Of a DNA stretch of 64,000 nucleotides, positions 1 to 64,000 are shown piece after piece (position 1 is the first letter of the stretch; each line of letters opens with the position of its first letter). Position numbers and translations under genes: made by a program. Under the pieces are notes generated by a model. It was not told the origin of the DNA. It did not search any database and was given only the letters and a program-made list of their open reading frames with translations. Origin of the DNA: Saccharothrix syringae (lineage in GTDB: Bacteria; Actinomycetota; Actinomycetes; Mycobacteriales; Pseudonocardiaceae); NCBI RefSeq assembly GCF_009498035.1, contig NZ_CP034550.1:434001-498000 (forward strand), read 5' to 3'.

Positions 1-2
1 AG

Positions 3-707
3 TGGCAGGCGGTCGCCGAGATCGGGCTGGCCTCGGCCCGGGTGGTCGGCGACCGGTTCGGCGAGGTGCTGGTGCTGCACGCCATGCAGGACATCGACAA
101 CCGCACCGGGTCGCTGCGGGGCACGCTGGAGCGGGCCGAGCTGGCCCACGCGATCGCGCTGGAGCTGGGCGAGGCGCGCTACGTGGTGATGACGCTGGAC
201 AAGCTGGCGCTGGCGCTGGTCGCGGAGGGGCGGCTGGAGGAGGCGCTGGTGCGGCACCGGGAGGCCGTCGAGATCGCCAGGCGCGACGTCGACCCGATCG
301 GCGAGGCGACCGTGCTCAACAACCTGGCCCAGACCGAGCAGCTGCTGGGGCAGCGGGAGAAGGCGGCGCAGCACCAGTTCCGGGCGGTGGAGCTGTACCA
401 CCGGGTCGGTGACGAGCGGGCCTACGCGGTGGCGGTGAACAACCTCGCCGAGCTGTACGCCGAGCTGGGGCTGCTGCCCGAGGCCGAGGAGCACGCCCGG
501 CAGGGCGTCGAGCTGGCCCGCGGCGGGTCGATGCAGTTCGAGGAGGCGTTCGGGCGGCAGGTGCTGGGTCAGGTGCTGGCCGCCCGGGGCGAGCGGGTGG
601 CGGCGCAAGCGGAGCTCGCGGAATCGCTTCGGCTGTTCGTACGCCTGGGGTCGCCGCGGGCGACGTTGGTCCGAACGGCCCTTGAAGCGTTGACCACCGG
701 GATTTAG
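3..707 (+). CDS. TPR-repeat protein, C-terminal part (5' end outside window)
   Basis: The frame is open from the window edge to a TAG at 705-707, so the start lies upstream. The visible ~234 residues are almost entirely helical tetratricopeptide-like repeats. They contain paired helices with Leu/Ala/Tyr spacing, such as LNNLAQTEQLLGQ and VNNLAELYAELGL. Chains of TPRs at the C-terminus are typical of AfsR/SARP or NB-ARC type actinobacterial regulators, but no DNA-binding or NTPase part is visible here, so that identity is inference. No enzyme motif is seen. The gene ends before a convergent SGNH hydrolase on the minus strand. Confidence 0.75.
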   Translation, partial: WQAVAEIGLASARVVGDRFGEVLVLHAMQDIDNRTGSLRGTLERAELAHAIALELGEARYVVMTLDKLALALVAEGRLEEALVRHREAVEIARRDVDPIGEATVLNNLAQTEQLLGQREKAAQHQFRAVELYHRVGDERAYAVAVNNLAELYAELGLLPEAEEHARQGVELARGGSMQFEEAFGRQVLGQVLAARGERVAAQAELAESLRLFVRLGSPRATLVRTALEALTTGI

Positions 708-887
708 CCGCCGTTTAGCTGCGGGGCCCGGGGTCGTGGGAACTTTGACGGGCGCTGATCAAGCCAGTGGGGTCGGCGCGCGGGTGGCTCTTGGAGGGGG
801 GAATCCAGGGGGGAAAGCCACCCGGCCCGGTCGGCCGGCGTTCGGGGGAGAGCGCCGGCCGACCGGGACCCGACTCGTCGCGGTTGT

Positions 888-1655
888 TCAGTCCGAGGAC
901 AGCGGGAGCAGTTCCGGGCGCTTCGGCGCCAGCCCGTCGCCCATCGACTCGCCCCGCAGCTGGCGGGCGATCCACGGCACCACGTGCTCGCGGGCCCACT
1001 TCAGGTCGTGGCGGCGCTGGGTCATCCAGTCCTCGTCCACCGGCGGCGGCCAGGGGGTGTTCCACTCCTCGTCCGGGGAGTGGCCCAGGACCTCCGCGGC
1101 GCGCAGCGCCACCCGGCGGTGTCCCTCCGGCGAGAGGTGCAGGCGGTCCTCCGACCAGGCCCGCCGGTCGTGCAGGACGGTCATCGACCAGAGGTCCACG
1201 ACCCGGCAGTGGTAGCGCTCGGCCACCGACCACAGGTGGCTGTTGTAGACGGCCACCTTGCCGCGCAGGGAGCGCAGGAGCGGGGTGTGCTTGGGGTCGA
1301 AGCCGGTGAAGATCAGGACCTCGCAGCCCGCGGCGCGCAGGTCGGCCACGGCGATCTCGTACACCTCGGCCACCGCGTCCGGGTCGCTGCCGGGCACCAG
1401 GATGTCGTTGCCGCCGCCGCAGAAGGTGACCAGCCTGGGCTTGAGCGAGACGGCCAGCGGGATCTGCTCGTCGACGATCTCCTGGAGCATCTTGCCCCGG
1501 ATGGCCAGGTTGGCGTAGCGCAGGCTCGGGTGCTTCAGGGACAGCATCGCGGCCAGCCGGTCCGCCCAGCCCACGTAGCCGCCGGTCGGCGCCGGGTCGT
1601 CCAGGCCCTCGGTGAAGCTGTCCCCCAGTGCGACGAAGCTGTCCAGGCGTTCCAT
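888..1655 (-). CDS. SGNH/GDSL-family hydrolase
   Basis: A 255-residue protein with the SGNH esterase/lipase blocks in order: block I GDSF with Ser13, GGND around residues 81-84, and the block V dyad D170/H173 in DRLHLSPEGH. The family hydrolyses esters (lipids, acetylated sugars or thioesters) with a flat alpha/beta fold; the substrate cannot be read from sequence. No signal peptide is seen, so it is probably cytoplasmic. An ATG start at 1655 places the GDS motif at the expected distance from the N-terminus and follows a GGAGG-like stretch. It appears to be a single-gene unit. Confidence 0.85.
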   Translation of the reverse strand: MERLDSFVALGDSFTEGLDDPAPTGGYVGWADRLAAMLSLKHPSLRYANLAIRGKMLQEIVDEQIPLAVSLKPRLVTFCGGGNDILVPGSDPDAVAEVYEIAVADLRAAGCEVLIFTGFDPKHTPLLRSLRGKVAVYNSHLWSVAERYHCRVVDLWSMTVLHDRRAWSEDRLHLSPEGHRRVALRAAEVLGHSPDEEWNTPWPPPVDEDWMTQRRHDLKWAREHVVPWIARQLRGESMGDGLAPKRPELLPLSSD

Positions 1656-1854
1656 GGTCCCTCCCTACGCGCGGCACCCCCGTGACCGCGCCAGTCAGCA
1701 TGCAACGCCATCGGGCGCCTGCGCCACCGCCGGTTCGCGACGCTGTTACCGATGTGTCACCCGCTGGTGTGAACCCGTGTCGGCAATGGGTGATTCACCG
1801 CGTTCGGGACCCGGAGATGTGGTGCACATCGCTCATCCCAACCCCGACAAATCC

Positions 1855-1917
1855 CGCGAGTCGAACCTCCAGAACCCCCGTGTCGAACCTCCGGGACCCC
1901 CGAGTTCGACATTCGGG
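1855..1917. repeat. Modular intergenic repeat array 1 (3 units)
   Basis: Three adjoining units of 24, 22 and 17 bp at 1855, 1879 and 1901. The first two share the core GTCGAACCTCC; the last reads CGAGTTCGACATTC. GTCGAAC and GTTCGAC can pair as a hairpin. It is the same family as the arrays at 21691, 28735, 40833 and 42403. It lies about 200 bp upstream of the SGNH gene. Confidence 0.85.
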
Positions 1918-2222
1918 TGGGGCCGGTGAGAGGGGCGGGGCGGCGCGGCGCGGCGCTGGGCTGCGGCGGGGCTGGGCCGGGGCTGGGCTGGGGTGCGAGG
2001 GGCCGGGCAGGGCTGGGCTGCGGCTGGGAGCGAGGGGCCAGGCGGGCCGGGGCTGAGGCTGGGCTGGGGCTGGGCTGGGGCTGGGCTGGGGTGCGAGGGG
2101 CCGGGCTGGGCCTGGAAGAGGGAGGAGCGGGAAGGGGTCGGCTGGGAAGGGGACCGAGAGGGGGGAGGGGTGGGCCGGGGCGGGGGAGGGCTGCCGCCGG
2201 GAGCCTCCCCCGCCCCGACGTC
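1918..2222. other. G-rich low-complexity intergenic stretch
   Basis: About 300 bp without a gene, made of degenerate GGGCTGGGCTGGGG-type repeats on the plus strand. One motif ending in GTGCGAGGGGCCGGGC occurs twice (about 1992 and 2091). It contains many runs of three or more G, so quadruplex formation is possible. It sits between array 1 and the 3' end of the minus-strand sugar kinase. No coding signal is seen. Confidence 0.7.
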
Positions 2223-3221
2223 TCAGCCGCCCGCGGCCAGGGCGGCGGGCTCCCGGTAGGCGGCGCGCAGCCGCTGCTCGGCCGCCGGGGCCGCGCCCAG
2301 CGCGTCCAGGCCCAGCAGGGCCGCCCCGACCACCGGCGGCACGTCCACCACGCGCACCCGCGCGGCGGGCGCCCCCGCGACCAGTCGCGCCCGGACCGCG
2401 TCGACCACCACGTCACCGGTGCCGGTCAGCACGCCGCCGCCCAGCACCACGTCCACCGGTTCGGCCAGCAGCGCCAGGCGGGACAGCGACACGCGGGCCA
2501 GCAGCACGACCTCCTCCACCAGCCGGTCCACCACCGCCCGGGCCACCGGGTCGCCGGCCGCCGCCACCTCGAACAGCAGCGGGCACAGGGCGTTCGGGTC
2601 GAAGTCGACCTCGCCGAGGTGCAGCCGCTCCACCGCCTCGGCCAGCGTCGCCGTCCCGTAGTGCGCGGTCACCGCGTCCAGCAGCGCGGTCGGCTCGCCC
2701 CGGCCGTCCTCGGCCCGCACGGCCAGCCACAGGGCCTCGGACCCGATGTGCGCGCCGCCGCCCCAGTCGCCGGAGATCCGGCCCAGGGCCGGGAACCGGT
2801 GCACCCGCCCGTCCGGGGCCACGGCCACGCAGTTGATGCCCGCGCCGCACACCACGGCCACGCCGATGCCGTCCGCGGTGCCCGCCCGCAGCAGGGCGAA
2901 CGTGTCGTTGCCGACCACGGTCGTGGTCGACCAGCCGCGCGCCTCGATGGCCGCGCGCAGGTCGTCCTCCTCCTTCGGGAGGTCGGCGCCCGCCAGGTAG
3001 GCGGCGGTGTGGGCGGCGATCGGCTCGCCCGCGGGCAGGCCGGCCTGGCGGGCCGCCCGGCGGGCCAGGTCCTCGAAGACCTCCAGGCTGCGCGCCAGGC
3101 CCACGTTCTGCGGTGACGCGCCCGGGCCCAGGACCCGGGCCAGTACCCGCCCGTCCAGGTCGACCAGGGCCATCGCGGTCTTGCTGTTCCCCCCGTCCAC
3201 GGCCAGCACCCGCCGGGTCAC
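2223..3221 (-). CDS. BadF/BadG-type sugar kinase (N-acetylglucosamine kinase-like)
   Basis: A 332-residue ASKHA-fold ATPase. The phosphate-1 loop is DGGNSKT at residues 8-14, a second glycine loop is VVCGAGIN, and a late loop is VLGGGVLTGTG. The family (Pfam BcrAD_BadFG) includes eukaryotic-type GlcNAc kinases; phosphorylation of an amino sugar or glucoside-derived sugar is inferred from context. The GTG start overlaps the GH4 stop by 4 bp, so the two are translationally coupled. It is the last gene of the ROK-ABC-GH4 operon. A second BadF kinase lies at 18259. Confidence 0.8.
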   Translation of the reverse strand: MTRRVLAVDGGNSKTAMALVDLDGRVLARVLGPGASPQNVGLARSLEVFEDLARRAARQAGLPAGEPIAAHTAAYLAGADLPKEEDDLRAAIEARGWSTTTVVGNDTFALLRAGTADGIGVAVVCGAGINCVAVAPDGRVHRFPALGRISGDWGGGAHIGSEALWLAVRAEDGRGEPTALLDAVTAHYGTATLAEAVERLHLGEVDFDPNALCPLLFEVAAAGDPVARAVVDRLVEEVVLLARVSLSRLALLAEPVDVVLGGGVLTGTGDVVVDAVRARLVAGAPAARVRVVDVPPVVGAALLGLDALGAAPAAEQRLRAAYREPAALAAGG

Positions 3222-4489
3222 CCGCGGCCCCCCGCCCGGGGCAGGTGGGCGGCGTTGGCCGCGACGAGGTCGTCGGCCAGCCGGTCGGCCAACGCGTGCT
3301 GCCCGACCAGCGGGTGCGCCAGCAGGGCGTCCGCCACCCGGTCCCGGCCACCGCGCAGCGCCGCGGTCAGGGCCAGGTGCTCGTAGGCGGTCACGTGCGC
3401 GATCAGCCCGGACATCGACGGCGGCACCGGCGGCACCGGCAGCGGGTGGGCGCCGGTGGTGTCGACCTCGGCGGGCACCTCGACCACCGCGTCGTCCGGC
3501 AGGAACGGGAGCGCGCCGTCGTTGCGGACGTTGACCACGTGGCGCGTCGGGGGCTGCCCGCTGGTCAGGGCGTGCACCAGCTGCACGGCCGCCTCCGAGT
3601 AGTACGCGCCGCCGCGCTTGCCGAGCTGCTCGGGCTTGGTGACCACGGCGGGGTCGCGGTAGAGGTCCAGCAGCTCCTTCTCCACGGCCGCCACCACCTC
3701 GGCCCGGGGCGGTTCGACCTGCTGCTTCCGCACCACCTCGTCGTGCTCGTAGAAGTACTTGAGGTAGTAGGACGGCACGGCGCCCAGGCGGCGCATCAGC
3801 GCCGCCGGCAGGCCGATGTGCCCGGCCAGCGCCTCCGCGTGGTGGGCCAGCAGGTCCGGCAGCCGGTCGACGCCCGCCACCCGGACCCCGGTCTCCCAGG
3901 TCAGGTGGTTGAGGCCCACGTGTTCCAGGACCACCTCGTCCGGGGCCGCGCCCAGCAGCGCGGCGGTCCAGCGCTGGAACGTGATGGCCACGTTGCACAG
4001 CCCCACGGCCCGGTGGCCCGCCTGGAGCAGGGCGCGGGTGACGATGCCGACCGGGTTGGTGAAGTTGACGATCCAGGTGCCCTCGCCCGCGACCCGCCGG
4101 ACCCGGTCGGCGATGTCGAGCACCACCGGCACGGTGCGCAGCGCCTTGGCCAGGCCGCCCGCGCCGGTCGTCTCCTGCCCCACGCAGTCGCAGCGCAGCG
4201 GGAACGTCTCGTCGGACGCCCGGGCCGCCTGGCCGCCGACCCGCAGCTGGAGCAGCACGGCCGAGGCGCCGTCCGCGCCGCGCTCCAGGTCGGTGGTCGT
4301 GGTGACCCTCGCGGGGTGGCCGGCGTGCGCCAGCAGCCGCCGGGCGAACGCGCCCACCACCGCCAGGCGCTCGGCGTCCGGGTCGACCAGGGCTATCTCG
4401 TCGACGGCGAGGCTGGTGCGCCGCCCGGCGATGCCGTCGACCAACTCGGGCGTGTACGTGGACCCGCCCCCGACCACGGTGAGCTTCAC
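3218..4489 (-). CDS. Glycoside hydrolase family 4 (6-phospho-glycosidase type)
   Basis: A 423-residue GH4 enzyme. The NAD-binding loop is VVGGGSTYTPE at residues 5-15, NFTNPVG is at 142-148, the metal/catalytic Cys-Asn is at 165-166 and GLNH at 192-195. GH4 enzymes cleave glycosides by an unusual NAD+ and Mn2+ dependent oxidation-elimination mechanism. 6-Phospho-beta-glucosidases are the closest type by eye. The usual CNxP motif reads CNVA, a small departure. The GTG start overlaps the upstream permease stop by 4 bp. Because the transporter is ABC (non-phosphorylating) and a kinase follows, the true substrate may be unphosphorylated. Confidence 0.88.
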   Translation of the reverse strand: MKLTVVGGGSTYTPELVDGIAGRRTSLAVDEIALVDPDAERLAVVGAFARRLLAHAGHPARVTTTTDLERGADGASAVLLQLRVGGQAARASDETFPLRCDCVGQETTGAGGLAKALRTVPVVLDIADRVRRVAGEGTWIVNFTNPVGIVTRALLQAGHRAVGLCNVAITFQRWTAALLGAAPDEVVLEHVGLNHLTWETGVRVAGVDRLPDLLAHHAEALAGHIGLPAALMRRLGAVPSYYLKYFYEHDEVVRKQQVEPPRAEVVAAVEKELLDLYRDPAVVTKPEQLGKRGGAYYSEAAVQLVHALTSGQPPTRHVVNVRNDGALPFLPDDAVVEVPAEVDTTGAHPLPVPPVPPSMSGLIAHVTAYEHLALTAALRGGRDRVADALLAHPLVGQHALADRLADDLVAANAAHLPRAGGRG

Positions 4490-5313
4490 CCCTTGACTCC
4501 AGTGAACGTGACGCCCCGGACGAACGAGCGCTGCGCGAACGCGAACAGCACGATCGCCGGGAGCATGACCAGCAGGGTGACGGCCATGGCCAGGTTCCAC
4601 TGGACCTGGTGCAGGCTCTTGAACGACGACAGCGCCAGCGACAGCGTCCACTGCTCCGGGACCTCGCTGGTGTAGAGCAGCGGTCCGAAGTAGTCGTTCC
4701 ACGTGTAGAGGAAGCAGAACAGGGCGGTCGCCGCGATGCCGGGGCGCGCCATCGGCACCACGACCCTCAGCAGGGCCTGGAACTCCGTGCAGCCGTCCAC
4801 CCTGGCCGCGTCCACGTAGGACTGGGGGATGGTCAGCATGAACTGGCGCAGCAGGAACACCGAGAAGGCGTCGAACAGGAAGTAGGGCACGACCAGCGGC
4901 CACAGGGTGCCGGTCAGGCCCAGGCTCGACCAGGCGTCGTACAGCGGCACGGCCACCACCTGCGGCGGCAGCAGCATGGCGCCGACCACCAGCAGGAACG
5001 CCGCCTGGCGGCCCCGCCAGCGCAGCTTCGCCAGGGCGTAGGCGGCCGGCACGGACGACAGCAGCATGCCCGCGGTGGCCAGCAGCGAGTACAGCAGGCT
5101 GTTGCCCAGGTAGCGCAGCAGGGGCGCGGCCTCGAAGACCTCCAGGAAGTTGCCCCAGTGCCACTCGCGCGGCCACAGGTCCGCGGTGAACGCCTGCGAG
5201 TCCGACATGACCGCGGTGAGCAGCACGAACACCACCGGCAGCGCGAACATCAGGCCCAGCGCCAGGCCGGCGCTGTGGACCGCGATCCAGTCCAGGGTGC
5301 GGCGGGTGGTCAT
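4486..5313 (-). CDS. Sugar ABC transporter permease (MalG type)
   Basis: A 275-residue integral membrane protein with an N-terminal membrane segment (about residues 14-34) and several more. The EAA loop, contacting the ATPase, reads AARVDGCTEFQALLRVVVP. It is the second permease of a carbohydrate importer; its ATPase would be a shared MsiK-type protein encoded elsewhere. The ATG start overlaps the stop of the preceding permease by 4 bp. Confidence 0.9.
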   Translation of the reverse strand: MTTRRTLDWIAVHSAGLALGLMFALPVVFVLLTAVMSDSQAFTADLWPREWHWGNFLEVFEAAPLLRYLGNSLLYSLLATAGMLLSSVPAAYALAKLRWRGRQAAFLLVVGAMLLPPQVVAVPLYDAWSSLGLTGTLWPLVVPYFLFDAFSVFLLRQFMLTIPQSYVDAARVDGCTEFQALLRVVVPMARPGIAATALFCFLYTWNDYFGPLLYTSEVPEQWTLSLALSSFKSLHQVQWNLAMAVTLLVMLPAIVLFAFAQRSFVRGVTFTGVKG

Positions 5314-6284
5314 CCTTCCTCCTGGGGGGTGGCCCTGCGCAGCCGCCGCACGAGCAGCGCCGTGGCGGCGAAGGAGGCGACGAACAGCACGGTCGCCATC
5401 GCCGACGCGTAACCCATGTCGAAGTAGCGGAAGCCCTGCGTGTAGAGCCACACCGGGAACGTCAGGGTCGAGTTCTCCGGGAAGCCGATGTTCTTGGTGC
5501 TGCCGGTGACGTCGGCCGCGCCGCTGGCGGCCGAGCCGGCCACCACGGCCTGGGTGAACAGCTGGAGGGCCAGCACGATCGAGTTCACCACGCCGAACAG
5601 CAGCACCGGCGAGATGGACGGCAGCGTGACGTGCCACCACCGCCGCAGGGCGCCCGCGCCGTCCAGCTCGGCCGCCTCGTGCTGCTCGCGCGGGACGTCC
5701 AGGATCGCCGCCAGGATGATGATCATCAGGTCGCCGGACACCCACAGCACCACCGCGGCGATGCCGGGCTTGGCCCACGCCGGGTCGGCGAACCACAGCG
5801 GCCCCTCGACGCCGAACCAGCCCAGGAAGGCGTCCACCGGGCCCTCGTTCGGCCGCATGAGCAGGAAGAACACCAGGGTCGCGGCCACCGGCGGGGTGAG
5901 CGAGGGCAGGTAGCACAGGGTGCGCACCAGGCCGACGCCCGAGCGCAGCCGGGCGATCACCGAGGCGACGCCGAGGGCGAACGCCACGCGCGCGGACGTC
6001 AGCACGACCACGAACCACAGCGTGTTGCGCACCGAGGTCCAGAACAGGTCGTCGCCGAGCATGTAGGCGTAGTTCGCCAGGCCGGCCCACTCGGGCGGGT
6101 TGATCAGGTCGTACCTGGTGAACGAGAACCCGACCGTGGCCACCAGCGGGTAGGCGAAGAACAGGGTGAAGCCGAGCGCGGCGGGCGCGGTGAACGCCAG
6201 CGCGGTCAGCCGGCGCCGGGTGCGGGACCTCCCCGGTGGCGGGGAGGTCCGCGCGGCCCGCGCGCGGTCGAGCGTGGCCGTCAC
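5310..6284 (-). CDS. Sugar ABC transporter permease (MalF type)
   Basis: A 324-residue protein with a cytoplasmic N-terminal tail rich in Arg, about six membrane segments, and an EAA loop (HEAAELDGAGALRRWWHVTLP). It forms the transmembrane pair with the next gene. The GTG start at 6284 overlaps the TGA of the binding-protein gene by 4 bp, indicating a single transcript. Confidence 0.9.
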   Translation of the reverse strand: MTATLDRARAARTSPPPGRSRTRRRLTALAFTAPAALGFTLFFAYPLVATVGFSFTRYDLINPPEWAGLANYAYMLGDDLFWTSVRNTLWFVVVLTSARVAFALGVASVIARLRSGVGLVRTLCYLPSLTPPVAATLVFFLLMRPNEGPVDAFLGWFGVEGPLWFADPAWAKPGIAAVVLWVSGDLMIIILAAILDVPREQHEAAELDGAGALRRWWHVTLPSISPVLLFGVVNSIVLALQLFTQAVVAGSAASGAADVTGSTKNIGFPENSTLTFPVWLYTQGFRYFDMGYASAMATVLFVASFAATALLVRRLRRATPQEEG

Positions 6285-7609
6285 TTGCCGCTCTTCGCGA
6301 TCTGCTCGTCGATGCGCCGGTCGACCTCGCGCAGGCCCGCGGTCAGGTCGTCGACCTTCCCGGCCTGCCACGAGGTGGCGAAGTCGCCGACGGCCTTGAT
6401 GTGCGCGTCGCCGATCGGGGTCACCGGGTTGCCGCGCAGCTTGTCCGAGCGGGCCAGCTCGACGAACGTCCGGAAGTTCTCGTCGACCTCCAGCCGCGGG
6501 TCGGCCAGCGCGGCCCTGGTGCTCGGGACGTTCTTGATGGCGTTGGCCAGGTCGACGATGGTGCCGGTGTCGAAGGACAGGTGCTTGATCAGCTCCCAGG
6601 CGGCGCCGGGGTTCTTCGCGCCCTTGGGGATGCCCATGATCGAGCCCGCGGTGAACGCGGTGCCGTACAGCTCGGGCCTGCTGGTCGGGAACGGCGCGGT
6701 GCCGAAGTCCACCTCCGGCGCCTGGTCGGCCAGGAACGCGGTGCGGTACTCGCCGTCGATCATCATGGCGATCCGGCCCCGGTGGAACGCGTGGTCGGTG
6801 GAGAACTCCTGGCCGAGCCCGGCGCGGAACCGCTCCAGGTCGTCGTAGCCGTAGAAGTCGACGAGCTGCTTCTGGAACTCCAGCATCTCCGCCCACGCGG
6901 GCGTGGCCAGGGAGGACTTGCCGTCCGGCCCGGTCCACTCCGCGCCGAAGTGCGGCGCCCAGATGGGCGGCCGGTTGGCGTAGAACATCATGGTGGGCAG
7001 GAAGCCCGCGACCTCGATCGACCCGTCGGGCGCCCGCTTGGTGGTGCGCTTGGCGAAGTCGAGCAGCTCGGCGGTCGTCCTCGGCGGCGCGGTGATGCCC
7101 GCCTCGGCGAGCAGGGCCTTGTTGTAGTACAGCCCGTAGACGTCGCTGAGCAGCGGCATCGCGCACCGGTTGCCCTTGTACTCGCTGTAGGAGCGGACGG
7201 CCTCGGTGATCTGGCCCAGGTCGACGCGGTCGCGCTCGATGTAGGGCTTGAGCTCCTGGAAGGAGCCGGACGAGCAGAACTGGCCGATGTTGTCGGTGGT
7301 GAAGGACATGGCCACGTCCGGCGGGTTGCCGCCGCGGATGCCCGCGGTGATCTTGTCGTCGTCCTGGCTGCCCTCGTGCCTGATCTCGGCCTTGGGGTAC
7401 TTGGCCTTGAAGCTCTCCAGGGCCTTGGTGACCTCGGCCAGCTCGCGGCCGGAGTAGTTGCTCCAGACGGTCAGGGTGAAGCTCTCGTCGGCGCCGGGCG
7501 CCGCCGCCGGACCGGACGGCCCGGCGTCCCGGCCGGAGCCCGCGGCGCAGGCGGTCAGGGTTACCGCCGCGGCCACGCACAGCGACGCCGCGCGGTGGAG
7601 CTTGCGCAT
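6281..7609 (-). CDS. Sugar ABC transporter substrate-binding lipoprotein
   Basis: A 442-residue extracellular binding protein. The signal sequence ends in a lipobox LTAC with lipidated Cys21; the mature part is a family-1 solute-binding protein (FTLTVWSNYSGRELAEV at the start of the fold). It should capture a sugar outside the membrane for the two permeases. The ATG at 7609 has a clear AAGGAG site. It follows a ROK regulator by 38 bp. The ligand is unknown; the upstream DasR-like site and the downstream BadF kinase hint at an amino sugar or glucoside. Confidence 0.9.
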   Translation of the reverse strand: MRKLHRAASLCVAAAVTLTACAAGSGRDAGPSGPAAAPGADESFTLTVWSNYSGRELAEVTKALESFKAKYPKAEIRHEGSQDDDKITAGIRGGNPPDVAMSFTTDNIGQFCSSGSFQELKPYIERDRVDLGQITEAVRSYSEYKGNRCAMPLLSDVYGLYYNKALLAEAGITAPPRTTAELLDFAKRTTKRAPDGSIEVAGFLPTMMFYANRPPIWAPHFGAEWTGPDGKSSLATPAWAEMLEFQKQLVDFYGYDDLERFRAGLGQEFSTDHAFHRGRIAMMIDGEYRTAFLADQAPEVDFGTAPFPTSRPELYGTAFTAGSIMGIPKGAKNPGAAWELIKHLSFDTGTIVDLANAIKNVPSTRAALADPRLEVDENFRTFVELARSDKLRGNPVTPIGDAHIKAVGDFATSWQAGKVDDLTAGLREVDRRIDEQIAKSGK

Positions 7610-7647
7610 GTGCTCTCCTTCGTCAGCAGGGGACGTGAGGCGTTCCG

Positions 7648-8844
7648 CTAGTCGGGCGGCGGGCCGCCGAAGGGTTCGGTCGTGGCGGCGGGCAGGCCGA
7701 ACACCTGCTCCCGGGCGACCGACAGCGCGGCGTGCAGGGCGCCGGAGCGCACCGGTTTGCCGGTCACCTGGGCGAGCCGGACGGGGGTGCGGGGCACCAC
7801 GAGCAGGCGCAGCTCGGCGGCCACGAGGTCGGTGAGCGCGGTGCCGCCCGCGTGCGCGACCTCGCCGGAGAGCAGCACCAGCTCCGGGTCGAGCACGGCG
7901 ACCACGTTGGCCACGCCGGTGGCGATGCGGCGGGCGAGGTCGACCAGGAACTCGCGGCCCGCGGTGCCCTCGCCCAGGGCCTTGGCCACCGCGGCCCGGC
8001 CGGTGCGGGCTGACACGCCGTGCGCGCGGGCGAGCCGGGCGATGGCCGCGCTGCCGAGCAGGTCGCCGTAGCGGCTGCCGGTGCGGTCGGCGCCGGTGTC
8101 GGCGTGCGCGCGGTCGGGCACCCGCAGGGCGTCGACCTCGCCCGCGCCGCCGGTGGCGCCGCGCAGCAGCGCGCCGTTGACCACGACCGCGGCGCCGACC
8201 GCGTCCGCGGGCCACACCAGCACGAAGTCCTTCACGCCCCGGGCCCGGCCGGCGACCATCTCCTCCAGCGCGACCAGGTTCACGTCGTTCTCGACCGTGA
8301 CGCCGGTGCCGAGCAGCTCGCGCAGCTCCCGGGGCAGGTCCTTGTCGCCCCAGCCGGGCATGTGCGGCGCGTAGTTCAGCCTGCCGGTGGCGGGGTCGAC
8401 CGCGCCGGGGCTGCCCACGACCACGTGGTGCAGGGCCTCGGTGGTCAGGCCCGCCTGGGCGGCGGCCTTGGTGACCGCGCCGCGGAACGCCTCCAGCACG
8501 CCGGTGCGGGGCATGGGCGCGCGGTGCTCGGTGAGCACGGCGCCGGAGATGTCGGCCACGGCGACGTCGACCGCGTCGGGGGTGAGGTCCACCGCGGCGA
8601 CGTGGGCGAGCGCGCCGTTGACCGCCCACAGCTGCGCCCGCGGACCCCGCCCGCCGCCGCGCAGGCCGCTGCGCAGCACGGTGCCCTCGCCCTCCAGGCG
8701 GGTGAGCAGCTGGGCGGTGGCCGGTTTGGACAGGCCGATGAGGCCCTCCAGCTCCGACCTGGTCAGCGGGCCGTTGCGGAGCAGTGCCTCGATCGCGGCG
8801 CGGTCGTTGATCTCGCGCAGCAGCCTCGGGCTCCCGGCTCGCAT
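7648..8844 (-). CDS. ROK-family transcriptional regulator
   Basis: 398 residues: an N-terminal winged helix-turn-helix (about 10-60, LTRSELEGLIGLSKPATAQLL) fused to a ROK sugar-kinase-like domain with VENDVNLVALEE. The protein contains no cysteine, so the ROK zinc motif (CxCGxxGC) is absent. It probably represses its own operon (transporter, GH4, kinase) until a sugar ligand binds. It is the first gene of that operon. A DasR-like palindrome lies 68-83 bp upstream, suggesting a second layer of control. Confidence 0.88.
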   Translation of the reverse strand: MRAGSPRLLREINDRAAIEALLRNGPLTRSELEGLIGLSKPATAQLLTRLEGEGTVLRSGLRGGGRGPRAQLWAVNGALAHVAAVDLTPDAVDVAVADISGAVLTEHRAPMPRTGVLEAFRGAVTKAAAQAGLTTEALHHVVVGSPGAVDPATGRLNYAPHMPGWGDKDLPRELRELLGTGVTVENDVNLVALEEMVAGRARGVKDFVLVWPADAVGAAVVVNGALLRGATGGAGEVDALRVPDRAHADTGADRTGSRYGDLLGSAAIARLARAHGVSARTGRAAVAKALGEGTAGREFLVDLARRIATGVANVVAVLDPELVLLSGEVAHAGGTALTDLVAAELRLLVVPRTPVRLAQVTGKPVRSGALHAALSVAREQVFGLPAATTEPFGGPPPD

Positions 8845-8911
8845 CGGCGCTCCTGTCTGTTAACTTTCCAGACGATTTCGCCGAACGGTAGTGAGCCGGG
8901 TCACCGCCGTC

Positions 8912-8927
8912 AATGGTCTGGTCCACT
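8912..8927 (-). promoter_or_regulatory. DasR-like operator (dre) upstream of the ROK operon
   Basis: Read on the minus strand this is AGTGGACCAGACCATT, matching 13 of 16 positions of the dre form AGTGGTCTAGACCACT. It lies 68-83 bp before the ROK start and between that gene and the divergent DUF3159 gene. It is the weakest palindrome of the set because two mismatches fall near the centre. Confidence 0.55.
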
Positions 8928-8979
8928 GCCGAGACGGGGCCGTTACCCGGGTTAGGTCCCCCTAAGGCACCCTGGAGGC

Positions 8980-9624
8980 ATGACCGACACGCGTCAGGAG
9001 TCGCTGGCCGCCCTGCTGGGCGGCCGGGGTGGTGCGGTGGACGCCTCGCTGCCCCCGGCGGCGTTCGTCCTCGGCTGGCTGCTGGGCGGCCGCTCGGTCG
9101 AGGCGGGCGCGCTGGCCGCCGTCCTGTGCGGTGTGGTGGTCGGCGTGGTGCGCGTGGTGCGCGGCGCCCGCCCCGGCGCGCTGCTGGTGTCGGTGGCGGT
9201 GGTCGTGGCGGCGGCCTACGTGGCCCTGCGCACCGGTCGCCCGGAGGACTTCTTCCTGCTCCAGATCCTGCTCAACGCCGCCTCCGCGCTGGCCTGGGCG
9301 GCGTCGATCGTGGTGCGGTGGCCGCTGCTCGGCGTGGTCGTCGGGCTGGTGACCGGGCAGCGGTTCCGCTGGCGGCGCGACCCGGACCTGCTGCGGGCCT
9401 ACCGGCTCGCGTCGTGGCCCTGGGTCGGCCAGTACGTGCTGCGGGTGCTCGTGTTCGGCGCGCTGTGGCTGGCGGGCCAGGTCGTCCTGCTGGGCGTCAT
9501 GCGGGTCGCCCTGACCTGGCCCCTCCAGGTGGCCTGCGTCGCGGTGAGCTGGTGGGTGCTGCGCCGCTCGCTGCCCGGCGACCACCCCGGCCTGCGCCAC
9601 CCCCGCGTGCCCGGCGGGGACTAG
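8980..9624 (+). CDS. DUF3159 membrane protein
   Basis: 214 residues with about five hydrophobic segments (roughly 27-50, 58-80, 95-125, 148-172 and 175-192). The basic loop RFRWRRDPDLLRAYRLASWPWVGQ is typical of actinobacterial DUF3159 proteins. Function unknown; it is an integral membrane protein. The ATG start follows a purine-rich stretch. Its TAG stop shares the palindrome CTAG with the stop codon of the convergent gene at 9621, so the two coding regions overlap by 4 bp at their ends. Confidence 0.8.
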   Translation: MTDTRQESLAALLGGRGGAVDASLPPAAFVLGWLLGGRSVEAGALAAVLCGVVVGVVRVVRGARPGALLVSVAVVVAAAYVALRTGRPEDFFLLQILLNAASALAWAASIVVRWPLLGVVVGLVTGQRFRWRRDPDLLRAYRLASWPWVGQYVLRVLVFGALWLAGQVVLLGVMRVALTWPLQVACVAVSWWVLRRSLPGDHPGLRHPRVPGGD

Positions 9625-10721
9625 GAGAACGCGGCGGCGATGACCCGGCGCGCGGTGGCCGACAGCTCGCCGCCCATGTGCAGGGTGTTCACCGAGTAGA
9701 CCAGCGTGCGGCTGCCGTCGGGGGTGCCCGCGACGCCGTTGTTGTAGCCCGGCCGGTCACCGGTCTTGCCCCACACCACGAAGCCCGGCGTCAGTTCGAT
9801 GCGCGAGATGCCCAGGCCGTGCACCGCGCCCGGCAGGTCCGGCACGTCCATCAGCTCGGCCCGCTGCGCCGGGGTCAGGTAGTCCCCGCGCAGCAGGGCG
9901 GCCAGCAGCCGGTCGAGGTCGCGGGCGCTGGAGACCACCTCGGCCGCCGCCCACTGGAGCGTCGGGTTGGCCTCGGTCACGTCGACGTGGCCGGTGCCGG
10001 TCAGCTCGTAGCCGTGCGCGTGCACGCCCCGGATGCGCGGGTCGGTGCCGGGCAGGTAGGTGTCGCGCAGGCCCAGCGGTCGGATGACCTCGTCGCGCAC
10101 GGCGTCGCCGTAGGGCCGGCCGGTCGCCGCCTCGATCACCAGCCCGGCCACCAGGTAGCCCATGTTGCCGTACTGCTGCGCGGTGCCGGGGTCGAACTGC
10201 GGACCCTGCGCGACGCCCAGCTTCACCACCTCCAGCGGGTCGAAGGTGTCGTAGCGGTGCTCCAGGAACCACGCGGGGTCCTTGTGCGGCAGGCCGTGCC
10301 CGGCGATGCCGTGGGTGTGGTCGAGCAGCTGCCGGACGGTGATCGGCTTGGTGAACACGGCCGGGTCGAGCAGGTCGGGCAGGTAGTGCTGGACGGTTTG
10401 GTCGAGGTCGAGCCGGCCGGACCCGGCCAGCTTGAGCGCGGCGGCCGCGGTGAACAGCTTGGTGATGCTGCCGACGCGGAACCGGCCGTCCGGGTGCACG
10501 GGCTGCCGCGTGCCGATCCGCGCCACGCCGCCGGAACCGCGCCAGCCGCCGGCCGTGCCGGACACGCGGACCAGGGCGCCGCTCGCCTCGTCGTCGGGCA
10601 GCGAGGCGACGGCGGCGCGCAGCGCGTCGGGCCTGAGCGGGGGGACGGTCGCGGCGGAGGCGGCCGGGACCAGGGCGGCGGTGAGGGCGGCGACCACGGG
10701 GACGAGCAACAGCTTTCTCAT
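9621..10721 (-). CDS. Secreted serine hydrolase, beta-lactamase / D-Ala-D-Ala carboxypeptidase family
   Basis: 366 residues from the ATG at 10721, which puts a Sec signal peptide (MRKLLLVPVVAAL, cleavage near ASA at about 24) at the N-terminus. Class-C-like motifs are SITK (Ser85, Lys88), a YGN box in QQYGNMGY, and a late KTG box. Such proteins act outside the membrane on D-amino-acid peptides or related esters; substrate unknown. An in-frame start 36 bp upstream exists but would bury the signal peptide. Confidence 0.85.
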   Translation of the reverse strand: MRKLLLVPVVAALTAALVPAASAATVPPLRPDALRAAVASLPDDEASGALVRVSGTAGGWRGSGGVARIGTRQPVHPDGRFRVGSITKLFTAAAALKLAGSGRLDLDQTVQHYLPDLLDPAVFTKPITVRQLLDHTHGIAGHGLPHKDPAWFLEHRYDTFDPLEVVKLGVAQGPQFDPGTAQQYGNMGYLVAGLVIEAATGRPYGDAVRDEVIRPLGLRDTYLPGTDPRIRGVHAHGYELTGTGHVDVTEANPTLQWAAAEVVSSARDLDRLLAALLRGDYLTPAQRAELMDVPDLPGAVHGLGISRIELTPGFVVWGKTGDRPGYNNGVAGTPDGSRTLVYSVNTLHMGGELSATARRVIAAAFS

Positions 10722-10799
10722 GCCGGGAAGCCTGTCGGGCCGGGCCGCGGAGATCATCCGGGTCCGCCCCTGGACTTCACGTCAGGGGAACCCCGGGGG

Positions 10800-11732
10800 T
10801 CACAGGCGGTCCAGTTCCTCCCACAGCGCCGGCGGGACGTCGACCTCGGCCGCGTTCGCCCGCACCTCCTCGGCCGACCGCACGCCCACCAGCACCGACG
10901 CCACGGCCGGGTGCCGCCGCGGGAACGCGATGGCGGCCTGCGGCACCGGCACCCCGTGCCGCCCGCACACCCCGGCCACCCGCCGGGCCCGCTCGACCAG
11001 CCCGGGCGGTGCCGCGCGGTAGTCGTAGGTGGCGCCGGCGGCGGGCGCGGCGAGCAGCCCGGAGTTGAACACCCCGGCCGCCACCACCGCCACGCCGCGC
11101 TCCGCGCACAGCTCCAGCAGCTCGGCGCCCGACCGGTCGAGCAGGGTGTAGCGGCCGGCGAGCAGCACCACGTCCAGGTCGGCCTCGCGGACGAACCGCG
11201 CGAGCATCCGCCACTGGTTCATGCCCACGCCGATCGCCCGGACGACGCCCTCGTCGCGCAGCTTCACCAGCGCGGGCACGCCCCGGGTGATCGCCTGCTC
11301 CCAGTGGTCGTCCGGGTCGTGCAGGTACACCACGTCCACCCGGTCGAGCCCGAGCCGGTCCAAAGAGGACTCCAGGGACCGGCGGACGCCGTCCGCGCCG
11401 AAGTCCCACACCCGCCGGTGGGTGGCGGGCACCGCGAAGCCGTTCGCCAGGTCGTCCCCGCCGCCGTCGAACGGCTCCAGCAGCCGGCCGACCTTGGTGG
11501 ACACCGCGAATTCCGCGCGCGGCCGGGTGCGCAGGAACCGGCCCAGCCGCCGCTCGGACAGGCCCAGCCCGTAGTGCGGCGCGGTGTCGAAGTAGCGGAC
11601 GCCCGCGTCCCACGCGGCTCCCAGCGCGCCGGCGGCGTCCTCGTCGGACACCGCGGTGAACAGGTTGCCGATCGGCCCGCCGCCGAAGCCGAGGCGGGAC
11701 AGCGCGACGCCCCTCACGGCCGCGGGGTTCAC
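10800..11732 (-). CDS. Aldo/keto reductase, L-fucose dehydrogenase type
   Basis: 310 residues. The aldo/keto reductase barrel has FDTAPHYGLGLSE (catalytic Asp/Tyr), K in STKVGR, and YLHDPDDH with the usual His. It resembles D-threo-aldose 1-dehydrogenases, which oxidise L-fucose to L-fucono-lactone with NAD(P)+. The GTG start overlaps the SDR stop (GTGA). It is the last gene of a four-gene fucose operon but catalyses the first chemical step; that assignment is inferred from the neighbours. Confidence 0.82.
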   Translation of the reverse strand: MNPAAVRGVALSRLGFGGGPIGNLFTAVSDEDAAGALGAAWDAGVRYFDTAPHYGLGLSERRLGRFLRTRPRAEFAVSTKVGRLLEPFDGGGDDLANGFAVPATHRRVWDFGADGVRRSLESSLDRLGLDRVDVVYLHDPDDHWEQAITRGVPALVKLRDEGVVRAIGVGMNQWRMLARFVREADLDVVLLAGRYTLLDRSGAELLELCAERGVAVVAAGVFNSGLLAAPAAGATYDYRAAPPGLVERARRVAGVCGRHGVPVPQAAIAFPRRHPAVASVLVGVRSAEEVRANAAEVDVPPALWEELDRL

Positions 11733-12478
11733 GGCCGCGGCCGCAGGCGCAGGGTCCGCATGCCGCCGTCGACGGCCAGGACGGTGCCCGTGGTCGAGCC
11801 GGACAGGGGACCGGCCAGGTAGGCGACGGCGCCCGCGACCTCCTCCGCCGACACCAGCCGGCCGTGCGGCTGCCGGGCCTCCAGCGCGGCGCGCTCGTCG
11901 GCCGGGTCGTCGGCCGCGTCCAGCAGGCGGCCCACCCACGGGGTGTCCACCGTGCCGGGCGCCACCGCGTTGACCCGGATGCCCTCGCGCACGTGGTCGG
12001 CCGCCATGGCCAGGGTCAGCGCGTGCACCGCGCCCTTGCTGGCCGAGTACAGGGCGCGCTGCGGCAGGCCGGCCCAGCCGGCGATGGAGCCGGTGTTCAC
12101 GATCGCCGCGGCCGGCGACCGGCGCAGGTGCGGCAGCGCGGCGCGGGTGACCCGGGCCATGCCGAGCACGTTCACGTCCAGCACCCGCAGCCACTCGTCG
12201 TCCGGGTTGGCCGCCACGTCGCCCTGCGCGCCGATGCCCGCGTTGTTCACCAGCACGTCGAGCCGGCCGAACCGCTCGACGACCTCGGCGACGGCCGCGC
12301 GCACCGACCCGTCGTCGGTCACGTCGGCCCGGACGCCGTGCATCGGCGGGTCCACCCGGGGCTCCAGGTCCAGGGCCACCGCCGTGGCGCCGCGCCCGGC
12401 CAGCAGCCGGGCGGTCGCCAGGCCGATGCCGGACGCGCCGCCGGTCACCACCGCGACCAGTCCCGCGAACTCGCTCAC
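11729..12478 (-). CDS. Short-chain dehydrogenase, probable 2-keto-3-deoxy-L-fuconate dehydrogenase
   Basis: 249 residues. Rossmann motif TGGASGIG near the N-terminus, NNAG, the catalytic Ser in NTGSIAG and YSASK. In the non-phosphorylating L-fucose route this class oxidises 2-keto-3-deoxy-L-fuconate to the 2,4-diketo acid. It sits between the fuconate dehydratase and the aldo/keto reductase, overlapping both by 4 bp. Confidence 0.85.
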
Positions 12479-13779
12479 CGCGCCTCCAGGTTCGTCCACA
12501 CCGGACCGTCGGGGTAGCGGAAGTCGACCAGGGCCCGGTCGACCATGCGGGCCGAGAAGCCGGGTTCGGTCGGCGCCGCGTACCGCCCGCCGCGCACCAC
12601 GGCCGGGTCGGTGAAGTGCTCGTGCAGGTGGTCCACCCACTCCAGGGCGCGGCCCTCGGTGGTGCCCGAGACCGCGACGAAGTCGAACATCGCCAGGTGC
12701 CGCACCAGCTCGCACAGGCCGACGCCGCCCGCGTGCGGGCACACCGGCACGCCGAACTTGGCCGCCAGCAGCAGGATCGCGACGTTCTCGTTGACCCCGC
12801 CGACCCGGCACGCGTCGATCTGCACCACGTCCACCGCGCGGGCCTGGAGGAGCTGCTTGAACACCACCCGGTTCGCCACGTGCTCGCCGGTGGCGACCCG
12901 GATCGGGTGCAGGGCGCGCGCGATGGCCTGGTGGGCGAGCACGTCGTCGGGCGAGGTAGGCTCCTCGACCCAGTACGGGTCGAACGGGGCCAGCTCGCGC
13001 ACCCGCTCGACCGCGGTGGCCACGTCCCAGCGCTGGTTGGCGTCCACCGCGATGCGCACGTCCGGGCCGACGACCTCGCGGGCCAGCCGGAGCCGGCGCA
13101 CGTCGTCCGCGGGCGAGGCGCCGACCTTGATCTTGATCATGTCGAAGCCGTCGGCCACCGCCCGCCGGGCCAGGTCGGCCAGCTTGTCGTCGGAGTAGCC
13201 GAGCCAGCCGGGCGAGGTGGTGTAGGCGGGGTAGCCGTCGGCCTCCAGGCGCGCGGCGCGCCCGGCCCGGCCGGGTTCGGCGCGGCGCAGCAGGTCCAGG
13301 GCCTCGTCGGGGGTCAGCGCGTCGGAGAGGTAGCGGAAGTCGACCAGGCCGACCAGCTCCTCCGGGGTCATCCCGGCCAGGAACCGCCACAGCGGCAGGC
13401 CCGCGCGCCGGGCCGCCAGGTCCCACGCGGCGTTGACCACCGCGCCCAGCGCCATGTGCGCCACGCCCTTCTCCGGGCCGAGCCAGCGCAGCTGCGAGTC
13501 GCCGACCAGGTCGGCGGACAGGGCGGCGAGGTCGCGCGCGGTCGTCGGCGCGGGCCGGCCCACCACGTGCGGCGCGAGCGCCCGGATCGCCGCGACCTGC
13601 ACGTCGTTGCCCCGGCCGATGGTGAACGCCAGGCCGTGGCCGTCCGGGCCCTCGTCGGTGCGCAGCACCGCGTAGGCGGCCGAGTAGTCGGGGTCGGGGT
13701 TCATCGCGTCCGAGCCGTCCAGCTCGCGCGAGGTCGGGAACCGGACGTCCACCACGTCGAGCGCGACGACGCGGGGCAT
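12475..13779 (-). CDS. L-fuconate dehydratase (enolase superfamily)
   Basis: 434 residues, the family's normal length. Mandelate-racemase fold: KIKVG carrying the catalytic Lys, metal ligands in VDANQRWD and the [10 protein letters not shown] strand, and a C-terminal [19 protein letters not shown] typical of fuconate dehydratases. It dehydrates L-fuconate to 2-keto-3-deoxy-L-fuconate in the cytosol. ATG at 13779 (a GTG lies one codon upstream); the start overlaps the stop of the FAH gene. Confidence 0.9.
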
Positions 13780-14633
13780 CACGCCTGCCCGAACGTCTGC
13801 CGCTGCCGGCCCAGCCCGTCGATCTCCAGCTCCACCACGTCGCCCGCGCGCAGGTAGGGCTTGGGCTCGGGTTGCCCCAGCGCCACGCCGGCGGGCGTGC
13901 CGGTGTTGACCAGGTCGCCCGGCCGCAGCACCAGGAACCAGCTCAGGTAGCGGACCAGCTCGGCCACCGGGAAGATCATGTTCTTGGTCGAGGAGTCCTG
14001 GCGCGGGACGCCGTTGACGCGCAGCCGCAGGCCGAGCGCCTGGGGGTCCGCGACCTCGTCGGCGGGCACCAGGTACGGGCCGAGCGGGTTGAACGTCTCG
14101 CAGTTCTTGCCCTTGTCCCACTGCCCGCCGCGGTCGAGCTGGAACTCCCGCTCGGACACGTCGTGGGAGATCGTGTACCCGGCGACGCAGGCCAGCGCCT
14201 CCTCGGCGGACCCCAGGTAGCGCGCGGTGCGGCCGATGACCACGCCCAGCTCGACCTCCCAGTCGGTCCGGGTCGAGCGGCGGGGGATCAGCACCTCGTC
14301 GTCGGGTCCCACGATCGTGTCGGGGGCCTTGAGGAACACGACGGGCTCGGCCGGGACCGCGGCGCCGGTCTCCTCGGCGTGGTCCCGGTAGTTCAGGCCG
14401 ATGCACACGATCTTGCCCACGCCCGCGACGGGCGGGCCGACGCGCACGCCGTCCGCCACGATCGGCTGGAGTTCGCGGTTCGCCAGCGCGGCACGGGCGC
14501 GCGCGATGCCGTCATCGGCTAGGAAGTCGCCCGTCACGTCGGCCGTGACCGGGGTCAGGTCGTAGGTGGCGCCGTCGTCGGCGCGGACGGCGGGGCGTTC
14601 GGAACCAGCCGGTCCCAGACGCAGCAACTGCAC
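13779..14633 (-). CDS. Fumarylacetoacetate hydrolase family protein, probable 2,4-diketo-3-deoxy-L-fuconate hydrolase
   Basis: 284 residues. FAH fold: [11 protein letters not shown], metal ligands in [11 protein letters not shown], and [11 protein letters not shown] near the end. In the Xanthomonas/Burkholderia-type L-fucose pathway this enzyme splits the diketo acid to pyruvate and L-lactate. The GTG at 14633 follows a strong AAGGAGGT site, so it is the promoter-proximal gene. A palindrome at 14660-14670, just upstream, matches one before the FCD-GntR regulator at 19279. Confidence 0.88.
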
Positions 14634-14659
14634 GGCGGACCTCCTTGAGGACGGTCGAC

Positions 14660-14670
14660 ACATCGGATGT
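14660..14670 (-). promoter_or_regulatory. Candidate FCD-GntR operator of the fucose operon
   Basis: ACATCGGATGT is a perfect 5-1-5 inverted repeat, 27 bp upstream of the FAH start. The related ACCTCGGATGT occurs in front of the FCD regulator gene (19976-19986). FadR/FCD regulators commonly bind short palindromes of this size. Confidence 0.6.
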
Positions 14671-14804
14671 ATAGCGCTTCCGTGTGGGGGTCGTCCAGGG
14701 GGTGTCCGGATAGTGGTCCGATGAATCCGGGCCGCTGAGACGCGTGAAGACGTGCGGGGACGTACGAGGAACGTCGAGGACGCGAAAGGATGCGAGAGGA
14801 CGCG

Positions 14805-17800
14805 ATGAACCACCGCCGCCCGGTGTGGGCACCCGCTGCGACCGCCGCCCTGCTCGTCTCGCTGGTCGCGGGCCAGGCCGCCGCGCCGGGGGCGCCCGCC
14901 GCCCTCGGGGCGGGTTCGACACCGGGGGGCGGGGTCGCGGGCCCGATCGCGTCGGTGGTCGGCTCCGGCCGGGCCGGCGCCGGTCCCGCCGCCCTCGGTC
15001 CGGTCGTATCCGCCGCGCACCCGGCCGGGGCGCTCCCCCTGCCCCCGAACCACGACCGCACCCGCCCCCGGCGCGGCGACGAACCGCCCGCCGAGCGCGT
15101 CGACCCCGCCCTGACCCGCGCCACGGGCCCCGTCACCGCCTTCGTCGAACTCGCCACCACCCCCGCCGCCGAGGCTTACGGCGACCAGAAGGCCCGCGGC
15201 GCGGTCGACCCGGCCGCCGCCGCCCGCGCCGCCCGCCGGCGCACCGAGGACGTCGCCGACCGGGTCCTGGCCGCCCTGCGCCACCGGGACGCCGGCACCC
15301 GCGAGGTCGCCACCACCGGCAACGCCGTGCCCGGCGTGCTCGTCACCGCCGACGCCGCGCGGCTGCGCGAGCTGGCCGCCCTGCCGGAGGTCCGCGCGAT
15401 CCGCCGCACCGTGCCCAAGGTCCTCCACAACGCCTCCGCCGCGCAGCTCACCGGGGTGGACCGGGTCTGGCGCGACACCGGCCACCGCGGCGAGGGGATG
15501 CGCATCGGCGTCGTTGACACCGGCATCGACTACACGCACGCCGACTTCGGCGGCCCCGGCACCACCGCCGCCCACGACGCGGTCGACCGCACCGCGCCGT
15601 GGACGCCGACCGCGAAGGTCGTCGGCGGCCACGACTTCGCCGGTGACGACTACGACGCCAACGACCCGGTCCGCGCCACGCCCGCGCCCGACCCCAACCC
15701 GATGGACTGCCAGGGCCACGGCACCCACGTCGCCGGCACGGCCGCCGGCTACGGCACCAACGCCGACGGCACCGCGTTCACCGGCGACTACGGCGCCCTG
15801 ACGCCGGAGGCGTTGAACGGCATGGGCATCGGTCCCGGCGTCGCCCCGGCGGCCCAGCTGTACGCGCTGAAGATCTTCGGCTGCTCCGGCGCCACCGCGC
15901 TGGTCGGCCAGGCCCTGGACTGGTCGCTCGACCCGAACGGCGACGGCGACTTCGGCGACCGCCTCGACGTGGTGAACCTGTCCCTGGGCGGCGACTACGG
16001 CGGCCAGGACGACCCGGACAGCCTGTTCGTGCGCAAGGTCGTCGAGCACGGCGTGGTGGTGGTGGCGTCGGCGGGCAACGGCGGCGACTCCTACGACGTC
16101 GGCGGCTCGCCCGCGAACACCCCCGAGGCGCTGGCCGTGGCGAACACGCGCGACGCGTTCATGCTCCTCGACGGCGTCGAGGCGGACGGGGCGCGGCGCT
16201 CCGGCCAGTACAGCGTCGGCTACCCCGGCTACGACGCGCTGGACCTGGAGCTGCCGGTCGTGCCGGTCGCCGACCAGGCCAACGCCGACGGCTGCGCGCC
16301 GATCACCCAGGACCTGACCGACCGGTTCGTGTGGCTGGAGTGGGACGAGGACGACGCGACGCGCGAGTGCGGCTCCGCGCCCCGCACCGACAACGCGCAG
16401 GCCGCCGGCGCGCGGGGCGTGCTGCTGCCCGCCGACGGCGACGTGTTCAAGGCGGCCATCGCGGGCAACGCGGGCATCCCCGTCTTCCAGCTCACCGGCA
16501 CCGACAGCCGGGCCGTGCGCCCCGCGCTGGAGGCGGGCACCCTCCGGGTCCGGATGACCGGTGCCCTGCGCAACGCCGCGCCGACCACCATCCCGGACCT
16601 CGCCGACACCGTGACGCCGTCCTCGTCGCGCGGGTCGCGCGGCCCGGTCGCGGCCAAGCCCGACGTGGCCGCGCCCGGCGACACGATCCTGTCCGCGGCG
16701 GCCGGCACCGGCACCGGCGCGGTGAGCCTGGGCGGCACGTCGATGGCGGCACCGCACGTGGCGGGCATCGCCGCGCTGGTCCGCCAGGCCCACCCGGACC
16801 GGTCGGTCGAGGAGGTCAAGGCCGCGATCGTGAACACCGCGACCCACGACGTGACCGACGGCGACGACCGCACGACCGGCACGCGCGAGGCGCCGATGCG
16901 GGTCGGCGCGGGGCGCGTGGACGCGGTGGACGCCGTGGCCGCGGACGTGCTGGCCATGGCGGCCGGCGACGCCGGCGCGGTCGGCATCTCGTTCGGGCCG
17001 GTCGGCGTGGCCGGGGAGGAGGAGCTGACCAGGCCGCTGGAGGTGGTCAACAAGTCGGCCGCCTGGCGCACGGCCCGCCTGTCCTACGAGCCCGTGACAC
17101 AGGTGCCGGGCGCGAGCTTCGAGGTGTGGCCGCCGGTCGTGGTGGTGCCGCCGGGGCAGTCGCGGGCGGTCGACGTGCGGCTGCGGCTGGTGCCGGGGGA
17201 GCTGCGCAAGGTCGCCGACCCGACGGTGGAGAAGCTGCAGGCCGGCGTGGCCCGGCAGTTCCTGGCCGAGGCGTCCGGGCTGGTGGTGGTGCGCGCGGGC
17301 GGGCCGGCGCTGCGGGTGCCGGTGTACGCGGCGCCGAAGCCGGTGGCGGACGTGGAGGCCGTCCTGGACGGCGGTGTGCTGCGGCTGGGCGGGCGGGCGC
17401 TCGACCAGGGGGAGGGCGACGAGGCGTACCGGTCGCTGATGACCGCGTTCGAGCTGCAGGGCACCAGCCCGGAGCTGCCCGCCTGCACCGAGGAGGTGGA
17501 GGTCGGGTGCGCGGTGAACGAGTCGGCGCGGGGAGGCGACCTCCGGTACGTCGGGGCCGCGTCGGACGGCACGACCGTGGCGTTCGGCGTGGCCACGTGG
17601 CGGGACTGGGTGACGCTCGGGTCGGTGAACTCGCCGTGGATCCGGATCGACACCGATGCCGACGGGGCGCACGACTACGTGGTCGAGGCGGTCAAGCCGA
17701 CGAACGCGGCGGGTGTGGTCACCTCGGACGTGTGGCTGGCGCGGACCACGCGGGTGGCCGACGGCGCGGTGGTCGACGAGCAGCCGCTCAACGGGCAGTA

Positions 17801-18161
17801 CGGCGACGTCGACACGAACGTGATGGACAGCGACGTGGTGGTGCTGCCGGTGCTGCTGTCGGCGCTGGGGATCGACGCTGGGGCCGGGTCGGCGCGGCTG
17901 ACCTACACGGCCGGGGTGTCCGGGCTGTACCCGGCGCCCGGTGACCCGGAGGGGTTCGTGGACCACGTCGCCGAGCCGATGTCGTTCGACCCGCTGCACC
18001 CGGGGATCGGGTTGCGCGGCGGGTGGTCGTTCACGGCCCGGGTCGGGGACGAGGTGGAGGTGGTCCGCGACCCGGCGTCGGCGGCGGTGGACCGGGCCGG
18101 TGGCCTGCTGGTGCTGCACCACCACAACGCGTCCGGTGACCGGGTGCAGGTGGTGGGGTGA
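14805..18161 (+). CDS. Large secreted subtilisin-like serine protease (S8)
   Basis: 1118 residues from the ATG at 14805, which has GAGAGG at good spacing; another ATG 15 bp earlier lacks room for a ribosome site. Hydrophobic signal peptide (about 8-30), pro-region with an I9-like part, then the catalytic triad D238 (VVDTG), H305 (HGTHVAG) and S646 (GTSMAAPH). A PA-like insert (about 440-560) separates His and Ser. The ~400-residue C-terminal part is beta-rich and non-catalytic. It digests extracellular protein. It is divergent from the fucose operon. The 5' leader holds repeated GAGGACG words. Confidence 0.92.
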   Translation: MNHRRPVWAPAATAALLVSLVAGQAAAPGAPAALGAGSTPGGGVAGPIASVVGSGRAGAGPAALGPVVSAAHPAGALPLPPNHDRTRPRRGDEPPAERVDPALTRATGPVTAFVELATTPAAEAYGDQKARGAVDPAAAARAARRRTEDVADRVLAALRHRDAGTREVATTGNAVPGVLVTADAARLRELAALPEVRAIRRTVPKVLHNASAAQLTGVDRVWRDTGHRGEGMRIGVVDTGIDYTHADFGGPGTTAAHDAVDRTAPWTPTAKVVGGHDFAGDDYDANDPVRATPAPDPNPMDCQGHGTHVAGTAAGYGTNADGTAFTGDYGALTPEALNGMGIGPGVAPAAQLYALKIFGCSGATALVGQALDWSLDPNGDGDFGDRLDVVNLSLGGDYGGQDDPDSLFVRKVVEHGVVVVASAGNGGDSYDVGGSPANTPEALAVANTRDAFMLLDGVEADGARRSGQYSVGYPGYDALDLELPVVPVADQANADGCAPITQDLTDRFVWLEWDEDDATRECGSAPRTDNAQAAGARGVLLPADGDVFKAAIAGNAGIPVFQLTGTDSRAVRPALEAGTLRVRMTGALRNAAPTTIPDLADTVTPSSSRGSRGPVAAKPDVAAPGDTILSAAAGTGTGAVSLGGTSMAAPHVAGIAALVRQAHPDRSVEEVKAAIVNTATHDVTDGDDRTTGTREAPMRVGAGRVDAVDAVAADVLAMAAGDAGAVGISFGPVGVAGEEELTRPLEVVNKSAAWRTARLSYEPVTQVPGASFEVWPPVVVVPPGQSRAVDVRLRLVPGELRKVADPTVEKLQAGVARQFLAEASGLVVVRAGGPALRVPVYAAPKPVADVEAVLDGGVLRLGGRALDQGEGDEAYRSLMTAFELQGTSPELPACTEEVEVGCAVNESARGGDLRYVGAASDGTTVAFGVATWRDWVTLGSVNSPWIRIDTDADGAHDYVVEAVKPTNAAGVVTSDVWLARTTRVADGAVVDEQPLNGQYGDVDTNVMDSDVVVLPVLLSALGIDAGAGSARLTYTAGVSGLYPAPGDPEGFVDHVAEPMSFDPLHPGIGLRGGWSFTARVGDEVEVVRDPASAAVDRAGGLLVLHHHNASGDRVQVVG

Positions 18162-18190
18162 GGTTTCGGTGGTGGGTGGTGTGGGTGGTC

Positions 18191-18240
18191 GGCTGGTGGG
18201 GGCGGTGTCCGGCTGGTGGGGGCGGTCGGGTGGTGGGGTG
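18191..18240 (+). repeat. G-rich short direct repeat between subtilase and kinase
   Basis: A 16-bp word GGCTGGTGGGGGCGGT occurs at 18191 and 18211 (20-bp period) followed by a degenerate third copy. The 97-bp gap between the protease stop and the kinase start is otherwise featureless. Confidence 0.7.
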
Positions 18241-18258
18241 ATCGGCATACTCGGGTGA

Positions 18259-19203
18259 ATGGGCTTCGTGGTCGGGCTGGACGGTGGCGGCACGAGCACC
18301 CGCGCGGTGGTGCTGGACCTGGCGGGGGAGCGGGTCGGCGCCGGGGTGACCGGGGGTGCGAACCCCAACTCGCACCCGCCGGCGGTGGCCGCGGGGAACG
18401 TCCGGGAGGCGCTGGTCGCGGCGTTGGCCGGGGTGGACCCGGCGGCGGTCGAGGCCGGTGTGCTCGGGATGGCCGGGTCCGGCAAGGTGCTGTCCGACCC
18501 GGTGGTGGGCGGGTTGTTCGAGGCGGCGTGGCGCGGTGCCGGGCTGCGGTGCCCGCTGCGGGTGGTGACCGACTGCGAGGTGGCGTTCGCCTCGGGATCG
18601 GGTTCGCCCGACGGCACGGTGCTGGTGGCCGGGACAGGGTCCGTCGCGGCTCGGGTCGAGAACCACTCGTTGGTGTCGACCGCGGGGGGATACGGGTGGT
18701 TGTTGGGTGACGAGGGGTCCGCGTTCTGGTTGGGGCGGGAGGCGGTGCGGGCCGCGCTGGGCGCGTTGGAGCGCGGTGGGGCGGACGAGCTGACGGCGGC
18801 GGTGCTGGAGCGGGCCGGGGTTGGGGCCGGGGTTGGCGCCGGGGCGGACCGGGAGCGGTGGCGGCGGTTGATCACCGCGGTCAACGCCGGGCCGCCGGTC
18901 GGGCTGGCCCGGTACGCGCCGCTGGTCACCGCGCACGCCGGTGCGCCGTCGGCGGAGCGGATCATCGGTGGGGCGGTGGAGGTGCTGGTCGGGTTGGCCG
19001 AGGCAGTCCGGGTGGCGGGGGAGACCACGCCGGTGGTGCTGGTGGGGAGCCTGGTGCGGGCCGAGCCGCTGGGGTCGCGGTTGCGGCGGGAGCTGGGGCG
19101 GCGGACCGGGGGGCCGGTGGTGGTGGCCTCGGACGGGGCGGCCGGAGCGGCTTGGTTGGCGGCGGTGGAGGTGCTGGGGGAAGGGGCGCCTCGGCCGGTG
19201 TGA
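18259..19203 (+). CDS. BadF/BadG-family N-acetylglucosamine kinase-like protein
   Basis: 314 residues. ASKHA motifs: GLDGGGTSTRAVVLD at the N-terminus, VTDCEVAF, VLVAGTGSVA and a late ASDGAAGAAWLA. Proteins of this type phosphorylate GlcNAc to GlcNAc-6-phosphate, which is the substrate of NagA encoded 1 kb downstream. An ATG start follows a weak ribosome site. The gene is convergent with the FCD regulator. The exact sugar is not proven. Confidence 0.8.
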   Translation: MGFVVGLDGGGTSTRAVVLDLAGERVGAGVTGGANPNSHPPAVAAGNVREALVAALAGVDPAAVEAGVLGMAGSGKVLSDPVVGGLFEAAWRGAGLRCPLRVVTDCEVAFASGSGSPDGTVLVAGTGSVAARVENHSLVSTAGGYGWLLGDEGSAFWLGREAVRAALGALERGGADELTAAVLERAGVGAGVGAGADRERWRRLITAVNAGPPVGLARYAPLVTAHAGAPSAERIIGGAVEVLVGLAEAVRVAGETTPVVLVGSLVRAEPLGSRLRRELGRRTGGPVVVASDGAAGAAWLAAVEVLGEGAPRPV

Positions 19204-19278
19204 CCGGGGCGGTCGGTGTGGCCGGGCGGGTGGTCCGGCTGGTGTTGGTGCTGGTCGGCCGGTGCGGGTGGGCTGTTC

Positions 19279-19953
19279 TCAGGCCAGGTCCGACAGCCAC
19301 TGCTCGACGCCGGCCACGTGCACGGTGGCCCAGGAGCGGGCCAGTTCGGGTTGGTGCGCGGCCAGGGCGTCGACGATCGCGCGGTGCTCGGCGACGGTGC
19401 GCGCCACCGCGCCGGCCTGGGTGATGCCGCGCCAGATGCGGACCCGGACGGTCGGGCCGGCCAGGGTGTCGAGCAGGCGGGCCAGGTAGGCGTTGCCCGA
19501 GCAGCGGGCGATGGCGCGGTGGAACTCCAGGTCGTGCTCGACCAGTTCCTCGACCGTGCGGGCGGACTCGGCGGTGTCGCACAGGGCGCGCAGGGCGGTC
19601 ACCTCGTCCGGGTCGACCCGCTGGGCGGCCATCGCGACCGCGGCCGGTTCGAGGATGCGGCGGACCTGGAGGACTTCGAGCACCGAGTCCTCGCCGCGGT
19701 GCAGGTCCAGCACGAACGACAGGGCGCCGAGCAGGTCGTCGGCGCGGAGGCTGGAGACGTAGGTGCCGTCGCCCTGGCGCACGTCCAGGACCCTGACCAG
19801 GGACAGCGCCTTGACCGCCTCGCGCAGGGAGTTGCGCGACAGGCCCAGCCGCTCGGCCAGGTCCGCCTCGCGCGGCAGCCGGTCGCCGGGTTTGAGCTCC
19901 CCGGAGACGATCATCTCCTTGACGCGCAGGATCGCGTCGTCGGTCACGGCCAC
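19279..19953 (-). CDS. FCD-type GntR transcriptional regulator
   Basis: 224 residues from a GTG at 19953. N-terminal winged helix (ILRVKEMIVSGELKPGDRLPREADLAERLGLSR region, about 6-65) and an all-helical FCD ligand domain with metal-binding His residues (HDLEFHRAI, VAEHRAIVDAL). These regulators sense organic acids or sugar acids. A palindrome 21-35 bp upstream of its start resembles the one before the fucose operon, so control of that operon plus autoregulation is likely. An earlier in-frame ATG at 20016 would extend through the operator and is disfavoured. Confidence 0.88.
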   Translation of the reverse strand: MAVTDDAILRVKEMIVSGELKPGDRLPREADLAERLGLSRNSLREAVKALSLVRVLDVRQGDGTYVSSLRADDLLGALSFVLDLHRGEDSVLEVLQVRRILEPAAVAMAAQRVDPDEVTALRALCDTAESARTVEELVEHDLEFHRAIARCSGNAYLARLLDTLAGPTVRVRIWRGITQAGAVARTVAEHRAIVDALAAHQPELARSWATVHVAGVEQWLSDLA

Positions 19954-19973
19954 GGCGCCCTCGCCTCGTCGGT

Positions 19974-19988
19974 AGACCTCGGATGTCT
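19974..19988 (-). promoter_or_regulatory. Candidate autoregulatory operator of the FCD regulator
   Basis: AGACCTCGGATGTCT is an imperfect palindrome whose core ACCTCGGATGT differs at one base from the ACATCGGATGT in the fucose-operon promoter. It lies 21-35 bp before the GTG start. Confidence 0.6.
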
Positions 19989-20033
19989 GGCGCCAAGTAT
20001 GGGCCACGAGGATCAAGCGCGTGGGTGGTGTCG

Positions 20034-20072
20034 GGTCGGCGTCCGGTCGGCGTCCGGTCGGCGTCCGGTCGG
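20034..20072. repeat. Tandem 11-bp repeat next to an AT-rich nagA upstream region
   Basis: GGTCGGCGTCC is repeated at 20034, 20045 and 20056 and then half a unit. It is followed by a T-rich island (20077-20118, with long runs such as TTTGTTTTGTTATTTTG) that is very unusual in this GC-rich DNA and probably belongs to the nagA promoter. Confidence 0.75.
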
Positions 20073-20146
20073 TGGGTTTTTACTTGATGTTGGTTTGTTT
20101 TGTTATTTTGTAACCAAACGTGACGTCGTACACCTGTTGCGGCCAT

Positions 20147-20162
20147 AATGGTCTGGACCATT
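20147..20162 (+). promoter_or_regulatory. nagA: DasR-like operator (dre) of nagA
   Basis: AATGGTCTGGACCATT is a near-perfect inverted repeat ending one base before the ribosome site of nagA. It matches 13 of 16 positions of AGTGGTCTAGACCACT. In Streptomyces DasR binds such sites before nagA and is released by GlcN-6-phosphate; the same arrangement is expected here. Confidence 0.8.
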
Positions 20163-20174
20163 TGAGGAGGGACC

Positions 20175-21374
20175 TTGGACACGGTTGTCGCAGCTCCGCG
20201 AGCACTGCTCGGTCGCACCATCACCGGTCCCGCCGGGGTACGGATCAGCGGGGGTCGGATCGTCGAGGTCGTCCAGGGGCCACCGCCCGAGGGCGCCGAG
20301 GTGCTGACCGACGGGCTGCTCACCCCGGGCCTGGTGGACGTGCAGGTCAACGGGGCGGTCGGCGTCGACTTCGCCGAGGTCGACCCCGAGGGCATGGCCG
20401 CGGTTGCGAGAGCGCTCCCGCAGACCGGGGTGACGCGCTTCCTGCCCACGCTGATCACGGCGCCGGTGCCCGTCGCGGTGCGGCAGGCGCACGCCGTGCT
20501 GGCGGCGGCGGCCACGCTGCTCCCGGGGGCCGGTGCCAAGCCGCTCGGGGTGCACCTGGAGGGGCCGTTCCTGTCGCCGAAGCGGGCCGGGGTGCACGAC
20601 CCGAGCCTGATGGTGGCGCCCGGGCCGGCCGAGCTGGACCTGCTGCTGGGTGACGAGGTGCTGCGCCGTGCCCTGCGCATGGTGACCATGGCGCCCGAGC
20701 GGCCCGGGGGCATGGAGGCGGTGCGCCGGCTGGCGGCCGCCGGGGTGCTGGTGGCGGTCGGGCACAGCGACGCCACCGGGGAGCAGACGCGGGAGGCGGC
20801 CGAGGCCGGGGCCCGGATGGTCACGCACCTGTTCAACGCCCAGCGGCCGTTGGGGCACCGGGAGCCCGGGGTGCCGGGGGTCGCCCTGGTGGACGACCGG
20901 TTCACGCTGGGGTTGATCGCCGATCTGGCGCACGTGGGGCCGGATGTCTGCCGGTTGGTGTTCAACGCGGCCGGGGGGCGGGTCGCGCTGGTCACCGACG
21001 CGGTGGCGGCGGCCGGGATGCCGCCCGGGCGGTACCAGTTGGGTGGGGCGGACGTGCTGCTCACGGAGGACGGGGTGCCCCGGTCGCCCGAGGGGACCAT
21101 CGCGGGGAGTGCGCTGACGTTGGACCGGGCGGTGCGCAACATCGTGTCGGTGGGGGTGGGGGTGGCCGACGCGCTGGCTTCGGCGACGATCATCCCGGCC
21201 GACGTCATCGGGGAGCCGACGTTGGGGCGGTTGGAGGTCGGGGCGGTGGCCGATCTCGTCTGGTGGGACGACGAGCTGCGGCCCCGGAAGGTGTGGGTCG
21301 ACGGTGAGGTGGTGTTCGACAGCACCGAGGTGCTGAAGACCGGCGACGTCGGGTTGGCGGCGGCCGGCCAATAG
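20175..21374 (+). CDS. nagA: N-acetylglucosamine-6-phosphate deacetylase
   Basis: 399 residues. Amidohydrolase barrel: PGLVDVQVNG, metal-binding Glu in HLEGPFLSPKRAG, His ligands in GHSDAT and THLFNA, and the catalytic Asp in VTDAV. It removes acetate from GlcNAc-6-phosphate to give glucosamine-6-phosphate in the cytosol. The start is TTG at 20175, chosen because GAGGAGG lies 4 bp upstream. A DasR-like site covers the region just before. The usual HLFNAM reads HLFNAQ. The product should be used by the SIS protein at 21872. Confidence 0.93.
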   Translation: MDTVVAAPRALLGRTITGPAGVRISGGRIVEVVQGPPPEGAEVLTDGLLTPGLVDVQVNGAVGVDFAEVDPEGMAAVARALPQTGVTRFLPTLITAPVPVAVRQAHAVLAAAATLLPGAGAKPLGVHLEGPFLSPKRAGVHDPSLMVAPGPAELDLLLGDEVLRRALRMVTMAPERPGGMEAVRRLAAAGVLVAVGHSDATGEQTREAAEAGARMVTHLFNAQRPLGHREPGVPGVALVDDRFTLGLIADLAHVGPDVCRLVFNAAGGRVALVTDAVAAAGMPPGRYQLGGADVLLTEDGVPRSPEGTIAGSALTLDRAVRNIVSVGVGVADALASATIIPADVIGEPTLGRLEVGAVADLVWWDDELRPRKVWVDGEVVFDSTEVLKTGDVGLAAAGQ

Positions 21375-21461
21375 ATCGGTTGTCTGCCTGTTTTCTGCCT
21401 GTCGTCCGGCGGTTGTTCGGCGGTTGCCTGACAGCTGTCTGACAGTCGGACTCGGACGAGG

Positions 21462-21495
21462 AAGGCCCGAGCGGTGCTGAACCCGCTCGGGCCTT
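21462..21495 (+). terminator. Intrinsic terminator after nagA
   Basis: 13-bp perfect stem AAGGCCCGAGCGG / CCGCTCGGGCCTT with an 8-nt loop, followed by TTCG on the plus strand. It could also serve transcripts arriving on the minus strand. Confidence 0.85.
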
Positions 21496-21531
21496 TTCGT
21501 TCTTGCTTACCCGGCGGGTTGCGAGGGGCCT

Positions 21532-21657
21532 CGATTTGACATGGGGCCCTTACGAGCACCGGAGGCAGGCCGCAGCCGACAGGCACGGCGGGGAAAAGCG
21601 TCCCGCCGAGCCTGCCGGCTCCGACCAGCCTATGGCACTCGAACCCATGTCAAATCG
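21532..21657 (-). ncRNA. Strongly foldable element, candidate structured RNA or miniature inverted-repeat element
   Basis: Outer arms CGATTTGACATGGG (21532-21545) and CCCATGTCAAATCG (21644-21657) are perfect 14-bp inverted repeats. Inside, on the minus strand, CGAGTGCC can pair with GGTGCTCG using two G-U pairs, GGAG..GCAGGC can pair with GCCTGCCTCC, and a CGGCGGG/CCCGCCG hairpin forms the tip (21586-21608 on plus). The G-U pairs would be A-C mismatches in plus-strand RNA, favouring a minus-strand transcript, i.e. read-through from the SIS gene. No family recognised. Confidence 0.5.
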
Positions 21658-21690
21658 GGGCCCGCCGGCCCCACCGGACCCAGCGTCCTC

Positions 21691-21865
21691 CGGCGTGTCA
21701 TGCGTCCAGCACCGGCGTGTCCTCCACTCGGACACCGCGTGTCCTCCAGTCCGACACCGCGTGTCATGCGTTCAAGCCGGGCGTGTCATGCGTTCAAACC
21801 GCGCGAGTCGAACCTTCAGGACCCTCGTGTCGAACGTTCCGGCCCCCCGAGTTCTACGTTCAGGG
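21691..21865. repeat. Modular intergenic repeat array 2 (8 units)
   Basis: Eight back-to-back units of 20-24 bp at 21691, 21713, 21736, 21758, 21778, 21800, 21824 and 21846. Two have the TCCTCCA core, three the TCATGCGT core, two the GTCGAAC core, and the last is the CCCGAGTTCTACGTTC end unit. The array stops 6 bp before the stop codon of the minus-strand SIS gene. This is the longest example in the window. Confidence 0.9.
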
Positions 21866-21871
21866 TTGTTG

Positions 21872-22915
21872 TCAGCGGGTGCGGGTGACCTTGTTCAGGC
21901 CCCGGGGGCTGTCCGGGTCGCCGCCCCGGGCCAGGGACAGGCCGTGGGCCAGGCGTTGGACCGGGAGGATTTCCAGGATCGGGGCCACTTCCTCGGCGGT
22001 GTCGGCCACGGGGACGCGCAGGGCGGCCGACACCTTGTCCGACACCGAGCCGACGGCCAGCACGTCCGCGCCGCGGCCGTGGACGGCGTCCAGGACCTCG
22101 TGCAGGGCGTCGCCGCCCCGGCCGGTGCTGGTGATGGCCAGGACGGCCGTTTCGGCGTCCACCGCCGCCACCGGGCCGTGGAGCAGGTCGGCGCCGCTGT
22201 AGGCCCTGGCGGCCAGGTAGGAGGTCTCGGCCAGTTTCAGGGCCGCTTCCAGGGCCGAGGGGAGGGAGTAGCCGCGGCCGGTGGTGAGGACCCGGTCCAC
22301 GAAGCGGTAGCGCTGGACTGCTTCCGCTACTGCGTCCGCGGACTGGTCGAGGGTTGCCCGTGCCAGGTCGCCCACGTTGGCGACGGTGGAGCCGTTGCCG
22401 CCTCGGATGGCGTCCACCAGCAGGTACAGGGCCAGGAGGGTGGCCGAGTAGGTCTTGGTCGCGGCTACCGCCCGCTCCACGCCCGCGCCGATGTCCACCT
22501 GGAGTTCCGCGGCGGCGTTGATGGGGGAGTCGGGGGTGTTGGTGACGGCCACGGTCAGGGCGCCTCGGGACCTGGCCGACTCGGTGACCTCCAGCAGGTC
22601 GGGTGAGCCGCCGGACTGGGAGACGGTCACCAGGAGGACGTCGCGGAGGTCCGGTTGGGCGCCGTAGAGGGTGGTGGTCGATGGCGACACCAGGCCGGCG
22701 GGCAGTTGCAGCAGCACTTCGGTCAGGTACTTCGCGTACAGGGCGGCGTGGTCGCTGGAGCCCCGGGCCGCCAGGAGGACGAACCTCGGCTTCCTGGCGG
22801 CGATCGCGCCGGCCACCGAGGCGATGTCGCCGCGCCTGGCGACCAGGTCGGCGAAGACCCCGGGTTGCTGGTCGATCTCGGCCGCCATGTGCCTGCCGGG
22901 CTGGTGCTCGCTCAT
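21872..22915 (-). CDS. SIS-domain sugar isomerase, probable glucosamine-6-phosphate deaminase (NagB-II type)
   Basis: 347 residues with two SIS sugar-phosphate domains: AARGSSDHAALYAKY and VTVSQSGGSPDLLE in the first, RGYSLPSALEAALKLAE in the second, and a C-terminal GLNKVTRT. The length and lack of a glutaminase domain fit NagB-II/AgaS-type deaminases, which convert glucosamine-6-phosphate to fructose-6-phosphate and ammonia. No classical NagB is in the window, and NagA is next door. ATG at 22915 with GGGGAG; 11 bp after the GH3 gene. An internal DasR-like site lies 134 bp upstream. Confidence 0.82.
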   Translation of the reverse strand: MSEHQPGRHMAAEIDQQPGVFADLVARRGDIASVAGAIAARKPRFVLLAARGSSDHAALYAKYLTEVLLQLPAGLVSPSTTTLYGAQPDLRDVLLVTVSQSGGSPDLLEVTESARSRGALTVAVTNTPDSPINAAAELQVDIGAGVERAVAATKTYSATLLALYLLVDAIRGGNGSTVANVGDLARATLDQSADAVAEAVQRYRFVDRVLTTGRGYSLPSALEAALKLAETSYLAARAYSGADLLHGPVAAVDAETAVLAITSTGRGGDALHEVLDAVHGRGADVLAVGSVSDKVSAALRVPVADTAEEVAPILEILPVQRLAHGLSLARGGDPDSPRGLNKVTRTR

Positions 22916-22926
22916 CGGGAACTCCC

Positions 22927-24345
22927 CTACTCGGTGGCGGCGGCGATGCGCTCTGCCGCGGCGCGCAGGCACACCCGGGAACCGCCGTGGGTGTCGACGC
23001 GGGCGGTGGCGCCCAGGTCCGGACCCGGCACGCCCGTCTCGACGTGAACAAGGTCTAGACCAATATTAGCGAGTGTGGTGACCACCTCGCGAGCCCACGC
23101 GTGGCGGTGTGCCTCACGTGTCACCACGACGACCGGGCGGCCGGCGGCCCGGTCCGCGATCCCGGCCGCGGAGGTCGGCGGGACCACCGTGGTGCCCGGG
23201 ATCAGCTCTTCGAGGTACGGGCCCAGGCCCCAGGGGACGTCGCCCACCGCGATCGACGGTTCCACCGCCAGGTCCACCACGACCGGGGGACCCGACAGCC
23301 GCAGCTCCCCGCGCACCCCCAGGGCGGCGCGGGCCGCTTTCAGGCCCAGGTCCGGGTCGTGTCCCTCCACGGCGGCGGGCGGGGTGCCCAGGGCCGCGGT
23401 GCGCCGGGCCGCCTCCTCCAGCCTCTCCGGCGGCAGTTCGCCCGACTCCACGGCGGCGACGATGGCGTCCACCAGGCGGCGCAGGCCGTCGTCGTCGAGC
23501 GGTTCGCCGCCCAGGCACAGGGCGTCCACGCCGGCGGCCAGGGCCCGGACCGAGCCTTGGGCCAGGTCGCCGCCCACGGCCTTCATGTCCAGGCCGTCGG
23601 TGATGACCGCGCCGGTGAAGCCCAGGTCCTCCCGCAGCACGCGGATCGCCTCGGGGTTCAGGGTCGCGGGTTCGGGGCCCCACTCGGGCACGACGAGGTG
23701 GCCCGTCATCACCGACCGCACGCCCGCCTGCACGGCCGCCCGGAACGGGACCAGCTCGACCCCGGCCAGCTCCGCCGCGGTGCGCGGCAGCACCGGCAGC
23801 GCGGCGTGGGAGTCCACGGTGGACGCGCCGTGGCCGGGGAAGTGCTTGGCGCAGGCCGCGACGCCCACCGCCTGCATGCCCTCGACGAACGCGGCCACGT
23901 GGGCACCCGCCTCCCGCGGGTCCGAGCCGAACGACCGCACCCCGATCACCGGGTCCTCCAGGGTGAGGACCAGGTCCGCCGACGGGGCCAGGTTCAGGCT
24001 CACCCCGCAGGCCGCCAGGCGGGCGGCCATCGACGCGGCCACCTCGCGGGTCAGCCGCAGGTCGCCCGCCGCGCCCAGGGCGTGGTTGCCCGGCACCTCC
24101 GAGCCGCGGCCGGCGTCGAGCCTGGTGACGTCGCCGCCCTCCTCGTCGATGCCGATCACCACGTCCGCGCGGGCACCGCGCAGCTGGGCGTTCAGGGCGG
24201 TCACCTGGGCGTCGTCCACGACGTTGCGGCCGAACAGCACCACGCCGCCCAGGCCGTCCGCCACCCGCTTCAACAGCCAGTCCGGTGCCTCCGTGCCGTG
24301 GAAACCCGGCAGCAGCACACCCGACGCGAGCCGGTGCAACGACAT
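22927..24345 (-). CDS. Glycoside hydrolase family 3 beta-N-acetylglucosaminidase (DasD/NagZ-like)
   Basis: 472 residues. KHFPGHG at 167-173 followed by the NagZ-type Asp178/His180 pair (DSH), and the nucleophile Asp250 in TDGLDMKA. No signal peptide, so it acts in the cytosol, splitting imported chitobiose or muropeptide sugars to GlcNAc. About 130 extra residues follow the catalytic barrel. The start at 24345 lies 6 bp after dasC. In Streptomyces a beta-N-acetylglucosaminidase gene (dasD) also follows dasABC. Near its 3' end eight codons with unusual A/T third bases coincide with a DasR-like palindrome. Confidence 0.9.
   Translation of the reverse strand: MSLHRLASGVLLPGFHGTEAPDWLLKRVADGLGGVVLFGRNVVDDAQVTALNAQLRGARADVVIGIDEEGGDVTRLDAGRGSEVPGNHALGAAGDLRLTREVAASMAARLAACGVSLNLAPSADLVLTLEDPVIGVRSFGSDPREAGAHVAAFVEGMQAVGVAACAKHFPGHGASTVDSHAALPVLPRTAAELAGVELVPFRAAVQAGVRSVMTGHLVVPEWGPEPATLNPEAIRVLREDLGFTGAVITDGLDMKAVGGDLAQGSVRALAAGVDALCLGGEPLDDDGLRRLVDAIVAAVESGELPPERLEEAARRTAALGTPPAAVEGHDPDLGLKAARAALGVRGELRLSGPPVVVDLAVEPSIAVGDVPWGLGPYLEELIPGTTVVPPTSAAGIADRAAGRPVVVVTREAHRHAWAREVVTTLANIGLDLVHVETGVPGPDLGATARVDTHGGSRVCLRAAAERIAAATE
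23049..23064 (-). promoter_or_regulatory. Intragenic DasR-like operator in the GH3 coding region
   Basis: The palindrome GGTCTAGACC (23052-23061) sits inside the codons for N-I-G-L-D-L. The flanking codons ACA, GCT, AAT, ATT, GGT, CTA, CTT and GTT all end in A or T, against the strong G/C third-base habit of the gene. It lies 134 bp before the SIS gene start and could control an internal promoter. Confidence 0.6.
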
Positions 24346-24351
24346 CCGCCC

Positions 24352-25170
24352 CTACCCCTTCACCGCACCGGCGGTGACGCCGGTGACCATCTTGCGCTGC
24401 ACGATCAGGAAGAACACCAGCACCGGCAGGGTGAACAGGGCCGACGCCGCCATCGCGCCGCCCCAGTCGGTGCCGAACTGGCTCTGGAAGCTCGACAGCC
24501 ACACCGGCAGGGTCTGCTTGGCCTGGTCGTTCACCAGCGACAGCGCGTAGAGGAACTCGTTCCACGCGGTGACGAAGGCGAACACCGAGGTGGCCACCAG
24601 GCCGGGGCCGAGCAGCGGCAGCGTGACCCGGCGGAACGCGCCCCACCGGCCGCAGCCGTCCACCATCGCGGCCTCCTCCAGCTCCAGCGGGATGCCGTTG
24701 ACGAAGCCGCGCAGCGTCCAGGCGCAGAACGGCAGCGTCACCGCGAAGTAGACCAGGGTCAGCACGGGCAGCCGGTCGAGCAGGTCGAGGTCGCGCATCA
24801 TCAGGAAGATCGGGATCAGCAGCGCCTCGAACGGCGCCATCTGCGCGACCAGCATCACCATGACGAAGCCCTTGCGCCCCCGGAACCGCATCCGGGACAG
24901 CGCCACCGCCGCCAGCAGGCCCACCACCAGCGCCGCCAGCACCGCGCTCAGCGTCACCAGCAGGCTGTTGGCCAGCGAGTCGAGGAAGCCCGCCTTGTTC
25001 CACGCGGTGGCGAAGTTCGCGCCCGTCACCGAGAACGGCACCAGGTCGTAGCCGCTGGTGAGCATGTCGACGCGCGGTTTGAGCGCCGAGGTCACCATCC
25101 AGTAGGTCGGGAACGCGAAGAACAGCGCCACGACCAGCGCGACGGCGTTCGCCGCGACCTTCTTGGCCAT
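24352..25170 (-). CDS. dasC: Chitobiose ABC transporter permease DasC
   Basis: 272 residues, about six membrane segments, EAA loop EEAAMVDGCGRWGAFRRV. It pairs with DasB to form the channel of an N,N'-diacetylchitobiose importer. The ATG shares one base with the dasB stop (TGATG). Assignment rests on order dasR/dasA-dasB-dasC as in Streptomyces. Confidence 0.88.
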   Translation of the reverse strand: MAKKVAANAVALVVALFFAFPTYWMVTSALKPRVDMLTSGYDLVPFSVTGANFATAWNKAGFLDSLANSLLVTLSAVLAALVVGLLAAVALSRMRFRGRKGFVMVMLVAQMAPFEALLIPIFLMMRDLDLLDRLPVLTLVYFAVTLPFCAWTLRGFVNGIPLELEEAAMVDGCGRWGAFRRVTLPLLGPGLVATSVFAFVTAWNEFLYALSLVNDQAKQTLPVWLSSFQSQFGTDWGGAMAASALFTLPVLVFFLIVQRKMVTGVTAGAVKG

Positions 25171-26162
25171 CACAGCGCACCCTCCTGGGAACCGACCAGC
25201 CGGCGCAGGTACTGGAACGTCAGCAGCGCCAGCAGCAGCACCATCACCACGGACACCGCCGCCGCCACGCCGAAGTGGCTCTGCGAGATGCCCTCCAGGT
25301 ACTGGTAGACGGGCAGCGTGGTGCTGCCGCCGTCCGGGCCGCCCTTGCGCATGGCCCAGATCTGGGCGAACACCTTGAAGTCCCACAGCAGGGACAGGAA
25401 CGTCACCATCGTCATCAGCGGCCGCAGCTCCGGCCACGTCACGGCGCGGAAGGTCTGCCACGCCGACGCGCCGTCCATGCCCGCCGCCTCGTACTGGTCC
25501 TTCGGGATGCCGATGACACCCGCGTACAGGGAGAACGCCAGGAACGGCACGGCCTGCCACACGATCAGCAGCCCGATCACGCCCAGCGTCGACGTGCCGG
25601 TGGAGAACCAGGAGAACCCGGCGAAGCCGTCGAACCCGACCTTGACCAGCGTCTTGTTGAGGATGCCGTACTGCTGGTCGAAGATCCACTGGTAGACCGT
25701 GGTGGCCGCGACCAGCGGCATCGCCCACGCCAGCAGCATGGCGACCTGGAGCGCGATCCGGACCACGGGGTTGACCTGCCGCATCAGCAGCGCGATCAGC
25801 AGCCCGGCGACCACCGACGCGGCCACCACCAGCGCGGTGAACACCACGGTGCGCAGCGCGATGGTCCAGAACCCGGGGTCGCCGAGGATCTGGGCGTAGT
25901 TGTCGAAGCCGGTCCACACGACCTGGCCGCGGGTCAGCTCGCGCAGGTTGAGCCTGCGGAAGCTGGTGACCAGCACGGACAGGACGGGCCAGCCGATCAG
26001 CCAGAGGATGGCCACCACGGCGGGGGCCAGCAGCAGGTAGGGCAGCACCCGGTCGAAGGCACTGCCCCGACGGCGCGGTGCGCCGTCCGGACGCGCGGCA
26101 CGCCGCGGTGCCGACGAGGGGGTCGTCGGCACCGCGGCGTCGGTCGTGTCAACGGCCGTCAT
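25170..26162 (-). CDS. dasB: Chitobiose ABC transporter permease DasB
   Basis: 330 residues: a polar, Arg/Pro-rich cytoplasmic tail of about 35 residues, six membrane segments, EAA loop EAAGMDGASAWQTFRAV. ATG at 26162 lies 7 bp after the dasA stop. It is the MalF-like half of the importer; the energy-coupling ATPase (MsiK type) is not in this window. Confidence 0.88.
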   Translation of the reverse strand: MTAVDTTDAAVPTTPSSAPRRAARPDGAPRRRGSAFDRVLPYLLLAPAVVAILWLIGWPVLSVLVTSFRRLNLRELTRGQVVWTGFDNYAQILGDPGFWTIALRTVVFTALVVAASVVAGLLIALLMRQVNPVVRIALQVAMLLAWAMPLVAATTVYQWIFDQQYGILNKTLVKVGFDGFAGFSWFSTGTSTLGVIGLLIVWQAVPFLAFSLYAGVIGIPKDQYEAAGMDGASAWQTFRAVTWPELRPLMTMVTFLSLLWDFKVFAQIWAMRKGGPDGGSTTLPVYQYLEGISQSHFGVAAAVSVVMVLLLALLTFQYLRRLVGSQEGAL

Positions 26163-26169
26163 GCGCTCG

Positions 26170-27453
26170 TCAGCCGGCCAGCGTCTTCGACAGCGAGGCG
26201 TTGGCGTCCGCGGCGGCCTGGTCCAGCGGCTTCGCACCGGTCAGGTACGCGGTCAGCATGTCCTTGAGCGGGTTCTGGCCCGCCTCGACCGCGGCCCACG
26301 ACGGCGTGGTCGGGGTGACCTTGCCGTTGGGGGCGGACTCGGCCAGCGCCTTGCCGATCGGGTTGGTGGCCAGCTTCGCGGTGTCGGTCGAGGTGCCCGG
26401 CACCGAACCGCCCTCGGCCAGCATGTCCTGGTACTTCTTGCCGCTCAGCAGCTTCAGGTACTCCTTGGCCAGGTCGGGGTTCTTGGAGCCCTGCGGGATG
26501 GCCAGGTTCGAGCCGCCCAGGAACACCGGGGCGGTCTTGCCCGCGGTCTTCGACGGGATCGGGAAGGCGCCGGTCTTGTCCTTCAGGTCGGGGTTGGCCT
26601 TGACCGCGCCCGCCAGCTCCCACGGCAGGCCGATCATCATGCCGACCTTGCCCGTGCCGAAGACCTCCATCTGCTGCGGGGTGGCCTCGTCGGCGTCCTT
26701 CGGGGCCTTGGTGCCGGAGGTGTCGACGAGCTTCTTGTAGAACTCGACACCGGCCTTGGCCTGCGGGGTGTCCAGCGCGCCGGCCCAGCCCGAGCCCTGC
26801 TGCTTGGCCACGTCGCCGCCCTCGTCCCAGATGAACGACAGCAGCGTGTACCAGGACTGGCCCGGCAGGTAGAGGGCCTGGAACTCCGGGTCGGCGGCGT
26901 TGGCGGCCTTCAGCTTCTCGATCGCGGCCACCCACTCGTCGCGGGAGGTCGGCGCCGCCGTGATGCCGGCCGCCTGGAACAGGTCGGTCCGGTAGATGAC
27001 CGTGCGGTTGGCGGCGTAGAACGGCACGCCGTACTGCTTGCCGTCCCAGGTCAGCGAGTCCTTCAGGCCGCTCAGCCACTGGTCGCCGTTGAGGTCGGAG
27101 ACGTCGCCGCTGAGGTCGGTCAGCGTCTCCTCAGCCGCGAACTTCGACGTCTGGGTGTTGCCCAGCTCGATGACGTCCGGAGGGTTGTTGCTGGTCAGAG
27201 CGGTGGTCAGCTTCTCCTGGATGCCGTTCCACTTCTGGACCTCGTACTTGACCGTGACGCCCGCGTGCGAGTCCTGGAACTCCTTGTTCAGCGCGTCGGT
27301 CAGGGTGGTCGGCGCGGAGCCGTCCATCAACCAGACCGTCAGCGTCTTGGGGTCACCGGAGTCGCCGCTGCCGCTGTCGGAGCTCGTGCCACACCCGGCC
27401 ACGGCCACCGCGACAGCGGTCGCCCCTACGGCCAGTCCTCTCCAGCCCTTCAC
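26170..27453 (-). CDS. dasA: Chitobiose-binding lipoprotein DasA
   Basis: 427 residues from the GTG at 27453, which is preceded by GGGAAAGGG. Signal sequence with lipobox VAGCG, then a family-1 sugar-binding protein ([18 protein letters not shown] at the fold start). It should bind N,N'-diacetylchitobiose outside the membrane. It is divergent from dasR, with a DasR-like site 48-63 bp upstream. An in-frame start 99 bp earlier would mask the signal peptide and run over the operator. Confidence 0.88.
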
Positions 27454-27500
27454 GTGTGCGCCCTTTCCCCATGCCCGGTCCCGACGACCGGAACGCCCGA

Positions 27501-27516
27501 AGTGGTGTAGACCAAT
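27501..27516 (-). promoter_or_regulatory. dasA: DasR-like operator (dre) of dasABC
   Basis: AGTGGTGTAGACCAAT matches 14 of 16 positions of the dre form. It lies in the dasA-dasR intergenic region, as expected for repression of the transporter by DasR. Confidence 0.8.
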
Positions 27517-27695
27517 GCGGCCTAGAGTGTGCCCCGCCACAGGGCATGTCAAGAACGTTGCTGGACCGTTGCAAAGTCATCGGGTCAATTTCCGGGGGCA
27601 TGTCGGGGGTTCGGGTCCACGATCGGAGGTGGACAGGGCATCCTGTTCCCGGGAGCGCTGTGTGTGACAACACTGGCGAGGTCGAGGAGGAGAGC

Positions 27696-28454
27696 ATGCT
27701 GGAGACGAGCCCGGCGGCCGGCGTGGACGCCAGGTCCCGCGCGCAGCGCGAGCCGAAGTACTGGGGACTCAAGCGGCACCTGCTCGACCTGCTGCGCGCG
27801 CTGCCACCGGGTTCGCCGATCCCGACCGAGCGGTCGCTGGCCGCCGAGTTCGACGTCTCCCGCACCACGGTCCGCCAGGCGCTCGCCGAGCTGACCGTCG
27901 AGGGCCGGCTGCTGCGCGTGCAGGGCAAGGGCACGTTCGCCGCCGAGCCGAAGGTCGCCCAGCGGCTCCAGCTGTCCTCGTACACAGAGGACATGAAGGC
28001 CCAGGGCCGGCAGCCGTCGTCGAAGTTGATCGAGGCGTCGGAGATGCCCGCCGAGGCCGAGCTGGCCCGCCTGCTGGGCGTGCGCGCGGGCGCGAAGGTG
28101 CTCCGCCTGCACCGCCTGCGCCTGGCCGACGGCGAGCCGATGGCCATCGAGACCACCCACCTGGCCCTGGGCCGCTTCCGCGGCCTGCGCCGCTACCTGG
28201 CGCCGGGCGCCTCGCTCTACCAGGTGCTGCGCGAGCGCTTCGGCGTCGAGATGGGCCACGCGGAGGAGACCATCGAGACGGCCCTGGCCTCGCCGGAGGA
28301 GGCCGAGCTGCTGGGCGCCGACATCGGCCTGCCCATGCTGCTGCTCTCGCGCCACTCGTTCGACACCGAGGGCAACCCGGTCGAATGGGTGCGCTCGGTC
28401 TACCGGGGCGACCGCTACAAGTTCGTCGCCACCCTGAACCGCCCGGCCCACTAG
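27696..28454 (+). CDS. dasR: GntR/HutC-type regulator DasR
   Basis: 252 residues. Winged helix (about 22-87, with [19 protein letters not shown]) and a UTRA effector domain. The blocks [29 protein letters not shown] and [17 protein letters not shown] match Streptomyces DasR closely as I remember it. DasR represses chitin and GlcNAc genes and in Streptomyces also affects development and antibiotics; GlcN-6-phosphate releases it. ATG at 27696 with GAGGAGGA. Six DasR-like palindromes occur in this window. Confidence 0.92.
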
Positions 28455-28734
28455 TCCCACCGGGGCGGTCCGCCTTCTGCATCGATATTCATCGGACCTG
28501 TACGTCCTTCCACGCGACCCGTCCCGGCCCCCGCCACCCCTCCGCCGGCCGGACCGGGGCGCCGCTCCGGCGTGCCCGCCACCCGCCGACACAATTGTTC
28601 ACCGATCGAACATTTAGCCAGGCCACCGACTTAACACCCCTCCGCTACCCCCTCCTCCGCGCCGCCCCGCGCCCTCCCTCCGCCAAGATCGTCTCCTCCC
28701 CCGCGCCCACCTCCCACTCATCGGAGGACCACCC

Positions 28735-28802
28735 CGCGCGTGTCCTCCACTCCGACACCGCGTGTCCTCCACCGGGGCACCGCGAGTCCGCCACCGGGGC
28801 AC
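28735..28802. repeat. Modular intergenic repeat array 3 (3 units)
   Basis: Units at 28735 (24 bp), 28759 and 28781 (22 bp each), all of the GTCCTCCAC / GGGGCAC subtype. The GAGTTCGAC end unit is missing, and the gene to the right is on the plus strand, unlike the other arrays. Confidence 0.85.
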
Positions 28803-28958
28803 CGGTCCGAGATCGTCGCGCCGACGCGGAGGCGGGTTGGTGACGGGCGTCACACGGAGGGGGCTCACCCCGGCGGCGGCTTCCGGCTACACCGGGGATG
28901 ACCGGAACTCCTCCGGTCTCACCCGCTCGGCCTAACAGCATTCACACGTCCGGGCAGT

Positions 28959-29007
28959 CGATCACCGAATTCCTTACTTCTGGCAAAACCGCCCGAATCG
29001 GTGATCG
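28959..29007. promoter_or_regulatory. Inverted repeat with 29-bp spacer upstream of protease unit
   Basis: CGATCACCGA (28959-28968) and TCGGTGATCG (28998-29007). The arms are perfect over 10 bp. The spacing suits two facing regulator sites better than an RNA hairpin. Confidence 0.5.
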
Positions 29008-29177
29008 AATAACTACCTTGAGTGAGAGTTAACTGTCAAACGCTACACAGCGCAGTTGCACTGGCGTGGTCTGTGACACACTTCGCCCTCAGATGGCCCG
29101 AGCCGTTACAGGTAACAGGGTCATAACGTCGCTCGAACGGGTGAGTACTGGTCGGTAGCGACCGGGAAGGAGGGGCC

Positions 29178-29336
29178 ATGCGAGAGAGCGGAGCCCCGCG
29201 CACCGCGTTCGGAGCCGCCGCCGCGGAGACGGGTCGCGCGACCGGGCAGACCGGGAGTGGCGCGAGCCGGAGAACCGGGAAGAGAAGTGGAGGGGTGGGG
29301 CGACCCCTGCCGCCGCCCCACCACCCGTCCCCCTAG
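29178..29336 (+). CDS. Small ORF of 52 residues with strong ribosome site
   Basis: ATG at 29178 follows AAGGAGG with ideal spacing; TAG ends at 29336, 69 bp before the S1 protease start. The product is rich in Gly, Arg and Pro with no domain, signal or membrane segment. It may be a leader peptide whose translation affects the following hairpin (29341-29373), or chance. No homologue recognised. Confidence 0.4.
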   Translation: MRESGAPRTAFGAAAAETGRATGQTGSGASRRTGKRSGGVGRPLPPPHHPSP

Positions 29337-29340
29337 AGCC

Positions 29341-29373
29341 CCCGAGAGCGGTCCCTGCAACCAGGCTCTCGGG
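29341..29373 (+). terminator. Hairpin between small ORF and protease, possible attenuator
   Basis: CCCGAGAGC (29341-29349) pairs perfectly with GCTCTCGGG (29365-29373), 15-nt loop, followed by TTCC. It begins 4 bp after the small ORF stop and ends 32 bp before the protease start codon. Confidence 0.5.
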
Positions 29374-29405
29374 TTCCCTGCACCCGAAGATGAGGGAGAC
29401 GCCTA

Positions 29406-30569
29406 ATGAACCGCACGAGTGCGGTCCGCCTCGCCACGGCAACCCTGCTCGCCGTGGGCTCGGCTACAGCACTAAGCGTACCGGCGATCGCGACGGCCGC
29501 CGCCCCCTATGCGGCAAGCCCCGCCGACACGGAGAGCTACCCCGCCGAGTTGCTGCAAGCGGCCCAGCGCGACCTCGGCCTGACCGCCGAACAGGTGACC
29601 GCCCGTTTGGCGAGCGACACCCGCGCGGGTGAGGTCGAGTCGGCCGCGAAGGCGGCGGTCGGCCACGCCTACGCCGGTTCGTGGATCAACTCCGCCACGG
29701 GCAGGCTGGTCGTCGCGGTGACCGACGCGGCCAAGGCGGACGCGGCCCGCGCCGCGGGCGCCGACGTCCGGCGCGTCGCCTTCTCGCACCAGCAGCTCAC
29801 CGGGGCCAAGGCGTCGCTCGACGGCATGGCCGCGCCGAAGGCCATCACGAGCTGGCGCGTCGACGAGCAGACCAACTCGGTCGTCGTCGAGGTCAACCGC
29901 GCGCAGCGCGACGCGTCCGCCGAGGCGTTCATCGCGCAGGCCAAGTCGGTCAGCCCGTCCGTGCGCGTGGTCGAGGTCGCCGAGTCCCCGACGACCCTGT
30001 ACGACACCCGCGGCGGCGACGCCTACTACATCGGCTCCAGCCGCTGCTCCATCGGCTTCGCGGTGACCGGCGGCTTCGTGACCGCGGGCCACTGCGGCCG
30101 CTCGGGCAACGCGACGACCGGCTACAACCGCGTCTCGCAGGGCACGTTCGCCGGGTCGTCGTTCCCGGGCAACGACTACGCCTGGGTGCGCACGAACTCC
30201 AACTGGACCTCGCGGCCGTGGGTGAACCGCTACAACGGCAGCAACGTCACCGTCACCGGCTCCACCTCGGCGGCGGTCGGCGCGGCGATCTGCCGCTCCG
30301 GCTCCACCACCGGCTGGCACTGCGGCACCGTCCAGGCCAAGAACTCGACGGTGAACTACCCGCAGGGCACGGTGTCCGGCCTGACCCGCACGAACGCCTG
30401 CGCCGAGCCGGGTGACTCGGGCGGCTCGTGGGTGGCGGGCTCCGGCTACAGCCAGGCCCAGGGCGTGACCTCCGGCGGTTCGGGCAACTGCTCCTCCGGC
30501 GGCACGACCTACTTCCAGCCGGTCGGCGAGATCCTCAGCGCCTACGGGTTGTCCCTGACCCGCGGCTGA
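29406..30569 (+). CDS. Secreted S1 (streptogrisin/alpha-lytic type) serine protease
   Basis: 387 residues: signal peptide (1-~31), ~165-residue chaperone-like propeptide, mature protease from about residue 197. Catalytic triad His229 (TAGHC), Asp257 (GNDYAWV) and Ser338 (GDSGG). Six cysteines (214/230, 297/306, 332/362) fit the three family disulfides. It is made as a zymogen and works outside the cell on proteins. ATG with GAGGGAG upstream; strong terminator downstream. Confidence 0.95.
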   Translation: MNRTSAVRLATATLLAVGSATALSVPAIATAAAPYAASPADTESYPAELLQAAQRDLGLTAEQVTARLASDTRAGEVESAAKAAVGHAYAGSWINSATGRLVVAVTDAAKADAARAAGADVRRVAFSHQQLTGAKASLDGMAAPKAITSWRVDEQTNSVVVEVNRAQRDASAEAFIAQAKSVSPSVRVVEVAESPTTLYDTRGGDAYYIGSSRCSIGFAVTGGFVTAGHCGRSGNATTGYNRVSQGTFAGSSFPGNDYAWVRTNSNWTSRPWVNRYNGSNVTVTGSTSAAVGAAICRSGSTTGWHCGTVQAKNSTVNYPQGTVSGLTRTNACAEPGDSGGSWVAGSGYSQAQGVTSGGSGNCSSGGTTYFQPVGEILSAYGLSLTRG

Positions 30570-30621
30570 CGCGACACCGGGCGCGCGGCCCGAGTCCCCT
30601 GCGGGCCGCGCGCCACGCCGA

Positions 30622-30663
30622 GAACACCCCCGGGCCGGCACCCCCTCCGGCCCGGGGGTGTTC
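30622..30663 (+). terminator. Intrinsic terminator after S1 protease
   Basis: 17-bp perfect GC-rich stem starting GAACACCCCCGGG, 8-nt loop. It lies between the convergent protease and dioxygenase genes and probably works for both. Confidence 0.88.
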
Positions 30664-30681
30664 CGCGTTCCCGGGTACCTC

Positions 30682-31437
30682 TCAGGCGAACTGCACGGAC
30701 CGCTTGGACAGCCCGTACCAGAAGCCGTCGACGGTCGTGGTGGCCTCCTGCCCGCTGCTCGCGCCGAGCGAGACGAACAGCGGCGCGAAGTGCTCGGTGC
30801 GCGGGTGCGCGATCCCGGCCGCCGGCGCCTTGCGCCGGAAGTCCAGCAACGCGTCCACGTCGCCCGCGGCCAGCGCCCGGCCCGCCCAGTCGTCGAACTC
30901 GGCCGACCACGACGGCGGCGCGTAGTCCGGGCCGGCGGACATGTCCACGCAGCTCAGGTTGTGGGTCATGAACCCGCTGCCGACGACCAGCACGCCCTGC
31001 TCGCGCAGCGGCGCGAGCCCGCGGCCCACGTCGAACAGCTCGCGCGGGTCCAGGCTGGGCAGGGACATCTGCAGCACCGGCACGTCCGCCTCGGGGAACA
31101 TCTCCTTCAGCGGCACGTACGCGCCGTGGTCCAGCCCCCGCGCCCCGTCGTGCGCGACGGGCCGGTCGAGCAGGGCGGTGACCTCGCGGGCCAGCTCCGG
31201 CGCGCCGGGCGCCTCGTAGGTCACCTCGTAGTAGCGCCGGGGGAAGCCCCGGAAGTCGTAGGTGAGCGGCACGGTGCGGGTCGCGCCCAGCGTGAGCGGG
31301 TCGTTCTCCCAGTGCGCGGACACCACGAGCACCGACCGGGGGCGCGGCAGCGCCGCGGACCACGACCTCAGCTCGCCGGTCCACCGTTCGTCGTCGGCCA
31401 GCGGGGGCGCCCCGTGGCCCAGGTACAGCACGGGCAT
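30682..31437 (-). CDS. LigB-type extradiol ring-cleavage dioxygenase (DODA class)
   Basis: 251 residues. Class III dioxygenase metal His residues in YLGHGAPPL, VSAHWEND, DHGAYVPL and GFMTHNL. The bacterial YgiD/plant DODA family opens catechol rings such as DOPA; the natural substrate here is unknown. The ATG shares a base with the thiE stop (TGATG), so it is co-transcribed with thiE although no role in thiamin synthesis is known. Confidence 0.88.
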   Translation of the reverse strand: MPVLYLGHGAPPLADDERWTGELRSWSAALPRPRSVLVVSAHWENDPLTLGATRTVPLTYDFRGFPRRYYEVTYEAPGAPELAREVTALLDRPVAHDGARGLDHGAYVPLKEMFPEADVPVLQMSLPSLDPRELFDVGRGLAPLREQGVLVVGSGFMTHNLSCVDMSAGPDYAPPSWSAEFDDWAGRALAAGDVDALLDFRRKAPAAGIAHPRTEHFAPLFVSLGASSGQEATTTVDGFWYGLSKRSVQFA

Positions 31438-32096
31438 CACGCCGACGACTGTACGCCTTCTAGTTGAAACTTCAACCAAGAAGCGGCTTCGCGGGGGTCC
31501 TCGGCGTCGGTGATCGCGCGCACCACGACCACCCGCTCCGCACCCGCGGCCAGCACCTCCGGCAGCCGTGCCCGGTCGATCCCGCCGATGGCGAACCACG
31601 GCCGGCCGGTGCTCCCCGCGGTGGCGCGCACCAGGTCCAGGCCCGGCGCGGGCCGCCCCGGCTTGGTCGGCGTCGGCCAGCACGGCCCGGTGCAGAAGTA
31701 GTCCACGCCCGGCTCGACCGCCGCCGCCCGCGCCTGCGCCACGTCGTGCGTCGACCGGCCGATCACCACCCCGTCGCCCACCACGCGGCGGGCCACCGGC
31801 ACCGGCAGGTCGTCCTGGCCCAGGTGCAGCACGTCGGCGTCCACCGCGAGCGCCACGTCCGCCCGGTCGTTGACCGCGAGCAGCGCGCCGTGCCGGGCGC
31901 ACGCCTCGGCCAGCACCTCCAGCGCCGCGATCTCCTGCCTGGCCTCCAGGCCCTTGTCGCGCAGCTGGACGATGTCCACGCCGCCCGCCAGCACCGCGTC
32001 GGCGAACTCCGCGAGGTCGGGGCGGTCCGGCGTGCAGAGGTAGAGCCGCGCGTCGGCGAGCCGCCGCCTGATCTGCGTTCCGTCGAGTCCTGGCAC
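31437..32096 (-). CDS. thiE: Thiamin-phosphate synthase
   Basis: 219 residues. TIM-barrel motifs [39 protein letters not shown] and WFAIGGI. It joins hydroxymethylpyrimidine diphosphate and thiazole phosphate to thiamin phosphate. GTG start. Divergent from thiO; the thiO riboswitch occupies the gap and faces the other way. Confidence 0.92.
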
Positions 32097-32144
32097 GGCC
32101 GCACGGTAACCGCCGCGCCGCCGCGTGCGCTACGGTGGAGGCGG

Positions 32145-32238
32145 TCCGCACGGGAGCCCGGAGCACACCGGGCTGAGAGGGAGCGTGGGTTCGCTCCGAC
32201 CGTCGAACCTGATCCGGGTCATGCCGGCGCAGGGAGCG
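32145..32238 (+). ncRNA. TPP riboswitch (THI element) before thiOSG
   Basis: Contains the conserved CTGAGAGGGA (32173-32182), AACCTGATC and GGGTCATGCCGGCG, ending in CAGGGAGCGCG just before the thiO start. Binding of thiamin pyrophosphate probably hides the GGGAG ribosome site and blocks translation. Confidence 0.95.
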
Positions 32239-32242
32239 CGAA

Positions 32243-33237
32243 GTGCCTTTGACAACGCGGGTGACCGTCCTCGGCGGCGGCGTCATCGGGCTGTCCGTCG
32301 CCTGGCGCGCGGCGTGCGCCGGGTTCGCCGTGCAGGTCGTCGACCACGCCTCGCCCCACGGCGGCTCCCGGGTCGCGGGCGGCATGCTCGCCCCCGTCAC
32401 CGAGGCGTGGCCGGGCGACGAGGAGGTGCTGCGCCTCGGCGTCGAATCGCTGGAGCTGTGGCCGGGGTTCGCCCGCGACCTGGGCGTGGACCTCAGCCCG
32501 GTCGGGACGCTCGCCGTGGCGGTCGACCGGGCCGACGCCGAGGTCCTGGACCGGCTGTGCGCGTACCTCGGCACGCTCGGCCGGTCCGCGACCCGGCTCA
32601 CCGGCCGCGAGCTGCGCGCCCTCGAACCCGGTCTCGGCCAGGTCCGGAGTGGACTGTCCGTGCCGGGCGACGTGGCCGTGGACAACCGCGCCCTGCTCGA
32701 CGCCCTGCGCGGCGCCGCCGGCGCCGCCGGCGTGCGGTTCACCACCGAACCCGGCGAAGCGGACGTGACCGTCATCGCGGCCGGCGCCTGGAGCCGCGAC
32801 CTGCACCCCGCGCTGCGCCACGTGATCCGACCCGTCAAGGGCGAGATCCTGCGGCTCGCCGCCCGCCCCGGCGCGCTGCCGCCGCCCCGCCACACCATCC
32901 GCGCGCACGTCTCCGGCCGACCCGTCTACCTCGTGCCCCGCCGCGACGGCTTCGTCCTCGGCGCCACCCAGTACGAGGCCGGGTTCGACGGCGACGTCAC
33001 CGTCGGCGGCGTGCGCGACCTGCTGCGCGACGCCGAGGTCGTCTGGCCCGGCATCGCCGAGTACGCGCTGGTCGAGGCCGCCGCCGGGTTCCGCGCGGGC
33101 AGCCCCGACAACGCGCCCGTCATCGGCTGGCTCGAACCCGGCGTGCTCGCCGCCACCGGCCACCACCGCAACGGCCTGCTGCTCGCACCGGTCACGGCGC
33201 GGCGCGTGGTCGACCTGCTGCGCGAGGGAGGAACCAG

Positions 33238-33241
<4 letters not shown>
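32243..33241 (+). CDS. thiO: Glycine oxidase ThiO
   Basis: 332 residues, FAD-dependent DAO family: dinucleotide loop VLGGGVIGLSVAW at 9-21 and C-terminal ATGHHRNGLLLAP. It oxidises glycine to the imine used in thiazole assembly. GTG start 5 bp after the riboswitch. First gene of thiO-thiS-thiG. Confidence 0.93.
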
Positions 33242-34198
<957 letters not shown>

Positions 34199-34288
34199 GG
34201 GCGGCACGGGCGAGTCCGGCACCGGGGTGATTGCCCGGCACGGCATGATGGTTGCTCCACCGCACGCCTGCCCGAGGAGGACTGTCCC

Positions 34289-34720
34289 GTGACCGCCGAC
34301 CAGGTCGAGGACGCCACCGCCCGGCTGTACCTGGCGATCGGCAGGCTCTCCCGGCTGCTGCGCCGCACCGGGTCCCCGGGGTTGGGGCCCGGCGCGGTGT
34401 CCGCGCTGGCGACGCTCGCGCGGTGCGGCCCCATGCGGCTGGGCGACCTGGCCGCGAAGGAGGGCGTGGCGCCGCCGACGCTGTCGCGCATCGTGGCGTC
34501 CCTGGTGGAGGCCGGGTACGTGCGGCGCGAGCCGGACCCGCAGGACGGGCGCGCGTGGCTGGCCACGCCGACGCCCGAGGGCGAGACCATGGTGTCCGGC
34601 GTGCGCTCGGCCCGGGTGCGCGAGCTGCAGCGGCGGATCGAGGAGCTGCCGCCGGAGCACCGCGACGCGCTGGTGGCGGCGTTGCCGGCGCTGGAGGAGC
34701 TGGTCGGCGAGGTGGGCTGA
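34289..34720 (+). CDS. MarR-family transcriptional regulator
   Basis: 143 residues, all helical with a winged helix (LGDLAAKEGVAPPTLSRIVASL, then the wing VRREPDPQDGRAWLA). MarR proteins bind small phenolic or oxidising ligands. GTG start with GAGGAGG. Stands alone 90 bp after thiG; target unknown. Confidence 0.9.
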   Translation: MTADQVEDATARLYLAIGRLSRLLRRTGSPGLGPGAVSALATLARCGPMRLGDLAAKEGVAPPTLSRIVASLVEAGYVRREPDPQDGRAWLATPTPEGETMVSGVRSARVRELQRRIEELPPEHRDALVAALPALEELVGEVG

Positions 34721-34847
34721 GCCGCCGCGTTCCCGGGCTCGCGTCGCGCGGCTCGGCGCCGGACGGGAGGCCCGGCCACGCCGAGCACCTGGCCCGTCCC
34801 GGCGAGAACGCCCCGGTGGCCCCCCGCGAGCACCACCCGCGGCGGCT

Positions 34848-35657
34848 CTAGAAGCGGTAGCGCATCATGCGCCCGACGTCCCTGATGCCGGGCAGCCGCG
34901 CCATGACCCTCAGCGGCAGCCGGGCGCCCGGCGGCAGCCGGTCGACGCCCGGCATCTCCACGCTGCGCAGCGCGTCCACGCACCGCAGCCCGGGGTGCCA
35001 GGACTCCACCACCGCCGGGTCGTCCAGGCCCCAGTGCAGCGTCGCGCCGGCCCGCCGCACCGCGGGCACCAGCTTCTGCAACCGGATGCCCAGCGACCCG
35101 TAGACGTCGAACAGCAGCTCGCCGGAGCCGAAGCGCCCGGTGACGCGCCGCACCAGGCCGCGCGCCTCGTCCTCGGTCAGGTACATGGACAGCCCCTCGA
35201 ACACGGCCACGACCGGCCGGTCCGCGGGCACCTCCGCCGACCACGCCTCCTCGGTGACCGACGCCGCGACCAGCCGGTAGTCGCCCGGTGGCGGGGCCAG
35301 CAGCCGTTCCCGCAGGGCCACGACCTCCGGCAGGTCGACGTCGACCCACCGCACGCCCGGGCCGAACGCGGTGCGCTGCGCCCGCGTGTCCAACCCGCAC
35401 GCCAGGTGCAGCACGGTCGCCTCGCCGGTGCGGGCCAGGAACTCCGCGGTCCAGTCGTCCAGCAGCCTGGCGCGCAGGGCCACGCCGGCCGCGGTGCGCT
35501 CGTCGATGCCGGTGCGGCGGAAGTCGTACTCGATGCGCCCCACGACCTCGACCGCGGCGGTGTCGCCCAGGAGGGGACGTGCCGCGCGGGCGTCGAGCGC
35601 CCGCGCGTACAGCGTCGCCAGCATGGTCGCCGGTGCCCCGGTCAGGTCGACCCTCAC
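34848..35657 (-). CDS. SAM-dependent methyltransferase, LCMT/TcmP type
   Basis: 269 residues. SAM motif LHLACGLDTRAQR, acidic VDVDLPEVV, and VFEGLSMYLTEDEA, characteristic of the leucine carboxyl methyltransferase/TcmP family that methylates carboxyl groups or phenols in natural-product pathways. The start is a GTG 9 bp after thiD, so it may ride on the thiC-thiD transcript. Confidence 0.85.
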   Translation of the reverse strand: MRVDLTGAPATMLATLYARALDARAARPLLGDTAAVEVVGRIEYDFRRTGIDERTAAGVALRARLLDDWTAEFLARTGEATVLHLACGLDTRAQRTAFGPGVRWVDVDLPEVVALRERLLAPPPGDYRLVAASVTEEAWSAEVPADRPVVAVFEGLSMYLTEDEARGLVRRVTGRFGSGELLFDVYGSLGIRLQKLVPAVRRAGATLHWGLDDPAVVESWHPGLRCVDALRSVEMPGVDRLPPGARLPLRVMARLPGIRDVGRMMRYRF

Positions 35658-35666
35658 ACCGCCAAG

Positions 35667-36470
35667 CTAGCCCTCCAACCGCCACAGCGGCGAGACCGGG
35701 CCGACGCCGCCGCCCAGCGGGTAGGCCGCGGCCACCGAGCGGACGACGAAGTCCTTGCCGAACCGCACCGCCTCGGGCACCGACTCGCCGCGCGCCAGCC
35801 GCGAGCAGATCGCCGACGCCAGCGTGTCGCCGCTGCCGTGGGTGTGCTTCACGTCGTAGCGCGGGCCCAGCAGTTCGGTGAACTCCTCGCCGTCGAACAG
35901 CACGTCCAGGCACTCCGGGTCGTGCCACAGGTGCCCGCCCTTGACCAGCACCCACCGCGGGCCCAGGGCGTGCAGCGCCTCGGCGGCCTTGCGCTGGTCG
36001 GCGCGGCTGCGCACCTCGATGCCGGTGATCAGCCGCACCTCGTCGAGGTTCGGCGTGACCAGCGTGGCCCGCGGGAACAGCAGCGTGCGCAGCGCGTCCA
36101 GGGCCTCGTCGGCGAGGAGCTGGTCGCCGTGCATCGACGCGGCCACCGGGTCCACCACGAACGGGCCGACGTCGACCCGGTCCAGCGCGCCCGCGACGGC
36201 CTCGATGATGGCCGCCGAGGCGAGCATGCCGGTCTTGGCCGCGTTCACGCCTATGTCGGAGGCCACCGCCTCGATCTGCGCGGCCACCACCTCCGGCGGG
36301 ATCTCGGTGAACCCGGTGACGCCCAGCGAGTTCTGCACGGTCACCGCGGTGACCGCGGTCATGCCGTGCACGCCGCACGCGAACAGCGTCCGCAGGTCGG
36401 CCTGCAGGCCCGCGCCGCCGCCGGAGTCGGACCCGGCGATGGTGAGGACCCGCGGCGGCGTGCCGGCCAT
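35667..36470 (-). CDS. thiD: Hydroxymethylpyrimidine/phosphomethylpyrimidine kinase
   Basis: 267 residues from the ATG at 36470, which has GGAGG; an in-frame ATG at 36485 overlaps the thiC stop. Ribokinase-like fold: IAGSDSGGGAGLQADL at the N-terminus, anion hole THGSGDTLASAI near residue 210. It phosphorylates HMP and HMP-phosphate, directly after ThiC in the pathway and in the operon. Confidence 0.94.
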   Translation of the reverse strand: MAGTPPRVLTIAGSDSGGGAGLQADLRTLFACGVHGMTAVTAVTVQNSLGVTGFTEIPPEVVAAQIEAVASDIGVNAAKTGMLASAAIIEAVAGALDRVDVGPFVVDPVAASMHGDQLLADEALDALRTLLFPRATLVTPNLDEVRLITGIEVRSRADQRKAAEALHALGPRWVLVKGGHLWHDPECLDVLFDGEEFTELLGPRYDVKHTHGSGDTLASAICSRLARGESVPEAVRFGKDFVVRSVAAAYPLGGGVGPVSPLWRLEG

Positions 36471-36484
36471 CGTTCGAACCTCCA

Positions 36485-38252
<1,768 letters not shown>

Positions 38253-38338
38253 GTTGTCCGCCCGACCATAGCCACGGGCCCGCACCGGTGCCAAGGTGCG
38301 GATGCCAACGGCCACCGTTTGCGCGTACCTTTTCCCGC

Positions 38339-39055
38339 GTGGCTGATCACCAGCCGTTCCCGCCCGGCGCGCGGCGCGTGGCGCGCCCCGCCGCGGTCTC
38401 GCCGTGCCCGTCGTGCGGCGACCTCGCGGGCCGCGGCTACCCCGGGTGCCGGTTCTGCGCCGAGCTGGTGGACCAGTACTGGCTGCTCGACTGGCAGGAG
38501 CTGCTGGCCGCCGAGCAGCTGGCCGAGGGCGGCGCGGGCGAGCGGGAGCTGGCCGAGCTGGTGCTGGCCGACGAGGTGGGCAGGCACCCGTGGACCTGCA
38601 CGGACTGGGCGATGACGCTGGTGGCGTGCTCCCAGTGCGGCGACGAGCTGGGCACCGGGCCGGTGGACTGCTGGCGGTGCGGCGTGGCCGACGGGCTGCG
38701 CTGGTCGTGGGACCACGCCGGGCTGCCCGACGCCATCAGCGCGGGCGAGCACGCGCTGCGCGTCGCCCGCGCGGCCCTGCGCGCCCCGCACCGGCACCGG
38801 GAGGCGGTGGCGCGCACCTGGCGGCTGCTGCTGCCGTTCCTGCTGGTGGGGGAGCTGCCGACGGTCGGGCAGGTGCGGCGCGTCCGGGCCGCCGTCCTCG
38901 CCGGCGCCTACCCCGAACTGGCCGCCTGCACCAGCCACGTCGAGCTCCTGGCGTTCCCCGAGCTGCCGTGGCGGCGCCCCGAACGCGCGCCGCGCCCCGC
39001 GCCCCAGCCGAAGGCCGAGCGCGCCGCGGGACAACCGGCCGCCGACGCCGTGTAG
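38339..39055 (+). CDS. Hypothetical zinc-ribbon protein
   Basis: 238 residues from a GTG. Two cysteine quartets: C23/C26 with C37/C40, and C97/C100 with C111/C114, each CxxC pair typical of zinc ribbons. The middle is acidic-helical, and the C-terminus is Pro/Arg/Ala-rich and probably disordered. No enzyme motif. Function unknown; metal binding is inferred from cysteine spacing. Divergent from thiC. Confidence 0.75.
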   Translation: MADHQPFPPGARRVARPAAVSPCPSCGDLAGRGYPGCRFCAELVDQYWLLDWQELLAAEQLAEGGAGERELAELVLADEVGRHPWTCTDWAMTLVACSQCGDELGTGPVDCWRCGVADGLRWSWDHAGLPDAISAGEHALRVARAALRAPHRHREAVARTWRLLLPFLLVGELPTVGQVRRVRAAVLAGAYPELAACTSHVELLAFPELPWRRPERAPRPAPQPKAERAAGQPAADAV

Positions 39056-39187
39056 CCGCCGGGCCCCTTCCCGCGGCACCCGCCGGACCGCTCCGGACGC
39101 CGCGCCGACCCCGCCTCGCCGTTCCCGGCCACCCGCGGTCGTCCCCCGCGGTCGTCCCCCGCGGTCGTCCCGGGTCGTCAGTCCTCG

Positions 39188-39775
39188 TCAGTCCTCGTCG
39201 TCGTCGTCCGCGAAGGGGTCCTCGGAGGTCGCCGGGTCCCAGGACAGCCCGGGCACGCCCCACCCGTTGGCCTTGAGCATCTTCTTCGACGCCCGCTTGT
39301 GGCGCCCCACCAGCCGGTCCAGGTAGATGATCCCGTCGAGGTGGTCGGTCTCGTGCTGGAGGCAGCGGGCGAAGAACCCGGTGCCCTCCACCTCGAACGG
39401 CTTGCCCTCGGCGTCGAACCCGGTCACCTTCGCCCACGACGCCCGCCCCGTCGGGTACGACTCGCCCGGCGCGGACAGGCAGCCCTCGAAGTCGTCGTCG
39501 GGGTCCGGCATGCCCAGCGGCACCTCGGAGGTCTCCAGGACCGGGTTCACCACCACGCCGCGGAAGCGGTTGCCGTCGTCGTCCGGGCAGTCGTAGACGA
39601 ACAACCGCAGGTCGAGCCCGATCTGGTTGGCCGCCAGTCCGACACCGTGCGCCGCCGCCATGGTCTCGAACATGTCCTCCACGAGCGTGCGCAACGCGTC
39701 GTCGAACACCTCGACCGGGCGGGTCGGGTTGTGGAGCACGGGATCTCCGGCGATCCGGATCGGGTGAACTGCCAT
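39188..39775 (-). CDS. def: Peptide deformylase
   Basis: 195 residues. All three deformylase motifs: [19 protein letters not shown] and QHETDHLDG (metal Cys, two His, catalytic Glu). It removes formyl from nascent protein N-termini. A C-terminal tail ends in a run of Asp. Followed divergently by the DUF3263 gene as in mycobacteria. Confidence 0.96.
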
Positions 39776-39884
39776 GCGGGCAGCCTATCGGCGCGTTGTC
39801 CGGACGCGCCGACCGATGAGCCGACCCCGATGACGATCACGTGATGTAATGGCCCCGACGCACGGGAGACGGCTGAGGAGCCAG

Positions 39885-40181
39885 ATGGACGCCGCAGAGG
39901 CACTGGCGCCGGCGGAGGGGCCGGACGACGGGTTGAACGACCGGGAGCGGGAGATCCTGGCCTTCGAACGCCAGTGGTGGAAGTACGCGGGTGCCAAGGA
40001 ACAGGCCATCAGGGAGCTGTTCGACATGTCGGCCACGAGGTACTACCAACTGCTCAACGCGTTGATCGACAAGGAAGAGGCTTTGGCGGCCGACCCGATG
40101 CTGATCAAGAGACTGCGCAGGTCCCGGTCCGGCAGGCAGCGCGCCCGCCTGGCGAAGCGGCTGGGTGTCGAGCGCCGATGA
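39885..40181 (+). CDS. DUF3263 helix-turn-helix-like protein
   Basis: 98 residues from the ATG at 39885 (GAGGAG 7 bp upstream). Block REREILAFERQWWKYAGAKEQAIRELF spans most of the domain; Arg-rich C-terminus. Equivalent in position to Mycobacterium Rv0430. Possibly DNA binding; function unknown. Its stop overlaps the next start (ATGA). Confidence 0.85.
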   Translation: MDAAEALAPAEGPDDGLNDREREILAFERQWWKYAGAKEQAIRELFDMSATRYYQLLNALIDKEEALAADPMLIKRLRRSRSGRQRARLAKRLGVERR

Positions 40182-40831
40182 CGAACCCGGAACAGCCCGC
40201 GGGCACCGCCCACCCCGCCCGCGCCGCCGGCTACGTGCTGCTCGGGCTGGCCGCGGTCGCCCTGGTGATCGGCGTGATCAGCCTCTTCGGCGGCGGCTCG
40301 GACGACCAGCCGCCCGCCGCGCAGACGACCGCCACGTCCACGCCGGGGTCGGACACCCAGTCCTCCGCCCCGCCGTCGGAGACCACCCCGGCCACCTCCC
40401 AGGGCGAGCCGACCACCACCCAGCCGCCCCAGGCGCCCACGACCACCCCCGCGCCCACCGGCGCTCCCACCACCCCGGGCACCCCGGCCGGCCAGGGCAC
40501 CGCCGACACCCCGCCGCCCCCGGTGGCCCCCAAGCCGCCCGTGCGCGTCTACAACAACGGCACGATCGCCGGCCTGGCCGCCGACGCGTCGAACGACGTG
40601 CGCCGCGGCGGCTGGGAGGTCGTCGACACGGCCAACTACTCCCAGGGCACCATCCCCACCACCACGGTCTACTTCCGCCCCGGCACCGACGAGGAAGCCT
40701 CGGCCCGCCAACTGGCCCAGTTCCTGAACGCCCGGGTCGAACCCCGCTTCAACGGCATCCAAGCCGCCCACGCCGGCATCATCGTCATCGTCACCAACGA
40801 CTACAAGGGCCCCTCCGGCAAGGTCTCCTAA
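40178..40831 (+). CDS. LytR_C-domain membrane protein (VirR/Rv0431-like)
   Basis: 217 residues: one membrane helix (about 17-38), a Thr/Pro-rich linker (about 45-120), and an extracellular LytR_C domain with VRVYNNGTIAGLA. Mycobacterial Rv0431 (VirR), in the same place after def and DUF3263, affects cell envelope and vesicle release. A cell-wall scaffold role is inferred. Stop codon lies directly against repeat array 4. Confidence 0.85.
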   Translation: MTNPEQPAGTAHPARAAGYVLLGLAAVALVIGVISLFGGGSDDQPPAAQTTATSTPGSDTQSSAPPSETTPATSQGEPTTTQPPQAPTTTPAPTGAPTTPGTPAGQGTADTPPPPVAPKPPVRVYNNGTIAGLAADASNDVRRGGWEVVDTANYSQGTIPTTTVYFRPGTDEEASARQLAQFLNARVEPRFNGIQAAHAGIIVIVTNDYKGPSGKVS

Positions 40832-40832
40832 C

Positions 40833-40964
40833 CCCGCGTGTCATGCGCTCAGCCCGCGCGAGTCATGCGTTCAAGTCGCGCGAGTCATGCGTTCAAGTCG
40901 CGCGAGTCGAACGCTCAGACCCCTCGTGTCGAACCTTCAGGACCCCCGAGTTCGACGTTCGACC
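40833..40964. repeat. Modular intergenic repeat array 4 (6 units)
   Basis: Units at 40833, 40854, 40877, 40899, 40922 and 40945: three of the TCATGCG core, two of the GTCGAAC core, and the CCCGAGTTCGACGTTC end unit. It fills almost the whole gap between convergent genes, starting 1 bp after one stop codon and ending 18 bp before the other. Confidence 0.92.
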
Positions 40965-40982
40965 CGCTCCGGCCCGTTCCGG

Positions 40983-42350
40983 TCAGCCGGCGAGCACGGC
41001 CCACCCGCCGGCGTCGAGGTGGGCCCGCGCACCCGGCGTCCCGGGCGCGTCGAGCCGCGCCCGCCCGGCCAGCACGCCGCTCGCCCCGGGCACCCGCGCG
41101 CCGACCGGCCCGCCGGCGGTCGACAGCACCGCGACCAGGCGTTGCCCCTCCGCCGCCGAGGCGTAGGAGAGGAACTCGTTCGACACGTCCAGCACGCTCG
41201 TCCGCGCCGCGTGCAGCCACGGGTGCCGGCGCCGCAGCCCCAGCAGCTCCTGGTGCAGGTGGAACACCGGCAACCCGATCGGTGACAGTTCGGCGGGCGT
41301 GGCCGGGAACGGCGGCCTGACCTCGTCGTCACCGCCCGCCCGGTCCTCCTTGACCCCGCGGAAGCCGTGCTCGTCGCCCGCGTAGACCGCCGGGGTGCCG
41401 CCGGTGGTGGCCAGCACGACCAGGGCGTGGGCCACGTGCCCGGGGTCGGCCAGGCGGCTCGCGATGCGCGTGACGTCGTGGTTGCCCAGGAACGTGTACG
41501 GGACGAAGCGCTCCAGGAAGCCGTCGTGCCGGCGCAGCGCGTGCGCCAGCTCGTGGAAGTTCCGGTCGTTGAGCGAACTCCACACGGCCTTCCACAGCTC
41601 GTACTGCGTGACCGCGTCGAGACCGCCCTCGGTGACGAACGCGGTGTAGTCGCCGTGGATGACCTCACCCATCAGGTACGCGTCCGGGTGACGGGCGCGT
41701 ACGCGCTCGGTGACCTGCGCCCAGAACGTCGTCGGCACGGCGTAGGCGGCGTCGAGGCGCCACCCCGACGCGCCCCGGTCGAGCCAGTGGTTCATCACGT
41801 CGACCACGTGGTCGACCACGGCCGGGCACGAGTGGTCGAGCGCCACGAGGTGGTGGTGGCCCTCGAAGTCGTCGTACCCGGGCTCGGTGCCGGGCGTCCA
41901 CGGGCCGTCGGGCCAGCGCAGGCGGAACCACGGCGCGGTCGCCGCCGAAGGCCCCTGCTCCAGCACCGCCCGGAACGCCGGGTGACCCCGTCCGACGTGG
42001 TTGAACACCCCGTCGAGCAGGACGCGCAGGCCACGCGCCGAGGCGGCGGCGACCAGCGCGTCGAAGTCGCCTTCGTCACCCAGTCGGGGGTCGATGCGGT
42101 AGTGGTCGGTGGTGTCGTAGCCGTGGGTGCCGGAGGCGAAGACCGGGCCGAGCGCCAGGCCGGACGCGCCCAGCTCCAGGGCGTGGTCCAGCCAGGCGTG
42201 CAGGTGCCCCAGGCGGTGGGTGACGGGGGTGTCGCCGGTGCTCCGGGGTTCGGCGCCGGTGAAGCCGAGCGGGTAGACGTGCCACCAGATGGCGTGCCGG
42301 ACCCAGGCCGGGCCGCTCGTGAACACCCGTTCCGCCGCGTCGCTCTTCAC
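40983..42350 (-). CDS. Glycoside hydrolase family 13 (alpha-amylase type)
   Basis: 455 residues from the GTG at 42350. Barrel motifs: DGVFNHVG, nucleophile Asp200 (GWRLDAAY), acid Glu229 (LMGEVIHG), Asp292 (FLGNHDVTR). No signal peptide, so a cytosolic alpha-glucosidase/amylase-like enzyme; substrate unclear. An upstream in-frame start would read through repeat array 5 and is rejected. In mycobacteria sodC stands near this place. Confidence 0.88.
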   Translation of the reverse strand: MKSDAAERVFTSGPAWVRHAIWWHVYPLGFTGAEPRSTGDTPVTHRLGHLHAWLDHALELGASGLALGPVFASGTHGYDTTDHYRIDPRLGDEGDFDALVAAASARGLRVLLDGVFNHVGRGHPAFRAVLEQGPSAATAPWFRLRWPDGPWTPGTEPGYDDFEGHHHLVALDHSCPAVVDHVVDVMNHWLDRGASGWRLDAAYAVPTTFWAQVTERVRARHPDAYLMGEVIHGDYTAFVTEGGLDAVTQYELWKAVWSSLNDRNFHELAHALRRHDGFLERFVPYTFLGNHDVTRIASRLADPGHVAHALVVLATTGGTPAVYAGDEHGFRGVKEDRAGGDDEVRPPFPATPAELSPIGLPVFHLHQELLGLRRRHPWLHAARTSVLDVSNEFLSYASAAEGQRLVAVLSTAGGPVGARVPGASGVLAGRARLDAPGTPGARAHLDAGGWAVLAG

Positions 42351-42402
42351 CCGTTCGTATCCTTCCGCTGCTCCGCCCCGCCCACGAATGCCCCGCCCAC
42401 CC

Positions 42403-42488
42403 CGCGTGTCCTCCACTGCGGCACCGCGTGTCGTCCACTCGGGCAGGGCGTGTCGTCCACTCCCGTACCCCGAATTCGCCGTTCGGAG
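42403..42488. repeat. Modular intergenic repeat array 5 (4 units)
   Basis: Units at exactly 22-bp steps: 42403, 42425 and 42447 (core GTC[C/G]TCCACT), then the end unit CCCGAATTCGCCGTTCGG at 42469. It ends 16 bp before the stop codon of the AAA ATPase gene. Confidence 0.92.
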
Positions 42489-42504
42489 CCGGCGGGCGCG
42501 GAAT

Positions 42505-44907
42505 TCAGCCGTTGCGGGACTCCGCGTAGGCGGCGAGGGAGGCGAGCTGCACCGGGTCCAGCGACGGCCGCACCGCGGTCCGGGCGGCGGCCAGGTGGGC
42601 GCCCGTCACCTCGGTCGCCGACAGCGACTCGCGCATCGCGGTCAACGCGGCCTCCCGGATCAGCGCCGCGCAGTCGGCCGCCGAGTACCCGTCCAGCTCC
42701 TCGGCCAGCACCGCCAGGTCCACGTCCCCGGCCAGCGGCGTGTTCCGCGACGACGCCCGCAGGATCTCGGCCCGCGCCCCGGCGTCCGGCGGCGGCACGT
42801 ACACCAGCCGCTCCAGCCGGCCCGGCCGCAGCAACGCCGGGTCCACCAGCTCGGGCCGGTTGGTGGCACCCAGCACGATCACGTCCCGCAGCGGCTCGAC
42901 CCCGTCCAACTCGGTCAGCAGCGCCGCGACCACCCGGTCCGACACGCCCGAGTCCGACGACTGCCCGCGCCGCGGCGCCAGCGCGTCCACCTCGTCCAGG
43001 AACACCAGCGCCGGCGCCGCCTCGGCCGCCCGCCGGAACAGCTCCCGCACCGCGCGCTCCGACTCGCCGACGAACTTGTCCATCAGCTCGGCGCCCTTGA
43101 CCGACAGCACGTTCAACCGCCCGCTGCCCGCCAGCGCGCGCACCAGGAACGTCTTCCCGCACCCCGGCGGCCCGTACAGCAGCAGCCCGCGCGGCGGCGC
43201 GACCCCGAGACGCGCGAACGAGTCCGGGTACTGCAACGGCCACAGCGCGGCCTCGGTCAACGCCTGCTTGACCTCGACCATGTCACCGACGTCGTCCAGC
43301 GTGAGACCGCCGGTCCGCAGGGTGTCCGAAGTGGACATCGAGATCGGGCGGACCGTCTCCAGCGCGCCCACCAGGTCGCCCTGCGCCACCCGGGGCTCCG
43401 CGACGTCGCGCTGCCGCAGCACCGCGCGGACCGCCGCCTCCCGGCGCAACGCCACCAGGTCCGCCGCCACGAACCCCGGCGTGCGGTCGGCGACCACCCC
43501 GAAGTCCACGTCGGACTCGACCGGCACGTCCCGCAGCAGCACCCGCAGCAGCTCCGTCCGCGTCGCCCGGTCGGGCAGCGGCAGCACCAGCTCGCGGTCC
43601 ACCAGCTCCGGCGCGCGCAACCGCGGGTCCACGGCCTCGGGGTGCGCGCTCGTGACCACCAGCACGACCCCGTCCGGCCGCCCGCGCAACGCGTCGAGCA
43701 CCACCGTCGCCACCGGCGGCGGCGTGGCGGCCGGCAGCAGCGCCTCGACGTCGGTCAGCAGCAGCACCGCCGGCGCCTGCGCGCGTGCCGCGGCCAGGGC
43801 GTCCGCGAGCCGCTGCGCGGTCGCGTTGGCCTCCAGGACCGCGATGCCCGGCGCCGCGACCTCGACGACCGCCACCTCGGCCGCGTGCGCGACGGCCCGC
43901 ACGAACGTGGTCTTGCCGACCCCTTCCGGGCCGCTGACCTGCACCGCGAGCCGGGGCGTCGCGCCGAGCCTGGCCAGCAGCTCCGGGTGGCTGAACGTCA
44001 GGTCGAGCCATTCGGCGAGCCGCTTGGCGGCGTCCTGCTGCCCCACGAGGTCCGCGACCGGCACGGGCGCCGCGGCCGCCGTGACCGCACCGGCGCCCGC
44101 CACGCCGGTGCCCGTCGAGCCTGGACCGGTGCCCGAAATGTTCCCGAAGTCTGAAATACCCTTTATGCCCGAAATTTCACCCGAGCCGGAAATCCCGCCC
44201 ACCCGGCCCGCGCCGGCTGAACCCGCGCCCGAACCTGCCCCTGCGCCCAGGCCGACCCCAGCCGCCGATCCCGCGCCCGACCCGGCCCCCGCCGAGCCAC
44301 CCGCCGCACCCGACCCGCCCCGGCCGAACCCGACGCCGGCCGCGTCACCCGTGCTCGCCCCGTCGCGCCACCCCACGACCGTCGACGGCTGCACCGCCAC
44401 CGGCACCCCCGCGGGGTCGGCGGCGGTGATGGTCAGCAGCTCGTTCGTCCACGTCATCCCGATCGCGTTCGCCAGCTTGCGCCTGGTCGCGCTCAGGTCC
44501 GCCCCCGGCGGCGGGGCCAGGTCCTGCGGCAGCAGCGACACCGCGTCGCCCACCGTCAGCACCTTGCCGGTCAGCGCCATGCGCAGGGTCTCGGGCGTGA
44601 GCGACGTGCTCGCCAGCCGCGACCCGGCCACCACCACCCGCCGGGCGGCGGCGACCTCCACCGGGGCCACCACGACCTCGCTGCCCTCGACGACGCCGAG
44701 GTTCGACAGGGTCACGTCGTCCAGCAGCACCACGCCGGGCGGGCCGTCGCCGGCGGCGGCCAGGGCCGCGCTCACCCGCGCGCCCGTCAGGCGCACCGCG
44801 TCCCAGGCCCGCAGGCCCAGCGCGTCCAGCACCTCCGGGTGCAGCCGCACCACGCCGCGGCGGGTGTCGAGGGCCGAGGGCGACAGGCGGGCCGTCAGCG
44901 TGATCAC
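42505..44907 (-). CDS. Two-domain AAA ATPase (Cdc48/VCP-like)
   Basis: 800 residues: N-terminal Cdc48-N-like double-psi region (about 1-180), a Gly/Ala/Ser-rich linker (about 185-275), D1 with Walker A GPEGVGKT (Lys332), and D2 with GPPGCGKT (Lys585) and Walker B FLDEVDAL. In D1 the Walker B reads LLLTDVEAL, so the hydrolytic Glu after Asp is not in its usual place and D1 may bind but not split ATP. It probably unfolds or remodels proteins. Same position as Mycobacterium Rv0435c. Confidence 0.9.
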   Translation of the reverse strand: MITLTARLSPSALDTRRGVVRLHPEVLDALGLRAWDAVRLTGARVSAALAAAGDGPPGVVLLDDVTLSNLGVVEGSEVVVAPVEVAAARRVVVAGSRLASTSLTPETLRMALTGKVLTVGDAVSLLPQDLAPPPGADLSATRRKLANAIGMTWTNELLTITAADPAGVPVAVQPSTVVGWRDGASTGDAAGVGFGRGGSGAAGGSAGAGSGAGSAAGVGLGAGAGSGAGSAGAGRVGGISGSGEISGIKGISDFGNISGTGPGSTGTGVAGAGAVTAAAAPVPVADLVGQQDAAKRLAEWLDLTFSHPELLARLGATPRLAVQVSGPEGVGKTTFVRAVAHAAEVAVVEVAAPGIAVLEANATAQRLADALAAARAQAPAVLLLTDVEALLPAATPPPVATVVLDALRGRPDGVVLVVTSAHPEAVDPRLRAPELVDRELVLPLPDRATRTELLRVLLRDVPVESDVDFGVVADRTPGFVAADLVALRREAAVRAVLRQRDVAEPRVAQGDLVGALETVRPISMSTSDTLRTGGLTLDDVGDMVEVKQALTEAALWPLQYPDSFARLGVAPPRGLLLYGPPGCGKTFLVRALAGSGRLNVLSVKGAELMDKFVGESERAVRELFRRAAEAAPALVFLDEVDALAPRRGQSSDSGVSDRVVAALLTELDGVEPLRDVIVLGATNRPELVDPALLRPGRLERLVYVPPPDAGARAEILRASSRNTPLAGDVDLAVLAEELDGYSAADCAALIREAALTAMRESLSATEVTGAHLAAARTAVRPSLDPVQLASLAAYAESRNG

Positions 44908-44941
44908 GGGGTCGAGCGTAGTGCGGTGGCCTGGGCGGTCG

Positions 44942-45026
44942 GTGCGGGTGGGCGGGGGAGTGCGGGTGGGCGGGGGAGTGCGGAGGGGCGGGGGAGTGCG
45001 GGTGGGCGGAGGGGTGCGGGACGGCG
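44942..45026. repeat. Tandem 18-bp G-rich repeat upstream of AAA ATPase
   Basis: Four full units starting at 44942, 44960, 44978 and 44996 plus a partial fifth. Unit: GTGCGGGTGGGCGGGGGA. The first two are identical. Runs of G make a quadruplex possible on the template strand of the ATPase gene. Confidence 0.88.
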
Positions 45027-45050
45027 CGGGGGCTGGTCGGCGGTTCCTTC

Positions 45051-45112
45051 ATATCCAACCGAGTCGCCGTAACGCCGTTTCCGTACATCTTCGCCCGATG
45101 ATCACCCGATCG
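45051..45112 (+). repeat. Dispersed 62-bp element, copy A
   Basis: Shares the blocks AACCGA, GTAAC, CGTTTCCGTACATCTTCG and ATGATCACCCGATCG with copy B at 52618 (opposite orientation). Intergenic between the pssA 3' end and the AAA ATPase 5' end. Confidence 0.8.
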
Positions 45113-45140
45113 TGTCAGCGAGAGGACGACGTCCCTGTGA

Positions 45141-46103
45141 TCATAGCCGGTCCTGCCTGCGCAAACCGATCTGCCGCCACCCGCGCCGCTTGCCGTCGCG
45201 CGCCTGGCCGTTCGTCTCCGCCTGGGCCGGGTCGAACCGGCGGGGCCTGCGGACCGCCCGCAGCGCCGCGCCCGCCACGCGCCCCCGCAGCGGCTGCCGC
45301 AACCCCAGCCGCCGCGCGGCCACGCCGTGCGCCCGCTTGATCGCCCGCCGGTCGGCCGCGGGCACCTCCCACGCCTCCGGGTGCTTGGCCAGCCACCGGT
45401 ACCGGCGCACCGAGTACGGCAGGTGCCCCAGGTACACGAGCATCGCCGCGATCAGCGCCACCAGCGGGAACGTGATCACCGCCGCCGCCAGCAGCCCCAC
45501 CAGCACCAGCAGCGGCGCCACGAGCCGCGGCGGGACCTTGATCGTCTTCACGGACAGCGTCGGGATGCGGCTGACCAGCAGCAGCGCGATGGCGACCGTC
45601 CACACCGCGACGACGACCTGCCCGGACCACCACCCGCCACGGCCCAGCTGCTCGTCCACGATCAGCGGCAGCAGCAGCAGCAACCCGCCCGCGGGTGCCG
45701 GCACGCCGACGAAGAACTCCTTGGTGAACGGCGGCCGCTCGACCTCCAGCAGCGTGTTGAACCGCGCCAGCCGCAGCACCATGCACACCGCGAAGATCAG
45801 CGCGACGACCCAGCCCTCGCGCGCCCCGGGGTACTTCCACAGGTAGACCACGAGCGCGGGCGCCACGCCGAACGACACCGCGTCGGCCAGCGAGTCGAGT
45901 TCGGCGCCCATCTTGCTGGTCGCGTCGAGCAGCCGGGCGAGCCGCCCGTCCAGCCCGTCGAACACCGCGGCCGCGGCGATGGCCCCGATCGCCGCGCCCC
46001 ACATCCTGACGCTGGCGAAGTACACCGCGGACAGGCCCGCGCACATGGCGAGCACCGTGATCGCGTTCGGCAGCAGCCTGATGCCCGGTCCGCCGGCCGT
46101 CAT
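45141..46103 (-). CDS. pssA: CDP-diacylglycerol-serine O-phosphatidyltransferase
   Basis: 320 residues, multi-spanning. CDP-alcohol phosphotransferase signature DGLDGRLAR...GAELDSLAD at about 49-73. It makes phosphatidylserine, which Psd (4 bp upstream gene) converts to phosphatidylethanolamine. A ~90-residue Arg-rich tail extends past the last membrane segment. Orthologous in place to Rv0436c. Confidence 0.93.
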   Translation of the reverse strand: MTAGGPGIRLLPNAITVLAMCAGLSAVYFASVRMWGAAIGAIAAAAVFDGLDGRLARLLDATSKMGAELDSLADAVSFGVAPALVVYLWKYPGAREGWVVALIFAVCMVLRLARFNTLLEVERPPFTKEFFVGVPAPAGGLLLLLPLIVDEQLGRGGWWSGQVVVAVWTVAIALLLVSRIPTLSVKTIKVPPRLVAPLLVLVGLLAAAVITFPLVALIAAMLVYLGHLPYSVRRYRWLAKHPEAWEVPAADRRAIKRAHGVAARRLGLRQPLRGRVAGAALRAVRRPRRFDPAQAETNGQARDGKRRGWRQIGLRRQDRL

Positions 46104-46107
46104 CGGC

Positions 46108-46812
46108 TCAACCCCCCGCGGGGAGCTCGGCGAGCACGGTCTCGCCGCCGATTGTCCGCTGGCCCGCCTCGACCAGCACCCGGCTGCCCGCCGGCACGTA
46201 CAGGTCGACGCGCGAGCCGAACCGGATCAGCCCGTAGGTCTGGCCCGCGGTCACCTTGTCGCCCTCGGCGACGTGGCACACGATGCGGCGCGCCACCAGG
46301 CCCGCGATCTGCACGACCACCACGTCGTGCCCGTCGGCCGAGGTCAGCCACACCGCGTTGCGCTCGTTGTCCTCGCTGGCCTTGTCCAGGTCGGCGGAGA
46401 GGAACTTGCCCGCCCGGTACGACACGCGGCGCACGAGCCCGGCGACCGGGGTGCGCTGCACGTGCACGTCGAACACCGACAGGAACACGCTGATCCGCGT
46501 CATCGGCGCGTCGCCGAGACCCAGCTCGGCGGGCGGCGCGGCCTCGACGACGTGCGACACGGTGCCGTCGGCGGGGGCCACGGCCAGGCCGGGGCGGGTG
46601 GGCGTGGTGCGCCCGGGCTCGCGGAAGAACCAGGCCACCCACGCGGTCAGCAGCGCGCCGACGACGCCCGCGCGCTTGGAGTACCTGCGCAGCAGCAGCG
46701 TCACGACGGCCGCACCCGCCACGAACGGGCGGCCCGCGGGGTTCATCGGGGGGAGGATCCCCTTGGCGAGCTGGAGGAAGTGGGAGACGGCACCACGGTT
46801 CTGGTCGGTCAT
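46108..46812 (-). CDS. psd: Phosphatidylserine decarboxylase proenzyme
   Basis: 234 residues from the ATG at 46812 (GGAAGAG). N-terminal hydrophobic segment, VFLSVFDVHVQRTP, and the self-cleavage site Gly-Ser in RFGSRVDLY, where Ser becomes the pyruvoyl group. Short archaeal/rhizobial-type Psd. Forms an operon with pssA. Confidence 0.93.
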   Translation of the reverse strand: MTDQNRGAVSHFLQLAKGILPPMNPAGRPFVAGAAVVTLLLRRYSKRAGVVGALLTAWVAWFFREPGRTTPTRPGLAVAPADGTVSHVVEAAPPAELGLGDAPMTRISVFLSVFDVHVQRTPVAGLVRRVSYRAGKFLSADLDKASEDNERNAVWLTSADGHDVVVVQIAGLVARRIVCHVAEGDKVTAGQTYGLIRFGSRVDLYVPAGSRVLVEAGQRTIGGETVLAELPAGG

Positions 46813-47012
46813 GGCTCTTCCGTTTTGGGGCGGTTCCGGCCCGCCACACGCTACGCGGCCGAGCGGTTCGGCGTCCCGTCCCCCGGCCGGCCCACCCGTG
46901 CGTCCCCCGACGAACGCACGGACCACCGGCCGGGGGCCGCGCCCAGTGTAATGCGCATCACAGCAAATGATCGATGTCCGCCACCCGAGCGACCGCTGTC
47001 CCGCGCGGACCG

Positions 47013-48224
47013 CTACCCGTGCAGCAGCCGCACCACGACCTCGTCGCCCGCGGCCAGCTCCGTCACGTCCTCGGGCACCTCGATCAGGCAGTCGCTGACC
47101 GCCAGCGCCGACAGCAGGTGCGACCCGGGCCCGCCCACCGGCGTCACCACGCGCCCGGACGCCGGGTCGTAGGCGCCGCGCCGGAACTGGGTGCGCCCGG
47201 CGGGCGAGGAGACCGGCGCGTTCAGCCGCGCCACCGCCGTGGGCCGCTCCACCTGCCGGAATCCCATGGCCGCGCGCAGGGCGGGCCGGACGAACACCTC
47301 GAACGACACCTGCGCGCTCACCGGGTTCCCGGGCAGCGTCGCCACCGCCACCCCCCGGTAACGGCCCGCGCCCTGCGGTCCGCCGGGCTGCATGGCGACC
47401 TTCGTGAACTCGACCCCGCGCCCGGTGAACGCGTCCTTCACCACTTCGTACGCGCCCGCGCTCACCCCGCCCGAGGTGAGCAGCAGGTCGAATGAGGCGA
47501 TCCGCGATTCGACCGCGGCGTGGAATTGCGCGACGTCGTCCGGGACGAAGCGCAGCAATTCCGCTTCACCGCCCGCCTCGCGCACCGCCGCGGCCAGCAT
47601 CACGCCGTTCGACTCGTAGATCTGCCCCGGCGCGAGCGGAACTCCGGGCCCGACCAGTTCCGACCCGGTCGACAGCACCAGCACCCGCGGGCGCCTGCGC
47701 ACCGGCAGCTCCCCGAACCCCAGCGCGGCGGCCAGCCCGAGCTGCGCCGGCCCGAGCGGCGTGCCCGCGGTCAGCACCGTCGTGCCGGGCGCCACGTCGT
47801 CCGCGGCCCGCCGCACGTTCTGGCCGGGCGCCACCGACCGGTCCACGCGCACCGCCGACGTGCCGCCGTCGGTCCACTCCACCTGCACCACCGCGTCCGC
47901 GCCCTCGGGCACCGGCGCGCCGGTCATGATGCGGTGCGCGGTGCCCGGCTCCAGCGGCACCAGGTCCGTGCGACCGGCGGGGACGTCCTGCGCCACGGGC
48001 AGCTCCACCGGCACCGCGGCCACGTCCGCGGCCCGCACGGCGTACCCGTCCATCGCGGAGTTGTCGAACGGCGGCAGCGCGACCGGCGCCACCAGGTCGC
48101 GGGCCAGCACCAGCCCCAGGCAGTCCGCGACGGGCGCCGCCACCACCGGCGTGGCACCCACCAGCCCGGCGACGCGGGCCTTGTGATCAGCGACTCTGGT
48201 CAGCGCGTTGGACACGGGCACCAT
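47013..48224 (-). CDS. moeA: Molybdopterin molybdenumtransferase
   Basis: 403 residues from the ATG at 48224. MoeA blocks: PPFDNSAMDGYAV, RIMTGAPVPEGADAVV, LSTGSELV, TSGGVSAG and TLPGNPVSA. It inserts molybdate into molybdopterin. Same place as mycobacterial moeA2. The ribosome site for 48224 is weak; GTG at 48221 is an alternative. Confidence 0.92.
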   Translation of the reverse strand: MVPVSNALTRVADHKARVAGLVGATPVVAAPVADCLGLVLARDLVAPVALPPFDNSAMDGYAVRAADVAAVPVELPVAQDVPAGRTDLVPLEPGTAHRIMTGAPVPEGADAVVQVEWTDGGTSAVRVDRSVAPGQNVRRAADDVAPGTTVLTAGTPLGPAQLGLAAALGFGELPVRRRPRVLVLSTGSELVGPGVPLAPGQIYESNGVMLAAAVREAGGEAELLRFVPDDVAQFHAAVESRIASFDLLLTSGGVSAGAYEVVKDAFTGRGVEFTKVAMQPGGPQGAGRYRGVAVATLPGNPVSAQVSFEVFVRPALRAAMGFRQVERPTAVARLNAPVSSPAGRTQFRRGAYDPASGRVVTPVGGPGSHLLSALAVSDCLIEVPEDVTELAAGDEVVVRLLHG

Positions 48225-48288
48225 CCTGCCCGGCGCGTGGCAGACTGCCCCGAGCGGCTGAGCGGTCGATCGGGGTGAAGGGGGAGCG

Positions 48289-48933
48289 GTGCAGGTCCGG
48301 ACGCGGCACACCCCCACCGCCGGCGTGGCCCGCCTCCTGCTCGCGCCGGGCGAGCCCGCGCTGGTCGAGCGCTCCTCGGTGCTCGCCACCAGCTACGGCA
48401 CCGGCGTCGACCCGCGCGCGAAGGCGCCCGGCGTCACCGCCGCGCTGTGCACCGCGGGCCCGGAGGGCGGCTGGGTGGACGTCGCGCCCCCGCTGCCCGG
48501 CGACCTGCACGTGCTCGAACTCGACGGCAAGGCCGGCTGGTGCGTGTCCCGGACCGCCTGGCTCGCCTCGGCCGCCACCGCCCGCCTCGACCCGGCCGCC
48601 CCGCCCGTGCGCGCCCTCCACGGCGGCGACAGCGGCTTCCTCGCCCACGTCCACGGAACCGGTCCAGTGGTGCTGTCCTGCTACGGCACCCTCGACGTCG
48701 TCACCCTCGACGCGGGCGAGCTGGTCACCGTCGACGCCGGGCACGTGGTGGCCTTCGCCGACACCCTCCAGTGCCGGTTGCGCGCGGTTTCCCCCGACGC
48801 GTCCCAATCCGTTCGGAATGGCGAAGGGCTGCTCCTGGACTTCGCCGGTCCCGGCCTGGTGGTCACCCGCACCCACAGCCCGCGCTCATTGGTCAGTTGG
48901 TTGCGGGACAATGGTTTCAGTGCGCGCGCATGA
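48289..48933 (+). CDS. AIM24/TIGR00266-like protein
   Basis: 214 residues, mostly beta strand, with the typical ending in LLLDFAGPGLVVTRTHS and a tryptophan near the C-terminus. AIM24-family proteins form beta-trefoil/barrel folds; bacterial roles are unknown. GTG start with GGGAG upstream. Divergent from moeA. Confidence 0.72.
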   Translation: MQVRTRHTPTAGVARLLLAPGEPALVERSSVLATSYGTGVDPRAKAPGVTAALCTAGPEGGWVDVAPPLPGDLHVLELDGKAGWCVSRTAWLASAATARLDPAAPPVRALHGGDSGFLAHVHGTGPVVLSCYGTLDVVTLDAGELVTVDAGHVVAFADTLQCRLRAVSPDASQSVRNGEGLLLDFAGPGLVVTRTHSPRSLVSWLRDNGFSARA

Positions 48934-49012
48934 CTCCATAAGGAGGTATCGGCGGACCCCCTCGTGCCTCTAGCGTGGCGGTTTGCTCAGGTATTTCTCG
49001 AAGGAGGACGTC

Positions 49013-49219
49013 TTGGCTGTCGGCACGGTCAAGTGGTTCAACTCGGAGAAGGGGTACGGCTTCATCGCCGCCGACGGCGGGCCCGATGTGTTCGTGCACT
49101 ACTCGGCGATTCAGATGGAGGGTTTCCGCACGCTGGCCGAGGGTGACCGCGTGGAGTTCGAGATCCAGGCGGGCCGCGACGGCCGCAGCCAGGCGTCGGA
49201 CGTCCGGAAGGCCTCGTGA
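49013..49219 (+). CDS. Cold-shock domain protein (CspA family)
   Basis: 68 residues. RNA-binding motifs KGYGFI (RNP1) and VFVHYSAI (RNP2). TTG start at 49013 chosen because AAGGAGG lies 5 bp upstream and gives the normal VGTVKWFN beginning. RNA chaperone. The long 5' leader may carry regulatory structure. Confidence 0.95.
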
Positions 49220-49315
49220 CCTCCGCCCGACCCGCCCCGCGGCGGGTCGGGCGGCTTCCCGCCTTTGCCGGGAACCCCGCGCGAGCGGGAACCCGCGGAC
49301 GTTAGGCTGCCTCGC

Positions 49316-50506
49316 GTGTCGGAGGACCTGACTGGGCGACGGCTGGGCCACTACCGGATCGACGGGGTGCTCGGCCGCGGTGGCATGAGCGTGACCTACA
49401 AGGCCACGGACGTCCGGCTGGGCCGGAAGGTCGCGCTCAAGGTCATCGGGGAGCACCTGACCGCCGACGCGGAGTTCCGCGAGCGGTTCGTCGACGAGGC
49501 CCGCAACACCTCGGCCATCGACCACGCCAACATCGTCCCGCTCTACGACTTCGACGAGGTCGACGGGCTGCTCTACATCGCGATGCGCCTGGTGGACGGC
49601 CAGGACCTCGCCGCGCTGATCAAGGACGGCCCGCTGCCGCCCGCGCGCGTCCTCACCCTGCTCGGCCAGGTCGCCGAAGCGCTCGACATGCTGCACGGCA
49701 AGGGCCTGGTCCACCTCGACGTGAAGCCCGCCAACGTGCTGGTCACCACCAAGGAAGCCTCGCGCGAGCACGTCTACCTCGCCGACTTCGGCCTGACCAG
49801 GCGCGGCGCCACCGGCCACCGCACCCGCACCGGCGACTTCCTCGGCTCGCCCACCTACGCCGCGCCCGAGCACCTGCGCGGCGAACCCCTCGACGGCCGC
49901 ACCGACCAGTACGCGCTGGCCTGCATGCTGTTCGCCTGCCTGTCCGGGCGGCCCCCGTTCCAGGGCGGCGTGCAGGACGTCATCCAGGGGCACCTCGGCT
50001 CGGACATCCCCGCGCTGAGCGGCCTGGTGTCGCTGCCGCCCGCCATCGACGACGTGCTGCGCAAGGGCACCGCCAAGGACCCGGCGCAGCGGTACTCCTC
50101 GTGCGTGGAGCTGGTCAACGCGGCGCGCGTGGCGCTGTCCGCCGCACCGCAGACCGCCCCGCCCGGCCGGCGCGCCGACCTCGGGCCGCAGAGCGGCGGC
50201 GTGCCCGCGCAGCAGCCCTACCGGACCCCGTACCAGCAGCAGCCCGGGTTCCTCCAGGACCCCGTCCGGCTGCGCCCGCCCGCGCAGGTCGGCGGCGCGG
50301 GCGCGTTCACCGACACGGGCAGGTCCCGGCCGGTGTGGTTCGCGCCGGTGGTGGTGGGCGCGATCGCCATCGCGGCGATCATCGTGCTCGTCCTGATCCT
50401 CACGCCCAAGGACGAGCCGCCCCGGCAGCCCTCGCGGACCACCGGCCAGTCGATGGGCGTCGGCGGGACCACCGGCCCGTTCACCCAGCCCGGGTCACCC
50501 GCCTGA
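49316..50506 (+). CDS. Serine/threonine protein kinase (PknB family)
   Basis: 396 residues from a GTG at 49316. Glycine loop GRGGMSVTY, Lys42, catalytic HLDVKPAN (Asp135) with Leu in place of the usual Arg, and DFG at 157-159. A Pro/Gln-rich juxtamembrane region is followed by one membrane helix (about 336-358) and a short Thr/Pro-rich outside tail without PASTA repeats. The Arg-less HxD implies activation without classical activation-loop phosphorylation. It directly precedes groEL. Confidence 0.92.
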   Translation: MSEDLTGRRLGHYRIDGVLGRGGMSVTYKATDVRLGRKVALKVIGEHLTADAEFRERFVDEARNTSAIDHANIVPLYDFDEVDGLLYIAMRLVDGQDLAALIKDGPLPPARVLTLLGQVAEALDMLHGKGLVHLDVKPANVLVTTKEASREHVYLADFGLTRRGATGHRTRTGDFLGSPTYAAPEHLRGEPLDGRTDQYALACMLFACLSGRPPFQGGVQDVIQGHLGSDIPALSGLVSLPPAIDDVLRKGTAKDPAQRYSSCVELVNAARVALSAAPQTAPPGRRADLGPQSGGVPAQQPYRTPYQQQPGFLQDPVRLRPPAQVGGAGAFTDTGRSRPVWFAPVVVGAIAIAAIIVLVLILTPKDEPPRQPSRTTGQSMGVGGTTGPFTQPGSPA

Positions 50507-50515
50507 CCTGTGCTT

Positions 50516-50542
50516 CTTGCACTCTCCTCCGTCGAGTGCTAA
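50516..50542 (+). promoter_or_regulatory. groEL: CIRCE operator 1 (HrcA site)
   Basis: CTTGCACTC-N9-GAGTGCTAA; the right arm is the exact CIRCE half site and the left arm has two changes. It starts 10 bp after the kinase stop. Confidence 0.88.
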
Positions 50543-50550
50543 ACACGGTG

Positions 50551-50577
50551 TTGGCACTCGGGCCCACTGAGTGCCAA
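50551..50577 (+). promoter_or_regulatory. groEL: CIRCE operator 2 (HrcA site)
   Basis: TTGGCACTC-N9-GAGTGCCAA, a perfect palindrome 35 bp downstream of operator 1. Paired CIRCE elements indicate heat-shock control of groEL by HrcA. Confidence 0.9.
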
Positions 50578-50597
50578 CACGCAGGCTGGGACGGTGA

Positions 50598-52346
<1,749 letters not shown>

Positions 52347-52533
52347 CCTCGACGGTCGCCCGGCCGGTGACCGGCGGTCGGTGATCCCGGTGGGTTCGGG
52401 GTTGCCGGGGTCGGTGGTTGGTGGTCGGTCGTCGGTGACCGGTGAGGTGCGGCCGGTGGATACCGGTCGAGCCAAGTCCGGGTCGGTGACGGTCCGGTCG
52501 GTTCGGTTGGTTCACACGGTCGTGTGAAGGCAT

Positions 52534-52572
52534 GGAAGGGCCCGGTTCGCTTCTCGCGAACCGGGCCCTTCC
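52534..52572 (+). terminator. Intrinsic terminator downstream of groEL
   Basis: 17-bp perfect stem starting GGAAGGGCCCGG with a 5-nt loop. About 190 bp after the groEL stop. Confidence 0.88.
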
Positions 52573-52617
52573 GCGTGTATAGGTGGGGTGGAATCGAGGT
52601 GGAGGGGGCGGCAAACC

Positions 52618-52681
52618 CGATCGGGTGATCATGGGGACGAAGATGTACGGAAACGCTGTTACGGCCATCGGTTAGAGATAT
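52618..52681 (-). repeat. Dispersed 64-bp element, copy B
   Basis: Reverse-complement counterpart of the element at 45051-45112; longest shared block CGTTTCCGTACATCTTCG. It lies just beyond the groEL terminator. Confidence 0.8.
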
Positions 52682-52689
52682 CGACGCCC

Positions 52690-53700
52690 GAACCACCCGG
52701 CCTGCCCGCCTACTTCGACCACCCGCCCGCACCGCCACCCCGACCGCCTACCCCGACCGCCAGCCCCACCTGCCCGGCCGACCCTCAGCCCCAACTACCC
52801 GGCCCGACGACCTGGCCCGACTGCCAGCCCCAACCACCTGCTCCGGCTGTTCCACTCCGACCACCTGCCCCGGCTGCCCACCCCAATTGCCTACCCCGAC
52901 TGCATGTCCGACTGCCCGCCTGAGCCGGCCCAACCACCCGCCTCGACCGCCTGCCCCTGGCCGCCCACTTCGGCCAACCTGCCCGGCGACCCGCCGTGGC
53001 CACTCGCCCGGCCTGCCTCGCCTGGCCTGGATCGCCCGGCCTGCCTCGCTTAGCCTGGATCGGTCGGCCGGCCTGCCTCACCAGCTTGCGACCGGCCGCT
53101 GCGACTGGCCGCTGCCGAGACCGGTTGCTGCGACCGGCCGCCATTGCGGCTGGTGGCTGTCGCTGCGATCGGGCCTGCCGCTGCGATCGGTCCGTCCCGC
53201 TTGGCCTGGCTCGTCTGGCCCTGGTGGTCCCCGTTCGGCTCCTGTCGGCCGGCCCTCGCGTAGCTGTTGGCCCGTCCGGCTTTCTCGTCCGGCTGGGGAT
53301 TTTCGGTTGGGTTTTCCGGCCGGTGGTGGCGGTCTTGTCGGCCGCGGGTCGTTTTTTGTGGGCTTGTTGGGTGCGGGTGTGTCAATGGTGGTCCGTGGTC
53401 GTTGTGCGACTGGGTGGGCCGCGCTTGCATTTCGGGCCTTCGTCGCTGGATTGGCGGGCAATTCGCGGCGGGTGCTTGGGTGTGTCTTGGCGTTGGGGTT
53501 GTCTCGGGGTGAGTGCCCGGTTGTGCGAGGTCATCGGCGGGTTTCTCGGTCGCTGCGCCTGGCCGCGGGCAATTGCGGTGATCGCGGCGCTCTGGTTGTG
53601 GTCTTCGGGTTCGCTGTTGCCTTGCCCGGTTTTTGGTGGGTGGCGCGGGATGGTGTGGGATTTTTGCTTCATTCGGGACTGGGGGCGGCGGTGTTGTTGA
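52690..53700. other. Low-complexity, probably non-coding region with strand-composition switch
   Basis: About 1 kb. The first half (to ~53280) is pyrimidine-rich on plus with degenerate repeats, including a 28-bp near-tandem word starting CCCGGCCTGCCTCGC at 53007 and 53035. The second half is G/T-rich. Open frames exist on both strands (e.g. 52887-53708 plus) but lack codon-position bias, ribosome sites or any family similarity. No RNA gene recognised. Confidence 0.6.
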
Positions 53701-53743
53701 TAGCGTGACGACGGTGGGCTTGGTGCGTTGATCGGAGATTTTG

Positions 53744-54214
53744 GTGGTGTATCGGCATCTGGTGGACGTGCACGTGGCGCTTGTTCGGGGCGACGGTCAC
53801 GTGCTGCTGATCCGGCGGCGTGACAGCGATTCCCGATTCGACGGGCTCTGGCACCTGCCTGCCGGGAAGGTCGAGGCGGGGGAGTCGCTGGTGGCCGCGG
53901 CCGTGCGGGAGGTCGCGGAGGAGGTGGGGGTGGTGGTGCGTGGGGAGGATTTGACGTTTGTGCACGTCACGCACGCTGTTGCGCCTGCGGTCGAGGCTCG
54001 GGTGGGGGTGTTCTTCGAGGTGCGTGAGTGGGGTGGGGAGCCTGTTGTCCGTGAACCCGAGAAGTGTTCCGAGGTGGGGTGGTTCGCGGTCGGCGCGTTG
54101 CCCGGTGACCTGCTGGACTACTCGGCCATCGGGTTGTCGGTGATCAGGGGGCGGGTTGCGGGGGAGCAGGTCTCCGGTGGGAGCTGCTTCAGCGTTTATG
54201 GGTGGGGTGGGTGA
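53744..54214 (+). CDS. NUDIX hydrolase
   Basis: 156 residues. Complete Nudix box GKVEAGES..REVAEEVG near residues 41-63. The family hydrolyses nucleoside diphosphate-linked compounds using Mg2+; substrate unknown. GTG at 53744 chosen for spacing to GGAG; TTG and GTG alternatives lie one codon either side. Convergent with the CHAT gene. Confidence 0.9.
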   Translation: MVYRHLVDVHVALVRGDGHVLLIRRRDSDSRFDGLWHLPAGKVEAGESLVAAAVREVAEEVGVVVRGEDLTFVHVTHAVAPAVEARVGVFFEVREWGGEPVVREPEKCSEVGWFAVGALPGDLLDYSAIGLSVIRGRVAGEQVSGGSCFSVYGWGG

Positions 54215-54232
54215 TTGAGGGGTGCGGCCGGG

Positions 54233-57166
54233 TTAGGCGCCGAAGCACACGAATGGGCGACGTAGGGGGTCCACGGCGGTCGCCTCCGCCAGGGCGTGGG
54301 GGGTGGGGCGGCCGCTGGACAGGAGTTTGTGGAAGGTCTCCATGGTCAGGGCGGCGGCCTGGTCACCCACCTTGTTGACGGCGGCGACCACCGTCCGTGA
54401 GCCGCTGGCCAGGAGGGCGCCCGCGAAACCCAGGGCTTCGTCACCCGGTCGTATGTGGCTCAGGGCCAGGGAGCACGCGGCGAGGATCACCTGTTCGGGT
54501 GCGGTTCGCAGGCGGGCGGTTTCGTGGGCGAACAGGGGGCCGTCGGCCAGTTCCAGGCGGGAGAACAGGGCGTTGTCCGACTCGTGCTCGCCGTGGGCGG
54601 CTATGTGGGCCAGGCGGGCGCCGTCCAGGTGGGTCAGGACTTCGGCCACTTCTTCGGCCGTCACCGCGTCGGGGTAGGTGGCGCGCAGGTTGCTCACCTC
54701 GCCCACTGCCTCGGGCAGGTTCGGGCCGCCCACCAGGACCACGCGAGAGGCCGAGGACCCGGGTGCCGACGCCGCGTTCAGCCAGGCCGTGGCGGACGGG
54801 GCCACCACCACCGGGCGGCCGTGCAGGGACGGCAGTGCGTTCCACGGCACGGCGTAGAGGTCGCCGGTGGGGACCACCACCAGGTCGCGCCCGCCGACCA
54901 GGGGCGACAACGGGGCGATCAGCGCCCCGTCCAGGACCTCGGCGCGGCGGGCCGCCGACGCGGTGATGGCGTCCGCCAGGGGTTTGGGCAGGCGGTCCGG
55001 GGCCAGGGCGTCCAGGTCGGCGTGGAGCTGCCTGGCTTGTTCGAAGACCTCCGTCGCGTCGCCCAGGCGCACCAGGGTCGCGTCGCCCTCGGCCAGGACC
55101 ACGGCGGACAGGACGTTGCCGTGCGCCACGAAGCTCACCATCGCGCGATCACCCAGTCGGGCGTGCACGTCGGTCACCCGGCACACCGGGCGAGGGCGGC
55201 CCCACACGCTCGTGTGCCACCCCAGTCGGGCGACTTCGCGCTGCAACGGCTCCAGGCGGGCCTCCAGCTCGTCGGCGGGACGACCGTCCAGGCGCGCCTG
55301 CTGCACGGCCCGCGACAGGGTCCGCGACTCGGCCACGCGCCGCGCCAGCACGGGGTCGTCGATCGCGGGCAGGGGCTCGTAGCGGTAGACCTGGGCCCGG
55401 GTGCGCTCCAGCCAGTCGAACGCGGTGCCGGCGTCCCCACCCCGGTCGAGGACCAGGCCGATGGCGAGTTCGCCCAGCTCACGGCCGTGCACGGCGGTGC
55501 CGCACAGCAGGTCCAGGCCGCCGACGCGGTCGCGCGCCAGGCCCAGTTCGGCCAACCCCTCCTCGGCCTCGCGCAGCGCCGCGGCGGGTGAACCGGTCGC
55601 CACGGCCAGCTCGGCCCGGCACAGCCGCAGCAGCATCCGGTGGTCGATCGGGGTGATCGGGCCGGGCACCGGCACGCGGGCCAGCAGCTCGCGGGCGGTG
55701 GTGACATCGCCCCGGCGGACCGCCATCCGGACGGCGAGCAGCGTCGCCACGGCCGCCTCGTCGGTGAGGCCCACCGACCGCAACCGCTTCGCCAGGCCCG
55801 CCGCCTTCGCCGGGGTGGCGAGGGAGGAGGGGAACGGGGTGGGCGAGGTGTGGTGGTGCGCGAGGGTCGGGTGCGGCCGGGGCGGGATGACGGTCTGTTC
55901 GGGGGTGGTCGCCTGGGCGGGGATGGTCGCCGCGGGCCGGGGACCGGGGGCGGGGGTGTCGGTGGAGTGGTCGGCGACAGGCTGGTCGAGAGCGACCCGG
56001 CCCACGGCCTGAGCTGCGGCCTGACCCGCGTCCCGGCCTGAAGCCCGACCTGCGGCTTGACCCGCGCCCCCGCCTGAAGCCAGAGCCGCGTCCTGACCGG
56101 CACCCCGACCGGCACCTTGATCGGCACCCCGACCGGCGTCCTGCCCCGCCGCGAACTCGGCCCGCATCCGCATCAGCGCCGCCAGCTCGGCCCACGGCTT
56201 GCTCCCCCGCCTGCCGAACCGCCGCCGCGCCCGCGCCGCCAGGTCGCGGGCCACCGCGTGATCCCCCTGCAGCAGCGCCGCCGCGGCCCGCCCCAGCTCC
56301 GCCTCCGCCAGGTCCTGCCCCACCCGCCGCCGGCGCAGGACGACCAGGGCCTCGTCCAGGTGCTTGGCCGCCTCGGCGGCCAACCCCGCCGCCAGCAGCG
56401 TCCGGGCCTGGTCGATCCGCAGCCGGGGCACCAGGTCCGGCGCCAGCGCCGACAGCGCCCGCCCCGCCCGCTCGTAGTGCCCGAGCGCGGCCGGCAGGTC
56501 GCCGGACAGCTGCGCCACGTCCCCCAGGTTGTTCAGCGCCTTCGCCTTGAGCAGCGGCTCGTCCTCGGCCTCGGCCAGCTCGATGGTGCGCCGCACGTCC
56601 CGCTCCGCCGCCTCGGGCAGCCCGAACGCGATGTTGGTCAGCCCCCGGTTGATCAGCGCCGTGGACAGCGCCGTCGCGTCGACCGCCCCGGCCGCGCGCC
56701 CCTCCTCCAACCGCCGCACGGACTCGTCGTAGAGGGCGATCGCGTCGGAGGTCCGCCCGGCCCGGTGCAGGATCAGCGCCCGCTGGTCCTGCACGATCGC
56801 GCCCAGCCCGAGCCGCTCCGGGCCCTCGGGCAGGCCCGCCACCAGGCCGTCGGCGGTGGTGAGGTGGGCCAGGCCGTCGTCGACCGACCCGGTCTCGGCC
56901 TCCGCGTAGGACAACGTGATCAGGATTCGGATGCGCAGCGTGGCGGCTCCCGGGGGCGCCGGCAGCGCGCCCAGTGCCCGGCGCAGCAGCTCCACCGCGT
57001 CGGCCGGGCGCCCGGCCGACGCGGCTCGGTAGCCTTGTTCACGCAGCTCGGACGCCAGTTCGACGCTGTTCCGGACAGGCTCGGTGGCGGGTACCGCGGC
57101 ACGGGACGGTGGCACGTCCCCAATGCCAGCACACCGGGCGTGCCCGAGGAGCCGTCTTGTGGACAT
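54233..57166 (-). CDS. TPR-CHAT protease
   Basis: 977 residues. N-terminal TPR array (about 35-330), a low-complexity Gly/Ala/Gln/Asp linker (about 338-385) and a Pro/Thr-rich stretch to about 440, a second helical region, then a C-terminal CHAT (caspase-like) domain with catalytic His858 (IAAHGEH) and Cys898 (LAACS). CHAT proteases cleave specific partner proteins; in other bacteria they take part in TPR-sensed immune or death responses. It follows the small protein gene by 65 bp, downstream of an ECF sigma factor. The start codon has a weak ribosome site. Confidence 0.9.
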   Translation of the reverse strand: MSTRRLLGHARCAGIGDVPPSRAAVPATEPVRNSVELASELREQGYRAASAGRPADAVELLRRALGALPAPPGAATLRIRILITLSYAEAETGSVDDGLAHLTTADGLVAGLPEGPERLGLGAIVQDQRALILHRAGRTSDAIALYDESVRRLEEGRAAGAVDATALSTALINRGLTNIAFGLPEAAERDVRRTIELAEAEDEPLLKAKALNNLGDVAQLSGDLPAALGHYERAGRALSALAPDLVPRLRIDQARTLLAAGLAAEAAKHLDEALVVLRRRRVGQDLAEAELGRAAAALLQGDHAVARDLAARARRRFGRRGSKPWAELAALMRMRAEFAAGQDAGRGADQGAGRGAGQDAALASGGGAGQAAGRASGRDAGQAAAQAVGRVALDQPVADHSTDTPAPGPRPAATIPAQATTPEQTVIPPRPHPTLAHHHTSPTPFPSSLATPAKAAGLAKRLRSVGLTDEAAVATLLAVRMAVRRGDVTTARELLARVPVPGPITPIDHRMLLRLCRAELAVATGSPAAALREAEEGLAELGLARDRVGGLDLLCGTAVHGRELGELAIGLVLDRGGDAGTAFDWLERTRAQVYRYEPLPAIDDPVLARRVAESRTLSRAVQQARLDGRPADELEARLEPLQREVARLGWHTSVWGRPRPVCRVTDVHARLGDRAMVSFVAHGNVLSAVVLAEGDATLVRLGDATEVFEQARQLHADLDALAPDRLPKPLADAITASAARRAEVLDGALIAPLSPLVGGRDLVVVPTGDLYAVPWNALPSLHGRPVVVAPSATAWLNAASAPGSSASRVVLVGGPNLPEAVGEVSNLRATYPDAVTAEEVAEVLTHLDGARLAHIAAHGEHESDNALFSRLELADGPLFAHETARLRTAPEQVILAACSLALSHIRPGDEALGFAGALLASGSRTVVAAVNKVGDQAAALTMETFHKLLSSGRPTPHALAEATAVDPLRRPFVCFGA

Positions 57167-57231
57167 TCCGGCTGAGCCGAACGGGTCACTCTCCGTGAGT
57201 ACCCGTCGATCGACCGAACGTGACGCCCCCT

Positions 57232-57717
57232 CTAGAGCATGATCGTCGGCGTCACGACCGTCCGGCCGGGCTCGCCGCGCGAGTTCACCAGGTGCACCAC
57301 GATCTGCGTGGTCCCGGCGGGCACGTCGGACAGCACGAACCGCCCGCCGTCGTCGGCCTTGGTGGTGCTCGACTCGTGCTCGGCCACCCGCACCTCGACG
57401 GTGTGCTCGCCCGCGGGCACCAGCCAGCCGTCGATGCGGTGCCGGGCGCCGGTCGAGGTGAAGTTCACCATCAGGGTGAGGTTGTCCACCGTGAAGGTGA
57501 TGGTGCCGGGGCCGCCGCCGCGCACGCCGGCGAACGAGCCGGCCCGCTCCCAGCGCGCCACCTCGACGTCCAGGTTCTCCAGGGCCACCGCGAACTGGAT
57601 GCGCTCGACGAGCCCCACCGGGGGCGCGTCCAGCTCGTACACCAGGCGGTTCAGTTCAGTGAGGACAGCGGTGTCCTCTTGGCCTCTGCGGTCATCGCGC
57701 GGGTCGATGTCGTTCAC
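57232..57717 (-). CDS. Small protein between sigma factor and CHAT protease
   Basis: 161 residues from a GTG overlapping the sigma stop (GTGA). N-terminal ~55 residues are helical (LTELNRLVYELD, LVERIQFAVALENL); the rest is beta-rich and ends in hydrophobic strands (FVLSDVPAGTTQIVVHLV), like a carboxypeptidase-regulatory or Ig-like fold. No membrane segment. It could be an adaptor, protease substrate or sigma antagonist; not recognised. Confidence 0.75.
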   Translation of the reverse strand: MNDIDPRDDRRGQEDTAVLTELNRLVYELDAPPVGLVERIQFAVALENLDVEVARWERAGSFAGVRGGGPGTITFTVDNLTLMVNFTSTGARHRIDGWLVPAGEHTVEVRVAEHESSTTKADDGGRFVLSDVPAGTTQIVVHLVNSRGEPGRTVVTPTIML

Positions 57718-58319
57718 CGCGATCCTCCTTCCGCGTCGAGATGTGCGCGCAACGTCGTCAAGCACCGGCCCCTGGTCGGGCCGATGCTGCCGCGCGGCAT
57801 GGACAGTGCTTCGGCGACCGCGCGGTACTCCGCCCGCCCGGCCAGCACGGTGAGTCGCAGCAGCTCCTGGCACTTCTGCGACAGCCGCCCGAACGCGCGC
57901 CACAACCGGTGGTCCCGGTCGTCGACCAGGGCGGCGTCCTCGGGCAGGCCGTACTCGCTCTCCAGTTGTTCGGCCAGCTCGTCGTTCAGCGCCGCTTCCC
58001 GGCGGCTGGGCGTCCAGGTGCGCTGGGCCTCGCGGCGGGTGGTCACCACGAGCCACCCCGCCAGCGCGCGGGGTTCCGCCAGGCGGTCGAGGTGCCGCAG
58101 CAGCGCGAGCCACACCGTCTGCACCACGTCCTCCGCGGTGCTGCGGTCCAGCCCGTGGCCGCGGGCCACGTGCCACACGAGCGGGGTGAGGTCGGCGATC
58201 AGCACGTCCAGCGCCCTCCGGTCGCCGGCGCGCGCGGCGACGACGCAGGCGGCGTGCCGGTCCGTGCCGTCCAAGCCCTCCCACGGTGGGCGCTCACCCG
58301 CCGTGCGCAGTTCTCCCAC
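57714..58319 (-). CDS. ECF-type RNA polymerase sigma factor
   Basis: 201 residues. Sigma region 2 (AEDVVQTVWLALLRHLDRL, about 62-80) and region 4 (LSQKCQELLRLTVLAGRAEYRAVAEAL, then a helix-turn-helix). No anti-sigma with a zinc motif is adjacent; the following small protein takes that place. GTG start preceded by AGGAGGAGG. First large gene of the CHAT operon. Confidence 0.9.
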   Translation of the reverse strand: MGELRTAGERPPWEGLDGTDRHAACVVAARAGDRRALDVLIADLTPLVWHVARGHGLDRSTAEDVVQTVWLALLRHLDRLAEPRALAGWLVVTTRREAQRTWTPSRREAALNDELAEQLESEYGLPEDAALVDDRDHRLWRAFGRLSQKCQELLRLTVLAGRAEYRAVAEALSMPRGSIGPTRGRCLTTLRAHLDAEGGSR

Positions 58320-58498
58320 GTCGTCACCTCCTCCTCGGCATCCCCCGGCCGGAGCTGATCGTCACACATCTCCCCCACCACCGTCGCGGCGGCGGTCCGC
58401 GATGCCCCCCTCGCACCGCGGACCGCCGTTCCCCTCCGCGGGCGGTTCCGATCGGCACCCCTCGAAGCCGATCGAACCCGCCCCGTCCCCCAGCGTCC

Positions 58499-58669
58499 TC
58501 AGTTGGTGCCCACCGGCTCGCTGTGCGTCTGGTGCTGCCCGGCCGGGGTGGCGGGCGGCAGGTCCGGGTCCTGCTGGTCGGCGAGCTCCTGCTCCAGCTC
58601 GGCGAGTTCGGCGAGGTCCTCGTCCAGGTGGACGAGGTCGTCGTCGACGCCAGGCGGGTTGGCGTTCAT
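58499..58669 (-). CDS. Tiny acidic coiled-coil-like protein
   Basis: 56 residues: 14 Asp/Glu and no Lys or Arg. The middle (LDEDLAELAELEQELA) is a heptad-like acidic helix; the tail is Pro/Gln-rich. ATG at 58669 has GGAGACACC upstream. It lies 179 bp before the sigma gene in the same direction. Possibly a sensor or substrate of the CHAT system; function unknown. Confidence 0.6.
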   Translation of the reverse strand: MNANPPGVDDDLVHLDEDLAELAELEQELADQQDPDLPPATPAGQHQTHSEPVGTN

Positions 58670-58788
58670 CCGGTGTCTCCTCAGTCGGGGTTGAGGATCG
58701 GTCATAGGGAAAAGAGTGAGTAGTTCTACGCTGGATACGCGGACCGCGGTTGACATTTGACTTTTCCCCGGCCGGCCCCGGCACGGCC

Positions 58789-58804
58789 TATGGTCCAGAC
58801 CATG
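58789..58804 (+). promoter_or_regulatory. cutC: DasR-like operator over the cutC start codon
   Basis: TATGGTCCAGACCATG; the core TGGTCCAGACCA matches dre at 11 of 12 positions. Its last three bases are the cutC ATG, and no ribosome site precedes, so the mRNA may be leaderless. Confidence 0.7.
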
Positions 58805-59452
58805 CTGGAAGTCATCGCGCTGCACGCCGCCGACGCCGAGGCCGCCCAGGCCGGCGGCGCCGACCGCCTGGAACTGACCGTCGACATGGCCGCGGACGGC
58901 CTCACGCCCCCGGTGCGCGTGCTCCGGGAGGTGCTGGGCGTCACCGACCTGCCCGTCCGGGTGATGCTGCGGGACGCGCCGGGGTTCGCGCCCGGCGACC
59001 CCGACCGGCTGCGGCGCGACGCCGCGGCGCTGCGCGGGGCGGGCGCCTCCGAGTTCGTGCTCGGCTTCCTCGACGGGCGCCGGCACGTCGACGTCGCCGC
59101 CTGCGAGGCCGTGCTCGCCGAGCTGGCCGGCTGCGCCTGGACGTTCCACCGCGCCCTGGACCACTCCGTCGACCCCGAGGGCGCGTGGGACGTCGTGGCC
59201 GGCCTGGGCTGCGACACCGTGCTCGCCGCCGGCTCGCCGCGCGGCGTGGCCGACGGCCTGCCGGTCCTCGAACGGCTCGCGCGCCGCGACGGGGCGCGCC
59301 TGCTCGTCGGCGGCGGCCTGAAGGCCGAGCACGTCGCACCGCTCAAGGCCGCCGGGGTGACCGCCTTCCACGTCGGCGGCGCGGTCCGCCCGGGCGGCTG
59401 GGACGCGCCGCTGTCCGCCGACGCCGTGCGCGCCTGGGCGAATCTGGTCTAG
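58802..59452 (+). CDS. cutC: CutC-family protein
   Basis: 216 residues, TIM barrel: VIALHAADAEAAQAGGADRLEL at the start (spread over residues 4-25), WTFHRALDHS, and LLVGGGLKAEHV. Named for copper handling, but its role is uncertain. Here it is bracketed by two DasR-like sites and followed by a sugar transporter and a GH20 enzyme, which argues for a part in amino-sugar metabolism. Start at 58802 gives the family's standard beginning. Confidence 0.9.
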   Translation: MLEVIALHAADAEAAQAGGADRLELTVDMAADGLTPPVRVLREVLGVTDLPVRVMLRDAPGFAPGDPDRLRRDAAALRGAGASEFVLGFLDGRRHVDVAACEAVLAELAGCAWTFHRALDHSVDPEGAWDVVAGLGCDTVLAAGSPRGVADGLPVLERLARRDGARLLVGGGLKAEHVAPLKAAGVTAFHVGGAVRPGGWDAPLSADAVRAWANLV

Positions 59453-59458
59453 ACCGCT
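59443..59458 (+). promoter_or_regulatory. DasR-like operator over the cutC stop codon
   Basis: TCTGGTCTAGACCGCT contains a perfect TGGTCTAGACC core; the cutC TAG is its centre. It lies 85-100 bp upstream of the binding-protein gene and probably controls the transporter-GH20 operon. Confidence 0.78.
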
Positions 59459-59503
59459 TGCCGAATCGGTCATAGCATCCCCGTTGCCTCCCGTGAAACA
59501 GAC

Positions 59504-59520
59504 GTTGCACAGGACGCAAC
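59504..59520 (+). promoter_or_regulatory. Inverted repeat before binding-protein gene
   Basis: GTTGC-N7-GCAAC directly upstream of the gene at 59543; possible second operator or 5' leader hairpin. Confidence 0.4.
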
Positions 59521-59542
59521 ATGGCGAGAAGAGGTGGCGAGG

Positions 59543-60817
59543 ATGCGGTTCGTAGTGGCAGCAGCCGTGGGCGCCGCCGTGCTGGCCGGGTGCGCCCCGG
59601 TCCAGTCCGGCCCGGCGTCCACCGGCACCGACGAGCAGACCGGCCAACTCCGGGTCTGGTTGTTCGACGAGGTCAACCGCGGCCCCAAGGAGGCCGTGGT
59701 GCAGGAGGCCGTCGCCGAGTTCCAGAACGCGCACCAGGGCGTCACCGTCGACGTCCAGTACATCCAGGTGCAGACCCGCGCCGAGCGCTTCAAGGCCGCC
59801 TTCAGCGACCCGCAGAGCGCGCCCGACGTCGCCGAGTTCGGCAACACCGACCTGGCCGGCTACGTCGCCGGCGGCGGGTTCGCCGAGGTCGACCTGGCCG
59901 GCTGGGAGGACGGGAAGGACCTGCTGCCCGCCGTGCTCGACACCGCGAAGGTCGACGGCAAGGTCTACGGCGTGCCGTGGTTCGTCGGCGTGCGCGCGCT
60001 CTACTACCGCACCGACGTCTTCGGGGAGCTGGGCCTCCGACCCCCGGCCACCCTCGACGAGATCGCGCCGCTGGCCCGCCGCGTCCGCCAGGCCAGGCCC
60101 GACCTGCTCGGCATCTCCGCCGGCGGCAAGTACACCTACGGCGCCATGCCGTTCGTGTGGGCCAACGGCGGCGACATCGCCAGGAAGGACGGCGACGGGT
60201 ACGTCTCCACCATCGACAGCGCCGAGTCCAAGGCGGGCCTGCGCCAGTACACCGAGCTGATCGCCGACGACATCTGCCCGCCCGCCCAGTGCGCGGGCAA
60301 CGGCGGCGACGCCAGCGTCGAGGCGTTCCGCGCCGGCAAGGCCGCGATGGTCGTCGGCGGCGACTTCAACCGCAAGTCCGTCGACGCCTCCAGCGCCGCC
60401 GGCAAGTACGCCGTGGTGCCCCTGCCCGGCAAGACCCCCGGCTCGATCGCGCCCGCGTTCTCCGGCGGCAACCTGCTCGGCGTGCTCGGCGGCTCCCAGC
60501 GCAAGACCCTGGCGACCGAGTTCGTCAAGCTCCTGGGCGGCAAGACCTACCAGCGCAAGATGTTCGACGCCATGGGCAACCTGCCCACGTTCGGCGACGT
60601 GCAGCGGGAGGTCTCCGCGGCCAACCCCGTGCTGGAGCCCTTCGTCAAGACCCTGGAGGCGGGCACCCGCTTCGTGCCGGTCACCCCCGACTGGGCCAAG
60701 GTCGACGCCCAGGCCGTGCTGCCCAACCTGCTCCAGAAGGTCGCCGCGGCGGGCGACGACCTCGACACCGCGGCCAAGGCGGCGGCCGACGAGATGAACG
60801 CCGCGTTCGGTTCATGA
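59543..60817 (+). CDS. Sugar ABC transporter substrate-binding lipoprotein
   Basis: 424 residues from the ATG at 59543 (a GTG three codons earlier is possible). Signal sequence with lipobox LAGC at about 14-17, then a family-1 sugar-binding fold (RVWLFDEVNRGPKEAV). Operon order binding protein, two permeases, GH20 suggests beta-N-acetylhexosamine oligosaccharides as ligand. Confidence 0.9.
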   Translation: MRFVVAAAVGAAVLAGCAPVQSGPASTGTDEQTGQLRVWLFDEVNRGPKEAVVQEAVAEFQNAHQGVTVDVQYIQVQTRAERFKAAFSDPQSAPDVAEFGNTDLAGYVAGGGFAEVDLAGWEDGKDLLPAVLDTAKVDGKVYGVPWFVGVRALYYRTDVFGELGLRPPATLDEIAPLARRVRQARPDLLGISAGGKYTYGAMPFVWANGGDIARKDGDGYVSTIDSAESKAGLRQYTELIADDICPPAQCAGNGGDASVEAFRAGKAAMVVGGDFNRKSVDASSAAGKYAVVPLPGKTPGSIAPAFSGGNLLGVLGGSQRKTLATEFVKLLGGKTYQRKMFDAMGNLPTFGDVQREVSAANPVLEPFVKTLEAGTRFVPVTPDWAKVDAQAVLPNLLQKVAAAGDDLDTAAKAAADEMNAAFGS

Positions 60818-61707
60818 CCGTCCCCGTCAAGCGGGGCGACGGCCGGGTCGCCCTGACCTACCTCGCCCCCGCCCTGCTGGTGCTGGTCGGCCTCATGGGC
60901 TACCCGATCTACCAGCTCGTGCTGATCTCGCTGTTCGACTACGGCCAGGAGCAGGTCAGCGGTGGCGCGCCGCTGACGTTCCTGGGCCTGGGCAACTACG
61001 CGCGCCTGCTCGCCGACGACCGGTTCTGGGCCGTGCTCGGGCAGACGGTCGGCTTCGCGGCGGTGTGCGTGGCGGGGACCCTGCTGGTCGGCGCGGCCCT
61101 GGCGGTGCTCGCCACCAGGGTCCGCGCCTGGGCCCGGACCACGCTGTTCCTGGCCGCGCTCGGCGCGTGGGCCACGCCCGCGGTGGCCGGGTCCACGATC
61201 TGGCTGTTCCTGTTCGACGCCAACCTCGGCTTCGTCAACGAGGTGCTGGGCACCACCGGGTTCTCCTGGACCTACGACAAGTGGGTCGCCTTCGGCCTGG
61301 TCGCCGCGCAGGTGATCTGGTGCTCGTTCCCGTTCGTCATGGTCACCCTCTACGCGGGCATCAGGGCCATCCCCGGCGAGGTGCTGGAGGCCGCGGCCCT
61401 GGACGGCGCGTCCACCGCGCGCACCGCCACGGCGGTGATCCTGCCGCTGCTGCGGCCGATCCTGGTCGTGGTGACCATCCAGTCGATCATCTGGGACTTC
61501 AAGGTGTTCACCCAGATCTACGTGATGACCAACGGCGGCGGCATCGCCGGGCGCAACCTCGTGCTCAACGTCTACGCCTACCAGCAGGCGTTCGCCGCCT
61601 CGGAGTACGGCCTCGGCGCGGCGATCGGCGTGGTGACCACGGTCCTGCTGCTCCTGGTCACCGCCGGCTACCTGAGGGCGCTGCGGCGCGGCGGGGAGGA
61701 GCTGTGA
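60814..61707 (+). CDS. Sugar ABC transporter permease (MalF type)
   Basis: 297 residues, about six membrane helices, EAA loop EAAALDGASTARTATAVILP. ATG overlaps the stop of the binding-protein gene by 4 bp. Confidence 0.9.
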   Translation: MTVPVKRGDGRVALTYLAPALLVLVGLMGYPIYQLVLISLFDYGQEQVSGGAPLTFLGLGNYARLLADDRFWAVLGQTVGFAAVCVAGTLLVGAALAVLATRVRAWARTTLFLAALGAWATPAVAGSTIWLFLFDANLGFVNEVLGTTGFSWTYDKWVAFGLVAAQVIWCSFPFVMVTLYAGIRAIPGEVLEAAALDGASTARTATAVILPLLRPILVVVTIQSIIWDFKVFTQIYVMTNGGGIAGRNLVLNVYAYQQAFAASEYGLGAAIGVVTTVLLLLVTAGYLRALRRGGEEL

Positions 61708-62549
61708 ACCGGCGCGTCTCCCGCGGGGTCGCCGAGGCGGTGGCCGTCGCCGCCGCGGCGGTGGTGGCGTTCCCGCTGTACTGGATGGTGCTGACCGCGC
61801 TCAAGCCCGAGGCCGAGGTCGTCTCGGCCGACCCGCGGCCGTGGACGCTCGCGCCCACCCTGGACAGCTTCGTGCGCGCGCTGACCGTGCAGAGCTTCGG
61901 CCGCTACCTGCTCAACAGCCTCGTGGTGGCCACCGCGGTGGTGCTGCTGAGCCTGCTGCTGTCGTTCCTGGCGGCCACCGCGCTGACCCGGTTCCGCTTC
62001 CGCGGCCGGACCACGATGCTGGTCATGCTGCTGGTGGTGCAGATGGTGCCGGTGGAGGCGCTGACCATCCCGCTGTTCTTCGTGATGCGGTCGGTGCGCG
62101 ACGTGGCGCCGGCGTTCGGGCTCAACCACCTCGGGTCGCTGGTGCTGGTGCACCTGGCGTTCAGCCTGCCGTTCGCGATCTGGATGCTGCGCGGGTTCGT
62201 CGCCGCGGTGCCCGCCGAGCTGGAGGAGGCCGCCACCCTCGACGGCGCGTCCCGCTCCCGCTTCCTGTGGACGGTGCTGTTCCCGCTGGTGGCGCCCGGC
62301 CTGGTGGCGACCAGCGTGCTGTCGTTCATCCACGCCTGGAACGACTTCCTGTTCGCCAAGACCTTCATCATCTCGGCGGCGGAGAACCAGACCCTGCCGC
62401 TGGCGCTGCAGGTGTTCGTCAAACCCGACCAGAACGACTGGGGGGCGATCATGGCCGGCTCGACGCTGATGACCATCCCGGTGCTCGTGTTCTTCATCGT
62501 CGTCCAGCGGCGGCTCGTCGCCGGCCTCGCCGGGGCGGTGAAGTCGTGA
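61704..62549 (+). CDS. Sugar ABC transporter permease (MalG type)
   Basis: 281 residues, about six membrane helices, EAA loop EEAATLDGASRSRFLWTVLFP. GTG start overlaps the preceding stop by 4 bp. An ATPase subunit is absent, as for the other importers here. Confidence 0.9.
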   Translation: MNRRVSRGVAEAVAVAAAAVVAFPLYWMVLTALKPEAEVVSADPRPWTLAPTLDSFVRALTVQSFGRYLLNSLVVATAVVLLSLLLSFLAATALTRFRFRGRTTMLVMLLVVQMVPVEALTIPLFFVMRSVRDVAPAFGLNHLGSLVLVHLAFSLPFAIWMLRGFVAAVPAELEEAATLDGASRSRFLWTVLFPLVAPGLVATSVLSFIHAWNDFLFAKTFIISAAENQTLPLALQVFVKPDQNDWGAIMAGSTLMTIPVLVFFIVVQRRLVAGLAGAVKS

Positions 62550-63898
62550 TCCTGCTGCCCCGCCCCGCGTCCTACACCGCAGGCGAGGGCGAGGTCGACT
62601 TCGACGGCGACCACCTGGTCGAGTACGTCGAAGGGCCCGCCGAGGGCTACCGGCTGTCCGTGACGCCCGGGGGCGTCCGCGTGCTCGCCTCCGACGCCGC
62701 CGGCGAGTTCTACGCCCGGCAGACGCTGCGGCAGCTCGCCGGGCCCGCCGCGTTCCGCGCCGTGCCGCCCGGACGGGTGCGGCTGCCGGTGTGCGAGGTG
62801 GTCGACCACCCGAGGTTCGCCTGGCGCGGCGTGATGCTCGACGTCGCCCGGCACTTCCTGCCCAGGCACGACCTGCTGCGCTACGTCGACCTGCTCGCCG
62901 TGCACAAGCTCAACGTGCTGCACCTGCACCTGACCGACGACCAGGGCTGGCGCTTCGAGTGCCGCCGGTACCCCCGGCTGCACGAGGTCGGCGGCTGGCG
63001 CCCGGACTCCCGGTTCGGCGACCGCCGCTCCGGCGGCACGACCGGCCGGCCCCACGGCGGCTACTACACGCAGGACGACCTGCGCGAGGTCGTGGCGTAC
63101 GCGGCGGCGCGGCACGTCACCGTGGTGCCCGAGATCGACGTGCCCGGCCACAGCCAGGCCGCCATCGCCGCCTACCCCGAGCTGGGCGTCTCCGGCGGTC
63201 CGGTGTGGACGGACTGGGGCGTGAACCCCAACGTGCTCAGGGCCGACGAGGCCGTGGTGGAGTTCTACCGGCACGTGTTCGACGAGCTGCTCGACGTGTT
63301 CCCCGGCGAGGTGGTCGGGCTCGGCGGCGACGAGGCCGAGGGCGGCGACGGCCGGTTCGTCCGGCGCATCGCCCGGCACCTCGTCGAGCGCGGCCGGCGG
63401 CCGTTCGGCTGGGACGAGGTGCTCGACGCCGGACCCCTGCCCGCGAGCACGGTCGTCGCGTCGTGGCGCGGCGAGGAACCCGGCCTGCGCGCCCTGGCGC
63501 GCGGCCACGACGTGGTCATGTGCCCCGAGCGGCACCTCTACCTCGACTACCGCCAGTCCGACGACCCCGACGAGCCCATCCCCGTCGGCACCGTCACCAC
63601 CCTGGCGGACGTGTACGGCTACGAGCCGGCGGCGGCGGACCGGGTGCTCGGCGCGCAGGCGAACCTGTGGACCGAGCACCTGGACTCGCCCCGGCGGCTC
63701 GACTACGCCGCCTTCCCCCGGTTGAGCGCCTTCGCCGAGGTGGTGTGGAGCCCCGCGCCCCGCGACGGGGACGGGTTCACCACCCGGCTGGCCGAGCACC
63801 ACCTGCCCCGGCTCGACGCGCTCGGCGTCGAGTACCGACCCCTCGACGGTCCCCGACCGTGGCAGGTCCTCCCGGGCGTGCCCGGCTTCCCCCGATGA
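62546..63898 (+). CDS. Glycoside hydrolase family 20 beta-N-acetylhexosaminidase
   Basis: 450 residues. N-terminal GH20b-like domain, then the barrel with HLHLTDDQGWR, PEIDVPGHSQA and the catalytic pair Asp262-Glu263 in LGGDEA, used in substrate-assisted catalysis. No signal peptide, so it works in the cytosol on imported sugars. GTG overlaps the permease stop by 4 bp. It is the third hexosaminidase-type route in the window besides GH3 and GH4. Confidence 0.93.
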   Translation: MILLPRPASYTAGEGEVDFDGDHLVEYVEGPAEGYRLSVTPGGVRVLASDAAGEFYARQTLRQLAGPAAFRAVPPGRVRLPVCEVVDHPRFAWRGVMLDVARHFLPRHDLLRYVDLLAVHKLNVLHLHLTDDQGWRFECRRYPRLHEVGGWRPDSRFGDRRSGGTTGRPHGGYYTQDDLREVVAYAAARHVTVVPEIDVPGHSQAAIAAYPELGVSGGPVWTDWGVNPNVLRADEAVVEFYRHVFDELLDVFPGEVVGLGGDEAEGGDGRFVRRIARHLVERGRRPFGWDEVLDAGPLPASTVVASWRGEEPGLRALARGHDVVMCPERHLYLDYRQSDDPDEPIPVGTVTTLADVYGYEPAAADRVLGAQANLWTEHLDSPRRLDYAAFPRLSAFAEVVWSPAPRDGDGFTTRLAEHHLPRLDALGVEYRPLDGPRPWQVLPGVPGFPR

Positions 63899-63949
63899 CC
63901 CCGACGACCCCTGTCCCCGCTGTCCCCGACGACCCCGTGACGCCGCGCG

Positions 63950-64000
63950 TCAGTCCTTCTCGGGCACCAGGACCCAGCCCGCGAGGTAGAGCAGCGCGCC
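63950..64000 (-). CDS. Probable PspC-domain protein, C-terminal end only
   Basis: The last 16 codons of a minus-strand gene running off the window, reading GALLYLAGWVLVPEKD. This hydrophobic segment ending in LVPE is typical of PspC-domain membrane proteins. The evidence is a short match by eye. Confidence 0.45.
   Translation of the reverse strand, partial: GALLYLAGWVLVPEKD

Follow-up and report, generated by a model that had tools for sequence, protein, structure and literature searches.

In a window of 64 kb, which is the whole stretch of DNA analysed here and part of a Saccharothrix syringae chromosome of 10,929,570 bases, one array of repeated units (array 4, Table 1) fills the space that two convergent genes leave between their stop codons, at 40831 on the plus strand and 40983 on the minus strand. 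What kind of element occupies the space between two gene ends in this way? A sequence-only reading of the window had placed array 4 in a family of five modular intergenic arrays, built of 20-24-bp units without spacers in a fixed order, and had suggested repeated binding of a protein or a processed RNA. All five arrays were found in the window, and the units are indeed free of spacers, but they are exactly 22 bp long when counted from their GWGT tag. No description of such a family was recognised in the open-licence PMC literature that was searched. We put at about even the chance that the arrays are cooperative binding platforms of a putative sequence-specific DNA-binding protein at gene 3′ ends, where they would probably serve as a transcription boundary or terminator accessory.

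Table 1. Features of the window (window coordinates; A to D are unit classes)
Feature	Position	Strand	Description
Array 1	1858..1923	+	three units, C C D
133-bp imperfect hairpin element, MITE-like	21528..21660	+	terminal inverted repeat CGATTTGACATGGG/CCCATGTCAAATCG
Array 2	21695..21870	+	eight units, B A A B B C C D
Array 3	28740..28805	+	three units, A A A
LytR_C-domain gene	40178..40831	+	stop 6 bp upstream of array 4
Array 4 (main finding)	40838..40969	+	six 22-bp units, B B B C C D
Alpha-amylase-domain gene	40983..42350	-	flanked by arrays 4 and 5
Array 5	42406..42493	+	three A units and a degenerate closing unit (GAATTCGCCGTTCG)
AAA (CDC48-like) ATPase gene	42505..44907	-	stop 11 bp from array 5

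Array 2 stops 1 bp short of the stop codon of a convergent minus-strand SIS-domain gene, and array 5, flanked by two minus-strand genes, lies 11 bp from the stop of the ATPase gene. Array 3 is flanked by two plus-strand genes, with the upstream stop 285 bp before it. Array 1 is flanked by two minus-strand genes, the nearest called genes are 202 and 299 bp away, and there is no stop nearby. None of the arrays has an Rfam match at gathering score; the sole match of the window is a TPP riboswitch (RF00059, 64 bits) at 32140-32252. Other tandem repeats, at 44942-45032 and 52686-53078 with periods of 18/36 bp and 14/28 bp, are by eye unrelated to the 22-bp family.

Spacing and array counts were taken from 1.258 Mb of the chromosome, window included, with genes called by a home-made codon-usage caller. 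Three GWGT[CT] tags in a row are found 159 times at exactly 22 bp and zero or one time at each other spacing from 16 to 29 bp, and none of the 159 rows falls within the 100 kb sampled at 5.40-5.50 Mb. When units were found by profile and spacing was ignored, 232 of 234 neighbours were exactly 22 bp apart; in five relatives, 118 of 121 neighbour distances are 22 bp and the other three are 44 bp. The unit follows one plan: G-W-G-T-C, a four-base core at positions 6-9, N-Y-Y-C, mostly A-G, and a C-rich tail. The cores in this genome are CTCC (class A), ATGC (B) and GAAC (C), and the closing unit (D) has GAGTT. The 304 units of 69 arrays comprise 70 of class A (GTGTCCTCCACTC..), 107 of class B (GTGTCATGCGTTCA..), 75 of class C (G[AT]GTCGAACCTTCAGG..), 47 of class D (GAGTTCNACGTTC) and five in none of these. 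A constant period with changing cores, as had been proposed, is therefore what the units have, with spacing exact while cores vary. The proposed order A-B-C-D holds as a strong tendency but not as a rule. C is followed by D 36 times in the 69 rows, B by C 11 times, A by C six times and A by B three times, and A and B never come after C, nor C after D; but D is followed by A seven times and by B once, B is followed by A once, and the array at 21695 breaks the order.

Units with the same core are only about 76-79% alike, with identities in this genome of 0.788 within an arm, 0.766 between facing arms and 0.763 between loci. Recent tandem duplication, as in a VNTR or satellite, was rejected because units within a locus are no more alike than units of different loci (0.766 vs 0.763). 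That spacing is kept so exactly despite this divergence also argues against a reading which we consider unlikely, namely that the arrays are interspersed repeats without host function, spread by BIME-like copying between spacers and tolerated at gene ends, with facing pairs as by-products of copying or palindrome correction.

Among the strongest couplings between positions, no pair points to a hairpin inside the unit. This speaks against action at the RNA level, in which units transcribed in 3′ UTRs would act together with a central hairpin in termination or in protection of the mRNA end; we think such action quite unlikely. Among 203 units of five relatives, positions 6 and 7 show almost only base-pair flips (C/G 52/48, T/A 50/49) and rarely transitions, as if recognition took place through the minor groove or irrespective of strand sense. 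GTGTC is the reverse complement of GACAC, which we take to be the WhiA motif, and the unit presumably also resembles LexA-box halves and LAGLIDADG 22-bp sites.

The family is genome-wide. With two mismatches allowed, the closing unit has 89 + 95 matches and its reversed control 1 + 3. This search, together with the 159 three-tag rows, rules out a local accident, so that the absence of further arrays, named beforehand as a refutation of the sequence-only reading, did not come about. At a PWM threshold of 14 the profile yields 63 clusters. All 44 clusters with at least two units lie between genes, in keeping with the claim that the arrays are intergenic; the other 19 are single matches within genes and are taken as chance (8 matches in the reversed control). 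The spacers of 42 of the 44 contain a gene 3′ end, with 19 clusters for 219 convergent spacers, 23 for 705 tandem and two for 216 divergent ones (chi-square p 6e-5), and the two divergent cases may be gene-calling errors. In the 69 array rows, two of which read other arrays in reverse phase (9277255 and 9391047), the stop codon of an inward-read gene is found within 40 bp at the start of 24, at the end of 19 and at either in 40. The remaining 29 arms, with neither end within 40 bp of a stop, count against a protein array at gene ends.

The arrays are also unevenly distributed along the chromosome. dnaA stands at the contig start (ORF 45-1724, Pfam Bac_DnaA, E 8e-77). The list of closing units in this genome is complete for up to one mismatch, and the part of the chromosome around dnaA, 54% of the whole, has 93 of its 98 entries; the five others fall in the 3-8 Mb stretch (46%), where two of them adjoin copies of the 133-bp hairpin element. 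Such concentration is a further point against repeats without host function.

Many arms are paired. In this genome 30 of 67 arms form 15 inward-facing pairs, 12 form six outward-facing pairs and 25 are single, and five relatives add 24 inward and three outward pairs. Inward pairs outnumber outward ones by 39 to 9 overall, and forward units are much commoner than reverse ones after each stop. This asymmetry would suit an RNA-level element, but some pairs do face outward, and some units lie antisense to the gene upstream. A place at 3′ ends and paired opposite orientation are, in two REP/BIME studies, typical of those repeats (PMC3733652; PMC2817692), which favours copying without host function. 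Facing arms of this genome match in core type above permuted arms (0/2000 permutations). In the five relatives the match is not significant (1781, 1716, 186, 187 and 89 of 2000 permutations), and a significant match in one genome only weighs against the protein-array reading.

The distance between the arms of an inward pair was measured from C13, which is conserved, in the closing end of one arm to C13 in that of the other. Across 63 such pairs, distances gather at 1, 9-10, 19-24, 30-33, 42-45, 52-57 and 75-76. The 15 pairs of this genome give R 0.79 at 11 bp, a value reached by 0/5000 jittered sets, and R 0.09 at 22 bp; with each sequence cluster represented once, the 27 distances give R 0.80 at 10.7 bp and 0.20 at 22 bp. 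With these low values at 22 bp, the length of the unit was rejected as the cause of the phasing. The phasing remains in 16 clusters without the commonest class (19-22), with 0/20000 at 10.8 bp and 4/4000 when the period is free between 10 and 11.5. Small subsets treated in this way are weak (own genome 99/4000, relatives 198/4000, and 665/4000 in G227, a genome of another genus described below), and the best period of the relatives over 7-26 is then 14.85; this weakness counts against the protein-array reading. A replication at nine further sites of this genome, taken from the closing-unit list and lying outside the sampled stretches, gave distances of 10, 20, 21, 21, 22, 31, 31, 32 and 64, with R 0.94 at 10.8 bp (0/20000). 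The pooled replication set also has R 0.48 at 22 bp (717/20000), because one distance class dominates. Thus the centre between facing arms changes in length with a period of 10.7-11 bp, not 22, so its steps are single helical turns and not whole units. A protein complex joining both arms on one face of the DNA explains this phasing. We see no reason why RNA or simple copying should be its source; steps of single turns are evidence against repeats without function, and an RNA-level role leaves both the helical period and the exact 22-bp unit spacing unexplained.

The centres themselves usually fold. Among 56-nt folds, the most stable one is no more than 15 nt away from the centre for 34 of the 39 inward pairs and for eight of the nine outward ones, and beside trpS several array-less species have, by eye, a plain GC hairpin where bearers of the family have facing closing units. 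Both observations would suit an RNA-level element, but any inverted pair automatically makes a central hairpin, and the hairpins of convergent spacers are as stable without arrays (median -36.2 kcal/mol, n = 113) as with them (-36.4, n = 15). Hence arrays are not required for a hairpin to be present, and they lie around it.

Another hairpin, the MITE-like 133-bp element (z -8.5 vs shuffles), lies 34 bp upstream of array 2 and makes a composite with it. The listed copies are 84-100% identical, and those in this genome include 14317, 273369, 332457, 558596, 9262357 and 9282957, among others. The element stands upstream of seven arrays in the sampled stretches of this genome. As for MITE features, arrays alone share no flanks, and it is the composite that recurs at seven sites. 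A composite copied to at least seven sites favours repeats without host function, as does the recurrence of near-identical centres in genome G202. Within the genus, 12 of the 14 array-bearing genomes have the element, and the other 11 genomes all lack it. It was rejected as the carrier of the arrays, since the eight copies viewed whole in relatives are mostly solitary, recurring in one spacer, although the copy at locus L154 adjoins an array; for this reason it is treated as a separate element.

We call a genome a bearer if it has at least 19 closing units at no more than one mismatch. Among the matches listed, 14 of 25 genus genomes, including that of the window, are bearers with 19-149 copies, and the other 11 have 0-5. 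The family occurs in 13 of 24 congeners with different unit cores, and the B tag is private, with 65 copies in this genome, none in 10 congeners and one copy in each of five of the other 189 of 200 genomes. Samples of 200 kb from each of five bearers contain arrays that keep strictly to 22 bp, each bearer with a core mixture of its own (GAAC; CTAC and GAAC; CTAC, CAAC and GTAC; CAAC and GAAC; GTAC and CAAC), and no 22-bp array was found in the non-bearer G184. In a two-gene tree a split with local support of 0.98 has the 11 non-bearers on one side, so that the 14 bearers are one clade under midpoint rooting. With 11 of 25 congeners lacking it, the family cannot be essential, and this counts against the protein-array reading.

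Two spacers were followed across the genus. Between a metB-like gene and its convergent neighbour, the same site is occupied by arrays in 10 of the 13 other bearers, in most cases with a GC hairpin in their midst; only a remnant is present in G211, and G203 and G143 have no array. In the spacer beside trpS, all 13 other bearers have facing arrays. The 11 non-bearers showed none there; in four of them, where the left gene was unaligned, the view covered 350 bp beside trpS. The metB-side spacer of non-bearer G213 (locus L116) has three degenerate 22-bp units resembling the B type of the window genome (GAGTCATGTGTTCGGACACC..). The same spacers in array-less G212 and G200 (L115, L111, L139) hold other large inverted repeats, perhaps other mobile hairpin elements.

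Among the conserved convergent spacers of a 178-kb stretch, compared with five bearers, arrays are present in both genomes in nine cases, in ours only in seven, in the relative only in eight and in neither in 35. Such gains and losses of sites are in favour of repeats without host function. No array was found in 101 comparisons of divergent spacers with six congeners. Over 55 species pairs, unit identity is 0.674 at the orthologous site and 0.675 at another site. Arrays at orthologous spacers and these equal identities show that the site is inherited, with gains and losses, and that the letters of the units are replaced and keep no memory of their site. Helical phasing and the persistence of sites under replacement of units make repeated protein binding the best-fitting of the readings first offered. 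The interpretation made from sequence alone otherwise keeps its family, its intergenic place, its period and its separation from CRISPR, and loses its strict order.

Array 4 and its neighbour array 5 bring in another possibility, that arrays are recombination sites, offering homology for swapping or inserting genes between spacers. The alpha-amylase gene between them is missing at the corresponding place of all seven Saccharothrix loci that were compared, where the ATPase gene comes directly after the LytR_C gene (C-terminal codons matched by eye). Since its two neighbours are adjacent there, the gene either arrived here or was lost in the relatives. We regard a recombination role as highly improbable, for this is a single case, the two flanking arrays share no full unit type beyond the general form, and most orthologous array sites have no gene insertion. 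No arrays were found around the 40.8-kb locus in seven named relatives (L069-L075).

A version with another period exists outside the genus. Among the matches listed for other genera of the family sample, G227 (genus g16) has 34 exact closing units and the rest of 272 genomes have at most two. Its arrays consist of a related unit, for example CGAACCCCACGTTCAGGCACC, spaced at 21 bp. Neighbours no more than 66 bp apart give 310 distances, 224 of them 21, 55 of them 42 and 13 of them 63 bp, some loci overlapping. At 30 loci, of which 17 are convergent, nine tandem, one divergent and three in no class, 0 of 294 units lie in called genes. Eight facing distances, with one value occurring twice, give R 0.79 at 10.5 bp and R 0.29 at 11. 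Within the family sample the 21-bp unit type is nearly confined to this genome.

Site conservation, exact unit spacing and helical phasing are all computed, and they suggest how a protein array could work. A protein would cover one unit per two helical turns, which is 22 bp in Saccharothrix and 21 bp in the relative. Units keep their exact spacing while letters vary, and arms often face each other across a short centre that changes in one-turn steps, so that they present the same face of the helix. The protein would fill neighbouring units cooperatively, and the two arms would touch. The complex may then form a boundary at the gene end against read-through and supercoiling, stopping or buffering RNA polymerase and the positive supercoils between convergent genes, and may work together with the hairpin that is usually at the centre. 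Species-specific cores could have arisen by co-evolution of the protein and its sites. In E. coli, according to PMC8360656, positive supercoils do gather between convergent genes, and REP repeats at gene ends are described as gyrase targets in PMC3733652. More tentatively, and with less than even confidence, we propose gene-end boundary arrays as a new kind of element, in which a protein filament on 22-bp (elsewhere 21-bp) units would bridge facing arms on one helix face. Its recognition code would be rewritten in each species while the sites are kept, as one would expect if the sites co-evolve with a rapidly evolving DNA-binding protein, or with a few such proteins that each serve one core type.

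If this is true, bacteria use phased protein arrays as gene-end boundaries, a role for which the leading candidates in bacteria have until now been REP/BIME repeats bound by gyrase. Sites that stay while their letters are replaced would then be a natural record of a DNA-binding code changing genome-wide. Because array-bearing and array-less sister species share gene pairs, the handling of convergent transcription in GC-rich actinobacteria becomes testable.

Several known systems share features with the arrays. They are not CRISPR, as already noted from the sequence: there are no spacers between units and the units have diverged, instead of identical repeats with unique spacers. With phased protein-binding arrays they have in common a helical register kept across changing distances, weak in small subsets. 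Intrinsic bidirectional terminators have the same place between convergent genes and a central hairpin of similar stability, whereas the arrays flank the hairpin by up to about 130 bp on each side, and its strength is the same with and without them. Plasmid iterons are protein-bound direct repeats of about two helical turns, but they lie at one replication origin and the arrays are dispersed over the chromosome at gene ends. MIRU are tandem repeats at many intergenic places of an actinobacterium, with units of about 40-100 bp that are nearly identical within a locus; the units described here have 22 bp, are about 76-79% alike and show no local homogenisation. BOX elements of Streptococcus pneumoniae are modular and intergenic, with a preferred module order, a variable number of inner modules and modules of about 45-60 bp. 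The arrays differ from them in their 22-bp units, facing arms and helical phasing, and resemble them as modular intergenic elements with a preferred order.

A further comparison is with the REP/BIME repeats of enterobacteria, Pseudomonas and Stenotrophomonas. Like those repeats, the arrays are intergenic, lie mostly in convergent or unidirectional spacers, form pairs of opposite orientation, have species-specific sequences and reach hundreds of units per genome (PMC3733652; PMC2817692). In contrast, the REP/BIME unit is an imperfect palindrome of 20-40 bp, and the 22-bp unit is an asymmetric direct repeat (GWGTC-NNNC-N-YYC-A-G..) arranged head-to-tail without spacers at exact two-turn spacing, so that palindromes arise only between facing arms. 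The GTAG or CGTC end tag given for REP in PMC3733652 is absent from the unit consensus, which starts with GWGTC. RAYT (PF01797) has no match in the window genome and occurs in five of 25 congeners, of which three are among the 14 bearers and two among the 11 others. With no such transposase at home and none correlated with bearers, a RAYT-driven REP system was rejected, and the same result counts against functionless copying. Membership of REP/BIME fails on unit palindromy, end tag and RAYT, while the place at gene 3′ ends and the pairing are shared, and the arrays are accordingly filed under the broad kind of intergenic repeat families at gene ends.
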